Source: Rhizobium sp. Q54 (GTDB lineage Bacteria; Pseudomonadota; Alphaproteobacteria; ATCC43930; CGMCC-115725). From it: 43,652 bases of DNA. Shown here one piece after another: positions 1 to 43,652 of this stretch. Position numbers and translations under genes: made by a program. Position 1 is the stretch's first letter, and the number at the start of each line of letters is the position of its first letter. The stretch spans positions 1 through 43,652 of the forward strand of contig CAMATN010000029.1 of assembly GCA_945861155.1 (NCBI GenBank). Direction: 5' to 3'. Under the pieces are notes generated by a model. The model was not told where the DNA came from. It saw only the letters and a list, made by a program, of their open reading frames with translations, and did no database searches.

Positions 1-131
1 AGGGTTTTCTGCGGTGTGTTCCCGCGATACAACCGGGATACATCGGTGGTCTACGTTCCATAGCGCGTGAGTTGCCCCATTCGCGGGACTGTCCGAGCCC
101 GATCTTGCGTCCGTAACTCGCGGTGCGCGTC

Positions 132-815
132 ATGCTTTTCGATCTGATCATCTTCGATTGCGACGGTGTCCTGATCGACAGCGAGATGCTGTCGGTTCGC
201 GCGGACATCGACTGCCTCGCCGAATACGGCCTCGCGCTCTCGGCCGACGACGTTCTCGAACGCTATACCGGCATCAGCCTGGCGGACATGCTGAGCGATC
301 TCGAAAGCCGTTTCGACCGGCCCTTGCTGGGGTTTGCGGAACGCCATCGGCAACGCTTGCGGACAACGTTCGAGGCCGATCTCAAGGCGATCCCCGGGGT
401 CGGGTCCGTGCTCGATGCGCTGGCCTGCCGGCGTTGCGTCGCCTCGAGCAGCACGCCCGAGCGGTTGGAGCATGGCTTGGCGGTGGCCGGTCTGCTCGAT
501 CGCTTTCGCCCCAACCTGTTCAGCGCCCCCAACCTCTTCAGCGCAACAATGGTGGCGCGCGGCAAGCCCGCGCCGGACCTGTTCCTGCACGCGGCGCTGC
601 TTATGGGGGTCGCGCCAGCCCGGTGCGCCGTCATCGAGGACAGCAGGCCCGGCATCGAAGCGGCGGTCGCGGCCGGCATGACCGCGATCGGTTTTACCGG
701 CGGCAGCCATTGCCGGGCGGGCGACGATTCGCGCCTTCGCGCTGCCGGCGCCGCGCATGTGGTCGCGCACATGGCTCAGTTGCTGGCGGCCCTGGTGGCG
801 TTGGACAGGCGTTAG
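132..815 (+). CDS. HAD-superfamily phosphatase (beta-phosphoglucomutase/phosphoglycolate phosphatase-like)
   Basis: A 227-residue soluble protein with the four HAD motifs. The DxD nucleophile pair sits in FDCDGVLIDSE near the N-terminus. A Ser cluster (SSSTPE) follows at about residue 113, then the lysine in RGKPAPD, and the acidic pair in VIEDSRPG. The cap is inserted between motifs I and II, as in subclass I enzymes acting on small sugar phosphates. The exact substrate cannot be told. I chose the ATG at 132 because the nucleophile motif then falls at the usual distance from the start; an in-frame GTG lies at 123. Oddity: the six residues PNLFSA occur twice in tandem between motifs II and III (18-bp direct repeat, 510-545). 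Family assignment is firm, substrate unknown. Confidence 0.9.
   Translation: MLFDLIIFDCDGVLIDSEMLSVRADIDCLAEYGLALSADDVLERYTGISLADMLSDLESRFDRPLLGFAERHRQRLRTTFEADLKAIPGVGSVLDALACRRCVASSSTPERLEHGLAVAGLLDRFRPNLFSAPNLFSATMVARGKPAPDLFLHAALLMGVAPARCAVIEDSRPGIEAAVAAGMTAIGFTGGSHCRAGDDSRLRAAGAAHVVAHMAQLLAALVALDRR
510..545 (+). repeat. 18-bp in-frame tandem duplication inside the HAD gene
   Basis: Two adjacent 18-bp copies (510-527 and 528-545) differ at the ninth base and at the last base. Each encodes Pro-Asn-Leu-Phe-Ser-Ala. The second copy runs directly into the conserved ThrMetValAlaArgGlyLys segment, so the first copy is probably the extra one. Confidence 0.85.
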
Positions 816-906
816 ACAGCGTGCGCGAGCGGCGGTCGAGAGTTGCGGTTGCGCTGACGCACCGGCGCGGGCACACTCGCGCGGTGATTTCAAGCTGCGG
901 ATCGCC

Positions 907-1197
907 ATGCGCGTTGTCTTAGGTCTTGCCCTGCTGGTGTCAGCCCTCGCGGGCTGCACGCCCTATATTCCGGTCAAGGATGGGTTCGGCACCAGCGCGC
1001 TTGTCGCGGTAGGCGATATTCCGCCCGAATTCGCCGAGTTCAACAATTACGACCCGGCGGTAAACGCGCTGCTCGCCGATCAGATCTGCGCGACGCCGTA
1101 TCAGCCGCTCGAGGAAATGAGCCTCGGCGCCTCGGCCGGCCGTCTCGTACAGCTGCGCGGCCGGTGCCAGACCCATATACCGCTATTCGGCCCCTAA
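907..1197 (+). CDS. small lipoprotein of unknown function
   Basis: A 96-residue protein starting MRVVLGLALL. It has a short positive N-region, a hydrophobic stretch and a lipobox (Ala-Leu-Ala-Gly-Cys, Cys at about residue 16), so it should be exported and lipidated. The mature part is about 80 residues with two further Cys (in QICATPY and GRCQTH) that could form a disulfide. I do not recognise a family. A longer in-frame ORF begins at 757, but the signal peptide fixes the start at the ATG at 907. It follows the HAD gene by about 90 bp and may be co-transcribed. The stop codon lies inside the first copy of a 14-bp tandem repeat. Confidence 0.75.
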   Translation: MRVVLGLALLVSALAGCTPYIPVKDGFGTSALVAVGDIPPEFAEFNNYDPAVNALLADQICATPYQPLEEMSLGASAGRLVQLRGRCQTHIPLFGP

Positions 1198-1241
1198 GCC
1201 TCTGCCCCTAAGCCTCTGCCCCTAAGCCTCTGCCCGTAAGC
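1191..1241 (+). repeat. 14-bp tandem repeat, three copies plus a decayed fourth
   Basis: The unit cccctaagcctctg occurs exactly three times (1191-1204, 1205-1218, 1219-1232), followed by a partial, mutated copy (cccgtaagc). It spans the stop codon of the small lipoprotein and ends just before the stop of the convergent decarboxylase gene, so it fills the space between two 3' ends. Confidence 0.9.
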
Positions 1242-1246
1242 AGGGG

Positions 1247-2236
1247 TCAGGCGGCGGCCGGGGAGGTTTGCTGCCGCGCGTCGCCGCGATCGCCGAGCAG
1301 TTCCTCGAAATAGGCGATCGTGCGTTGCAGGCCGAGGCGGAGCGCGGTCTGCGGCTCCCAATTCAACAGCGCCTTCGCCTGCGAGATGTCCGGGCAGCGC
1401 TGGATCGGATCGTCGATCGGCAATGGCCGGTGCTCGATCTTGGAGCGCGACCCGGTCAACTCGATGATCAACTGGGCGAGTTCGGCCACCGAGGTTTCGA
1501 CCGGGTTGCCGAGGTTCATCGGCCCGGTGATGTCGTCGGGCGCCTCCATCATCCGCAGAAAACCCTCGATCATGTCGTCGACATAGCAGAAGGCGCGGGT
1601 TTGCGAGCCGTCGCCGTAGAGGGTAATCGGCTCGTTGCCGAGCGCCTGCACGATGAAGTTCGAGACCACCCGCCCGTCATTCGGGTGCATGCGCGGCCCG
1701 TAGGTATTGAAGATGCGCACAACCCGGATGCGCAGATTGTGCTGCCGGTAATAATCGAAAAACAGCGTCTCGGCGCAGCGCTTGCCTTCGTCGTAGCAGG
1801 CGCGCGGTCCGATCGGGTTGACGTTGCCGCGATAGGATTCGGGCTGCGGGTGCAAGACCGGGTCGCCGTAAACCTCCGATGTCGAGGTCTGCAGGATCTT
1901 GGCCTTCACCCGCTTGGCGAGACCGAGCGTGTTGATCGCTCCGATCACGCTGGTCTTGGTCGTCTGCACCGGATCGAACTGGTAATGAATGGGCGAGGCC
2001 GGGCAGGCCAGGTTGTAGATCTCGTCGACCTCGACGAATAGCGGGTGGGTAACGTCGTGCCGCATCGATTCGAAATGCGGGTCGTTCAGCAAATGCGCGA
2101 TGTTGTCCTTGCGGCCGGTGAAGTAATTGTCGACGCAGAGCACGTCGTGGCCTTGCCCACGCAGGCGCTCGCACAGATGCGAGCCGAGGAACCCGGCGCC
2201 GCCGGTGACGAGTACCCGTTTCATGACAGTACGCAT
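1247..2236 (-). CDS. UDP-glucuronate decarboxylase (UDP-xylose synthase), extended SDR family
   Basis: A 329-residue NAD-dependent sugar-nucleotide enzyme that converts UDP-glucuronate to UDP-xylose. The Rossmann motif GGAGFLGSH lies near residue 12 and the catalytic Tyr-x-x-x-Lys is CYDEGK (Y148, K152). The segment TSTSEVYGD carries the Thr/Glu pair typical of decarboxylases, and the motifs [11 protein letters not shown] and [11 protein letters not shown]-like [11 protein letters not shown] are hallmarks of the UXS group rather than of GalE. An AAGGA Shine-Dalgarno lies about 7 bases before the ATG at 2236, so I prefer it over the ATG at 2224. It is followed upstream, on the same strand, by UDP-glucose dehydrogenase, which makes its substrate. 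The two probably form an operon with the dehydrogenase first. Confidence 0.92.
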
Positions 2237-2319
2237 TGATAGGGTCCTTGGAGGTTATCCGGCGGAGGTCGATCGCGCCGGGTGGTCCCGTGAGCCGACT
2301 AAGGTGTTATTCGGCTGCT

Positions 2320-3711
2320 TCAGCCGATTGCCCGCAAGCCGGGCGGCTTTTGCGTCGCCGCCTCGACGGCTCGCTGGCCGATGGGCCGGCCGATGCTGTG
2401 ATAGGTCAGGCCGGCCGCGATCATTTCGTCCGGCTTGTAGATGTTGCGCAGATCGATCACGACCGGCTTGCGCAAGAGCCCCTTGACCCGGTGGAGATCG
2501 AGCGCGCGGAACGCGTTCCACTCGGTGATCAGCACCAGCGCGTCGGCCCCTTGCATCGCCCCGTAGGCGTCGTCGCAATAGGTGAGGTCCGGCATCAGCT
2601 TCCTGGCCTCCTCCATCCCTTCGGGGTCGAAGGCGCGGATTGTCGCCCCGGCTTCGCGCAACGCCGGCAGGATCGACAGGCTCGGGCTGTCGCGCATGTC
2701 GTCGGTATTGGGCTTGAAGGTCAGCCCGAGCACTGCCAGCGTCTTGCCGGCAAGGTCGCCGCCGCACGCCGCCGCGATCCGGTCGGCCATGCGACGCTTG
2801 CGCGCGTCGTTGACCCGAAGCACGGTGTCGACGATCGACAGCGGCGTCTTGGCGATCTCTGCGGTCCGCACCAGCGCCTGGCAGTCCTTCGGAAAGCACG
2901 ATCCGCCAAAGCCCGGGCCGGCATGCAGGAATTTGCGGCCGATGCGCCCGTCGAGGCCGATGCCGCGGGCGATGTCCTGGACATCGGCGCCGACCGCCTC
3001 GCACAGATCGGCGATCTCGTTGATGAACGTGATCTTGGTCGCGAGAAACGCATTGGCCGCGTATTTGATCAGCTCGGCGCTTTCCAGGGTGGTGAAAACG
3101 ACAGGGGTTTCGAGCAGATAGAGCGGCCGGTACAGCGTGCCCAGGACGCCCCGGGCATGCTCGCTCTCGGTGCCGATGACGACCCGGTCGGGCCGCATGA
3201 AATCCTGGATCGCCGATCCCTCGCGCAAGAATTCCGGGTTCGAGGCGACATCGACGCGGCCGTGCGGCAATTTATTGCGCAGGATGCGCTCGACCCGGCG
3301 GCCGGTGCCGACCGGCACGGTCGATTTGGTGACGATGACGGTGCGCTCGCCGCCGCCCTGGGTTGGCGATCCTTCGGCCAGCGCATCGGCGATTTCTTCC
3401 GCGGCGGCGAAGACATAGCTCAGATCGGCATGGCCGTCGCCGCGACGTGACGGCGTTCCGACCGCGATAAACACCGCATCGGCCCCCGTGACCGCGTCCC
3501 GGAGGTCGGTCGTGAAGCTCAGCCGCCCGGCCGCCGCGTTGGTCGCCACCAGCTGCTCGAGGCCGGGCTCGAAGATCGGGATCTCACCGCGCTTCAGCCG
3601 CTCGATCTTGCCGGCGTCCTTGTCGACGCAGGTCACCGACACGCCGAATTCGGAAAAGCAGGCGCCCGAGACCAGGCCGACATAGCCTGTGCCGATCATC
3701 GCGATGCGCAT
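2320..3711 (-). CDS. ugd: UDP-glucose 6-dehydrogenase
   Basis: A 463-residue enzyme that oxidises UDP-glucose to UDP-glucuronate with two NAD+. The N-terminal Rossmann motif is IGTGYVGLVSGACFSEFG, the central domain has the SNPEFLREG signature, and the catalytic cysteine is C272 in GGSCFPKD. The C-terminal UDP-binding domain follows (TFKPNTDD-like LTFKPNTDDMRDSP). The length is normal. An AGGAG lies about 10 bases before the ATG. It is first in the probable two-gene operon with the decarboxylase, separated by 83 bp, giving a complete UDP-glucose to UDP-xylose route. Confidence 0.95.
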   Translation of the reverse strand: MRIAMIGTGYVGLVSGACFSEFGVSVTCVDKDAGKIERLKRGEIPIFEPGLEQLVATNAAAGRLSFTTDLRDAVTGADAVFIAVGTPSRRGDGHADLSYVFAAAEEIADALAEGSPTQGGGERTVIVTKSTVPVGTGRRVERILRNKLPHGRVDVASNPEFLREGSAIQDFMRPDRVVIGTESEHARGVLGTLYRPLYLLETPVVFTTLESAELIKYAANAFLATKITFINEIADLCEAVGADVQDIARGIGLDGRIGRKFLHAGPGFGGSCFPKDCQALVRTAEIAKTPLSIVDTVLRVNDARKRRMADRIAAACGGDLAGKTLAVLGLTFKPNTDDMRDSPSLSILPALREAGATIRAFDPEGMEEARKLMPDLTYCDDAYGAMQGADALVLITEWNAFRALDLHRVKGLLRKPVVIDLRNIYKPDEMIAAGLTYHSIGRPIGQRAVEAATQKPPGLRAIG

Positions 3712-3906
3712 GGGGCGCGGTCTCCTGTTGTAGCAGCAGTCAATGCAGCCCAGAACGAGCGGTCTTCGCGGTTATTCCGATATTCTGAGGCGCGGCGTGC
3801 TGACGCAGCCGCCCATCAGCGCCCATCAGCTGCCTGGGCGTGGAAGAGGAATGCCGGATCCCGCGTTGTCGCAGCGCCTGAGCCAATCCTAGCCGGTAGT
3901 CACCTG
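3712..3906. promoter_or_regulatory. divergent intergenic region between ugd and galE
   Basis: These 195 bp separate two divergent sugar-nucleotide genes and must hold promoters for both. A short direct repeat (gcgcccatcagc-like, about 3806-3831) is visible. I see no convincing sigma-70 boxes and name no operator. Confidence 0.35.
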
Positions 3907-4908
3907 ATGTCGCAATCGATCCTCGTCACCGGCGGTGCCGGCTATGTCGGCAGTCACGCATGCAAGGCGTTGGCCGAAGCCGGCTATCAACCGGTCGTTT
4001 ACGACAACCTCTCGCGCGGGCACGCCGAGGCGGCGCGCTGGGGACCGCTGGTCGAGGGCGACCTGCACGATGGTGCCCGGCTCAGCGCCACGATGCGCGC
4101 GCACCGGATCGGCGCCATCATGCATTTCGCGGCTTTGGCCTATGTCGGCGAGTCGGTATCCGATCCTGCGACCTATTATAACAACAACGTGGGCGGGACG
4201 CTGGCATTGCTCGGGGCGATGCGCGTGGCCGGCGTCGCGACCATCGTCTTTTCCTCGACCTGCGCGGTTTACGGCGTCCCCGACAGGCTGCCGATTTCCG
4301 AGACGACCGCGACGGCGCCGCTCAACCCCTATGGCGACACCAAGCTGGCGATCGAGCGGGCGCTGCACTGGTACGGCGCGGCCTACGGCATACGCTACGC
4401 GGCGCTGCGCTACTTCAATGCCGCCGGCGCCGATCCCGACGGCGAAATCGGCGAGGACCACGAGCCGGAAACCCATTTGATCCCGCTGGTGCTGCGCGCC
4501 GCGCTCGGCCGTGCCGATCCGCTGCAGATTTTCGGCGCCGACTATGCGACCCGCGACGGCACCGCCATTCGCGACTACATCCATGTCAGCGATCTGGCGA
4601 GCGCCCATGTCGCTGCGCTCGGCCACCTCGCCGCGGGCGGCGACAGCCTGGCGCTCAATCTGGGAACCGGCCAGGGCTGTTCGGTGCGCGAGGTGATTGC
4701 CGCGGTCGAGCGGATCGCCGGCCGCAAGGTGCCGCGGCGCGAGGCGCCGCGGCGCCCGGGCGACCCGCCGGAACTGGTCGCCGACCCGGCGCTCGCCTTC
4801 GCTCGGCTCGGCTGGCGGCCGCGCCACTCCGATCTCGACACGATCATCCGCACCGCGCTCGCCTGGGAAACCCGGCCCGGAGGCACACGCCCTGCCGACC
4901 CCGAATAG
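3907..4908 (+). CDS. galE: UDP-glucose 4-epimerase
   Basis: A 333-residue extended SDR enzyme that interconverts UDP-glucose and UDP-galactose. The NAD motif GGAGYVGSH is at residues 9-17, the catalytic Ser/Thr group is FSSTCAVYG (about 115-123), and the Tyr-x-x-x-Lys is NPYGDTK (Y142, K146). The segments RYFNAAGADPDG and RDYIHVSDLA are GalE hallmarks. Length is normal. The gene is first in the plus-strand run leading to the GH-GT fusion (47 bp gap) and the ABC exporter, so it probably supplies UDP-galactose to that glycan pathway. Confidence 0.94.
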   Translation: MSQSILVTGGAGYVGSHACKALAEAGYQPVVYDNLSRGHAEAARWGPLVEGDLHDGARLSATMRAHRIGAIMHFAALAYVGESVSDPATYYNNNVGGTLALLGAMRVAGVATIVFSSTCAVYGVPDRLPISETTATAPLNPYGDTKLAIERALHWYGAAYGIRYAALRYFNAAGADPDGEIGEDHEPETHLIPLVLRAALGRADPLQIFGADYATRDGTAIRDYIHVSDLASAHVAALGHLAAGGDSLALNLGTGQGCSVREVIAAVERIAGRKVPRREAPRRPGDPPELVADPALAFARLGWRPRHSDLDTIIRTALAWETRPGGTRPADPE

Positions 4909-4955
4909 CGCCGCTCGCCTCCCTGGTCTGCCGATTGCTTGGTTTTGGATCTGAA

Positions 4956-7691
4956 ATGACGATAATTTCCCTCGCGGCGCGACGCAACGCCAACCCTCGA
5001 CCGGTCGCCGAGCCGGATATCCAGCCGAAGCCGGGTGAAACGGGAGCTGCCGGGATGACCACGGTCGACAGCGGAGCCGTCGCGCTGGAGATGCCGGGGC
5101 TTGAACAGCCTGGGCTCGACGCGCTGGCGGTAGGCCCGGCGGCCGGAATCGTCGGCCCGATCCGGGTCCACGGCAAATTCTTTTTCGCCGGCGACGCGAA
5201 GCATTTCGTCAAGGGCGTCACCTATGGCCCGTTCGCCAGCGGCCCGGACGGCAGGCAATTCCCCGAGCGCGCGGTGGTCGAGCGCGATTTCGCGCTGATG
5301 CGCGCCGCCGGGGTCAACACGGTCCGCGTCTTCACCGTGCCGCCGGTGTCGCTCCTCGATCTGGCGGGCGAATCCGGGCTCAAGGTCCTGGTCGGGCTGC
5401 CGTGGGCGCAGCATGTCGCGTTTCTCGACAGCGCGGCGATCAAGAACGAGATCCGCGCCGCGGTCAGCGCCGGGGTGCGGGCTTGCGCGCGCCACCCCGC
5501 GGTCTTTGCCTATCTCGTCGGCAACGAGATCCCGCCCGACATGATCCGCTGGCACGGCGCCGATGCGGTGCGCGGATTCCTCAGGGAGCTCGTCGGGTTG
5601 GTGCGGGCCGAGCACCCGGGGGCGCTGGTCAGCTACGCCAACTTCCCGTCGACCGAATATCTGACGATCGATTTCACCGATTTCCTGTGTTTCAACGTCT
5701 ATCTGCACGACGAGACGGCGTTCCGCCGATATATCGCCCGGCTGCACAATCTGGCGGTCGACAAGCCGCTGGTGCTGACCGAGTTCGGCGTCGATTCGAT
5801 GCGCAACGGCGACGCCGAGCAGTCGCAGATCCTCGCCTGGCAGGTGCGCGCCGCGTTCGCCGCCGGGGTGGCCGGCACCTTTGTCTTCGCCTGGACCGAC
5901 GAATGGTTCACCGGCGGCCATCTGATCGAGGATTGGGCATTTGGCCTGGTCGATCGCGAGCGCCGGCCCAAGCCCGCCTTTCACGAGGTGGCAGGACGAT
6001 ACAAGGGGCCGCTGCCGCCGGCCTTGCCACGCTATCCGCGCGTTTCGGTGGTGGTCTGCGCGTACAATGCCGAGCGCACGATGGAAGCCTGCCTCGCCTC
6101 GCTCGAAGCCCTCGATTATCCCGACTACGAGGTCGTCGTCGTCAATGACGGCTCGACCGACCGCACCCTCGAAATCTCCGAGCGTTTCCCGTTCTGCCGC
6201 ATCATCAGCCAGCCCAACAAGGGGCTCTCCGTCGCGCGCAATGTCGGCGCCGAGGCCGCGACCGGCGAGATCGTCGCCTATACCGACAGCGATTGCGTCG
6301 CCGACCCGGATTGGCTGACCTATCTGGTCGGCAAGATGGAGGCCGGCAATCTGGCGGCCTGCGGCGGCCCCAATTTCCCGCCGCCCGAAGACAGTCTCGT
6401 GCCGGCCGCGGTCGCGGTGTCGCCGGGCGGCCCGACTCACGTGTTGATCAGCGACGAGGTCGCCGAGCACATCGCCGGCTGCAACATGGCGTTCCGCCGC
6501 GATGTGCTGATGGCATTGGGCGGTTTCGACCCGACCTACCGCGCCGCCGGCGACGATGTCGACATCTGCTGGCGCTTCCAGGATGCCGGGCACACGATCG
6601 GCTTCAGCGCGGCCGCGGTGGTCTGGCATTTCCGCCGCAATACGGTGCGCGCCTACATCAACCAGCAGCGCGGCTACGGCAAGGCCGAGGCGCTCGTCTA
6701 CGCCAAGCACCCGTTCCGCTTCAACCTGCTCGGCCAGGCCAAATGGCTCGGGCGGATCTATGGCGATCTGTCGGCGGCGCTGTTGTTGTCGAGAAAGCCG
6801 GTGATCTATTCCGGCATTTTCGGGCGCGGCCTGTTCCAGACCATGTACGAGCCGCCCTCGTCATTGACGGCCCTCTTGCCGCTGACCTTCGAGTGGAGCG
6901 TCGCGTCGCTGGTGCTGGCGCTCGCCGGGATCGTCGCCGGGGGCTGGATGTGGCTGCTCGCGGTGCCATTGCTGACGACCTGGGCGATGTGCGTCAACGG
7001 GGCGCTCAAGGCGCCGATCGATCCGCGCTTTACCGGGCTGAAGGCGCGAGGGCTGGTCGCCCTGTTGATTTATCTTGGTCCGCTGTTGCGCGGCTGGGAG
7101 CGCCTCAAATGGCGCGTCAAGACGATGCAGACGCACGAGCATTTGCGGCTCACCCCGGTCGAGCAGCGCGCCCGGATCGCCTGGCTGGAGCGCGCCTTCA
7201 CGCTGCGCTACTGGGACGAGAACTCGGCCGAGAAGGAGGCGCTGATCGGCGGTCTGATGGATTTCCTGCTGCCGCAGAAATATTTCGTCGTGGCCGATAC
7301 CGGCTGGAGCAAATGGGATTTGAAAATCGCGCGTGGTCTGTGGAGCCGTGCGCTGGTCACGGTGTGCGCCGAGAATCACGGCGGAGCGAGGCGGCTGTTG
7401 CGGGTGCGCTGCGCGATGCGCGTATCGAGCCTCGCGCGCGTGCTGCTGCGCTTTTATGCCGGGCTGGCGGCGGGCAGCCTTATTCTCGGTGCGCCCCTCG
7501 CCGCTTTGGTCGTTTTGGCGATCGCGCTCGTTAACCTAGGCGTGATCGGATGGCGGCTCGTGACGTTTGGCCGGATCATGCATCGGATCATCGAGGCGGT
7601 AGCACGCCAGGCCCGCTTGATGCCGGCCGAGCCAATCGGCGCCGGCGCGTTGCCGCCGACCGGGTTGGCCGGCAACGCGCGCATTAATTAA
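4956..7691 (+). CDS. bifunctional glycoside hydrolase-like / family 2 glycosyltransferase membrane protein
   Basis: A 911-residue fusion. Residues about 67-355 form a (beta/alpha)8 glycosidase-like domain of clan GH-A type, with putative acid/base E191 (GNEIP) and nucleophile E276 (TEFGVDS). Residues about 360-600 form a GT2 (GT-A) domain: VSVVVCAYN, the DxD in TDSDC (D444, D446), the base-donating GDDVD (D533, D534) and an acceptor-side QQRGYG. Hydrophobic segments follow at about 640-690 and a pair near 825-870. No signal peptide or membrane segment precedes the GH domain, so both catalytic domains should be cytoplasmic. I chose the ATG at 4956; the longer reading starts at a TTG. Gene order (galE, this gene, ABC exporter with a 46-bp gap) implies that a glucan or galactoglucan is made and exported. 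Domain calls are firm; the product is inference. Confidence 0.88.
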   Translation: MTIISLAARRNANPRPVAEPDIQPKPGETGAAGMTTVDSGAVALEMPGLEQPGLDALAVGPAAGIVGPIRVHGKFFFAGDAKHFVKGVTYGPFASGPDGRQFPERAVVERDFALMRAAGVNTVRVFTVPPVSLLDLAGESGLKVLVGLPWAQHVAFLDSAAIKNEIRAAVSAGVRACARHPAVFAYLVGNEIPPDMIRWHGADAVRGFLRELVGLVRAEHPGALVSYANFPSTEYLTIDFTDFLCFNVYLHDETAFRRYIARLHNLAVDKPLVLTEFGVDSMRNGDAEQSQILAWQVRAAFAAGVAGTFVFAWTDEWFTGGHLIEDWAFGLVDRERRPKPAFHEVAGRYKGPLPPALPRYPRVSVVVCAYNAERTMEACLASLEALDYPDYEVVVVNDGSTDRTLEISERFPFCRIISQPNKGLSVARNVGAEAATGEIVAYTDSDCVADPDWLTYLVGKMEAGNLAACGGPNFPPPEDSLVPAAVAVSPGGPTHVLISDEVAEHIAGCNMAFRRDVLMALGGFDPTYRAAGDDVDICWRFQDAGHTIGFSAAAVVWHFRRNTVRAYINQQRGYGKAEALVYAKHPFRFNLLGQAKWLGRIYGDLSAALLLSRKPVIYSGIFGRGLFQTMYEPPSSLTALLPLTFEWSVASLVLALAGIVAGGWMWLLAVPLLTTWAMCVNGALKAPIDPRFTGLKARGLVALLIYLGPLLRGWERLKWRVKTMQTHEHLRLTPVEQRARIAWLERAFTLRYWDENSAEKEALIGGLMDFLLPQKYFVVADTGWSKWDLKIARGLWSRALVTVCAENHGGARRLLRVRCAMRVSSLARVLLRFYAGLAAGSLILGAPLAALVVLAIALVNLGVIGWRLVTFGRIMHRIIEAVARQARLMPAEPIGAGALPPTGLAGNARIN

Positions 7692-7737
7692 GGGGCGAAC
7701 GGGCGCCATCCCGCCAAGCTTTTGCCGGAAGAGCCCG

Positions 7738-9567
7738 ATGATCGCCAAGTTCCTGCCCTACCTGAAAGCCCATCGCGGACAGGTCGCCCTTGCCCTGGCG
7801 CAGGTCTTTCTGGTCGCGGCGTTCGAGCTGTTGAAACCATGGCCGCTGCAGATCGTCATCGACTATGTGCTCGGCAGCAAGATTCCGGCGAGCGACGGAC
7901 CCGTCGTTGCGTTGCTGTCCTTGCCCAAGGAGCCGTTGCTGCTGCTCGCCTGCCTCCTTCTCGTCGTCGTTCATCTCGGTGCCGGCGCGCTAACGCTGTG
8001 GCATAATTACACCACGATCCGCGTCGGCCAGCACATGGTCAACGATTTGCGCGGCGACCTCTACGCGCATCTGCAGCTGCTGTCGCTCGCCTATCACAGC
8101 CGCCAACGGGTCGGCGATTTGCTCTACCGCATCACCGCGGACAGCTTCGCCGTCCAGACGATGATCATGAACGGCGTGCTGCCGATCCTGTCGGCGATCA
8201 TCCTGTTGGGCGGCATGCTGATCGTGCTGTTCCCGATGGACCCGACGCTGACCCTGTGGTCGCTGGCGATCGTGCCGGTGCTGTTCGTGCTGATCGCCCT
8301 GTTCAACCGCAAGATCGTCGATGTCGCGACCGAGGTGCGCGACCTCGACAGCCGGGTCTATTCGCTCGTCCAATGGGGCATGGCCGCGATCAAGGTGGTG
8401 CAGGCCTTTACCAAGGAAGAGGAAGAGCATCGCCGCTTCATGGGCGCCAGCCGCGAGAGCCTGGGCGCCACGTTGCGCCTTTACAATTGGCAGACGCTCT
8501 ATTCAGGCGGGGTCAACGTGATTATCGCGCTCGGCACGGCGCTTGTCGTCTATGCCGGGGCGCGCTCGGTCCTGTCGGGCCAGCTCTCGCTCGGGCAGCT
8601 GATCGTGTTCATCGCCTACCTCGCCCAGCTTTACCAGCCGATCAACCAGATCACCCAGAGCTGGGGCCTGATCGCGGCGGCGCGGGTCGGCGCCGCCCGG
8701 GTGTTCGAGGTCTTGGAGACCGAGCCGGACCTGAAGAGCGGCAACCGGCAGTTTCCCCCGGAAGGAGCGCGGGGCGACGTGGCGTGGCACAATGCCAGCT
8801 TCCGCTACCGGCCGGGGACGCCGGTCCTGAACGCTGTCGACGTCTCGGTCGCGGCGGGTTCCAAAGTCGCGATCGTCGGGCCGACCGGCGCGGGTAAATC
8901 GACCTTGCTCGGGCTGTTGCCGCGGTTTTTCGATCCGACCGAGGGCAGCGTCACGATCGGCGGCGTCGATATCCGCGAATACGATCTGCTGTCGCTGCGC
9001 AGCCAGATCGCGATGGTGCTGCAGCCGCCGCTGATCTTCCCGCTCTCGGTTGCGGACAACATCGCCTACGGCCGGCCCGGCGCCGATCATGCGTCGATCG
9101 AGAACGCCGCGCGTCTGGCGCGCATCCACGACACGATAGCCCGCATGCCGGAGGGTTACGAAACCCAGCTGGGCGAGGCCGGGGTCACGCTGTCGGAAGG
9201 CGAGAAGCAGCGCATCACGATTGCCCGCGCCTTGCTGCGGGACGCGCCGATCCTGATCCTCGACGAGCCGACCTCGGCCCTCGATGTCGAAACCGAGGCG
9301 CTCGTCATGCAGGCGATCGAAACGCTGATGGAAGGGCGCACGACCTTTATCATCGCGCATCGGCTGTCGACGGTGCGCCGGTGCGACTGCATTCTCGTGC
9401 TCCGCGACGGCGCCATCGCCGAACAGGGCGGCTACGCGGAGCTGCTGCGGCGCGGCGGGATTTTCGCCGACTACTACCGCACCCAATTCGCCCCCGGCGA
9501 TCCCGCGGGCGATGCCCCTGGCGCTCCCCCGAAGGAGGCCCATCCCGAACTGCCGGTCCCGGCCTGA
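7738..9567 (+). CDS. ABC exporter, fused membrane and ATPase half-transporter (MsbA/NdvA-like)
   Basis: A 609-residue half-transporter that should act as a homodimer. The N-terminal 300 or so residues hold six hydrophobic segments. The ATPase domain has Walker A GPTGAGKST (K387), Q-loop MVLQPPL, a signature reading LSEGE instead of LSGGQ (about 485), Walker B ILILDEPTS (D509, E510) and the switch His in IIAHRLS. Type I exporters of this form carry lipid A, cyclic beta-glucan or peptides. The position 46 bp behind the GH-GT fusion favours export of the glycan made by that protein. The last 35 residues are Pro/Ala-rich and probably disordered. Confidence 0.9.
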   Translation: MIAKFLPYLKAHRGQVALALAQVFLVAAFELLKPWPLQIVIDYVLGSKIPASDGPVVALLSLPKEPLLLLACLLLVVVHLGAGALTLWHNYTTIRVGQHMVNDLRGDLYAHLQLLSLAYHSRQRVGDLLYRITADSFAVQTMIMNGVLPILSAIILLGGMLIVLFPMDPTLTLWSLAIVPVLFVLIALFNRKIVDVATEVRDLDSRVYSLVQWGMAAIKVVQAFTKEEEEHRRFMGASRESLGATLRLYNWQTLYSGGVNVIIALGTALVVYAGARSVLSGQLSLGQLIVFIAYLAQLYQPINQITQSWGLIAAARVGAARVFEVLETEPDLKSGNRQFPPEGARGDVAWHNASFRYRPGTPVLNAVDVSVAAGSKVAIVGPTGAGKSTLLGLLPRFFDPTEGSVTIGGVDIREYDLLSLRSQIAMVLQPPLIFPLSVADNIAYGRPGADHASIENAARLARIHDTIARMPEGYETQLGEAGVTLSEGEKQRITIARALLRDAPILILDEPTSALDVETEALVMQAIETLMEGRTTFIIAHRLSTVRRCDCILVLRDGAIAEQGGYAELLRRGGIFADYYRTQFAPGDPAGDAPGAPPKEAHPELPVPA

Positions 9568-10079
9568 ACCCGGCTTTTGCCGGCGCGCCAAGTAGGGCGT
9601 TGCCAATGTGCAACACTGGATGTTGCTTAATTGCCGCTTACATTCCGCCGCGTCGCTGGTATTCGGCAGTCTGCCTCTGCCAGTGTTGCAGCTATGCCAG
9701 TACAGCCTGAATATATTAAAGATGCTCCGCGGATTGCAGAAATCGCCGCGTCGCCGCGCGGCTTCTATGTTGATTTCAAGATTGTCGTTTGACTGGCTGG
9801 CGCGGTTGGCGCCCTGGCGCTTTCGCGGCTATACAGAGGCTGGATATCGCGGAATGGGGGATTTGCTGTTGCACGACCGATAATGAGGCGCTAGGCTCCA
9901 CCGGGCGTTGGGGGGTTGCCGCACGCCGTTCATGCGGGTGGGGAGGCTGGCGGTCTCGGGAAGCGTACCGAGGTTCGTCTGCTTCAAGCGCACGCGGCGG
10001 CGGCTCCAACCCAAACTTGCTTTGGCCTGGTCGACGCGCTGCGCCGACTGTAAGCGCCCGAGGCACGGGGGGCACGGGG
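9568..10079. other. 512-bp stretch with no convincing gene
   Basis: Between the ABC exporter stop and the M23 peptidase start lies a region that is AT-richer at 9600-9780. It holds a perfect 11-bp inverted repeat (9609-9619 and 9680-9690), a short palindrome around 9610-9626 (gcaaca, five bases, tgttgc), and a possible 32-residue ORF (9694-9792) with no clear Shine-Dalgarno. A 91-residue ORF at 9608-9883 has atypical composition and is not believed. No family is recognised in any frame. The inverted repeats suggest a regulatory or structured RNA segment. Confidence 0.5.
9609..9690. promoter_or_regulatory. 11-bp inverted repeat and nested palindrome, possible operator or RNA stem
   Basis: tgcaacactgg (9609-9619) pairs exactly with ccagtgttgca (9680-9690) over a 60-base loop. 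Inside the left arm, gcaaca and tgttgc (9610-9626) form a second dyad with a five-base spacer. The same half-site thus occurs three times in 82 bp, which fits either repeated binding of a dimeric repressor or alternative RNA folds. Confidence 0.4.
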
Positions 10080-11600
10080 ATGAGCGACCAGCTACGCGGG
10101 GGAAGTGTGGGCTTGCCAGAAAGCCCGGCGGCATGGGCGCGCGCGCGCAGCCGGGCCGGAGCCGTTATGCGGAACCGCACATCGGTTGCGCTTGGTGCGG
10201 CCACCGCCGCCGGGATCGTCGCCTCGGTCAGTCTCGGCGTCGGTTATGTCCATTACGAGCGGCTCGCCACGGCGGAACAGGCCGCGCTGAAGCGCAGCGA
10301 ACGCGCCAATGCCGATCTGCAGGACGCGCTGGCGCGGCTGCGCGATCAATTCGGTGCCGCCAACCAGGCGCTTGGCTCGGCGCAGGGCCGGATCGCCACG
10401 CTGAGCGACGAAGCAAAGCGACAGATCACCGTGTCCGAGCAGACGGCCACATCGAAGACCGACCGGATTTCGCAATTGTCGTACACGCTCGATCAGGCCC
10501 AGCGCGAATTGCGGCTGACCGAGGCGCAGCGGGTCACGCTGATGGCGCGGCTCAGCAAGGCCGAGAACGATTTGGCCGAAGGGCAGAACCGCCAGCTTCA
10601 GGCCCAGGCCGGCGCCGATCAGTGGCAGAAGAAGGTCCATCAGCTGAGCGCCGACCGCGACCGGGCCGTCGGCGAGCGCGACCAGTTGCGCGCTCGAATC
10701 GGCGACCTCGAGCAAAAGCTGTCGTTATTGCAGACGCGCCAGACCCCGCGCCCGGTCGCCGAAGCGCATCCCGCTCCCGGTACGCCGGCTCAGGCAACGC
10801 CGACTCCGGCTGCGCCCGTCGCTGCGGCGCCTGCCGCGGACCCTGCGACGCAAATGCAGGCCGCTGTCGCCCAGCCCGTCATTGCCCAGCCGGTCGTTGC
10901 GCAGCCACCCGTTGCGTACGCGACCCCCGCGCCGGCGGCGATGCAAGCCGTTGTCGAGCCGGCGCGAGCAACGCCGCCGGTCGCGGTCGCCGGCGGCGCT
11001 CGCGGGCTCGCGCAGGTCGAGCGGGTGCTGGCATCGGCCGGGGTCGATGTCGCGCATCTCTTCGCGCAATACGGGGTTCGCACCGGCCAGGGCGGCCCGT
11101 TCATTCCTGCCCCGCGGGGCACGCACTCCGAGCCGACGATGAGTCCTGAAAAGCTCGCCGCGCTCAGCCGCTTGGTCAAGGTGCTGCCCGTCGCGGCGCC
11201 GCTGCAAAGTTATGAGGTCGGCAGCTCGTTCGGCGTGCGCGGAGACCCGATGAACGGCCGGTCCTCGTACCATACCGGGATCGATCTGCTCGCGCCCTAT
11301 ATGTCGCCGGTCTACGCTACCGCGCCGGGGGTCGTGACCTATTCCGGATATCGCGCCGATTACGGCAAGGTCGTCGAAATCGATCACGGCAACGGCATGT
11401 CGACGCGCTACGCCCATCTGCACCGCGCCACCGTGTCGTTCGGCCAGCGCCTCGGCGACAACGCACAAATCGGGTTTCTCGGCAGCACCGGCCGCACAAC
11501 CGGCCCGCACGTGCATTACGAGATTCTGGTCAACGGCGAGCCGCAGGACCCGACCAAATTCCTCGGCCTGGGTCGTGTGGTGAGGGTCGCTCACCAATAG
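10080..11600 (+). CDS. membrane-anchored M23 (LytM-type) peptidase with coiled coil
   Basis: A 506-residue cell-wall peptidase or divisome-associated LytM protein. A membrane segment lies at about residues 35-55 (SVALGAATAAGIVASVSLG), leaving a short cytoplasmic tail. It is followed by a long coiled coil (about 60-215) and an Ala/Pro/Val-rich linker (about 220-300). The C-terminal M23 domain carries zinc ligands H398 and D402 (YHTGID) and HVH (H477, H479). All four metal residues are intact, so it is probably an active endopeptidase rather than an EnvC-like activator. The ATG at 10080 follows a G-rich run; a second ATG at 10167 directly before the membrane segment is possible. No partner gene is adjacent. 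Confidence 0.88.
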   Translation: MSDQLRGGSVGLPESPAAWARARSRAGAVMRNRTSVALGAATAAGIVASVSLGVGYVHYERLATAEQAALKRSERANADLQDALARLRDQFGAANQALGSAQGRIATLSDEAKRQITVSEQTATSKTDRISQLSYTLDQAQRELRLTEAQRVTLMARLSKAENDLAEGQNRQLQAQAGADQWQKKVHQLSADRDRAVGERDQLRARIGDLEQKLSLLQTRQTPRPVAEAHPAPGTPAQATPTPAAPVAAAPAADPATQMQAAVAQPVIAQPVVAQPPVAYATPAPAAMQAVVEPARATPPVAVAGGARGLAQVERVLASAGVDVAHLFAQYGVRTGQGGPFIPAPRGTHSEPTMSPEKLAALSRLVKVLPVAAPLQSYEVGSSFGVRGDPMNGRSSYHTGIDLLAPYMSPVYATAPGVVTYSGYRADYGKVVEIDHGNGMSTRYAHLHRATVSFGQRLGDNAQIGFLGSTGRTTGPHVHYEILVNGEPQDPTKFLGLGRVVRVAHQ

Positions 11601-11741
11601 GCGGCCTCCGGCTCGCGGCGCCGTTGTCTCTTCCTTCCGCGCGCTTCCCATGCGATGACAAAATCCGCGGCCAGACATCGGCGCTGATCTGTCCGCCGCG
11701 CGGCGGAGCGCCGGGTGCGGATGGGTGGCGGGCGAAGCAGC

Positions 11742-12602
11742 ATGCGGAGCAACGCGACGGGTTTGGAAATACCGGGTGTGCTGTGGCGCCGGGACCCGCA
11801 TCAGGCGGCCGTTCCGCTGGTTCTCGATTCACCGCATAGCGGCGCGTTTTATCCCGAGGATTTCGCCTATTGCTGCCCGTTGCCGGTGTTGCGGCGGGCC
11901 GAGGATGCCTATGTCGACGAGCTCTACGCGACCGCCCCGGCGCATGGCGCGACGCTGATCGGGGCGCTGTTCCCGCGCAGCTATATCGATGTCAACCGCG
12001 CGGCCGACGATCTCGACCCGGCATTGCTGGCAGGGGACTTGCCGCCCGTCTTCGTGCCGCGGCCGGTCACCCGGGTCGGCCTGGTGCGCCGCCACGCCCA
12101 GCCCGGCGTGCCTATCTACGACCGGAAGCTCGATCCCGACGACGTCCTTGCCCGCATCGAGCGCTATCACGACCCCTATCACCGCGTGCTTGACGACGCT
12201 TGCGACCGGCTGCATCGCGAGTTCGGCACGGTCTGGCACCTCAACTGTCATTCGATGCCGTCCTATGGCAACCGGCGCGAGAAGCGCCAGGGCGAGCACG
12301 GCGATTTCGTGCTTGGCGATCGCGACGGCACGACCTGCGCGCCCGATTTCACCGATTTCGTCGCCCGGTTTCTGCGCGGCCTCGGCTACGACGTGCGGGT
12401 CAACGAAGGCTATAAGGGGGTCGAGATCGTGCGCCGGCAGGGCCGTCCGAGCGAGCAGCGCCACAGTCTGCAGATCGAAGTCGACCGCGCGCTCTACATG
12501 GACCAGAAAACCCTCGAGAAACTGCCCGGTTTCGACCCGCTGCAAACTGACCTCGCCGGGCTTGTCGAAGCGCTGGCCGGGTTCGTCCGCGGCCGATCAT
12601 AG
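11742..12602 (+). CDS. N-formylglutamate amidohydrolase family protein
   Basis: A 286-residue protein of the FGase family. It has the N-terminal segment LVLDSPHSGAFYP, a central HLNCHSMPS metal-site motif and EGYKGVEIVRR. The family includes HutG-type enzymes that deformylate N-formylglutamate in histidine breakdown, but no other hut gene is present, so the real substrate may be another N-acyl amino acid. The start is uncertain between ATG at 11721 and 11742; the shorter form matches where homology should begin. It is followed after 135 bp by the reductase gene. Confidence 0.85.
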   Translation: MRSNATGLEIPGVLWRRDPHQAAVPLVLDSPHSGAFYPEDFAYCCPLPVLRRAEDAYVDELYATAPAHGATLIGALFPRSYIDVNRAADDLDPALLAGDLPPVFVPRPVTRVGLVRRHAQPGVPIYDRKLDPDDVLARIERYHDPYHRVLDDACDRLHREFGTVWHLNCHSMPSYGNRREKRQGEHGDFVLGDRDGTTCAPDFTDFVARFLRGLGYDVRVNEGYKGVEIVRRQGRPSEQRHSLQIEVDRALYMDQKTLEKLPGFDPLQTDLAGLVEALAGFVRGRS

Positions 12603-12737
12603 CGCGAATCGGGCGACCAATCCGGCCCTCGGCCAATAGCGCTCGCCGTTTGCGGTGGACATCTCCAATCGCTTGGTCTGGCGCGCGACCTGTTGCACTG
12701 TGCGTGATCGTCCAGCCACCGCATTCGGAGTTCACTC

Positions 12738-13619
12738 ATGCAGATCGGTTTTGTCGGCCTCGGGATAATGGGGCGGCCGATGGCCCACAATCTGATCAAG
12801 GGCGGGCATCAGCTGTTCGTTTACGGCAAGCGCACCGTGCCGCCGGAGATCCGCGAGGCCGCGACGGTATTGGATACGCTGAAGGCCGTCGCCGAGCGCG
12901 CCGAATTGATCGTCATCATGGTCCCCGACACGCCCGATGTGCAGGCGGTGCTGTTCGGCCCCGACGGCATTGCCGCCGGCTTGTCGGCCGGCAAGACGGT
13001 CGTCGATATGAGTTCGATCTCGCCGATCGAAACCAAGTCGTTCGCCGCCGAAATCGCGCAAAAGGGCTGCGACTATGTCGACGCGCCGGTCTCGGGGGGC
13101 GAGGTCGGCGCCAAGGCGGCGAGCCTGACGATCATGGTCGGCGGCTCGCAGAGCGCCTTCGAGCGGGTCAGGCCGCTGTTCGAGCTGATGGGCAAGAACA
13201 TCACGCTGGTCGGCGAGGTCGGCGCCGGCCAGACCACCAAGGTCGCCAACCAGATCATCGTCGCGCTGACGATCGAGGCGGTCGCCGAGGCGCTGCTGTT
13301 CGCGTCGAAGGCCGGCGCCGATCCGGCCAAGGTGCGGGAGGCGCTGATGGGCGGGTTCGCCGCCTCGCGCATCCTGGAAGTCCACGGCGAGCGCATGATC
13401 AAGCGCACCTTCGACCCGGGCTTCCGCATCGAATTGCACCAGAAGGATCTGAGCCTCGCTCTGTCGGGCGCCCGGGCGCTCAACCTCTCATTGCCGAACA
13501 CCGCGACGACGCAGGAATTGTTCAATGCCGCCGCGGCGCTCGGCGGCAAGGGCTGGGACCATTCAGGGCTGGTGCGGGTACTCGAACACCTCGCCGGGCA
13601 TCCCGTCGCGAAGGGCTAG
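12738..13619 (+). CDS. 2-hydroxy-3-oxopropionate reductase-like dehydrogenase (beta-hydroxyacid dehydrogenase family)
   Basis: A 293-residue NAD(P)-dependent enzyme. The N-terminal signature is IGFVGLGIMGRPMAHNL, the substrate loop is DAPVSGGEVGAK (S119-G121), and the catalytic lysine is K168 in GQTTKVANQ. These are typical of tartronate semialdehyde reductase (GlxR/GarR) and of 3-hydroxyisobutyrate dehydrogenase. The Met-Gly-Arg-Pro motif favours the tartronate semialdehyde branch. A GGAG sequence lies a few bases before the ATG. No glyoxylate carboligase gene is next to it, so the pathway role is inference. Confidence 0.88.
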   Translation: MQIGFVGLGIMGRPMAHNLIKGGHQLFVYGKRTVPPEIREAATVLDTLKAVAERAELIVIMVPDTPDVQAVLFGPDGIAAGLSAGKTVVDMSSISPIETKSFAAEIAQKGCDYVDAPVSGGEVGAKAASLTIMVGGSQSAFERVRPLFELMGKNITLVGEVGAGQTTKVANQIIVALTIEAVAEALLFASKAGADPAKVREALMGGFAASRILEVHGERMIKRTFDPGFRIELHQKDLSLALSGARALNLSLPNTATTQELFNAAAALGGKGWDHSGLVRVLEHLAGHPVAKG

Positions 13620-13634
13620 AGCACGTCTCGCTCG

Positions 13635-13690
13635 GGTTGCATCGGCCTTCTCCAACCCGTGACGGCGGGGATTGTCCCGCATGATGAGGT
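13635..13690. terminator. weak hairpins after the dehydrogenase
   Basis: A gggttg...caaccc stem (about 13635-13659) and a gcgggga...tcccgc stem (about 13670-13680) follow the stop codon. There is no U-run, so they may be attenuating or merely structural. Confidence 0.25.
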
Positions 13691-13699
13691 GTCTTCGGA

Positions 13700-16600
13700 A
13701 TGAGCATTGCCGAGGGCGCATTGCGGCCTGAGGTGACGGAGCCGGCCCCGGCAGACCGACCGGCGCCCGTTGCCGACGCAATTCCGAGGGGTCGGCTGTT
13801 CCGCAAATACGCGCTGGTGTTCGTCGCGCTGGTCGCCTCCGCTTTGCTGATCACCAGCGGCGTCGATTTCTGGTTTACCTACCAGGAGAGCAAGGCCGGA
13901 CTGGTCCGGATACAGCAGGAAAAAGCCGAGGCGGCGGCCCAGCGCATCCAGGAATTTGTCGAGGAGATCGAGCGCCAGATCGGCTGGACCACACATGCGC
14001 AATGGGCGGCGGGGCCGCTCGACCAGCGCCGCCAGGATTATTTCCGCCTGCTGCGCCAGGTGCCGGCGATCACCGAATTGTCGCAGCTCGATCGCCAGGG
14101 CCTCGAGCAGCTGAGGGTCTCGCGGCTATCGATGGACGTGATCGGCAGCGCGGCGGATCTGTCGCAAAACTCCGCCTTCCGGCAGGCAAAGGCGCAGCGG
14201 GTCTGGTTCAGCCCGGTTTATTTCCGCAAGGAGTCCGAGCCATATTTGACCCTCGGCATCGCCCGCGACGGCCGGAATGCCGGGGTGACGGTCGCCGAGA
14301 TCAACCTCAAGCTGATCTGGGACGTCGTCACCGCGCTGCGCATCGGGCAGAGCGGCTATGCCTATGTCATTGACGGGAGCGGTCGGCTGATCGCGCACCC
14401 CGACATCAGCCTGGTGCTGCGCGACACCGTTCTCTCGGGCCTGCCGCAGGTTGCGGGGGCGCTGGCCGCTCCCTCCGGTGCGCGCGAGCGGGCGCAAGGC
14501 GTAACGGTGGCGACAAACCTCGCCGGTCAATCGGTGCTGACCGCGCATGCCGCGATCGCCCCGCTCGGCTGGCGGGTGTTTGTCGAGGTGCCGCTGCGCG
14601 AGGCGTTCGCGCCGCTCTACGGCGCCGCGTGGCGCACCGCGCTGCTGCTGGTCTTTGGGCTGGTCGCGGCGACCCTGGTCGCGCTGGTGCTGGCGCGCCG
14701 CATGACCGGGCCGATTCGCGCCATCGCCGCCGGGGCCGAGCGGATCGGCCGGGGCGAACTCGACCGCCGCATCGACATCCGCACCGGCGACGAACTCGAA
14801 GCCCTCGCCGGGCAGTTCAACGACATGGCGGCGGATTTGCAGAAATCCTATGCCGAACTCGAAGGCAAGGTCGAGGCGCGCACCGCCGAACTCTCCGAAT
14901 CCCTCGACCAGCAGACCGCGACCTCGGAGGTATTGCAGGTCATCAATTCCTCGCCCGGCGATCTCGCCCCGGTATTCGACGCGATGCTTGAAAAGGCGAT
15001 GCGGCTGTGCGAAGCCCCCGCCGGCTACCTGTTACGCTACTACGACGGCGAATTTGCCCTCGCCGCGGAGCGCGGCCTCTCCGACGACTTGGCACAGTAT
15101 CTGACGCATATGGATCAGCCGCTACCCGCTGAAGCCAATACCCGCGTGCTGGAAGGCGAGCCCTATCTACATATTCTCGATCTGAAGGATGACGAGGCCT
15201 ACCGGTCGGGGGCCCCTCTGCGGCGCGCGACCGTCGATCTTGGGGGCCTCCGCACGGGGCTTGCTGTACCGCTCAGCAAGGATAACAACGTGCTTGGCAC
15301 GTTTAGCTTGGCTCGATACGAGGTTCGGCCTTTCACCGACAAGCAGATCGAGCTGGTGCAGAATTTCGCGGCGCAGGCGGTGATCGCGATCGAGAACGCG
15401 CGGCTGATCACCGAAACGCGCGAAGCGCTCGACCAGCAGACCGCCACCGCCGAGGTATTGCAGGTCATCAACTCCTCGCCCGGCGACCTCGCCCCGGTGT
15501 TCGACGCGGTGCTCGATAAGGCGATGCGGCTGTGCGAAGCCTCCTTCGGCTATCTCGGCATCTATGACGGAGAGCGCTTCCGCACGATGGCGACGCTGGG
15601 CCTACCGCCGGATTTCGCTGAATACCGGAAGAGCAACCCGCAACCCGGGCCCGGCAGCACGATGGCCCGCGTGCTGGCGGGCGAGCGCGTCATCAGCGTT
15701 GCCGACTTGATGGCTGATGAGGTCTATCGGGCCGGTGAACCGGCCCGTCGCGCGCTGGTCGATCTCGGAGGCGCCCGCAGCGGCCTGACCGTCGCTCTCG
15801 CCAAGGAAAACGCGGTCCTCGGCGCCTTGATGATTTACCGCCAAGAAATGCGGCCTTTCACCGACAAGCAGATCGCGCTCGTGCAGAATTTCGCGGCGCA
15901 GGCGGTGATCGCGATCGAGAATGCGCGGCTGATCACCGAGACGCGAGAGGCGCTCGACCAGCAGACCGCGACCGCCGAGGTGTTGCAGGTGATCAATTCC
16001 TCGCCCGGCGAGCTCGCCCCGGTATTCGACGCGATGCTCGACAAGGCGATGCGCCTGTGCGGGGCCGCTTTTGGGATGCTGCGTACCTATGACGGTGAAC
16101 TCTTCCACTTGGCCGCGGCCCGCGGCCATCCGCGCTTCGACGAGCGGGTTCGCCGGTTAGGGCCCGTTTCAGCCACCCCGGGTACGACGAATGAGCGGAT
16201 CGTACGGGGTGAAGAGGTCGTCCAAATCCTCGATATCGCGGATGACGAGGGGTACCGACGGGGCGACCCCGGTCGTCGGGCAATGGTGGAGATCGGCGGC
16301 TTTCGCACCTTGCTCGGTGTCGCGTTGCGCAAGGACCAGACCCTCCTTGGCACCCTGCACGTTTATCGCCAAGAAGTCCGCCCCTTTACCGACAAGCAGA
16401 TCGCGCTGTTGCAGAATTTCGCGGCGCAGGCGGTGATCGCGATGGAGAACGCGCGGCTGATCACCGAGACCCGCGAGGCGCTCGACCAGCAGACCGCGAC
16501 GGCCGAGGTGTTGCAGGTCATCAATTCCTCGCCCGGCGATCTCGCCCCGGTGTTCGACGCGATGCTCGAAAAGGCGATGCGTCTCTGTGGCGCGGCGTTC

Positions 16601-19600
16601 GGCATCCTCTCCGGTTTCAACGGGGAAGGTTTTCCTCTGCTTGCGGCGCATGGCGTGCCCGAAACGTACCTTCCGCTTGCCCGCCATCGCCGGCCCCTGC
16701 CCGGAATGCCGCTCGACCGCCTTACCCTCGGTGAAGCCGTCGTGCATATAGAGGACATCACGGCGGGCGATGGTTACCGATCGGGCAACCCCAGAGAACA
16801 GGTTGTCATCGAACAGGCTGGTGCGCGCACGGCGGTGTGGGTAGCGCTGCGCAAGGACGACGCCCTCCTCGGCGCCCTGACGATTTACCACACCGAAGTG
16901 CGTCCGTTCACAGACAAGCAGATCGCGCTGTTGCAGAACTTCGCGGCGCAGGCGGTCATCGCGATGGAAAACGCGCGGCTGATCAACGAGACCCGCGAGG
17001 CGCTCGACCAGCAGACCGCGACCGCCGAGGTGTTGCAGGTCATAAATGCCTCGCCGGGTGACCTCGTGCCGGTGTTCGATGCGATGCTCGATCGAGCGAT
17101 GCGCCTGTGCCAGGCCTCCTTTGGAACCCTGGCGACCCATGATGGCGAGCGCTTCCACACCGCCGCCACGCGGGGGGTGCCGACGGCCTTTGCCGAATTC
17201 AGAAGCCAGAACCCGCCGATCTATGGCCCTGGGACGGCGCCGGCGCGGCTTCTCGAAGGCGAACGGGTCGTCCATATTGCCGATCTCACGGAGGAAGACG
17301 CCTACCGGGCCGGCGAGCCCAATCGGCGTGCCCTGGCCGATCTCGGCGGTGCCCGCACCTCGCTAAACGTGCCGCTCCTCAAGGATGAAGCCGTGCTTGG
17401 CTTCATCAACATCTACCGTCAGGAAGTACGGCCGTTCTCCGACAAGCAGATCGCGCTGTTGCAGAATTTCGCGGCGCAGGCGGTGATCGCGATGGAGAAC
17501 GCGCGGCTGATCACCGAGACGCGTGAGGCGCTCGACCAGCAGACCGCGACCGCCGAGGTGTTGCAGGTCATCAATTCGTCGCCCGGCGACCTCGCGCCGG
17601 TGTTCGATGCGATGCTCGAAAAGGCACATAACCTTTGTGGCGTCGCGTACGGTAGCTTGGAACTCTATGACGGCGAGAATTGCCGCGCGGTTGCGACGCA
17701 CGGGTTTTCGCAGGAATTCGCTGCTCTTTTACGGCAGGGATATCGGGCTGCCGACTCGCCGGCCAGCCGGCCACTGATCGAGGGTGCCCGTTTCGTCCAA
17801 ATCGCCGATGCGGCGCAGATCGACGATCCGGTCTTCCGCAGTGCGGCCGCGCGGGAAGGCATCCGCACGGTGCTGTTCGTGCCGCTGCGCAAAGACGCCG
17901 CGCTTCTCGGGATGATTGCGTCTGCTCGCCGGGAAGTCCGGCAATTCTCCGACAAGGAAACCGCGCTGCTCGAAAATTTCGCCGCGCAGGCGGTAATCGC
18001 GATCGAGAATGCGCGATTGCTCACCGAGACGCGCGAGCGCACCCGCGATTTGCAGGAATCGCTCGAATACCAGACCGCGACCAGCGATGTGCTGAAGGTG
18101 ATCAGCGGCTCGGTGTTCGATCTGGGTCCGGTATTGCAGACCGTGGTGTCGACCGCGATCCGGCTGTGCCGGGCGGACCAGGCGGTGATCTACCGCAATA
18201 TCGACGGGGAATATCGCTGGGCGGCCGGGGACTCGCTGGCCCTCGAATACGAGCGCATCGAGCGCGAGATACGCATCCGGCCGGGCGCCGGCACCCTGGT
18301 CGGCCGCGCCGCTCTCGAAGCCCGCACCGTCCATATCCCCGACGCCTGGACCGACCCACTCTACGAGGCCAAGGACGACGCACGGGTCGGCGGCGTGCAC
18401 ACGATGCTCGGCGTGCCGCTATTGCGCGAGGGCGTGCCGGTCGGGGTCATCGGACTGGCCCGCCGGCGTGTCGAACCGTTCACCGAACGGGAAATCGAGC
18501 TGGTCGCCACCTTCGCCGACCAGGCGGTGATCGCGATCGAGAATGCGCGGCTGCTCGGCGAATTGCGCGAGCGCACCGACGAGCTGGCGCGCTCGGTCGA
18601 GGAATTGAAGGTGCTGGGCGAGGTCGGCCAGGCGGTCAGCTCGACGCTCGATCTGCGCTCGGTGCTGGTGACGATCCTAAACCGCTCGATGGCGCTCGCC
18701 GAGGCCGATGCCGGGGTCATCTTCCGCTACAGCCGGGCCGAACGCGCCTTCCGCTTTGTCGAGGCGGTCGGCTGGGACGAGGCGACGGTCAAAGAGGTGC
18801 GCGATCTGAATGTCGCGGAAGCCGTGACCGCGCTGGGCGAGGCGGTGGCCAATCGCGCGCCGTTGCAGATCGCCGATTTGCGAACGCGGCCAAGCAACCC
18901 GCTGCGCGATTCGTCGCTCGCCGCGGGGTACCGCTCGGTGTTGATCGTCCCGCTGCTCGGCGCTGACCGCATCATGGGCGTGACGATATTGCAGCGCCGC
19001 GCGGTTGGCGAGTTCCCGGCGGCGACCGTGCGATTGATGCAGGCGCTCGCCAGCCAGTCGGTGATGGCGATCCAGAACGCGCGGCTGTTCCGTGAGATCG
19101 CCGCCAAGAGCGAGCAGTTGCTCCAGGCGAGCCAGCACAAATCGCAATTCCTCGCCAATATGAGCCACGAATTGCGCACGCCGCTGAACGCGATCCTCGG
19201 CTACAGCGAATTGATGGCCGACGGCATCTACGGCGAATTGCCGGCGCGTGCGGCCGGGGTGCTGGAGCGCGTGCAGAACAACGGCCGGCATCTGCTCGCG
19301 CTGATCAACGACGTGCTCGATTTGGCCAAGATCGAGGCCGGGCAATTGACGCTGACGCTCGAAGACTATGCGTTGGCCGATGTCGTGCAGTCGGTGGTCA
19401 GCGCCACCGAGGGGCTCGCCACTACCAAGGGGCTCAAGCTCACCGCCGACATCGCGCCGGGGCTGCCGACCGGGCATGGCGACGCGCGCCGGCTGTCGCA
19501 AGTGCTGCTGAACCTGGTCGGCAACGCCGTCAAATTCACCGATGCCGGCGAGGTCGCGATCCGCGCCGCCGCCGAGGGCGGCAATTTCGTCCTGACGGTC

Positions 19601-19873
19601 AGCGATACCGGTCCCGGCATCGCGCCCGGAGACCACGACAAGATCTTCGGCGAATTCCAGCAGGTCGACAACTCGAACACGCGCAAGAAAGGCGGCACCG
19701 GCTTGGGTCTGGCGATCTCGAAGCGCATGGTCGAGATGCATGGCGGCGCGATCTCGGTCGATTCCGAGCTTGGCAACGGCGCCACTTTCCGGGTCGTCCT
19801 GCCGATCCGCGTCGAGGATTTGCCAGGGGATTTGCCAGAGGAGCTGGCCGGGGAACTAATGGGGGCGGCATGA
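13700..19873 (+). CDS. giant membrane histidine kinase: Cache-like sensor, HAMP, eight GAF domains, HisKA, HATPase
   Basis: A 2057-residue sensor kinase. Two membrane segments (about 37-60 and 309-331) flank a periplasmic Cache-like domain; a HAMP follows at about 332-385. Six near-regular units of 174-176 residues start near residue 402, each a GAF core joined by a nearly identical helix reading LDQQTATAEVLQVINSSPG. Two more divergent GAF units (about 1455-1800) follow. The HisKA domain has the phospho-acceptor H1823 (SHELRTPLN). The HATPase has an N box (LVGNAVKF), G1 (DTGPGI) and G2 (GGTGLGL). All catalytic motifs are intact. There is no receiver domain, but the next gene is a receiver overlapping by 4 bp. 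The ligands sensed are unknown. Confidence 0.93.
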   Translation: MSIAEGALRPEVTEPAPADRPAPVADAIPRGRLFRKYALVFVALVASALLITSGVDFWFTYQESKAGLVRIQQEKAEAAAQRIQEFVEEIERQIGWTTHAQWAAGPLDQRRQDYFRLLRQVPAITELSQLDRQGLEQLRVSRLSMDVIGSAADLSQNSAFRQAKAQRVWFSPVYFRKESEPYLTLGIARDGRNAGVTVAEINLKLIWDVVTALRIGQSGYAYVIDGSGRLIAHPDISLVLRDTVLSGLPQVAGALAAPSGARERAQGVTVATNLAGQSVLTAHAAIAPLGWRVFVEVPLREAFAPLYGAAWRTALLLVFGLVAATLVALVLARRMTGPIRAIAAGAERIGRGELDRRIDIRTGDELEALAGQFNDMAADLQKSYAELEGKVEARTAELSESLDQQTATSEVLQVINSSPGDLAPVFDAMLEKAMRLCEAPAGYLLRYYDGEFALAAERGLSDDLAQYLTHMDQPLPAEANTRVLEGEPYLHILDLKDDEAYRSGAPLRRATVDLGGLRTGLAVPLSKDNNVLGTFSLARYEVRPFTDKQIELVQNFAAQAVIAIENARLITETREALDQQTATAEVLQVINSSPGDLAPVFDAVLDKAMRLCEASFGYLGIYDGERFRTMATLGLPPDFAEYRKSNPQPGPGSTMARVLAGERVISVADLMADEVYRAGEPARRALVDLGGARSGLTVALAKENAVLGALMIYRQEMRPFTDKQIALVQNFAAQAVIAIENARLITETREALDQQTATAEVLQVINSSPGELAPVFDAMLDKAMRLCGAAFGMLRTYDGELFHLAAARGHPRFDERVRRLGPVSATPGTTNERIVRGEEVVQILDIADDEGYRRGDPGRRAMVEIGGFRTLLGVALRKDQTLLGTLHVYRQEVRPFTDKQIALLQNFAAQAVIAMENARLITETREALDQQTATAEVLQVINSSPGDLAPVFDAMLEKAMRLCGAAFGILSGFNGEGFPLLAAHGVPETYLPLARHRRPLPGMPLDRLTLGEAVVHIEDITAGDGYRSGNPREQVVIEQAGARTAVWVALRKDDALLGALTIYHTEVRPFTDKQIALLQNFAAQAVIAMENARLINETREALDQQTATAEVLQVINASPGDLVPVFDAMLDRAMRLCQASFGTLATHDGERFHTAATRGVPTAFAEFRSQNPPIYGPGTAPARLLEGERVVHIADLTEEDAYRAGEPNRRALADLGGARTSLNVPLLKDEAVLGFINIYRQEVRPFSDKQIALLQNFAAQAVIAMENARLITETREALDQQTATAEVLQVINSSPGDLAPVFDAMLEKAHNLCGVAYGSLELYDGENCRAVATHGFSQEFAALLRQGYRAADSPASRPLIEGARFVQIADAAQIDDPVFRSAAAREGIRTVLFVPLRKDAALLGMIASARREVRQFSDKETALLENFAAQAVIAIENARLLTETRERTRDLQESLEYQTATSDVLKVISGSVFDLGPVLQTVVSTAIRLCRADQAVIYRNIDGEYRWAAGDSLALEYERIEREIRIRPGAGTLVGRAALEARTVHIPDAWTDPLYEAKDDARVGGVHTMLGVPLLREGVPVGVIGLARRRVEPFTEREIELVATFADQAVIAIENARLLGELRERTDELARSVEELKVLGEVGQAVSSTLDLRSVLVTILNRSMALAEADAGVIFRYSRAERAFRFVEAVGWDEATVKEVRDLNVAEAVTALGEAVANRAPLQIADLRTRPSNPLRDSSLAAGYRSVLIVPLLGADRIMGVTILQRRAVGEFPAATVRLMQALASQSVMAIQNARLFREIAAKSEQLLQASQHKSQFLANMSHELRTPLNAILGYSELMADGIYGELPARAAGVLERVQNNGRHLLALINDVLDLAKIEAGQLTLTLEDYALADVVQSVVSATEGLATTKGLKLTADIAPGLPTGHGDARRLSQVLLNLVGNAVKFTDAGEVAIRAAAEGGNFVLTVSDTGPGIAPGDHDKIFGEFQQVDNSNTRKKGGTGLGLAISKRMVEMHGGAISVDSELGNGATFRVVLPIRVEDLPGDLPEELAGELMGAA
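14903..18061 (+). repeat. six tandem ~525-bp GAF-encoding repeats
   Basis: The start of the linker codons (ctcgaccagcag) recurs at 14903, 15428, 15953, 16481, 17003 and 17531, with a diverged seventh at 18062. The periods are 525, 525, 528, 522, 528 and 531 bp. About 160-170 bp around each junction is nearly identical between copies, while the roughly 350 bp GAF cores differ strongly. Every spacing keeps the reading frame. Confidence 0.92.
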
Positions 19874-20235
19874 CAAAGCGCATCCTGGTTATCGAGGACA
19901 CCGAGGACAATCGGCAGATTGTCGGCGATCTGCTGGCGAGCGCAGGTTACGAGCTGATCGAGGCGGTGGACGGCTTGGAAGGGGTCGCGACCGCCGAGCG
20001 CGAGCTGCCCGATCTCATTTTGATGGATATTCAGCTGCCGGGGATCGACGGGTACGAGGCGACACGGCGGATACGCAAGATTCCGGCGCTCGCCAAGGTG
20101 CCGATCATCGCGGTGACCTCCTACGCGCTGTCGGGCGACGAGGCGAAGACGCGAGCTGCGGGCTGCGACGGCTATGTCGCCAAGCCGTTCAGCCCGCGCC
20201 AGCTATTGGCAAAGATCCGCGAGTTCCTGCCGTGA
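19870..20235 (+). CDS. single-domain response regulator (DivK-like)
   Basis: A 121-residue CheY-fold receiver with no output domain. The acidic pocket is E9/D10, the phospho-acceptor D53 (LMDIQLPG), the switch Thr in AVTSYAL and the Lys in AKPFSP. The sequence most resembles the DivK/CpdR kind that acts by protein contact. Its ATG overlaps the kinase stop (ATGA), implying translational coupling and that it is the kinase's direct partner. Confidence 0.93.
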   Translation: MTKRILVIEDTEDNRQIVGDLLASAGYELIEAVDGLEGVATAERELPDLILMDIQLPGIDGYEATRRIRKIPALAKVPIIAVTSYALSGDEAKTRAAGCDGYVAKPFSPRQLLAKIREFLP

Positions 20236-20244
20236 TTCCTATTG

Positions 20245-20408
20245 CACCACAGAGACACAGAGGACACGGAGAAACAACAAAACATCCAACGCGAGGGACG
20301 CAAAGGAAATCGCGAAGTTCGCTATGGGTCATTGGCGCTTCGCGCCCTTTGTGTGACCTTTGCGTCTCTTACGTGGTTCTACTCCGTGTCCTCAGTGTCT
20401 CTGTGGTG
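20245..20408. repeat. 164-bp palindromic intergenic element
   Basis: Outer arms of 27 bp (20245-20271 and 20382-20408) are inverted copies with one mismatch. Inner segments also pair (gacgcaaagg with cctttgcgtc, and cgcgaag with cttcgcg). The composition (runs such as cacagagacacagagg) is unlike the coding DNA on both sides. This is a REP/MITE-like non-coding element. It ends 8 bases before the next start codon, so it sits in the leader of the cyclase gene. Confidence 0.85.
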
Positions 20409-20416
20409 AAATCCAG

Positions 20417-21547
20417 ATGCGCACGCCGCCCTTGATCCTGGTCGTCGACGATGTTCCCGACAATGTCGAGATCCTGCAGCTGCGCCTTGAAAGCCAGGGC
20501 TACGAGGTGATCAGCGCCGGCGACGGCGAGGCGGCGCTCGCCGCGATCCGCGACAAGCTGCCCGACCTCGTGCTGCTCGACATCATGATGCCGAAGCTCG
20601 ACGGCATCGCCGCCGTCAAGCAGCTCAAGGCCGATGCGAGCCTGGCGTTCCTGCCGGTCATCCTGGTGACCGCCCGGGCCGACGCCAAGGATGTCGTCGC
20701 CGGGCTCGAAGCCGGCGCCGACGATTACCTGACCAAGCCGGTTGACCAGGCGGCGCTGATGGCGCGCGTGCGTGCGATGCTGCGCATCAAGGCGCTGCAC
20801 GACACGGTGCAGGAGCAGGCGCGCCGGCTCGAAGACCAGGCCGGCGAACTGGCGCTGTGGAACCAGGATCTCGAGGCGCGCGTCCAGGTGCAGCTCGGTC
20901 AAATCGAGCGCATGGGCACGCTGAAACGTTTCCTCGCGCCGCAGCTCGCCGAATTGATCGTGTCGTCGGGCGACGAGCGCATCCTCGAAAGCCATCGCCG
21001 CGACATCGTCGTCGTGTTCTGCGATTTGCGCGGCTTTACCGCGTTCGCCGAGACCGCCGAGCCCGAGGAGGTGCTCGATCTGTTGCGCGAGTATCACGGC
21101 GCGCTCGGGCCGCTGGTGACGCGGTCGGAGGGCACGCTCGACCATTTCTCGGGCGACGGGATCATGGTGTTCTTCAACGACCCGCTGCCCTGTCCCGATC
21201 CGGCCCGGCGCGCCGTGACGATGGCGGTCGCGATGCGCGAGGCGGTGGCGCGGCTGCAAGGCGATTGGCGCCGCCGCGGGCGCGAAATCGGTTTCGGCAT
21301 CGGCATCGCGCAAGGTTACGCGACCTTGGGCCAGATCGGTTTTGCCGAACGGGTCGACTACACCGCGATCGGCACGGTGTGCAACCTGGCGGCGCGGCTA
21401 TGCGACGCCGCCGCCGACGGTCAGATCCTCGTCAGCAAGCGGATCGCCGGCGCGATCGACGGCGACGCGCCGATTGACGAGATCGGCGAGGTTACCCTCA
21501 AGGGCCTCAGCCAGGCCGTCGCCGTCTACAATATCCGGCCGGAATAG
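20417..21547 (+). CDS. response regulator with class III nucleotidyl cyclase output
   Basis: A 376-residue protein. The receiver domain (1-125) has D11/D12, phospho-acceptor D55 (LLDIMMPK) and K107 (LTKP). A coiled linker (about 128-170) leads to a class III cyclase domain (about 190-376). The metal-binding aspartates are D203 (FCDLRGF) and D247 (FSGDGIM). The transition-state residues are N323 and R327 (CNLAARL). The position usually held by the base-selecting Lys is His (LDHFSGD), while Thr316 (DYTAIG) occupies the second position. It should make cAMP or cGMP when phosphorylated. I chose the ATG at 20417 because the receiver begins there. A palindromic element separates it from the upstream kinase-receiver pair. 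Confidence 0.9.
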   Translation: MRTPPLILVVDDVPDNVEILQLRLESQGYEVISAGDGEAALAAIRDKLPDLVLLDIMMPKLDGIAAVKQLKADASLAFLPVILVTARADAKDVVAGLEAGADDYLTKPVDQAALMARVRAMLRIKALHDTVQEQARRLEDQAGELALWNQDLEARVQVQLGQIERMGTLKRFLAPQLAELIVSSGDERILESHRRDIVVVFCDLRGFTAFAETAEPEEVLDLLREYHGALGPLVTRSEGTLDHFSGDGIMVFFNDPLPCPDPARRAVTMAVAMREAVARLQGDWRRRGREIGFGIGIAQGYATLGQIGFAERVDYTAIGTVCNLAARLCDAAADGQILVSKRIAGAIDGDAPIDEIGEVTLKGLSQAVAVYNIRPE

Positions 21548-21566
21548 CCGGGGACCGGAGGCGGCT

Positions 21567-22193
21567 CTAGTTTTCGAGCTTCATGCCCTTCTGCACGCCG
21601 GGCCGTGCGCCGATCCGCTCGCCCCAGGCCTGCAAATTCTTCAGTCCGGCATTGTCGGGCAGCGCGTTGCGCCCGGCATAGATCGGGTAGACCGCCAGAT
21701 CGGCCGCGGTGATTTCACCGCCGGTCAGGTAGGGCGTCTGGGCGAGCTGATTGTCGGCGAAGCGCCACAAATTGACAAAGCGGTCCTCGTAGAACTTGAC
21801 CGCCGAGTCGGGCACCTTCTCCGGCATGCGGGCGCCGAGGAAGAATATCGTCTGGTTGACCGAGGCGTAATCGGCCGCGCCTTCCGCATACCACTGGAAC
21901 AACCGCACCCGCGCGATCGGGTCGGCCGGCATGAACTTGCCGGTCTTCTCGCACAGATAGAGCATGATCGCCCAGGACTGGGTCACGGTCAGGGGTTTGC
22001 CGCCCGGCCCGTCGGGATCGATCAGCGTCGGGATGCGCGCGGTCGGGTTGATCTTTACATAATCGGGCTTTTTCTGGTCGCCCTGCCCGAGATTGAGCAC
22101 GTGGATCGTGCAGGGCACGCCGCACTCGTTGACCGCGATCGCGGCGCGCTGCCCGTTGCCGGTGCCCGCGGTATAAAGCTCCATCCCTGCCAT
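21567..22193 (-). CDS. glutathione S-transferase (YfcG/Nu-like)
   Basis: A 208-residue cytosolic GST. The N-terminal thioredoxin-like half begins MELYTAGTGNGQR, where the Thr-x-Asn pattern resembles Nu-class enzymes with disulfide reductase activity. The cis-Pro is in ARIPTLID and the gamma-glutamyl-binding motif is QSWAIMLYL. The all-helical half ends with the N-capping GGEITAADLAVYP. I chose the ATG at 22193 (MAGMEL); an upstream start would add 13 unconserved residues. It is the last gene of the minus-strand catabolic cluster, though probably with its own promoter. Confidence 0.88.
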   Translation of the reverse strand: MAGMELYTAGTGNGQRAAIAVNECGVPCTIHVLNLGQGDQKKPDYVKINPTARIPTLIDPDGPGGKPLTVTQSWAIMLYLCEKTGKFMPADPIARVRLFQWYAEGAADYASVNQTIFFLGARMPEKVPDSAVKFYEDRFVNLWRFADNQLAQTPYLTGGEITAADLAVYPIYAGRNALPDNAGLKNLQAWGERIGARPGVQKGMKLEN

Positions 22194-22278
22194 CGCTGCC
22201 TCGCTTGGTGCTGAGTCAATGCCGCGCATCATAGCGCCGCTTGCGGGGAAAGCGAAGGCGCCCGCCCGTCACTCACCC

Positions 22279-22318
22279 GTCATTCCGGGGCGACGCGCAG
22301 CGGCGAACCCGAGATGAC
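22279..22318. repeat. short REP-like palindrome
   Basis: gtcattccgggg (from 22279) and cccgagatgac (to 22318) form an imperfect dyad around a GC-rich loop. It lies between the GST start and the amidase stop. The form is one often scattered through alphaproteobacterial genomes. Confidence 0.45.
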
Positions 22319-22322
22319 AGCT

Positions 22323-23792
22323 TTATTGAAGTCCCCGGATCTTGGCCTTCACCGCCGCATCGGCCAGACCCTCGGCTCGCGCCAGCGCGGCGGTCAGCGC
22401 AGGGATCGGCCACGCCGGCCCGGTCGCTTCCTCATAAGCGCGGCAGGCTTGCAAGACCGCAAGATCGTTGTAAAGCGGGCCGGTCACCTGCAAGCCGATC
22501 GGCAGATCGTCGACCATGCCGCACGGGATCGAGGCGGAGGGGTTCTTGGTCAGGTTGAACGGATAGGTGTAGGGCATCCATTCCGCGAAATTGTTCGGGT
22601 TGGGCCGGTTGTCGTCGCGCGGATCGGCATAGGCGGCCGGGATCGGCATGGTCGGCGACAGCAGCAAATCGTAGCGGTCGAAGAACTGGCGCAGCGCCGC
22701 ACCCAGCGCGACCCGCTTGATGACCGCGGCGACATATTGCTCCTGGGTGACAGCCTCGCCGCGGCGGCACTCGGCGACGAGGCCCGGGTCCATCAGCGCC
22801 ACCGCCTCGGGCTGCTGCGCCCGCAGCAACGCCCAGAACCCGGCGAGCGCCAGCGTCTCGAAGATCGGCTTCGGCGATTCGCGGAACGGGTCGGCGAGTT
22901 CGACGACCGCGCCGAGCCCTTCGAACACCGCAGCGGCGCGCTCGATTGCCTCGCGCACCGCCGAGGTTGGTTCGGCATAGCCGAGGGTCGGCGACAGCGC
23001 GATGTGCTTCCCCCGCAGCGAGCCGTCGCGCACCTGCTCGCGATAGGCGATGCCATCATCGGGCAGGCTGTACCAGTCGCGCGAATCCGGTCCCTTGATC
23101 GCGTCGAGCATCAGCGCCGCGTCGGCGACGTTGCGCGACATCGGCCCGACATGGGCGACATCGCCGAACGCCGAGGGCGGGTAGACCGCAACCCGGCCGA
23201 AGGTCGGCTTCAGCCCGAAAATTCCGCAAAACGCGGCCGGGATGCGGATCGAGCCGCCGGCATCGGTGCCGACCGCGAGCGGGCAGATGCCGGCCAACAC
23301 CGCGGCGGCGCTGCCGCCGCTGCTGCCGCCGGGGCTGCGCTCCAGGTTCCACGGGTTGCGGGTGATGCCGGTCAAGGGCGAGTCGGTGACTGCTTTCCAG
23401 CCGAATTCGGGGGTCGTCGTCTTGCCGAAAAAAAGCGAGCCGTTGTCGCGTAGCCGCGCCGTGGCGGGCGAATCCTCAAGCCACATCTGGTTCGGCTCGA
23501 TCGTGCGCGAGCCGACAAGCCGCGGCCAGCCGCGGGTCGAGAGCGTGTCCTTCAGCGCGATCGGAACGCCGTCGAGGAGCCCGATGGGCTCGCTGCGCTG
23601 CCAGCGCGCTTCCGAGGCGCGCGCCGCCACCAGCGCGCTTTCCGGGTCATAGAGAACAAAGGCGTTGAGCGCGCCCTCATAGCGTTCGAGCCGGCGCAGC
23701 GTCTCCTCGATCACCGCGACCGGCGAGAGCTGCTTGGTGCGGTACAGCTCCAGGAGCCGGGTTGCCGAGAGAAATGGGGTGTCGTCGGCCAT
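22323..23792 (-). CDS. amidase-signature family amidohydrolase
   Basis: A 489-residue amidase of the GatA/AmiE-signature family. The triad is Lys in GVPIALKDT, the cis-Ser in PGGSSGGSA and the nucleophile Ser in GTDAGGSIR; all three are present. Length is normal for a stand-alone amidase. A GAAGGG sequence lies about 9 bases before the ATG at 23792; the in-frame GTG at 23801 is too close to it. The substrate is not shown by the sequence. Position in the minus-strand cluster with hydroxyacid dehydrogenases suggests carboxamide breakdown. It is not GatA, as gatB and gatC are absent. Confidence 0.9.
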   Translation of the reverse strand: MADDTPFLSATRLLELYRTKQLSPVAVIEETLRRLERYEGALNAFVLYDPESALVAARASEARWQRSEPIGLLDGVPIALKDTLSTRGWPRLVGSRTIEPNQMWLEDSPATARLRDNGSLFFGKTTTPEFGWKAVTDSPLTGITRNPWNLERSPGGSSGGSAAAVLAGICPLAVGTDAGGSIRIPAAFCGIFGLKPTFGRVAVYPPSAFGDVAHVGPMSRNVADAALMLDAIKGPDSRDWYSLPDDGIAYREQVRDGSLRGKHIALSPTLGYAEPTSAVREAIERAAAVFEGLGAVVELADPFRESPKPIFETLALAGFWALLRAQQPEAVALMDPGLVAECRRGEAVTQEQYVAAVIKRVALGAALRQFFDRYDLLLSPTMPIPAAYADPRDDNRPNPNNFAEWMPYTYPFNLTKNPSASIPCGMVDDLPIGLQVTGPLYNDLAVLQACRAYEEATGPAWPIPALTAALARAEGLADAAVKAKIRGLQ

Positions 23793-23809
23793 GCTGTTCA
23801 CCCTTCAAG

Positions 23810-23910
23810 AAGCCCCCACCCCGACCCTCCCCCGCTTGCGGGGGAGGGAGTACCACCGCCCCGGTTGACCCCCTCCCCCGCAAGCGGGGGAGGGTCGGGG
23901 TGGGGGTCTT
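23810..23910. repeat. ~100-bp REP-like double palindrome
   Basis: Two arms (about 23810-23848 and 23871-23910) are near-perfect inverted copies, and each arm is also a palindrome (ccctcccccgc and gcgggggaggg around a short loop). The element abuts the stop codon of the hydroxyacid dehydrogenase gene and lies just upstream of the amidase start. It could fold into one long hairpin or a double stem and may stop transcription between the two genes. Confidence 0.85.
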
Positions 23911-24884
23911 CACGTCGTCATCACGACGTTATTCAGCGGCTCGCCACGGACGAAACGGTCGAGATTGGCCGCGAGGTTGCCCCAGCGCCGGTCGGCGGTA
24001 CCGTCGGTAAACCCCGAGCAATGCGGCGTCATCAGCACGTTCGGCAACTCGTGAAACGGAAACCGCGAGGGGCGCCGGTCGGGATGCTCCGGCGACCAAT
24101 GCCGCCACCAGACATCGAGCGCGGCCCCACCGAGCTTGTTGCCGCGCAACGCCTCATAAAGCGCCTCCTCGTCTACGATCGCGGCGCGGCCGATATTGAT
24201 CAGCAATGCGGTCGGCTTCATCAGCGATAACCGGCTTGCGTCGATCAGTCCCTGGGTTTCCGGCGCGAGCCCGGCCGCGATCAGCAGCACATCGCATTGC
24301 GGCAGCATGCGGTCGAGTTCGGCGAGCGGATAAATCTCCGACGCATCGCCTTTGTCGGCGATCGGGCTGCGGTTGGCGGCGATGACCGTGCAGCCAAAGC
24401 CGACCGCGCGCTTGGCGACCTCGCGGCCGATCCGTCCGTAGCCGAGGATCCCGATGGTCTTGCCCAATGCCTCGCCATGCGCAGATCCGCCGGCCGGTTG
24501 GTGCGCCGCCCACGACCCGCCGCGAAACGCCGTCACCGTATCGACAAGCCTGTGCGTCAGCGCCAGCATCGTCATCAGCACATACTCGGCGATCGCCGGC
24601 TCGTGGCCGAAGACGTTGCACAGCGTGATGCCGCGCGGCAATGACGGCAGGTCGAGCATGTCGACGCCGGCCGTCGCCGCTTGCAGCAGCCGGAGGCGAG
24701 GCGCCTCGGGGAAATCGGACCGCCAGATGTGGCCGACGACGATTTCGGCCTCGGCCAATGCCGGGATCAGCCGCTGCATGTCGGTCAGTTCGGCCAGGAG
24801 GGTCGGATCGAGCTTTTCCGTCATCTTTCCGAGGATGCGCGGCGCCACACGCGCGGCCAGCCCGCCGAGAAACAGGGTTTTCAT
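23910..24884 (-). CDS. D-isomer-specific 2-hydroxyacid dehydrogenase, paralog A
   Basis: A 324-residue NAD(P)-dependent dehydrogenase of the D-2-hydroxyacid family (glyoxylate/hydroxypyruvate reductase-like). The Rossmann motif is LGYGRIGREVA, the catalytic Arg is in LINIGRAAIVDEEAL, the Glu lies in the following segment, and the His is in MTPHCSGFTDG. I chose the start at MKTLFLGG (24884), because residues from an upstream in-frame ATG are encoded by a palindromic repeat. It is a tandem paralog of the next gene on the strand: both end in a ...RGEPL.N.V.TT tail and both have a PxFxPFHELPNV-like segment. The acid it oxidises or reduces is unknown. Confidence 0.9.
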   Translation of the reverse strand: MKTLFLGGLAARVAPRILGKMTEKLDPTLLAELTDMQRLIPALAEAEIVVGHIWRSDFPEAPRLRLLQAATAGVDMLDLPSLPRGITLCNVFGHEPAIAEYVLMTMLALTHRLVDTVTAFRGGSWAAHQPAGGSAHGEALGKTIGILGYGRIGREVAKRAVGFGCTVIAANRSPIADKGDASEIYPLAELDRMLPQCDVLLIAAGLAPETQGLIDASRLSLMKPTALLINIGRAAIVDEEALYEALRGNKLGGAALDVWWRHWSPEHPDRRPSRFPFHELPNVLMTPHCSGFTDGTADRRWGNLAANLDRFVRGEPLNNVVMTT

Positions 24885-24904
24885 GTCGTTCACGCCTTTC
24901 CATC

Positions 24905-24993
24905 CGTCATGGCCGGGCTTGACCCGGCCATCCACGCCGTCAGACGGAACATTCCGCCGCGCGTGGATGCCCGGATCAAGTCCGGGCATGACG
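24905..24993. repeat. 89-bp REP-like palindrome between dehydrogenase paralogs
   Basis: Arms of 33 bp (24905-24937 and 24961-24993) are inverted copies with a few mismatches. Their core (cgtcatg, ccggg, cttga or atcaag, ccggcatccacg) is a type of palindrome very common between genes in alphaproteobacteria. It lies in the 168-bp gap upstream of paralog A, so it may separate its expression from that of paralog B. Confidence 0.8.
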
Positions 24994-25052
24994 ATCTTGG
25001 GGTTGAAGCTTTGTACAGGCTATCGGGGGTCCGCTTTTGTCGGGGCGAGATC

Positions 25053-26030
25053 TCAGGTCGTCGTGACGATATTGATCAGCGGCTCGCCGCGCGCGAAACG
25101 GTTGATGTTGTCGGCGATCTCGTCCCAGCGGCGGCGTACCATGCCGCTCGTCCATCCGGAATTGTGCGGCGTCACGATGACGTTGGGCAGCTCGTGGAAC
25201 GGGTGGCGGGAGCCGCGCCGTTGGGGCTCGGCCGGGGTCGGGTATTGCCACCAGACGTCGAGCGCGGCGCCACCGATGGTGCCGTCGCGCAACGCGGCGT
25301 AGACGGCGTCCTCGTCGATGACCTGGCCGCGCGCGATGTTGATCAGGAACGCGCTCGGTTTCATCAGGGCGAGGCGGCGCGAATCGATCAGCCCGGTCGT
25401 TTCGGGACCGAGCGCGGTGCACAACGCCACAGTGTCGCACTCCGGCAGCATCCGGTCGAGTTCGCCGAGCGGGAAGACGCGCTCGACTCCCGGCTCGGGC
25501 TCGCGGGCGCTGCGGTTGGCGGCGAGGATACGGCAGCCGAACGGCGCGGCCCGGCGCGCCACCTCGCGCCCAACCCGTCCATAGCCGACGATGCCGAGCG
25601 TCGACCCGCGCACCTCGCCATGCGGCGCGCCGCTCTCGACCCAGCTGGTGCGCCACGAGCCATGCTCGCGGAAGTCGCCGGCAATCTCAAAGAGGCGATG
25701 ATGCAGCGCGAGCCACGTCATGATGATGTACTCGGCGATCGCGGTCTCGTGGCCGAACGCGTTGCACACCGCGGCGCCGCGCGGCAGGGCGGCGAGGTCG
25801 AACAGCTCGACGCCGGTCGCCACGGACTGCACCAGCCGCACCCGCGGCGCCGGCGGATACTCGGCGCCCCAGTGATTGCTGACCAGGATGTCGGCATCGG
25901 CCGCCAGCTCGGGCGAGCGGAACAGGTCTTGCGGGTCGGGCAGGATCACGGTGTCGAGGCCGGGCGGCAGCTCGTCGCGGATGCCGACCTGCGTATCGGC
26001 CGCGACGTTGCCGAGGAATAAAGCCTTCAT
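25053..26030 (-). CDS. D-isomer-specific 2-hydroxyacid dehydrogenase, paralog B
   Basis: A 325-residue enzyme of the same family as paralog A. The Rossmann motif is VGYGRVGREVA, the Arg is in LINIARGQVIDEDAV, and the His is in VTPHNSGWTSG. The start at MKALFLGN (26030) overlaps the stop of the enolase-superfamily gene by 4 bp (ATGA), so the two are translationally coupled and should act in one pathway: a dehydratase giving a 2-keto acid, then reduction by this enzyme, is one possible order. That order is inference. Confidence 0.9.
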   Translation of the reverse strand: MKALFLGNVAADTQVGIRDELPPGLDTVILPDPQDLFRSPELAADADILVSNHWGAEYPPAPRVRLVQSVATGVELFDLAALPRGAAVCNAFGHETAIAEYIIMTWLALHHRLFEIAGDFREHGSWRTSWVESGAPHGEVRGSTLGIVGYGRVGREVARRAAPFGCRILAANRSAREPEPGVERVFPLGELDRMLPECDTVALCTALGPETTGLIDSRRLALMKPSAFLINIARGQVIDEDAVYAALRDGTIGGAALDVWWQYPTPAEPQRRGSRHPFHELPNVIVTPHNSGWTSGMVRRRWDEIADNINRFARGEPLINIVTTT

Positions 26031-27202
26031 CGGGGCACCGTGTGTTTGGCCAGAAAATCCTCGCGCATTGTGATGCCGAGGCCGGGACGGTCGGGGACCG
26101 CGATCATGCCGTCCTCGACCGGAAACGATTCTTCGACGAGGTCGTGCAGCAGCGGGTTGGCGCCGAGCGAATATTCGACGATGAACCCGGCCGGCGAGGC
26201 CGCCGCGACATGCAGCCCGGCGGCGAAGGCCGGCGCGCCGGCCCACAGATGCGGCGCCAGCTTCAGGTTGAAGGCGCTGGCGATCGCCGAGATGCGCATC
26301 GCCTCGGTGATGCCACCGCAGATCGCCAGATCGGGCTGCATGATGTCGACCGCGCCCAGCACCGCGAGGTCGCGGAAATCGTGCCGGGTGAACTCGCTCT
26401 CGCCCGACGCGATCGGGATGTCGGTCGTGGCGCGCACCTGGGCCTGGCCCGGTTTGTCGTCGGCCGTCACCGGTTCCTCGAACCAGGCGAGGTTGCAATC
26501 CTCGACAAGGCGGCAGAAGCGCTTCGCCTCGGCGACCGACATCGTGCCATGCGCGTCGCACATCAAACCGATCTCGGGCCCCAGCGCCTCGCGTGCCGCG
26601 TGCACGCGGGTTGCCGAGTGGCGCGGGTCGCCGTCGATGATGCCGACCCGCATCTTGACCGCGCCGAACCCGCCCGAGGCGACATAGCCCAATAACTGCT
26701 CGCCGATCTTGTCCGGCCCGGCCCAGCCGCCCGAGGCATAGGCCGGCATCTTCTCGGCCCGCCGCCCGCCGAGCAGCCGCCACACCGGCACGCCGAGCGA
26801 TTTTCCCGCTATGTCCCACAGCGCGCAGTCGATGCCGCTGATCGCCGACACGGTGATGCCGCGCCGTCCGAGCACCGGAAAGACGCGGCCCTCGCGCAAC
26901 GCGTAATGGCCGCGGCTGCCGTTGTAGAGCGTTTCCCACAGGCGGGTGATGTCGCGCGGATCTTCGCCCTTGAGGAGCGGCGCGAACTCGTCGTTGATCA
27001 TCGAGGTCAGCGCCTGGTTCTGCGCCATGCCGCCGACCTGCGCCTTGGCTTCGCCCCAGCCGGTCAGGCCGCAGGCGGTGTCGATGCGCACGAGGGTCCC
27101 GTCGAACGACAAGGTGCGGCCGAAATCGCTGACATGCTGCCGCTCATGCGGGATCGGGATATGCACCCAATACGCCTCGACCGATGTGATTTTCACAGCC
27201 AC
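26027..27202 (-). CDS. mandelate racemase/muconate-lactonizing family enzyme (enolase superfamily)
   Basis: A 391-residue TIM-barrel enzyme. The N-terminal capping domain is followed by the barrel with the second-strand motif GAVKMRVG (a Lys-x-Arg form of the usual Lys-x-Lys). The metal ligands are in LMCDAHGT (Asp), WFEEPV (Glu) and IASGESE (Glu). A late His lies in LAPHLW and fits a dehydratase-type general acid. Likely an acid-sugar dehydratase or racemase. The start is a GTG at 27202 with GGGAGA just upstream. It is probably the first gene of an operon with paralog B. Confidence 0.88.
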   Translation of the reverse strand: MAVKITSVEAYWVHIPIPHERQHVSDFGRTLSFDGTLVRIDTACGLTGWGEAKAQVGGMAQNQALTSMINDEFAPLLKGEDPRDITRLWETLYNGSRGHYALREGRVFPVLGRRGITVSAISGIDCALWDIAGKSLGVPVWRLLGGRRAEKMPAYASGGWAGPDKIGEQLLGYVASGGFGAVKMRVGIIDGDPRHSATRVHAAREALGPEIGLMCDAHGTMSVAEAKRFCRLVEDCNLAWFEEPVTADDKPGQAQVRATTDIPIASGESEFTRHDFRDLAVLGAVDIMQPDLAICGGITEAMRISAIASAFNLKLAPHLWAGAPAFAAGLHVAAASPAGFIVEYSLGANPLLHDLVEESFPVEDGMIAVPDRPGLGITMREDFLAKHTVPR

Positions 27203-27218
27203 ACTTCTCCCCAGCCGA

Positions 27219-27533
27219 TCAATATCCCTTGCGCAAGAGCGCTTCGGCGAGCTCTTTGTATCCCTCGGACATTGCCAGTTCGATCGTGGCGTGGCGCCAG
27301 TCCAGCAATAAGCGTCGCGCGACCCGCTCGTCGCAGCCGAGCTCGGCCGCCGTCGCCTTGATCGCCCCCAGGTCTCCCACCATTCCCGACGCCATCAGCA
27401 GCGTCAGCTTCGGGGAGTTTAACCGGAAGCCTTGCCGCGCCATGATCGGGCGCAGCTGGCGCGCGCCGCGCAACGTCAATCGGATCGTGATTTTATTGGC
27501 AGACCCGCGACCTCGACGATCCGTGTCGCCCAC
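27219..27533 (-). CDS. small hypothetical protein
   Basis: A 104-residue basic, Leu/Arg-rich protein that I do not recognise. The C-terminal half (AAELGCDERVARRLLLDW onward) is predicted helical and could be a small DNA- or protein-binding domain. The start used is GTG at 27533; no clear Shine-Dalgarno is seen and an internal ATG at 27443 is possible. It lies 50 bp downstream of the DUF433 gene and 16 bp upstream of the enolase-superfamily gene on the same strand. It occupies the place where a toxin often follows a DUF433 antitoxin, but it does not look like a PIN-type nuclease: the usual N-terminal acidic motif is absent. Confidence 0.5.
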   Translation of the reverse strand: MGDTDRRGRGSANKITIRLTLRGARQLRPIMARQGFRLNSPKLTLLMASGMVGDLGAIKATAAELGCDERVARRLLLDWRHATIELAMSEGYKELAEALLRKGY

Positions 27534-27583
27534 CGCCGCCGCGCGAACAGCATTAATCCGGGCCTATCGGCCTACTTGGCGGG

Positions 27584-27844
27584 TTAAGCCGGAATGACTT
27601 CCTCGCGCGTCAGCCATGCCGCGTAGGCCAGCGCCTGGCGAATATCCTCCCGCTCCAGGTAGGGATAGTCGCGCAGGATTTCGTCCCAGCAGACGCCTTC
27701 GGCAACCAGCGTCACGATCATCCCTACCGTTACCCGCATGCCGCGGATACAGGCGCGGCCTCCCATTTTATCCCGCTCAAACGTGATGCGATCGAGGCTC
27801 AGCCCTCCCGGACGCGCATCTCGTACAGCCCTCACCTCGGCCAT
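27584..27844 (-). CDS. DUF433 protein, VapB45-like antitoxin
   Basis: An 86-residue protein. The DUF433 core covers residues about 15-85, with DRITFERDKMGGRACIRGMRV, then a helix-turn-helix-like segment (WDEILRDYPYLEREDIRQAL) ending in an AYAAW helix. Members are antitoxins of VapBC-like pairs and bind DNA to repress their own operon. AGGAG lies about 10 bases before the ATG at 27844; the longer reading frame upstream has no such signal. The usual PIN-like DUF5615 toxin does not follow; a 104-residue unknown does. Confidence 0.85.
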   Translation of the reverse strand: MAEVRAVRDARPGGLSLDRITFERDKMGGRACIRGMRVTVGMIVTLVAEGVCWDEILRDYPYLEREDIRQALAYAAWLTREEVIPA

Positions 27845-28105
27845 CTCGCTCACACTCCTCGCATCGCGCGACCGTAGCGTCATTGCCGCCGGGGCGATAG
27901 CCCGGAGCTTGCCGGTGTTTCCACTCCGGTGCATTGAGTCGATTGGGCCGGCATGCGTGCCGCACATGACCGCAGCCCGCGATTTCCGTCGAAAATCGGA
28001 CCGGCGGCGTTGCCGCGCCGGCTCGCTAGGGGTTATCTTGCACGCTATTCAAGCCGCCTTGAGCGCGGCCGGAGACTGCCGGTCCGAAAAGAGGAGTTCC
28101 GCGTA

Positions 28106-29722
28106 ATGCCCAGTGACGTGCAGGGTGCGATCGCCAACGCCCCGAAGCCGGAAGCGCTATACGGCAAATTGGAAGACCGCATCCTGGCGCGCGACCAGAA
28201 GGGCGCGAGCGAAGTCTATTACGATCTGGTGCGGCAACGCCGGCCGATCACCGAGATCGTCGCCGAGGGGGTGCGCATCCACGCGCCTTATACGCACGTG
28301 CCCTATCACGAGCGGATCGACGACGGCTACGTCAACTTCGTCAATAACGACCATTGCCTGCTGTCGGCCCGCGCCGCGGTCAACCTGGCGCGGCTGGTGC
28401 CCGAGGATTGCGCCGCGCTGCCGCTGGCGCAGACGATCTGGTACATCCCGACCGGGCTCGACATCTGGAACCAGAAGATCCTGAAGGCGCCCGGCCATTA
28501 CGCGCGCGCCCCGGGCTGGTCGATGCCGCCGGGTCCGCCGCCGATGCCGGAGATCGCATGGCCCGACCAGCAGCCGCTGCATCTCGACGGCCCGTTGCAG
28601 GAGCGCCTCGACCACTGGATGACGCTGGTCCATCGCGGCAACGTGCTCGATGCCTACCGCGTGTTTCTCGGCCTGATGGCGAACCCGTCCGAGCGCAAGG
28701 CGGTGCTGGCGCAATTGCTCCACGCCGGGCTGATGGATGTGCAGGACCGGGCGCTTTACAACCGCTCCTACACGACCGGGCACAAGGCGTTCCGTGCCCG
28801 CGCCACGGTCGAGCTCGGCAATCTGCTCGGCTGGGACAACGCGCACGATGTCGTCTATGCCGGGGCGCTCGACATCGCGGTGGGCCCGCGCTGGTATTCG
28901 ACCTATGAGATGGCCTGCAACGTCGTCAAAATCTTCCTCGAAAAGCAGGCGGTGTCGGCGGTCCCCTATGGCGGTGCGTCCGAACAGGAGCTGGCGATCC
29001 TCGCCGGCAACAAGGAACCGCTGAGCCGCGACGAAGCCCGCGCGCTCGAAAAGGCGCTGATCCGCGAGCCCGAGCCCGGCTTCCTCGAATTGCTGTCGAA
29101 ATATCTCCACGCCGGCAAGAGCCCGCGCCGCATCCTCGACGCGTTTCAGGCCGCCTCGGCGCAAATCATCCTGGAAACCACGGGCGCCAACAATTTCTCG
29201 TTGCCGCAGCATTGTTTCGAGTACTTGAACTCGCTGACTTGGTTCTACGACAATTTCGAGCACAAGCAGCAGATCAAGCTGCTTTACCTGGCGGCCTCGT
29301 ATTTGAACCGCGCCGCCTGGCACCAGAAGGGCATCGGCGACGCCGCGCCCATTGAGATCCGCGCCGCCAGCGGGGCGGACCGGCTCGCGCCCGAACAGAT
29401 GCTCGACCGGCTCGACGCCGCGGTGCTGGCGCTCAACGGGCCGGACAGCGTCGCCTGGACCCAGGCCTATATCGAGAGCGGCGCCGACCGCAAACCGCTG
29501 GTGCAGCGGCTCGCGTTGCTCGCGTGCCGCATGGGTAACGACCCGCACAACCAGGAGATCGGCCAGGTCCTCCTTGAGGATTACGGCAAGAACCAGGGCC
29601 ATGACCGCGACCGGCTGCTGCTGGCCTGCGCCCACCACACCGCGGTGCACCGCAAATACGGCAACCCGCTCGATTGCGCTCAGCGCTTTGGCGCCGCGCT
29701 GGAGATCGCCCGGCTCCAGTAG
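28106..29722 (+). CDS. uncharacterised 538-residue protein
   Basis: I do not recognise the family. The protein is soluble, with no signal peptide or membrane segments, and is rich in His, Trp and Tyr in the N-terminal third (HAPYTHVPYHERID, VNNDHC, WYIPTGLDIW). The middle and C-terminal parts look all-helical, with conserved-looking VPYGGASEQEL, NNFSLPQHCFEYLNSL and LLLACAHHTAVHRKYG. Clusters such as CAHHTAVH and the two HxxYH-like groups could bind metal or haem. The overall helical layout and His-rich segments recall questin-oxidase-like (DUF4243) proteins, but I cannot confirm that. GAGGAG lies 10 bases before the ATG at 28106. It stands alone between divergent and convergent neighbours. 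Confidence 0.8.
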   Translation: MPSDVQGAIANAPKPEALYGKLEDRILARDQKGASEVYYDLVRQRRPITEIVAEGVRIHAPYTHVPYHERIDDGYVNFVNNDHCLLSARAAVNLARLVPEDCAALPLAQTIWYIPTGLDIWNQKILKAPGHYARAPGWSMPPGPPPMPEIAWPDQQPLHLDGPLQERLDHWMTLVHRGNVLDAYRVFLGLMANPSERKAVLAQLLHAGLMDVQDRALYNRSYTTGHKAFRARATVELGNLLGWDNAHDVVYAGALDIAVGPRWYSTYEMACNVVKIFLEKQAVSAVPYGGASEQELAILAGNKEPLSRDEARALEKALIREPEPGFLELLSKYLHAGKSPRRILDAFQAASAQIILETTGANNFSLPQHCFEYLNSLTWFYDNFEHKQQIKLLYLAASYLNRAAWHQKGIGDAAPIEIRAASGADRLAPEQMLDRLDAAVLALNGPDSVAWTQAYIESGADRKPLVQRLALLACRMGNDPHNQEIGQVLLEDYGKNQGHDRDRLLLACAHHTAVHRKYGNPLDCAQRFGAALEIARLQ

Positions 29723-29738
29723 GGTCCGGCTGCAGTAG

Positions 29739-29760
29739 GCCCGGCTCCTCGGGGCCGGGC
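29739..29760. terminator. hairpin between convergent genes
   Basis: gcccggc (29739-29745) pairs with gccgggc (29754-29760) over an eight-base loop. It lies just after the 538-residue gene stop and before the stop of the convergent synthetase gene. No U-run follows, so the role as a terminator is uncertain. Several short cccggctcc-like copies surround it. Confidence 0.35.
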
Positions 29761-29819
29761 TCCTCGCGCATCAGGGTGTCGCACACCGCGCGGCATGATG
29801 TATGTCAATCGGCGGCCGG

Positions 29820-32522
29820 TCAGCGTCGGTCGAACGGCTTGCGCACGCGGACGAGGCTCGGGTCCGCCGGGTCGGGTGACACCGCGAAGCCGAGCTCGCG
29901 GCACATCGCCAGCATCGGCGCGTCCTCGCGCAATACCTCGCCGACCAGTTCGCCGATGCCGAATTGCCGGGCGATGTCGATCAGCCGGTTCATCAGCAGA
30001 TAGCCAACGCCGCGGCCCTTCCAGTCGCTGCGCACCGCGATCGCGTATTCGGCCGCCAGCCGGTCGGGATCGGCGAAGTAGCGCACGATGCCGAGCACAG
30101 TGCTGTCGTGCAGCGCCACCAGCGCCATCTCGCGGTCGTAGTCGATCTGGGTCAGCCGCGCCGCGAGGGCGTGCGACAGGCCGTGCACCGGCGCGAAGAA
30201 GCGCAGCCGCAGATCCTCCGGCGTCATATGAGCGGCGAGGTCCTGCAGCAGCCTCTCGTCTTCCGGCTGCACCGGCCGCAAATCCAGTTCGGTGCCGTCG
30301 CGCAGCCGCGCGCTGCTCGCGAGCTCTTTCGGATAGGGCGCGATGGCAAGCCGCGCCGCGCCCGGTGCTCTGGCCGGCGCGACGCGGATGCGCGCGTCGA
30401 GGGCGATGACCCCGGCGGAGTCGGCGAGCAGCGGGTTGATGTCAAGCTCGCGGATCTCGGGATGCTCGGCGGCGAGCTGACCGATGCGGATCAGCAATTC
30501 GGCGATCGCGTCGGTCGCCGCCGGCGGCTTGTCGCGGTACCCCTGCAACAGCCGCCACACCCGGGTGCGCGTCATCTGGGCGCGCGCCAGCAGCAGATTG
30601 AGCGGCGGCAGGCCGATCGCGCTGTCGTCGATGATCTCGACCGCGGTGCCGCCCTGGCCAAACACGACAACCGGCCCGAACACCGGGTCCTCGGCGAGCC
30701 CGGCGAGCAGCTCGATCGCATCCGGCCGCCGCGCCATCTGCTGCACCAGGAAGCCGTCGAGCCGTGCCGCGGGCTTCAAATGGCGCACCCGCTCGAACAT
30801 TGCCACCGCCGCGCTACGCACCGCGCCGGCATCGCCGAGGTCGAGCGCGATGCCGCCGACATCGGATTTATGGATGATGTCGGGCGAGCGGATCTTGAGC
30901 GCCACCGGATACCCGATCGCTTCGGCCGCCGCCTCGGCATCCGCTTCGTCCCTGGCGGGGCGCGAGGCGGGCAACGGGATGCGGTAGGCGGTCAGCACGG
31001 CCTCGACCTCCGCCGCATCGAGCCAGGAGTGGCCGGCGGTAAGGGCAGCGGCGATCGCGACGCGCGCCGCCGCGACATCGGGCTCGAACGGGCCAGACTC
31101 GGGGGAATCAGGGCGCGCCGGCGGGGTCTCCATCAGCAGCGCCTGATTGTGCTGATAGCGCACCCGATGCAGGAAGCCGGTCACCGCCTCCTCGGGCGTG
31201 TCGTAGGTCGGGATCCGCGCCGCGTTGAACAGCTTGCGCGCCGCGTCCGCCGATTGCTCGCCGAGCCAGGCGGTGAACAGGTTGCGGCCCCGCCGCGCCG
31301 CTTCCGGGATCGCGGCGACCGCATCGATGACCGCGCGCGCCGCCGCCTCGGGGGCGGCGAGCGCGGTCGGGCAGTTCAGCGAGAGAACCGCGTCGACCCC
31401 ATCATCGGCGAACAGCAGCTCGAGGGCGGCGGCATAGCGCGATCCGGGCGCGTCGCCGATGATGTCGACGGGGTTGCCGCGGCTCCAGGTCGCCGGCAGC
31501 ACCCGGTCGAGCCGCGCCACCGTCTCCGCGGACAGCTCGGCCAGCCGCCCGCCCGCCGCTTCGAGCGCATCGCTCGCCAGGACGCCGGCGCCGCCGCCAT
31601 TGGTCAGGATGGCGAGCCGGTCACCCTTCTGCCCGGCGGTCAGCGCCAGGGTCCCCGCGGCATCGAACAGCTCGGCCATGGTTGCGACCCGCAGCATGCC
31701 GGCGCGGCGGAACGCGGCGTCGTAGACCCGGTCGCTGCCGGCGAGCATGCCGGTATGCGAGGCGGCGGCCCGCGCCCCGGCAGGCGAGCGCCCGGCCTTG
31801 AGGACGAGCACCGGCTTGAGCCGCGCCGCGGCGCGCGCTGCCGACATGAATTTGCGGCCATGCGTGATCCCCTCGACATACAGCAGGATGGCGCGGGTAC
31901 GCGTATCGGCGGCGAGGTAGTCGAGCATGTCGCCGAAATCGACATCGGCCATGTCGCCCAATGAGACGACATGCGAAAACCCGATCGCGCGCGGCGCCGC
32001 CCAGTCGAGCATCGCGGTGATCATCGCACCCGATTGGCTGACGAATGCGACCTCGCCGGGCGGCGGCGCGAGGTGCGAGAAGCCGGCGTCGAGCCCGATC
32101 CCGGGCACCATGATGCCGACACAATTGGGGCCGACGAGGCGCAGCAGATAGGGGCGCGCGGCGTCGAGCGCGGCCTGCTGCAAGGCCCGGCCGTGCTCGC
32201 CCAGCTCGCCAAACCCGGCGGTGATCACGATTGCGGCTCGCGTGCCCGCGGCGCCAAGCTCGGCGATCAGCTGCGGCACCGTCTCGGGCGGTGTCGCAAT
32301 GACCGCGAGGTCGGCCGGGCGCGGCAGGCTCGCGACATCGGGGTAGACCGGCATCCCGTCGAGGCTTTTGAGATGCGGGTTGACGAACAGCAATCGGCCC
32401 CCGAACCCGCCGCGGCGCAGGTTGCGCGCGACAACCGCGCCGACCGAGCCGGGGCGCTCGCTTGCGCCGATCAGCGCGACGGCTTGCGGCCGAAACAGTC
32501 TGTCGAAATTGCGAATGGACAT
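29820..32522 (-). CDS. NDP-forming acyl-CoA synthetase fused to GNAT acetyltransferase (PatZ/Pat-like)
   Basis: A 900-residue protein with the layout of protein lysine acetyltransferases of the PatZ type. Residues 1-140 form a CoA-binding Rossmann fold (ALIGASERPGS); about 145-460 are succinyl-CoA-ligase-like (VSQSGAM; AASHTGMLAG with H256); about 480-715 are an ATP-grasp domain (ALKIRSPDIIHKSDVGG); about 725-900 are a GNAT domain (KGRGVGYLL acetyl-CoA motif). PatZ acetylates and silences acetyl-CoA synthetase. Here the His in SHTG, which carries phosphate in true ADP-forming acetyl-CoA synthetases, is present; I recall that Salmonella Pat has lost it. So the synthetase half may be active. 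It stands alone, transcribed away from the M3 peptidase gene. Confidence 0.88.
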   Translation of the reverse strand: MSIRNFDRLFRPQAVALIGASERPGSVGAVVARNLRRGGFGGRLLFVNPHLKSLDGMPVYPDVASLPRPADLAVIATPPETVPQLIAELGAAGTRAAIVITAGFGELGEHGRALQQAALDAARPYLLRLVGPNCVGIMVPGIGLDAGFSHLAPPPGEVAFVSQSGAMITAMLDWAAPRAIGFSHVVSLGDMADVDFGDMLDYLAADTRTRAILLYVEGITHGRKFMSAARAAARLKPVLVLKAGRSPAGARAAASHTGMLAGSDRVYDAAFRRAGMLRVATMAELFDAAGTLALTAGQKGDRLAILTNGGGAGVLASDALEAAGGRLAELSAETVARLDRVLPATWSRGNPVDIIGDAPGSRYAAALELLFADDGVDAVLSLNCPTALAAPEAAARAVIDAVAAIPEAARRGRNLFTAWLGEQSADAARKLFNAARIPTYDTPEEAVTGFLHRVRYQHNQALLMETPPARPDSPESGPFEPDVAAARVAIAAALTAGHSWLDAAEVEAVLTAYRIPLPASRPARDEADAEAAAEAIGYPVALKIRSPDIIHKSDVGGIALDLGDAGAVRSAAVAMFERVRHLKPAARLDGFLVQQMARRPDAIELLAGLAEDPVFGPVVVFGQGGTAVEIIDDSAIGLPPLNLLLARAQMTRTRVWRLLQGYRDKPPAATDAIAELLIRIGQLAAEHPEIRELDINPLLADSAGVIALDARIRVAPARAPGAARLAIAPYPKELASSARLRDGTELDLRPVQPEDERLLQDLAAHMTPEDLRLRFFAPVHGLSHALAARLTQIDYDREMALVALHDSTVLGIVRYFADPDRLAAEYAIAVRSDWKGRGVGYLLMNRLIDIARQFGIGELVGEVLREDAPMLAMCRELGFAVSPDPADPSLVRVRKPFDRR

Positions 32523-32612
32523 CGGCGCGGTATCCCGTTATGGCGCATCGTGCCTGTTGCGCCGGCGGCGGCGCATTGATCGCGATCAACAGCCTACCCG
32601 GAGAGCGCAGTC

Positions 32613-32684
32613 ATGGCGTTTGACATCGCTCAGCCCCACTATGTCCTACTTGATGGCAGAGATGACCGAGAACCCGTTTTTTGA
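32613..32684 (+). CDS. possible 23-codon leader ORF overlapping the M3 peptidase start
   Basis: ATG at 32613 has GGAGAG seven bases upstream and opens a 23-residue frame (MAFDIAQPHYVLLDGRDDRE...) ending at TGA 32682-32684. It overlaps the peptidase start (32662) in another frame. The peptidase start itself lacks a good Shine-Dalgarno, so the leader may couple translation. It could also be chance. Confidence 0.35.
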   Translation: MAFDIAQPHYVLLDGRDDREPVF

Positions 32685-34710
32685 AGCCTGGGCGACCCCG
32701 TTCGAGCTGCCGCCCTTCGACCGGATCCGCCCGGAGCATTTCCCGGCGGCGCTCGACCGCGGCATGGCGGAGCAGCAGGCCGAGATCGCGGCGATCACCG
32801 GCTCGCCCGACGCGCCGGGTTTCGCCAATACGGTCGAGGCGTTGGAGCGCAGCGGCCAGCTGCTCGTGCGGGTCAGCCGCGTATTCGACAATCTGACCTC
32901 CAGCGCCACCACCGAGGCGCTCGACGCGATCGACCGCGACTACGCGCCCAAACTCGCGGCTCACCACATGCGCGTGATGCTCGACGCGGGACTCTTTGCC
33001 CGCATCGACGCGCTGCATCGCGACCGCGACCGGCTCGCGCTGCAACCCGACCAGCGCCGCCTGCTGGAGCGCCACCATCTGCGCTTCGTGCGCAGCGGCG
33101 CGCGGCTCGGCCCGGAGCAGAAGGCGCGCATGGCGGCCGCCTCCGAACGGCTGGCGACGTTGCACACGCTCTTCGGCCAGAACGTGCTGCATGACGAGGA
33201 TGCGTGGCGGCTGGCGCTCGACGCGGCCGACCTCGATGGCCTTCCCGATTTTGCCCGCGTCGGCGCCGCCGCCGCGGCGGCCGAACGCGGCCTGCCCGGA
33301 CAATATGCGATCACCCTGGCGCGCGCCTCGATCGAGCCGTTCCTCGCGTTTTCGGCGCGCCGCGATCTGCGCCGGGCGGCGTATGAGGCGTGGGCGGCGC
33401 GCGGCGAGCACCGTGGCGCGCATGACAACGGGCCGCTGATCCGCGAGATCGTCGGGCTGCGAGCCGAGCAGGCGCGGCTCCTCGGCTACGCCAGCTATGC
33501 CGCCTATCGGCTCGACGACACGATGGCGAAGACCCCCGAGGCGGCCGAAAACCTGCTGCGCCAGGTGTGGGAGCCGGCCAAGCGCAAGGCGGCCGAGGAA
33601 CGGGTCGAGCTTGCCGAGGCCTCCCTGGCCGACGGGCTCAACGAGCCGATCGCGGCGTGGGATTGGCGCTATTACGCCGAACAGGTGCGCCAGCAAAAAT
33701 ACGCGCTCGATGAAGCCGAGTTGAAGCCGTATTTCGTGCTCGCCAACATGATCGAGGCCGCGTTCGACACGGCCGGGCGCCTGTTCGGCATAAGTTTTGT
33801 CGAGCGCCGCGACTGCCCGGTCTATCACCCGGACGTACGCGCCTACGAGGTGCGCGACCAAACCGGCCGGCCGATCGGGCTTTTTCTGCACGACAATTTC
33901 GCCCGGCCGGGCAAGCGCTCGGGCGCCTGGATGAGCAGCTACCGCGAGCAGCAGAGCCTCGACGGCGAGGTCCTGCCGGTCGTCGTCAACAACAACAATT
34001 TTTCGAAGGGCGACCCAACCCTCTTAAGCTTCGACGACGCGCGCACCTTGTTTCATGAATTCGGCCACGGGCTGCACGGGCTGTTGAGCCGGGTGCGTTA
34101 CCCGTCGCAATCGGGCACGGCGGTGCGCCGCGATTTCGTCGAGTTCCCATCGCAGGTCTTTGAGCACTGGCTCGCGGTCCCCGAGACCCTGCGCCGCTAT
34201 GCCATTCATTACAAAACCGGCGAGCGGCTGCCCGAAGTGCTGTTGCAGCGCCTGCTCGCCGCGCGCAATTTCAACCAGGGTTTCGCAACGGTCGAATACG
34301 CCGCCTGCGCGATGCTCGATCTCGACCTGCATCGGCGCGACAATCCCGAGGGGCTCGACATCGCGGCCTTCGAAAAGGATTTTCTGGCGCGCATCGGCAT
34401 GCCGCCGGAAATCGGGTTGCGCCACCGGCCGGCGCATTTCCAGCATCTGTTCGCCGGCAGCGGCTATGCGGCGGGCTATTACGCCTATCTATGGGCCGAG
34501 GTGCTCGACGCCGACGGGTTCGCCGCTTTTACCGACGCAGGCAACCCGTTCGACGCGGGGCTCGCGGCCCGGCTAAAGGCGATCTACAGCGCCGGCGACA
34601 CCGCCGACCCGATGGAATTATACCGGTCATTCCGTGGCCGCGAGCCGGCGATCGAGCCGCTCCTCGCCCAGCGCGGCCTCGCCGCCGAGGCTGCTAGCCA
34701 GCCTGGTTGA
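32662..34710 (+). CDS. M3 family oligopeptidase (PrlC/Dcp-like)
   Basis: A 682-residue cytosolic zinc metallopeptidase that degrades oligopeptides. The N-terminus MTENPFFEAW..PFELPPFDRIRPEHF matches the family start, so I chose the ATG at 32662 rather than 32641 or 32653. The zinc motif is HEFGH (H465, E466, H469) with the third ligand Glu about 25 residues on, in DFVEFPSQVFEHW. The C-terminal HLFAGSGYAAGYYAYLWAEVLDADGF contains the substrate-binding Tyr-rich motif. Length is normal and nothing is missing. No signal peptide. Its 3' end overlaps the 3' end of the convergent SMP-30 gene by 17 bp. Confidence 0.93.
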   Translation: MTENPFFEAWATPFELPPFDRIRPEHFPAALDRGMAEQQAEIAAITGSPDAPGFANTVEALERSGQLLVRVSRVFDNLTSSATTEALDAIDRDYAPKLAAHHMRVMLDAGLFARIDALHRDRDRLALQPDQRRLLERHHLRFVRSGARLGPEQKARMAAASERLATLHTLFGQNVLHDEDAWRLALDAADLDGLPDFARVGAAAAAAERGLPGQYAITLARASIEPFLAFSARRDLRRAAYEAWAARGEHRGAHDNGPLIREIVGLRAEQARLLGYASYAAYRLDDTMAKTPEAAENLLRQVWEPAKRKAAEERVELAEASLADGLNEPIAAWDWRYYAEQVRQQKYALDEAELKPYFVLANMIEAAFDTAGRLFGISFVERRDCPVYHPDVRAYEVRDQTGRPIGLFLHDNFARPGKRSGAWMSSYREQQSLDGEVLPVVVNNNNFSKGDPTLLSFDDARTLFHEFGHGLHGLLSRVRYPSQSGTAVRRDFVEFPSQVFEHWLAVPETLRRYAIHYKTGERLPEVLLQRLLAARNFNQGFATVEYAACAMLDLDLHRRDNPEGLDIAAFEKDFLARIGMPPEIGLRHRPAHFQHLFAGSGYAAGYYAYLWAEVLDADGFAAFTDAGNPFDAGLAARLKAIYSAGDTADPMELYRSFRGREPAIEPLLAQRGLAAEAASQPG

Positions 34711-35611
34711 GGCGCAGACCCGCCACCGGCCAGTCGAGCGCGACGAGCCGCTTGGTCCACGACAGCGTGATGTAGGCGGTCTTCATGTCGGGGCCGCCGA
34801 AACAGATGTTGGTCGTCATCGGATCGGGCATGGCGTGGTGTTCGACATGCCGTCCGTCCGGCGAAATGACCGTGATGCCGCCATTGACCAGGGTCGCGAC
34901 GCAAATCCGCCCGTCCTCCTGCACCGCGAGCGAGTCGAAGCGCTGGTAGCCGCCCATCCCGGCGACCAGGCGGCCGCCATGCGGCGACGGCCACGGCTCC
35001 TTTTTGACGATGCCGGGAGCCTCGATCGGAAACGCCCAGAGCCGCGCCGCCTCGGTTTCGGCGACATAGAGCGTGCTGCCGTCCGGTGACAACCCAACCC
35101 CGTTCGGCGTCACCATCGGAAAAGCGACTTCGGTGATCGACGACCCGTCGGCCTTGGCGTAATAGACCGCGCCGCGGTCCATGTCGCGCGCCCGCGCCTT
35201 GCCGAGATCGCTGAAATAAAACCCGCCATGGGCGTCGAAGACGAGGTCGTTCGGTCCCTTGAGCGGCACCTCGCCGCACGCGCGATACAGCATTTCGACC
35301 GCGCCTGTCGCCAGATCGACCCGCTCGATCCGGCCGCCGCTATAATCTTTCGCCTGCATCAACAGCCGGATATGGCCGGCCTCGCGGTGCCATTCGAAGC
35401 CGCCATTATTGGCGATGTAGCATTTGCCGCCCGGCCCGATCGCGGCGCCGTTCGGCCCGCCGCCGGTGCGCGCCGCGAGGCTTTTCGTGCCGTCCGGCGC
35501 CACTTGGGTCAGCGTGCCGGCGGCGATTTCGACCAGCAGCACCGAGCCGTCGTCTAGCGCCACCGGCCCTTCGGGAAACTCCAAACCCTCGGCGAGGGGG
35601 CGGAACTCCAT
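34694..35611 (-). CDS. SMP-30/gluconolactonase family lactonase
   Basis: A 305-residue six-bladed beta-propeller of the SMP-30/LRE family, which hydrolyses sugar lactones or organophosphate-like esters with a divalent metal. Family signatures are EGPVALDDGSVLLVEI with the first metal Glu, GGGPNGAAIGP, KGPNDLVFDAHGGFYFSD, and PNGVGLSPDGSTLYVAE with Asn and Asp ligands. I chose the ATG at 35611 (MEFRPLAEGLEFPEGP), 9 bases after GAGGGG. It follows the Rieske gene by 16 bp, so the two are one operon. The last 17 bp overlap the end of the M3 peptidase gene. Confidence 0.9.
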   Translation of the reverse strand: MEFRPLAEGLEFPEGPVALDDGSVLLVEIAAGTLTQVAPDGTKSLAARTGGGPNGAAIGPGGKCYIANNGGFEWHREAGHIRLLMQAKDYSGGRIERVDLATGAVEMLYRACGEVPLKGPNDLVFDAHGGFYFSDLGKARARDMDRGAVYYAKADGSSITEVAFPMVTPNGVGLSPDGSTLYVAETEAARLWAFPIEAPGIVKKEPWPSPHGGRLVAGMGGYQRFDSLAVQEDGRICVATLVNGGITVISPDGRHVEHHAMPDPMTTNICFGGPDMKTAYITLSWTKRLVALDWPVAGLRLNQAG

Positions 35612-35627
35612 GTGGATGCCCCTCCGC

Positions 35628-36533
35628 TCAACTGGCGGCGGGCGCCTCTGGCGGCGCAATCAGCGGCCAGTACCAACCGTAGAAGCCGTGCGCGAGCGGC
35701 GCCGCGGCGATATTGTCGCCGTGCTCCCGCAGCGCATCCCCGATCGGGTCGTCATCGACGCGCGGCGCGCTCCCGGGCGCCGGCATCTGGACCAGTTCGA
35801 TATCGGTCTGTCCGGGGAAACGCGGCACCAGCCGGACCAGGGCCGCGTCGCCATCGCGCAGCGCGACAAAGCTCAACGGGCCGAGTTCGACCACCGAGTC
35901 AATGCCGTCGACGCCCAAAGCCAATTCGGGCGCTGCCCATAAAAACTGACGCAGCCGCTTCCAGTTTTGGGTCGTTTTGGTGCGCTGGCGTCCGCTCACA
36001 ATCCGCTCGCCAAGGTCCTCGGGGATCGCGCCGAGTTCGACCGGCCCGGCCGGCGGGGCTTCGGGTCCGACCGCCGACAAATCGACGAGGATCAGCCCGC
36101 GTTGGATCTGCATCGCAAAGCGCGGCAGCCGGAAGCGCGAACGGTCGGCCAGTTTCGGGCGCAGCATCGGGTCGGTCAGGCGGCCGTCGAGCGCGTAGTA
36201 CCAGCCGTGATATTGGCAATAGAGATGCTCGGCGCGGCCGCTTTCGGCTTCGCACACCCGGTAGCCGGCATGGAGGCAGGCGTTGCGCAGCGCGTGGATC
36301 TGGTCGGCGGTCTCGCGCACCACGACGACCGAGCGCGATCCGACATCGGCGCGGACATAATCGCCGTCGACGCCGAGACGGCTGGCATGGTCGACCGCCA
36401 GCCAGGGCTGCGTGAAGATCTGCCCCATTTCAGCGGCGAATACGTCATAGGCCTCGAATAGCTCAGGGGCGGGCGTTACATCGCCACCGCCGAGCTGGTC
36501 GCCGATCGCCTTGATGCTGTCCGGAAGCTCCAT
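35628..36533 (-). CDS. Rieske [2Fe-2S] protein related to ring-hydroxylating oxygenases, degenerate catalytic part
   Basis: A 301-residue protein. The Rieske centre is intact: C86-x-H88 (NACLHAG) and C106-x2-H109 (CQYHGWYY). The C-terminal part begins at the usual NWK (N190-K192) but continues RLRQFLWAAPELAL. The mononuclear-iron motif expected there (an Asn/Asp, then two His and an acidic residue) is absent, and only two His remain downstream. The protein is also shorter than the usual 350-450 residues. It may be an electron carrier, a regulator, or a hydroxylase with a shifted metal site. It lies upstream of, and 16 bp from, the SMP-30 lactonase. Confidence 0.82.
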   Translation of the reverse strand: MELPDSIKAIGDQLGGGDVTPAPELFEAYDVFAAEMGQIFTQPWLAVDHASRLGVDGDYVRADVGSRSVVVVRETADQIHALRNACLHAGYRVCEAESGRAEHLYCQYHGWYYALDGRLTDPMLRPKLADRSRFRLPRFAMQIQRGLILVDLSAVGPEAPPAGPVELGAIPEDLGERIVSGRQRTKTTQNWKRLRQFLWAAPELALGVDGIDSVVELGPLSFVALRDGDAALVRLVPRFPGQTDIELVQMPAPGSAPRVDDDPIGDALREHGDNIAAAPLAHGFYGWYWPLIAPPEAPAAS

Positions 36534-36699
36534 TGGATTGGCCTGATCTGATTATTCCGCTGATGCCGCTATAGCCGGGATTGCAGGCGCTGCCTACCAA
36601 AACGTAGGCGCGCGCGCGGAAGGCAGCATTGCGCGGCCGGAGCGGCGGTTTCGAGGGCGTCGATGCGGGCCGGGCTTCGCACCCAGCCCGACACGCGCC

Positions 36700-38646
36700 T
36701 TAGCGATCCTTCTTGTCGCCGTCGTCCGGGCGTCCGCCTGGGCGCGGCCCCGCGCCATCCTGCGGACGCTCCCGTCGCGCGGCGGGCGGTCCGGCGTTCG
36801 CCGCCGGCGCGGAGGTACCCTGCGCGCCGGTATCCGGCGGGGCCGCACCCCGCCGGGCGGCGGCGGGAGGCTCGGCCGCGCCTGGGTTCTGGGCCTCGGA
36901 TGGTGATCGCTGATTCCCCCGCTCGGGACCACGCGGCGCCGATTGCGGCGGGCTCGCGAGCGTTGCAGGAGGCTGCGCGCCGCCGGGGCCGCCGGGGCGT
37001 TCTGGTGCGGCGGTCGGGGCCGAGCGCGGGCCGGTCGCCGGACGCGCCTCGGCGGCATCCGGGCCTCGTCCCCGCGGACCAGGCGGCGGCGTCGGGGCCG
37101 CACTGTCCGGAACAGGCTTGGCGGCGGTTTCGGCGGGGTTGGCGGCACGGGAAGCGGCCCCAGGCTCTCTCGACGGGATCGCGGGCGCTGTGGCTGTTCC
37201 CTGTGGCCTGCCCGGCGCGGTCGTCGTTGTCTGCCTGTTGCCGGGCGGGTCTTCGCTCGCCCGATTGCCGGCCGGCCGCGGCTTGTCGGCCTGTGTCCCG
37301 GTTGGTGGGCTCGCCGGCGGGGCGGTCGTCGCCTGCGTTTGGGCAGGCTTGCCGCTCCCAGGTTGCGCCGGGCTCGGCTGCGCGGTTGGGGTCGGGGTCG
37401 CCGTGGGCGTTGTCGGGCTCGGCCGGGCGGTCGTTGTCGGGGTTGCCGCCGGTGGTGTCGGGGTCGGCTGGGCGGTTGGGCGCGGGGTCGCCGCCGGCGG
37501 CACCGGAATCGGCTGGGCGGTTGGGGTTGGGGTTGGAGTCGCTACCGGCGGCACTGGGCTCGTCGGTACGGGGCTCGGCTGCGCCGTCGAGGTCGGAGCC
37601 GCTGCGGGCGCCGCCGGGCTCGGCTGCGCGCTCGGCGTCGCGACGCGGATCACGTCCGGCTGGCGCGCGGCGCGCTGCGGCAGCTGCACGACGGCGACCG
37701 CGGCCCCCGGGGCCACGGTGCCGGCCGGGATCGCCACCGCCGCCGGAGCGGAACGCGGCGCCGCAGACGGTGCGACCAGCACCACCGGCCCCTGACGGCG
37801 CCAGGTGTTGTTGGGGCCGACCCGGACGTCGCGCGTAATGCGGGTATATTCGACCGTGTTGACCGTGATCCGCTGGGTGCGCCAGTCCGGCCGGCTCCAG
37901 CCCCATAGCGGCTGAACCACCCGGTATCCGTATACCTGGACGCCGGGTCCGATAGTCTCCACCACGACGCCCCGCGCCTCCGCGTAACGTCGCGGCGGCG
38001 GCAGGTAAACCGGCTGATACTGCGGGTGCGGCCATTGGCCGTAGACGATTGTCGGGTTGTAGACCGGCACAAAGACCCGGTCCGGCTGCGCCGAGGCGAT
38101 CACGATCGCCGGTCCTTCGCGGCGGACCGACACCTGCTTCATTTTGTTGATCTGCCCCGATTTTACGGCGAGCTGACGCAGCGCCTGGACCCGGTTCATG
38201 ATTTCGGCCTGCTGCGTCGCGAATGCGACGCCGAGGGCCTGCGTCCAATCGATGTGCTCGGTCATCATCGCGATGACCTGCGGAAAGACGATCAGCGCCT
38301 TGACGCTCGGATCCCACGGCAGCGGATCGAGCGCAGCGACCATGGCATCGTCCTTGAGATCGGCGTTCTTGGGGTCGTCGAGCCATTGCGCGGCTTCGAC
38401 GAGCTGTGGCGGATAGGTCGCCGCCATCAGCACCTGGCCCAGTAGCTGATCGGGGTAGAGCGCGATCGGCGCGACCATCTGGTCGATCTGCTGCCGGGTA
38501 TACTGCGCCGCCGCCGGGTTCGGCGCCGCATTGAGCGCGGCGGTGGCTTGGCCGCGGGTCGGCGGGGCCTGGGCCAGCGCGAGCCCGGGTGTGATCAGCA
38601 GAAACGGCAAAACCTGCGCCATGATCCGCAACCGAAACGATGTCAT
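36700..38646 (-). CDS. secreted DUF3300 protein with Pro/Thr/Ala-rich tail
   Basis: A 648-residue protein. A signal peptide (residues 1-25, ending ALAQA) precedes the DUF3300 domain (about 40-280), recognisable from QQIDQMVAPIALYPDQLLGQVLMAATYP and WTQALGVAF. A Pro-rich putative surface part (VPVYNPTIVYGQWP) follows, then roughly 280 residues of low-complexity Pro/Thr/Ala/Gln with imperfect PTAQPSP-type repeats, then a Gly/Arg/Pro-rich end. DUF3300 function is not known to me. I chose the ATG at 38646 because the signal peptide starts there. Probably periplasmic or outer-membrane associated. Confidence 0.85.
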   Translation of the reverse strand: MTSFRLRIMAQVLPFLLITPGLALAQAPPTRGQATAALNAAPNPAAAQYTRQQIDQMVAPIALYPDQLLGQVLMAATYPPQLVEAAQWLDDPKNADLKDDAMVAALDPLPWDPSVKALIVFPQVIAMMTEHIDWTQALGVAFATQQAEIMNRVQALRQLAVKSGQINKMKQVSVRREGPAIVIASAQPDRVFVPVYNPTIVYGQWPHPQYQPVYLPPPRRYAEARGVVVETIGPGVQVYGYRVVQPLWGWSRPDWRTQRITVNTVEYTRITRDVRVGPNNTWRRQGPVVLVAPSAAPRSAPAAVAIPAGTVAPGAAVAVVQLPQRAARQPDVIRVATPSAQPSPAAPAAAPTSTAQPSPVPTSPVPPVATPTPTPTAQPIPVPPAATPRPTAQPTPTPPAATPTTTARPSPTTPTATPTPTAQPSPAQPGSGKPAQTQATTAPPASPPTGTQADKPRPAGNRASEDPPGNRQTTTTAPGRPQGTATAPAIPSREPGAASRAANPAETAAKPVPDSAAPTPPPGPRGRGPDAAEARPATGPRSAPTAAPERPGGPGGAQPPATLASPPQSAPRGPERGNQRSPSEAQNPGAAEPPAAARRGAAPPDTGAQGTSAPAANAGPPAARRERPQDGAGPRPGGRPDDGDKKDR

Positions 38647-38852
38647 TTGATTGCCCTGTGCATGTTTGCGGAGGGGCCAACAACGGGGCCACTGCCGTCT
38701 TCGATTTTCGCTCATGCAAAAAACGCGATAACGGCCGCGGAATTCCACAGCCGATCAAAAGCGGATGCCGATCAGCTTGCTCGGAAGGCGCGATCGAGGC
38801 AGCATGCGGCGAGCGGCCGCACTGCGGCCCTGGACCTTCCGGGAGATTCGTC
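38647..38852. promoter_or_regulatory. divergent intergenic region, DUF3300 and VOC genes
   Basis: 206 bp with promoters for both genes. Apart from a GGGAGA before the VOC start and a gcggccgcac...gcggccc near-repeat, I see no clear boxes. Confidence 0.3.
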
Positions 38853-39794
38853 ATGCCCGTCATCAAAGCCGCCGATCTCGCCTATGGCCGGTTGCGCTCG
38901 CCCGACCTCGACCAGCAGGAGGAATTCCTGACAGCGTTCGGCATGGTGCGCGCCGACCGCACCAAGACCGCGCTCTATATGCGCGGCACCGATGCGCCCC
39001 ACCACATCCACGTCACCGAACTGGGCGAGCCCAAATATGTCGGCATCGCGTTCCATGCCGCCAGCATGGAAGACCTCGAAAAGCTGGCCCGCACCGACGG
39101 CGCCTCGCCGGTCGAGAGCATCGACGAGCCGGGCGGCGGCAACCGCGTGCGCCTGACCGACCCCGACGGGTTCCAGGTCGAAATCGTCCACGGCATGGAG
39201 ATGCTGCCGAAGATCGCGGTGGTGCGCCCGCCGGTCAATACCGGCGAGGACAAGACCCGCCGCAGGAACGCGCTCTATAGGGTCGAGCGCGGCCCCAGCC
39301 ACGTCAAGCGCATCGGCCATTTCGTCGTGATGACGCCGAATTTCGAGAAGACGCTCGGCTGGTACCGCGAGATGGTCGGGTTCCGCTGCTCGGACGAGGT
39401 CTATGCCGACGAAAAGACCAACATCGTCGGCTCGTTCAACCGGCTCGACCGCGGCGACGACTATGTCGACCATCATGTCTTTTTCTGCATCCGCGGCGAC
39501 AAGTCGGGACTGAACCATTTGTCGTTCGAGGCTGCCGACATCGACGACGTGATGACCGGCCACGAGCACATGAAGGAAAAAGGCTACGAACATTTCTGGG
39601 GCATCGGGCGGCATTCGCTCGGCAGCCAGGTATTCGATTATTGGGGCGATCCGTGGGGCCGCGTGCACGAGCATTGGGCCGATACCGATGTGCTCAACGC
39701 CGGCGTGCCGGCCAATTTATGGGGCCGCGGCGAGCTCAACGGGCCGTGGGGCGAGGGAATCCCGGCGCGCTTCATGGGCCACGCGGTGCGGTAA
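38853..39794 (+). CDS. VOC-family extradiol ring-cleavage dioxygenase
   Basis: A 313-residue two-domain extradiol dioxygenase (2,3-dihydroxybiphenyl/catechol 2,3-dioxygenase type). The C-terminal VOC domain has the iron ligands H156 (IGHFVVM), H222 (LNHLSFEA) and E273 (RVHEHWAD). The N-terminal VOC domain lacks metal residues, as usual. The PROSITE-like segment around H222-E273 is well kept, so it is probably active on a catechol. GGGAGA lies about 8 bases before the ATG at 38853. The Rieske and lactonase genes in the same region may or may not be in the same pathway; no hydrolase or ring-hydroxylating partner is next to it. Confidence 0.9.
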   Translation: MPVIKAADLAYGRLRSPDLDQQEEFLTAFGMVRADRTKTALYMRGTDAPHHIHVTELGEPKYVGIAFHAASMEDLEKLARTDGASPVESIDEPGGGNRVRLTDPDGFQVEIVHGMEMLPKIAVVRPPVNTGEDKTRRRNALYRVERGPSHVKRIGHFVVMTPNFEKTLGWYREMVGFRCSDEVYADEKTNIVGSFNRLDRGDDYVDHHVFFCIRGDKSGLNHLSFEAADIDDVMTGHEHMKEKGYEHFWGIGRHSLGSQVFDYWGDPWGRVHEHWADTDVLNAGVPANLWGRGELNGPWGEGIPARFMGHAVR

Positions 39795-39804
39795 CTCGTC
39801 GTGA

Positions 39805-39841
39805 GCCGGGTCCGGACCCCGTTTGCAGGTGCGGACCCGGC
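39805..39841. terminator. strong hairpin after the VOC gene
   Basis: gccgggtccg (39805-39814) pairs exactly with cggacccggc (39832-39841) over a 17-base loop, 10 bases after the stop. No U-run follows; it may be Rho-independent only in part. It marks the boundary to the lower-GC cassette. Confidence 0.55.
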
Positions 39842-39907
39842 GCCTCCAAAAGAGCCAAATGTTTGAATGCCTTACTGGCAATGCCAACGCCCTCGCTTAA
39901 CCTTGAT

Positions 39908-39940
39908 GAATTGAATTGAATTTGATTCGATTCGCGATTC
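39908..39940. promoter_or_regulatory. AT-rich pentamer-like tract upstream of the lipoprotein cassette
   Basis: A gaattgaattgaattt run is followed by tgattcgattc and gcgattc: degenerate repeats of gaatt/gattc. It is about 70 bp before the lipoprotein start and the richest AT segment nearby, so a promoter is likely here. I cannot fix -35 and -10 boxes. Confidence 0.35.
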
Positions 39941-40010
39941 CGCTGTAGCGTCATTGGCGAGCTGGTTCCACCGCACTCGCGGGAATAAGAAGCCGCTCAA
40001 AGGGGACGCG

Positions 40011-40370
40011 ATGCGGAAGACGCGGATCATGGCGCGCCGAATCAACCCGTGCGCCGCTTTGATTGCAGCGCTGGCGATCGGCCTGTGCGGCTGCGCCTTC
40101 ACCTACACCGATGCTAGCGGCGATCGTCACGTGATCGGCCTGGTCGATATGACCGTACGGGCGCCGGCGGCGCCAGCAACGCTGGCAGGTGATGTGGTCG
40201 AGATCATCAGCCTGGGTCTCTCCCTCGGGCAGAACGCGCAGGGCGGTTACCTCACCGCCGGGTTCAACCGTCAAACCACCGCCGCCTTGCGCGACAACGC
40301 CCTGGTCATCGGCAATCCGATCGCCGCCCTGTCGGCGGACCGCAACCCCGTTCAGGATGCAAAGAAATGA
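40011..40370 (+). CDS. small lipoprotein, first gene of low-GC cassette
   Basis: A 119-residue exported lipoprotein: basic start MRKTRIMARR, a hydrophobic stretch and the lipobox Leu-Cys-Gly-Cys (Cys at about residue 28). The mature part begins AFTYTDASGDRHVIGL and contains VVEIISLGLSLGQNAQGG. I do not recognise a family. AGGGGACG lies just before the ATG at 40011; an internal ATG at 40029 would also give a signal peptide. Its stop overlaps the next gene's start by 4 bp (ATGA), which means coupled translation and joint function. Confidence 0.75.
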   Translation: MRKTRIMARRINPCAALIAALAIGLCGCAFTYTDASGDRHVIGLVDMTVRAPAAPATLAGDVVEIISLGLSLGQNAQGGYLTAGFNRQTTAALRDNALVIGNPIAALSADRNPVQDAKK

Positions 40371-41257
40371 AGCACTTTGGTGCCATCGCAGGCGTTTTGA
40401 CCTGCATCCTGCTCTCCGCCTGCACCGATTACGCGACGTTCGTCACCGCAACCGATATCGGCATCAATCTCGACGCGAAGACCGAGCAGTTGAACATTGG
40501 CTATTCGCGCGCCGAATTGTTCCATGGCCCGGGCTATCCGGAAAAGGGTTCAGCACCTTCGGCGGTTGCCTATATCAGCTCGGACCTCGCGGTATTTTCG
40601 CCAAACGTAAAGCAGCTCTATGCAACCGGCGATGCGGCGGAATTGGTGACGCGACACGACAGTTCATTCAAAGGTGAAGAGAAGACAATCGCAGAGAAGT
40701 CAGATAAATTAGACGGCCACCGCCGGCCGCTGTTCTTCGGCACGGGAACAAATCTCGGGCTGAAGGTTGGATTCACCGGCGACGTGCCCTCCAGCGTCAA
40801 GTTCGGCTTCAACCGCGAGGAATTGTCGATCATCCCAATGCAACGGACAGACCCGTCGGCACAGCAACCCGACAAGTATGCGTCGGTGCTAGCCTCGATC
40901 AACACGGACAACACGGTCACCAATACCTCGGGAACCGCGATCAGGCCGACCCAATTCTTTGCCACTGGAGCTGCCGCGCGAAACTTGGCGAAACGCGACG
41001 AGATACGGGGATATTTCGGAGCACAAGCGGAAGCTGCAATAGCCGCTGCATCATTCACCGGCGATTACTCATACGATGACTCAAGCAAGAAACTCGAAGC
41101 CCTTTGGATTCAGGCCGGTAAAATAAACGAGATAAATCAAACAAAGATACATGATTGCATGACCGTGAATAACATCGGCGGAAGAATTTCATTTTTAATT
41201 AATTCCAGAACTCAAAAGGAACGCGACGCAGTGCTTTCTTGTGTCTCACGGAGTTAA
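40367..41257 (+). CDS. lipoprotein of unknown function, second gene of low-GC cassette
   Basis: A 296-residue lipoprotein with the lipobox Leu-Leu-Ser-Ala-Cys (Cys at about 19). The mature protein is mixed alpha/beta, with VTATDIGINLDAKTEQLNIGYSR and TNLGLKVGFTG, which look like outer-membrane-proximal beta strands. No family is recognised. The AT content rises sharply toward the 3' end (from about 40930), with codons unlike the flanking genes. Two Cys near the C-terminus (HDCMTVNN and LSCVSRS) could pair. It overlaps the first lipoprotein gene by 4 bp and is followed after 13 bp by the 49-residue gene. Confidence 0.75.
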   Translation: MKHFGAIAGVLTCILLSACTDYATFVTATDIGINLDAKTEQLNIGYSRAELFHGPGYPEKGSAPSAVAYISSDLAVFSPNVKQLYATGDAAELVTRHDSSFKGEEKTIAEKSDKLDGHRRPLFFGTGTNLGLKVGFTGDVPSSVKFGFNREELSIIPMQRTDPSAQQPDKYASVLASINTDNTVTNTSGTAIRPTQFFATGAAARNLAKRDEIRGYFGAQAEAAIAAASFTGDYSYDDSSKKLEALWIQAGKINEINQTKIHDCMTVNNIGGRISFLINSRTQKERDAVLSCVSRS

Positions 41258-41270
41258 TAAGGAGGTAAAT

Positions 41271-41420
41271 GTGCCAACGGACACCATTCCGAACGTGCTC
41301 GATGCCGAGGCGTTGGGCAGAATTGTAAAGCAACAAGCATTAGAGGGTGCCACAAGCATTGTCGTCACCCGCAATGAGAACGGGACTTATAATGTCGTTG
41401 CGATCTTTCCGGACAGGTGA
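41271..41420 (+). CDS. 49-residue small protein with a perfect Shine-Dalgarno
   Basis: A GTG-started frame (MPTDTIPNVLDAEAL...) of 49 codons plus stop. AAGGAGGT lies four bases before the GTG: the best ribosome site in the window. Codon composition is sensible throughout and there is no membrane segment. The predicted fold is an N-terminal helix followed by two strands (SIVVTRNENG and NVVAIFPDR). It sits 13 bp after the lipoprotein stop, so it is the third gene of the cassette. No known family is recognised; an immunity or regulatory role is only a guess. Confidence 0.7.
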   Translation: MPTDTIPNVLDAEALGRIVKQQALEGATSIVVTRNENGTYNVVAIFPDR

Positions 41421-41540
41421 GAGCGACGGCTATGGTGCTTAGGCCGGCCAGTTTGCTCTTTTCGAAGTAGCGGCAATTTTACCACCATACCACTGCCTCA
41501 GTATGTGGAGTCGATCCAGCAACCTAGCAAGGAGAAGCAA

Positions 41541-42149
41541 ATGGCAGATTTTATCATCACGCCTGGTCTGAGATTTGTAAGCCGAGCTGGCTGGGTCGCA
41601 AGCCAGTCCTTGCCTCGGCTGGGCGGGTCTGTGCCCCGCACGGACCGGACCCATGTGATCATTCATCATACTGTGAGCCCCGATAACGACGAATCCCCGA
41701 ACATCTGGGACAGCGATGCCAGCATATTCAGCCGAATGCGACGACTGCAAACCGTGCGTCCCGATCTGGGGCTTGACGTACCATACAACTTCGTAGCCTT
41801 CATTACCAACGATGGTGTGGTCATATGCGAAGGACGAGGTGAGGACCGCACAGGCGCACACACCAAGGGACATAATACCAGAGGGATAGCTGTTTCGTTC
41901 GCCGGAGATTTCGAGAACAAAGCCGTCGGCTCAACTATACTGGCTGATCGCATGCCATTGCTGTCGAATTTCCTCCAATGGTTGCGGACCGACGCCAGCC
42001 ATCCAGCGTACGGAAACTTCGAGCCGATGAGGAACCTGGGCACTCTGCGTCCAAGTGCTCGACAGGTTTTCTTCCATCGGGATTTCGCTCAGACCGCCTG
42101 CCCGGGCGGTCTTCTGGAGGATCACCTCACCAGGGTTGCGTTCGTGTAG
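41541..42149 (+). CDS. PGRP/Amidase_2-type N-acetylmuramoyl-L-alanine amidase
   Basis: A 202-residue zinc amidase of the peptidoglycan-recognition-protein/Amidase_2 fold, which cleaves the bond between N-acetylmuramate and L-alanine. The metal ligands are H42 (IIHHTV), H179 (FFHRDF) and C187 (ACPGG), with the catalytic Tyr Y82 (VPYNFV). The PGRP-like opening FVSRAGWVA and the GIAVSFAGDF strand are kept. There is no signal peptide, so it must be exported by another route or act on internal or external peptidoglycan after lysis. AAGGAGA precedes the ATG at 41541 by 6 bases. GC is lower than in the flanks. Gap to the 49-residue gene is 120 bp. Confidence 0.88.
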   Translation: MADFIITPGLRFVSRAGWVASQSLPRLGGSVPRTDRTHVIIHHTVSPDNDESPNIWDSDASIFSRMRRLQTVRPDLGLDVPYNFVAFITNDGVVICEGRGEDRTGAHTKGHNTRGIAVSFAGDFENKAVGSTILADRMPLLSNFLQWLRTDASHPAYGNFEPMRNLGTLRPSARQVFFHRDFAQTACPGGLLEDHLTRVAFV

Positions 42150-42267
42150 CGAAAGGGGACTATCTCAATAGGGAGGGCGGAATGCTCTCCGCCGTTTTGT
42201 CGAGAATTGGAGTAGCGACTCACTTGTCTCGGCCTTATCCTCAGGGCAGGAAATTCGGGGAGTTCTC

Positions 42268-43632
42268 ATGAAAACCTTCGTGCGTTGCGGCAGTCTGTTC
42301 ACCGGGCGCGAGGATGAGCCGTGCGACGGCGCGATGCTGGTCTTCGATGAAGAGGGCCGCCTCGCCTATGTCGGCGCCGAAGCCGCCGCGCCGCGCCGGG
42401 CGCAGACCGACCGGCTGCTCGATCATTCGGGCTCGTTCGTGATGCCGGGCCTCATTGACGTGCACACCCACCTCGCCTATGGCAACGCCAAGTCGGAAGA
42501 GGACATCGACCTCTACAGCCCGCTCGAGTTCCGGGCGTTGCGCGGCATGTTCTTCGCGCAGAAGGTCGCGGCCTCGGGCTACACCGCGATCTGCTCGCCG
42601 GGCGACGCGGGCCAGATCAGCCTGTCGATCCGCAACGCGATCCGCGCCGGCCTGTTCGACGGGCCGCGGGTCATGGCGGCGGGCCCGTATCTGACGACGC
42701 ATCAGGGCCTGACCGATTGGTATCCGACCTGGATCGGCGCGCCGACGACCTCGATCGGCAAGCTCGTCACCAACATCAACGAGGCGATCGAGGAGGTTCG
42801 CTCTCAGGTCAAGAACGGCGTCGATTGCATCAAGCTCGCGCTCGACGGCATCCAGCGCCGGCCCGACGGCGAGCTGATCGCGGCCTTCACCCAGGACGAG
42901 ACCGACATCATCGTGCGCGAGACGCACCGGCTGGGCAGGAAGGCGATCTCGCATTCGGTCGGCCGCGAGGCGACGCTCTACGCGGCGCGGGCCGGGGTCG
43001 ATTTGATCTTCCACGGCTTCGATCTCGACGACGAGTGCATCGCGGCGATGCTCAAATCGGGCAGCATGCTGTGCCCGACCTTGACCCATCCGCGCAATTT
43101 GATCGATTTCACCCAGCCGCACGATCCGGCGGCCCAGAAGGGCCGCATCGAGCAGACCGAACGGCGTTACCGGACCGGTGTCGCCAATCTCCGCCGGGCC
43201 GTCGCCGCCGGCGTGCCGTTCCTGACCGGCACCGATAGCGGTTTCGCAATCACGCCCTACGGCGAGTGGCACGCCAAGGAACTCGAACTCTTCGTCGCCG
43301 ATCTCGGCTTCAGCCCGGCGGCGGCGTTGCGCGCGGCGACCGAGACAAATGCCCGGTTCATGTCGCACGGAGACCAGATCGGCGTGCTCGAACAGGGCCG
43401 CGCCGCCGATTTCATCGTGCTCGACGGGTCGCCGCTCGACGATATCCGCATATTGCAGGACCGAAGGCGGCTGCGCGCCGTCCATATCGCCGGCAAGGAG
43501 CTAAAGATCGCCGACCGGCCCTACGACCCGCGCCAGGTCACCGATTTCGCGCTGACGAACTGGAGCGACCTCTACACCCAGGCGCGGGTCGCCGAATTGG
43601 CCGCCGGGCGGTCTCGGCTGGCGGCGGAATAG
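42268..43632 (+). CDS. metal-dependent amidohydrolase (imidazolonepropionase-like)
   Basis: A 454-residue amidohydrolase-superfamily enzyme. The composite beta-sandwich has the N- and C-terminal strands (FVRCGSLFTG; GRAADFIVLDGSP). The TIM barrel carries H66-x-H68 (DVHTHL), the probable bridging Lys in CIKLALDG, His ligands in ISHSVG and IFHGFD, and Asp in TGTDSGF. All metal residues are present, so it should be active. Members hydrolyse imidazolonepropionate, prolidase-type dipeptides or aryl dipeptides; the substrate here is not evident. The gene is complete at 43632, 20 bases before the window ends. GC returns to the high value of the chromosome. Confidence 0.88.
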   Translation: MKTFVRCGSLFTGREDEPCDGAMLVFDEEGRLAYVGAEAAAPRRAQTDRLLDHSGSFVMPGLIDVHTHLAYGNAKSEEDIDLYSPLEFRALRGMFFAQKVAASGYTAICSPGDAGQISLSIRNAIRAGLFDGPRVMAAGPYLTTHQGLTDWYPTWIGAPTTSIGKLVTNINEAIEEVRSQVKNGVDCIKLALDGIQRRPDGELIAAFTQDETDIIVRETHRLGRKAISHSVGREATLYAARAGVDLIFHGFDLDDECIAAMLKSGSMLCPTLTHPRNLIDFTQPHDPAAQKGRIEQTERRYRTGVANLRRAVAAGVPFLTGTDSGFAITPYGEWHAKELELFVADLGFSPAAALRAATETNARFMSHGDQIGVLEQGRAADFIVLDGSPLDDIRILQDRRRLRAVHIAGKELKIADRPYDPRQVTDFALTNWSDLYTQARVAELAAGRSRLAAE

Positions 43633-43652
43633 CCTGCAAACTGTCGTCCCGG

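Follow-up and report, generated by a model that had tools for sequence, protein, structure and literature searches.

Among described systems, the amidase predicted at the locus analysed here comes closest to the type-2 N-acetylmuramoyl-L-alanine amidases (Amidase_2/PGRP, PF01510). It shares their core motifs and expected zinc-site residues, but differs in falling below the Pfam cut-off, in having no signal peptide that we could see, and in having three bacterial proteins as the closest relatives found. AmpD, described as cytoplasmic in excerpts of PMC6403190, contains the same type of domain. A wall hydrolase without a signal peptide beside periplasm-facing proteins also recalls the T6SS peptidoglycan effector-immunity pairs, and excerpts of PMC6099711 describe an outer-membrane lipoprotein, Tli1, as the immunity protein against a phospholipase. 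The locus differs from these pairs in that no T6SS gene was recognised nearby and the genes preceding the amidase also exist without it. Tae1-4 have folds of other kinds.

In the window, as we call the whole stretch of 43,652 nucleotides that was analysed (Rhizobium sp. Q54, contig CAMATN010000029.1), the amidase is a bare domain of 202 residues, unlike the WHIX-type T6SS effectors, whose N-terminal extensions include one predicted PGRP, one AmpD-like and two M15-like domains according to the portions available of PMC12135965. Amidase-type phage endolysins resemble it as bare amidases without a signal peptide, and through its matches to PHROG lysis families; the differences are that the window offers no phage context and that its nearest phage matches show 27-35 % identity.

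Layout, composition and site of the locus

Four genes, all on the plus strand, occupy positions 40011-42149 (Table 1). The gene calls agreed with an earlier note, made from the letters alone, that had placed a four-gene cassette here and ended it before the amidohydrolase at 42268. Its two coupled lipoproteins were borne out by a four-base overlap (ATGA) and by lipoboxes; the lipoboxes, the missing amidase signal peptide and the AT-rich tract near 39890-39940 were all judged by eye. The 49-residue protein that it had listed has a gene with an AGGAGG and homologues in three genomes, G025, G326 and G028.

Table 1. Features of the locus and of its borders (positions in the window)
Feature	Position	Strand	Description
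Glyoxalase/dioxygenase-family gene	38853..39794	+	Left flank; Pfam
Left-border hairpin	39805..39841	+	3' of glyoxalase-family gene; arms 39805-39818/39828-39841; no T run
lipo1	40011..40370	+	119-aa lipoprotein; lipobox-like LCGC
lipo2	40367..41257	+	296-aa lipoprotein; lipobox LSAC; two tandem repeats and a C-terminal domain
lipo2 repeat 1	40427..40651	+	Residues 21-95
lipo2 repeat 2	40721..40993	+	Residues 119-209
lipo2 C-terminal domain	41051..41257	+	Residues 229-296; apart from the repeats, still 5' of micro, in G028
micro	41271..41420	+	49 aa; GTG start; AGGAGG at 41260-41265
amidase	41541..42149	+	Predicted PGRP-like Amidase_2, 202 aa; ATG start; AGGAGA at 41530-41535
Right-border terminator-like hairpin	42172..42200	+	3' of amidase; T run; consensus match
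Amidohydrolase	42268..43632	+	Right flank; Pfam

The strong hairpin that had been noted before the cassette, together with the AT-rich tract, was found again: its arms are 93 % complementary, and none of 200 shuffles folded as well (-28.9 kcal/mol, z -2.9). The hairpin at 42172-42200 is of unexceptional stability (z -1.35). Terminator-like sites numbered six in 39700-42400, against 2.8 in shuffles, and the scan found no such hairpin on the plus strand between micro and amidase. No promoter was detected in a scan of the locus (1.2 in shuffles), and no clear target-site duplications surround the amidase, which has its own ribosome-binding site and lies 120 bp from micro. A Pfam scan of 27 window frames recognised no secretion-system, phage, holin or mobile-element gene; an orphan effector would still be compatible with the lack of a secretion-system marker. 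The flanking genes are metabolic by Pfam.

Elsewhere in the window, the minus strand at 36700-38646 encodes a DUF3300 protein whose long proline/alanine-rich tail accounts for very GC-rich, AT-skewed sequence there; a DUF3300 gene was also matched adjoining the glyoxalase gene in G025, G027, G028 and G030. The plus strand at 13700-19873 encodes a sensor histidine kinase of 2057 aa, in which Cache, HAMP and eight GAF stretches were matched.

The GC and tetranucleotide scan that the earlier note had proposed set the region clearly apart. The GC content of 41000-42149 was 0.524, compared with a mean of 0.674 (sd 0.027, minimum 0.632) over 34 windows of the same size in 1-39794, and the tetranucleotide distance of 40011-42149 was 0.437, compared with a maximum of 0.287 over 18 windows. 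Third-position GC (GC3) was 0.60-0.62 in lipo2, micro and amidase, against 0.86 and 0.89 in the two flanking genes. Since the GC of lipo1 is normal (0.653, GC3 0.79), the note's description of low GC with deviant codon use applies to three of the four genes. The region is atypical and was probably acquired, as the note had supposed. Divergence from G025 is also faster in lipo1 (65-67 % identity), lipo2 (51-52 %) and micro (40 %, or 58 % over 31 residues) than in the glyoxalase gene (84 %).

We compared the site in eight genomes of the genus: that of the window has all four genes, and G025 only the first three, in the order glyoxalase, lipo1, lipo2, micro, amidohydrolase. No amidase was found at this site or in the rest of the 79 %-complete G025 genome. 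The site is empty in G027, G028 and G030, where the glyoxalase-family gene and the amidohydrolase lie about 80-140 bp apart. In G031 it holds another gene (L072 237-1718, 493 aa) with weak similarity to Phosphodiest, below Pfam's cut-off; the G026 contig starts 148 bp 5' of the amidohydrolase, and G029 gave no match. The gap has therefore held at least two different inserts. Because G025 has the trio without the amidase at the same site, the two parts are separable and each can be tested alone. Since the trio lacks the amidase in G326 as well, we think it more likely that the amidase was gained later; arrival of all four genes followed by a loss in G025 would take the same number of events.

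It is quite possible, if somewhat short of an even chance, that these are neighbours by chance, an insertion-prone spot having collected an uncharacterised trio and, separately, an unrelated amidase. The different gene in the gap of G031, the restriction of the four-gene set to the window, and the 120-bp gap and separate ribosome-binding site of the amidase all agree with this. On the other side, the genes run in one direction, the terminator-like hairpin comes after the amidase with none on the plus strand before it, and a second, unrelated signal-less wall hydrolase adjoins the same lipoprotein pair in G583. A composite anatomy, the trio plus a separately derived amidase, is very probable.

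Elsewhere in G028, with a luciferase-like enzyme gene on one side and an FAD enzyme gene on the other, lies a lipo2 fragment: the lipo2 C-terminal domain stands 5' of a micro homologue and downstream of a frame break. The stretch (L006 1981-2543) reads as a membrane-anchor-like frame, the frame break, the C-terminal domain and the micro homologue, the latter two together without the repeats.

The lipo1-lipo2-micro module and its family

The genes lipo1, lipo2 and micro are a three-gene module that recurs in G025 and G326. None of the three proteins matched a Pfam, NCBIfam or PADLOC family at E<=1, PADLOC gave no family at this threshold for any of the four proteins, and a literature search found nothing on this locus among the entries listed, in line with the earlier note, which could match the set to no known system. 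A search of 43 order genomes recovered lipo2 from three, the window's own, G025 and, as a fragment, G028; lipo1 as a single query matched 31 of the 43 at E<=1, with only the window's and G025 (7.5e-45) below 0.001.

A two-sequence lipo2 profile matched six of 385 class genomes at E<=0.01, namely the window's, G051, G326 and three others (G045, G411 and G331, E 0.002-0.01), which were dropped as chance after their frames had been inspected. G051 and G326 each have, in other genomic contexts, a lipo1 homologue that overlaps lipo2, with a small gene next in line. Leave-one-out profiles recovered lipo1 at E 4e-8 and 2e-6 and lipo2 at 6e-46 and 6e-14, respectively, as well as micro in G326 (E 0.0024), each recovered trio frame being the best of its own stretch. 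The small gene of G051 had no similarity to micro recognisable in the profile scan.

A later lipo2 profile matched nine of 398 genomes at E<=0.001. The window's and G583 were kept, and the other seven, Amidase_3 look-alikes, were left out of the family count; lipo1 of G583 was recovered by a profile built without that sequence (E 8e-9). Later lipo2 profiles reached G448 (two of 48, with G583) and G802 (two of 40, with G051). G448 has a lone lipo2 family member, and in G802 a weakly supported lipo1-like gene (E 0.003) precedes two genes for lipoproteins with a single repeat each (E 7e-11 and 0.008). The combination of lipo2 and lipo1 is found again in genomes from two or more classes of the phylum. 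Similar MFS transporter genes adjoin the lipoprotein genes in G051 and G802 (L070 3769-5049, L101 5149-6576), both in one order, perhaps at a shared site.

The earlier note's suggestion of four genes as one conserved set was not upheld, since none of 14 other loci scanned with all four profiles had all of them. Among the loci covered, the outcome that the note had named as refuting it, homologues always lying apart, applies to the amidase (absent from G025, and with relatives that lack the trio) but not to the trio, which stays together in G025 and G326.

The homologues of micro lie directly 3' of lipo2 in G025 and G326, and 3' of the lipo2 C-terminal domain in G028; with homologues at the corresponding position in these three genomes, micro looks like a real gene. 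As a single query it gave weak matches (E 9e-4 in G025, 0.52 in G028). Leave-one-out profiles, run against the frames of the stretch concerned, gave E 3e-13 for G025 and 1e-13 for G028. A PHROG match of micro (E 0.049) looks like chance, and scattered PDB matches, from E 0.011, were taken as chance.

Lipo2 arose by internal duplication: its repeats match each other at E 5e-13, and none of 100 column shuffles came near. Their motif is approximately T-x-T-x-x-G, a turn, and G-[YF]-x-R-x-E, ending in A-T-G-x-A-A, although the members furthest removed deviate from it in places. Lipo1 matched repeat 1 with an hhalign E of 0.004, which none of 100 shuffles reached, and repeat 2 with 0.027, which one of 100 reached with an odd score, possibly a parsing slip. 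These matches are suggestive of lipo1 carrying one degenerate copy of the hairpin motif. Hydrophobic and polar residues alternate in the strands, which on this reading may form a beta structure that is exposed or lies in the outer membrane. The predicted structure of lipo2 (mean pLDDT 31) was too poor for use.

The lipo2 profiles repeatedly matched one stretch of Amidase_3 enzymes at borderline scores (PDB 4bin_A, E 0.02). Seven genomes gave Amidase_3-type matches at E 4e-5 to 8e-4, and the five inspected by eye were AmiC/AmiB-like. As the histidine in the SIHADA motif of these enzymes has no partner in lipo2 and lipo2 has no Pfam Amidase_3 match, we judged the similarity to be chance and rejected, though did not disprove, a kinship of lipo2 with AmiC-type Amidase_3 enzymes.

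A PGRP-like amidase of narrow distribution

The amidase is predicted to be a PGRP-like Amidase_2 enzyme. As a single sequence it scored 24.7 bits against PF01510 (E 3.2e-5), narrowly missing the curated cut-off of 26. Core motifs of the PGRP type are present (IIHHTVS, PYNF, GRGEDRTGAHTKGHN and HRD...TACPG), and H42, H43, Y82, H179, T185 and C187 are invariant in all four aligned members, the amidase and three relatives. By comparison with T7 lysozyme and PGRPs, we take H42 (of the H42-H43 pair), Y82, H179, T185 and C187 to be the zinc-site residues; they correspond to the set His, Tyr, His, Lys/Thr, Cys. Within the C-terminal motif, His, Thr and Cys line up with those of PGRP3, and the HHT motif lines up with a bumblebee PGRP. 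The best solved matches by sequence were animal PGRPs (E down to 6e-12), followed by T7 lysozyme and other amidases. An AlphaFold model, at a mean pLDDT of 39, was too uncertain for use. The PF01510-type match and the zinc-site residues, with no signal peptide seen by eye, agree with the PGRP-like amidase of the earlier note.

The amidase was found in one of 289 class genomes at E<=0.001 and in one of 398 phylum genomes at E<=1e-10 with a four-sequence profile, both times the window's own. At E<=0.001 it was found in one of 43 order genomes, again the window's own, eight more giving E 0.03-0.6 with partial coverage only. These counts bear on whether it is a cytoplasmic recycling enzyme like AmpD, with the trio an unrelated envelope module. 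The lack of a visible export signal would suit such an enzyme, as would the domain type that it has in common with cytoplasmic AmpD; against it, no AmpD-labelled chain was among the solved matches listed (at E<=0.1 or E<=0.001), which were led by the animal PGRPs. Because the amidase is so rare, the household role that the earlier note had held against its own proposal is disfavoured, and we consider it decidedly unlikely.

A single-protein pattern scan of 84,980 species, with one genome per species, finds close relatives only; it yielded, from 35 candidate stretches, three relatives with 57-61 % identity over their full length, one from an uncultured Roseobacter sp. and two from Candidatus Thiodiazotropha MAGs. 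All three likewise lack a visible signal peptide. A profile scan of the surrounding stretches found neither lipo2 nor micro; a lipo1 match near the relative at L049 (E 0.035) is a 36-residue frame and was taken as chance. Behind each relative, 9 bp on or overlapping it, comes a frame whose product looks secreted; in the two symbionts this is an SH3_3 protein, in Roseobacter a protein of no family. The symbiont stretches (L048 6001-7005 and L049 6001-7005), with the amidase, a 9-bp spacing and the secreted-looking SH3_3 gene, may be a second hydrolase-partner pair. Thiodiazotropha symbionts encode and express T6SS components according to the excerpts available of PMC11171427.

In PHROG the amidase also matched phrog_822 (E 5e-9) and phrog_1493 (E 8e-8), both families of phage amidases or endolysins, and it matched the amidases of 14 phage records, none over 80 % of the length; two plasmid matches were weak (Streptomyces 31 %, Crassaminicella 26 %). 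These phage matches would fit a lysis unit in which the amidase is an endolysin and outer-membrane lipoproteins act like spanins. Rz/Rz1 spanins form an inner-membrane/outer-membrane pair, which two lipoproteins do not provide, and no holin or phage gene was recognised beside the amidase. Moreover, lipo2 of the window matched none of 50,697 phage and 72,556 plasmid records; nor did lipo2 of G051 and G326 match any plasmid, lipo2 of G583 any phage or micro any plasmid, and IMG/VR viral pattern scans in which each of the four proteins was represented among the queries gave no confirmed match. We regard a lysis unit as very improbable.

A possible link between the lipoproteins and wall hydrolases

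The composite locus would have been built at one site, between the glyoxalase-family and amidohydrolase genes. The trio, a module that also exists elsewhere alone, would have arrived first, and a PGRP-like peptidoglycan amidase of separate origin would then have been added behind it in this lineage.

In G583 a Peptidase_M15_3 gene (E 2e-23), whose product has no visible signal peptide, is followed by lipo2 and then lipo1; mnmE and a JAB-family gene flank the group. Wall hydrolases without a signal peptide and of different folds therefore stand beside lipo2 at two (window/G025 and G583) of about six independent sites, the others being G051, G326, G802 and G448; this count was noticed after the fact and has no background rate beside it. 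At these others no wall hydrolase was found among the nearest large genes scanned: the neighbours are MFS and MMPL transporter genes in G051, MFS and epoxide hydrolase genes in G802, a cyclase and a DsbA-like protein in G326, and a chemotaxis-type protein, DUF1804 and an ATPase in G448.

We propose that the lipoproteins face the periplasm from the outer membrane, where their repeats would bind wall hydrolases lacking an export signal and hold them in check, or give protection against them. To reach its target the amidase would then need another route, either injection into neighbouring cells or escape when cells lyse, on the pattern of effector-immunity pairs. The pairing of the same lipoproteins with a different signal-less wall hydrolase in G583 speaks for such a guard, as do the three amidase relatives, which have no visible signal peptide and stand next to genes for secreted-looking proteins. 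The proposal is weakened by the presence of a hydrolase at only two of the roughly six sites, by the persistence of the trio in G025 without the amidase, by the 120-bp gap between micro and amidase, by the lack of a secretion-system family among the 27 frames scanned with Pfam, and by the position of the lipoproteins, upstream of the amidase here, when the secreted-looking gene of its relatives is downstream. The single PGRP and AmpD-like cases and the M15-like domains among WHIX effectors fit an effector-immunity arrangement, though they do not prove it. The functional link, which draws on two loci of about six, is thus offered tentatively, and a neighbourhood of chance would be equally likely.

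A more elaborate version, which we think rather unlikely, would make lipo1 and lipo2 a new family of duplicated beta-hairpin lipoproteins that form a general outer-membrane guard or docking platform, with interchangeable signal-less peptidoglycan hydrolases (the PGRP amidase here, the M15 peptidase in G583) supplied by gene shuffling and micro as a small cytoplasmic partner.

Taken together, the trio, without a convincing family in four libraries and yet recurrent, is an uncharacterised bacterial module. If its lipoproteins do control signal-less wall hydrolases, they would represent a new kind of envelope guard.
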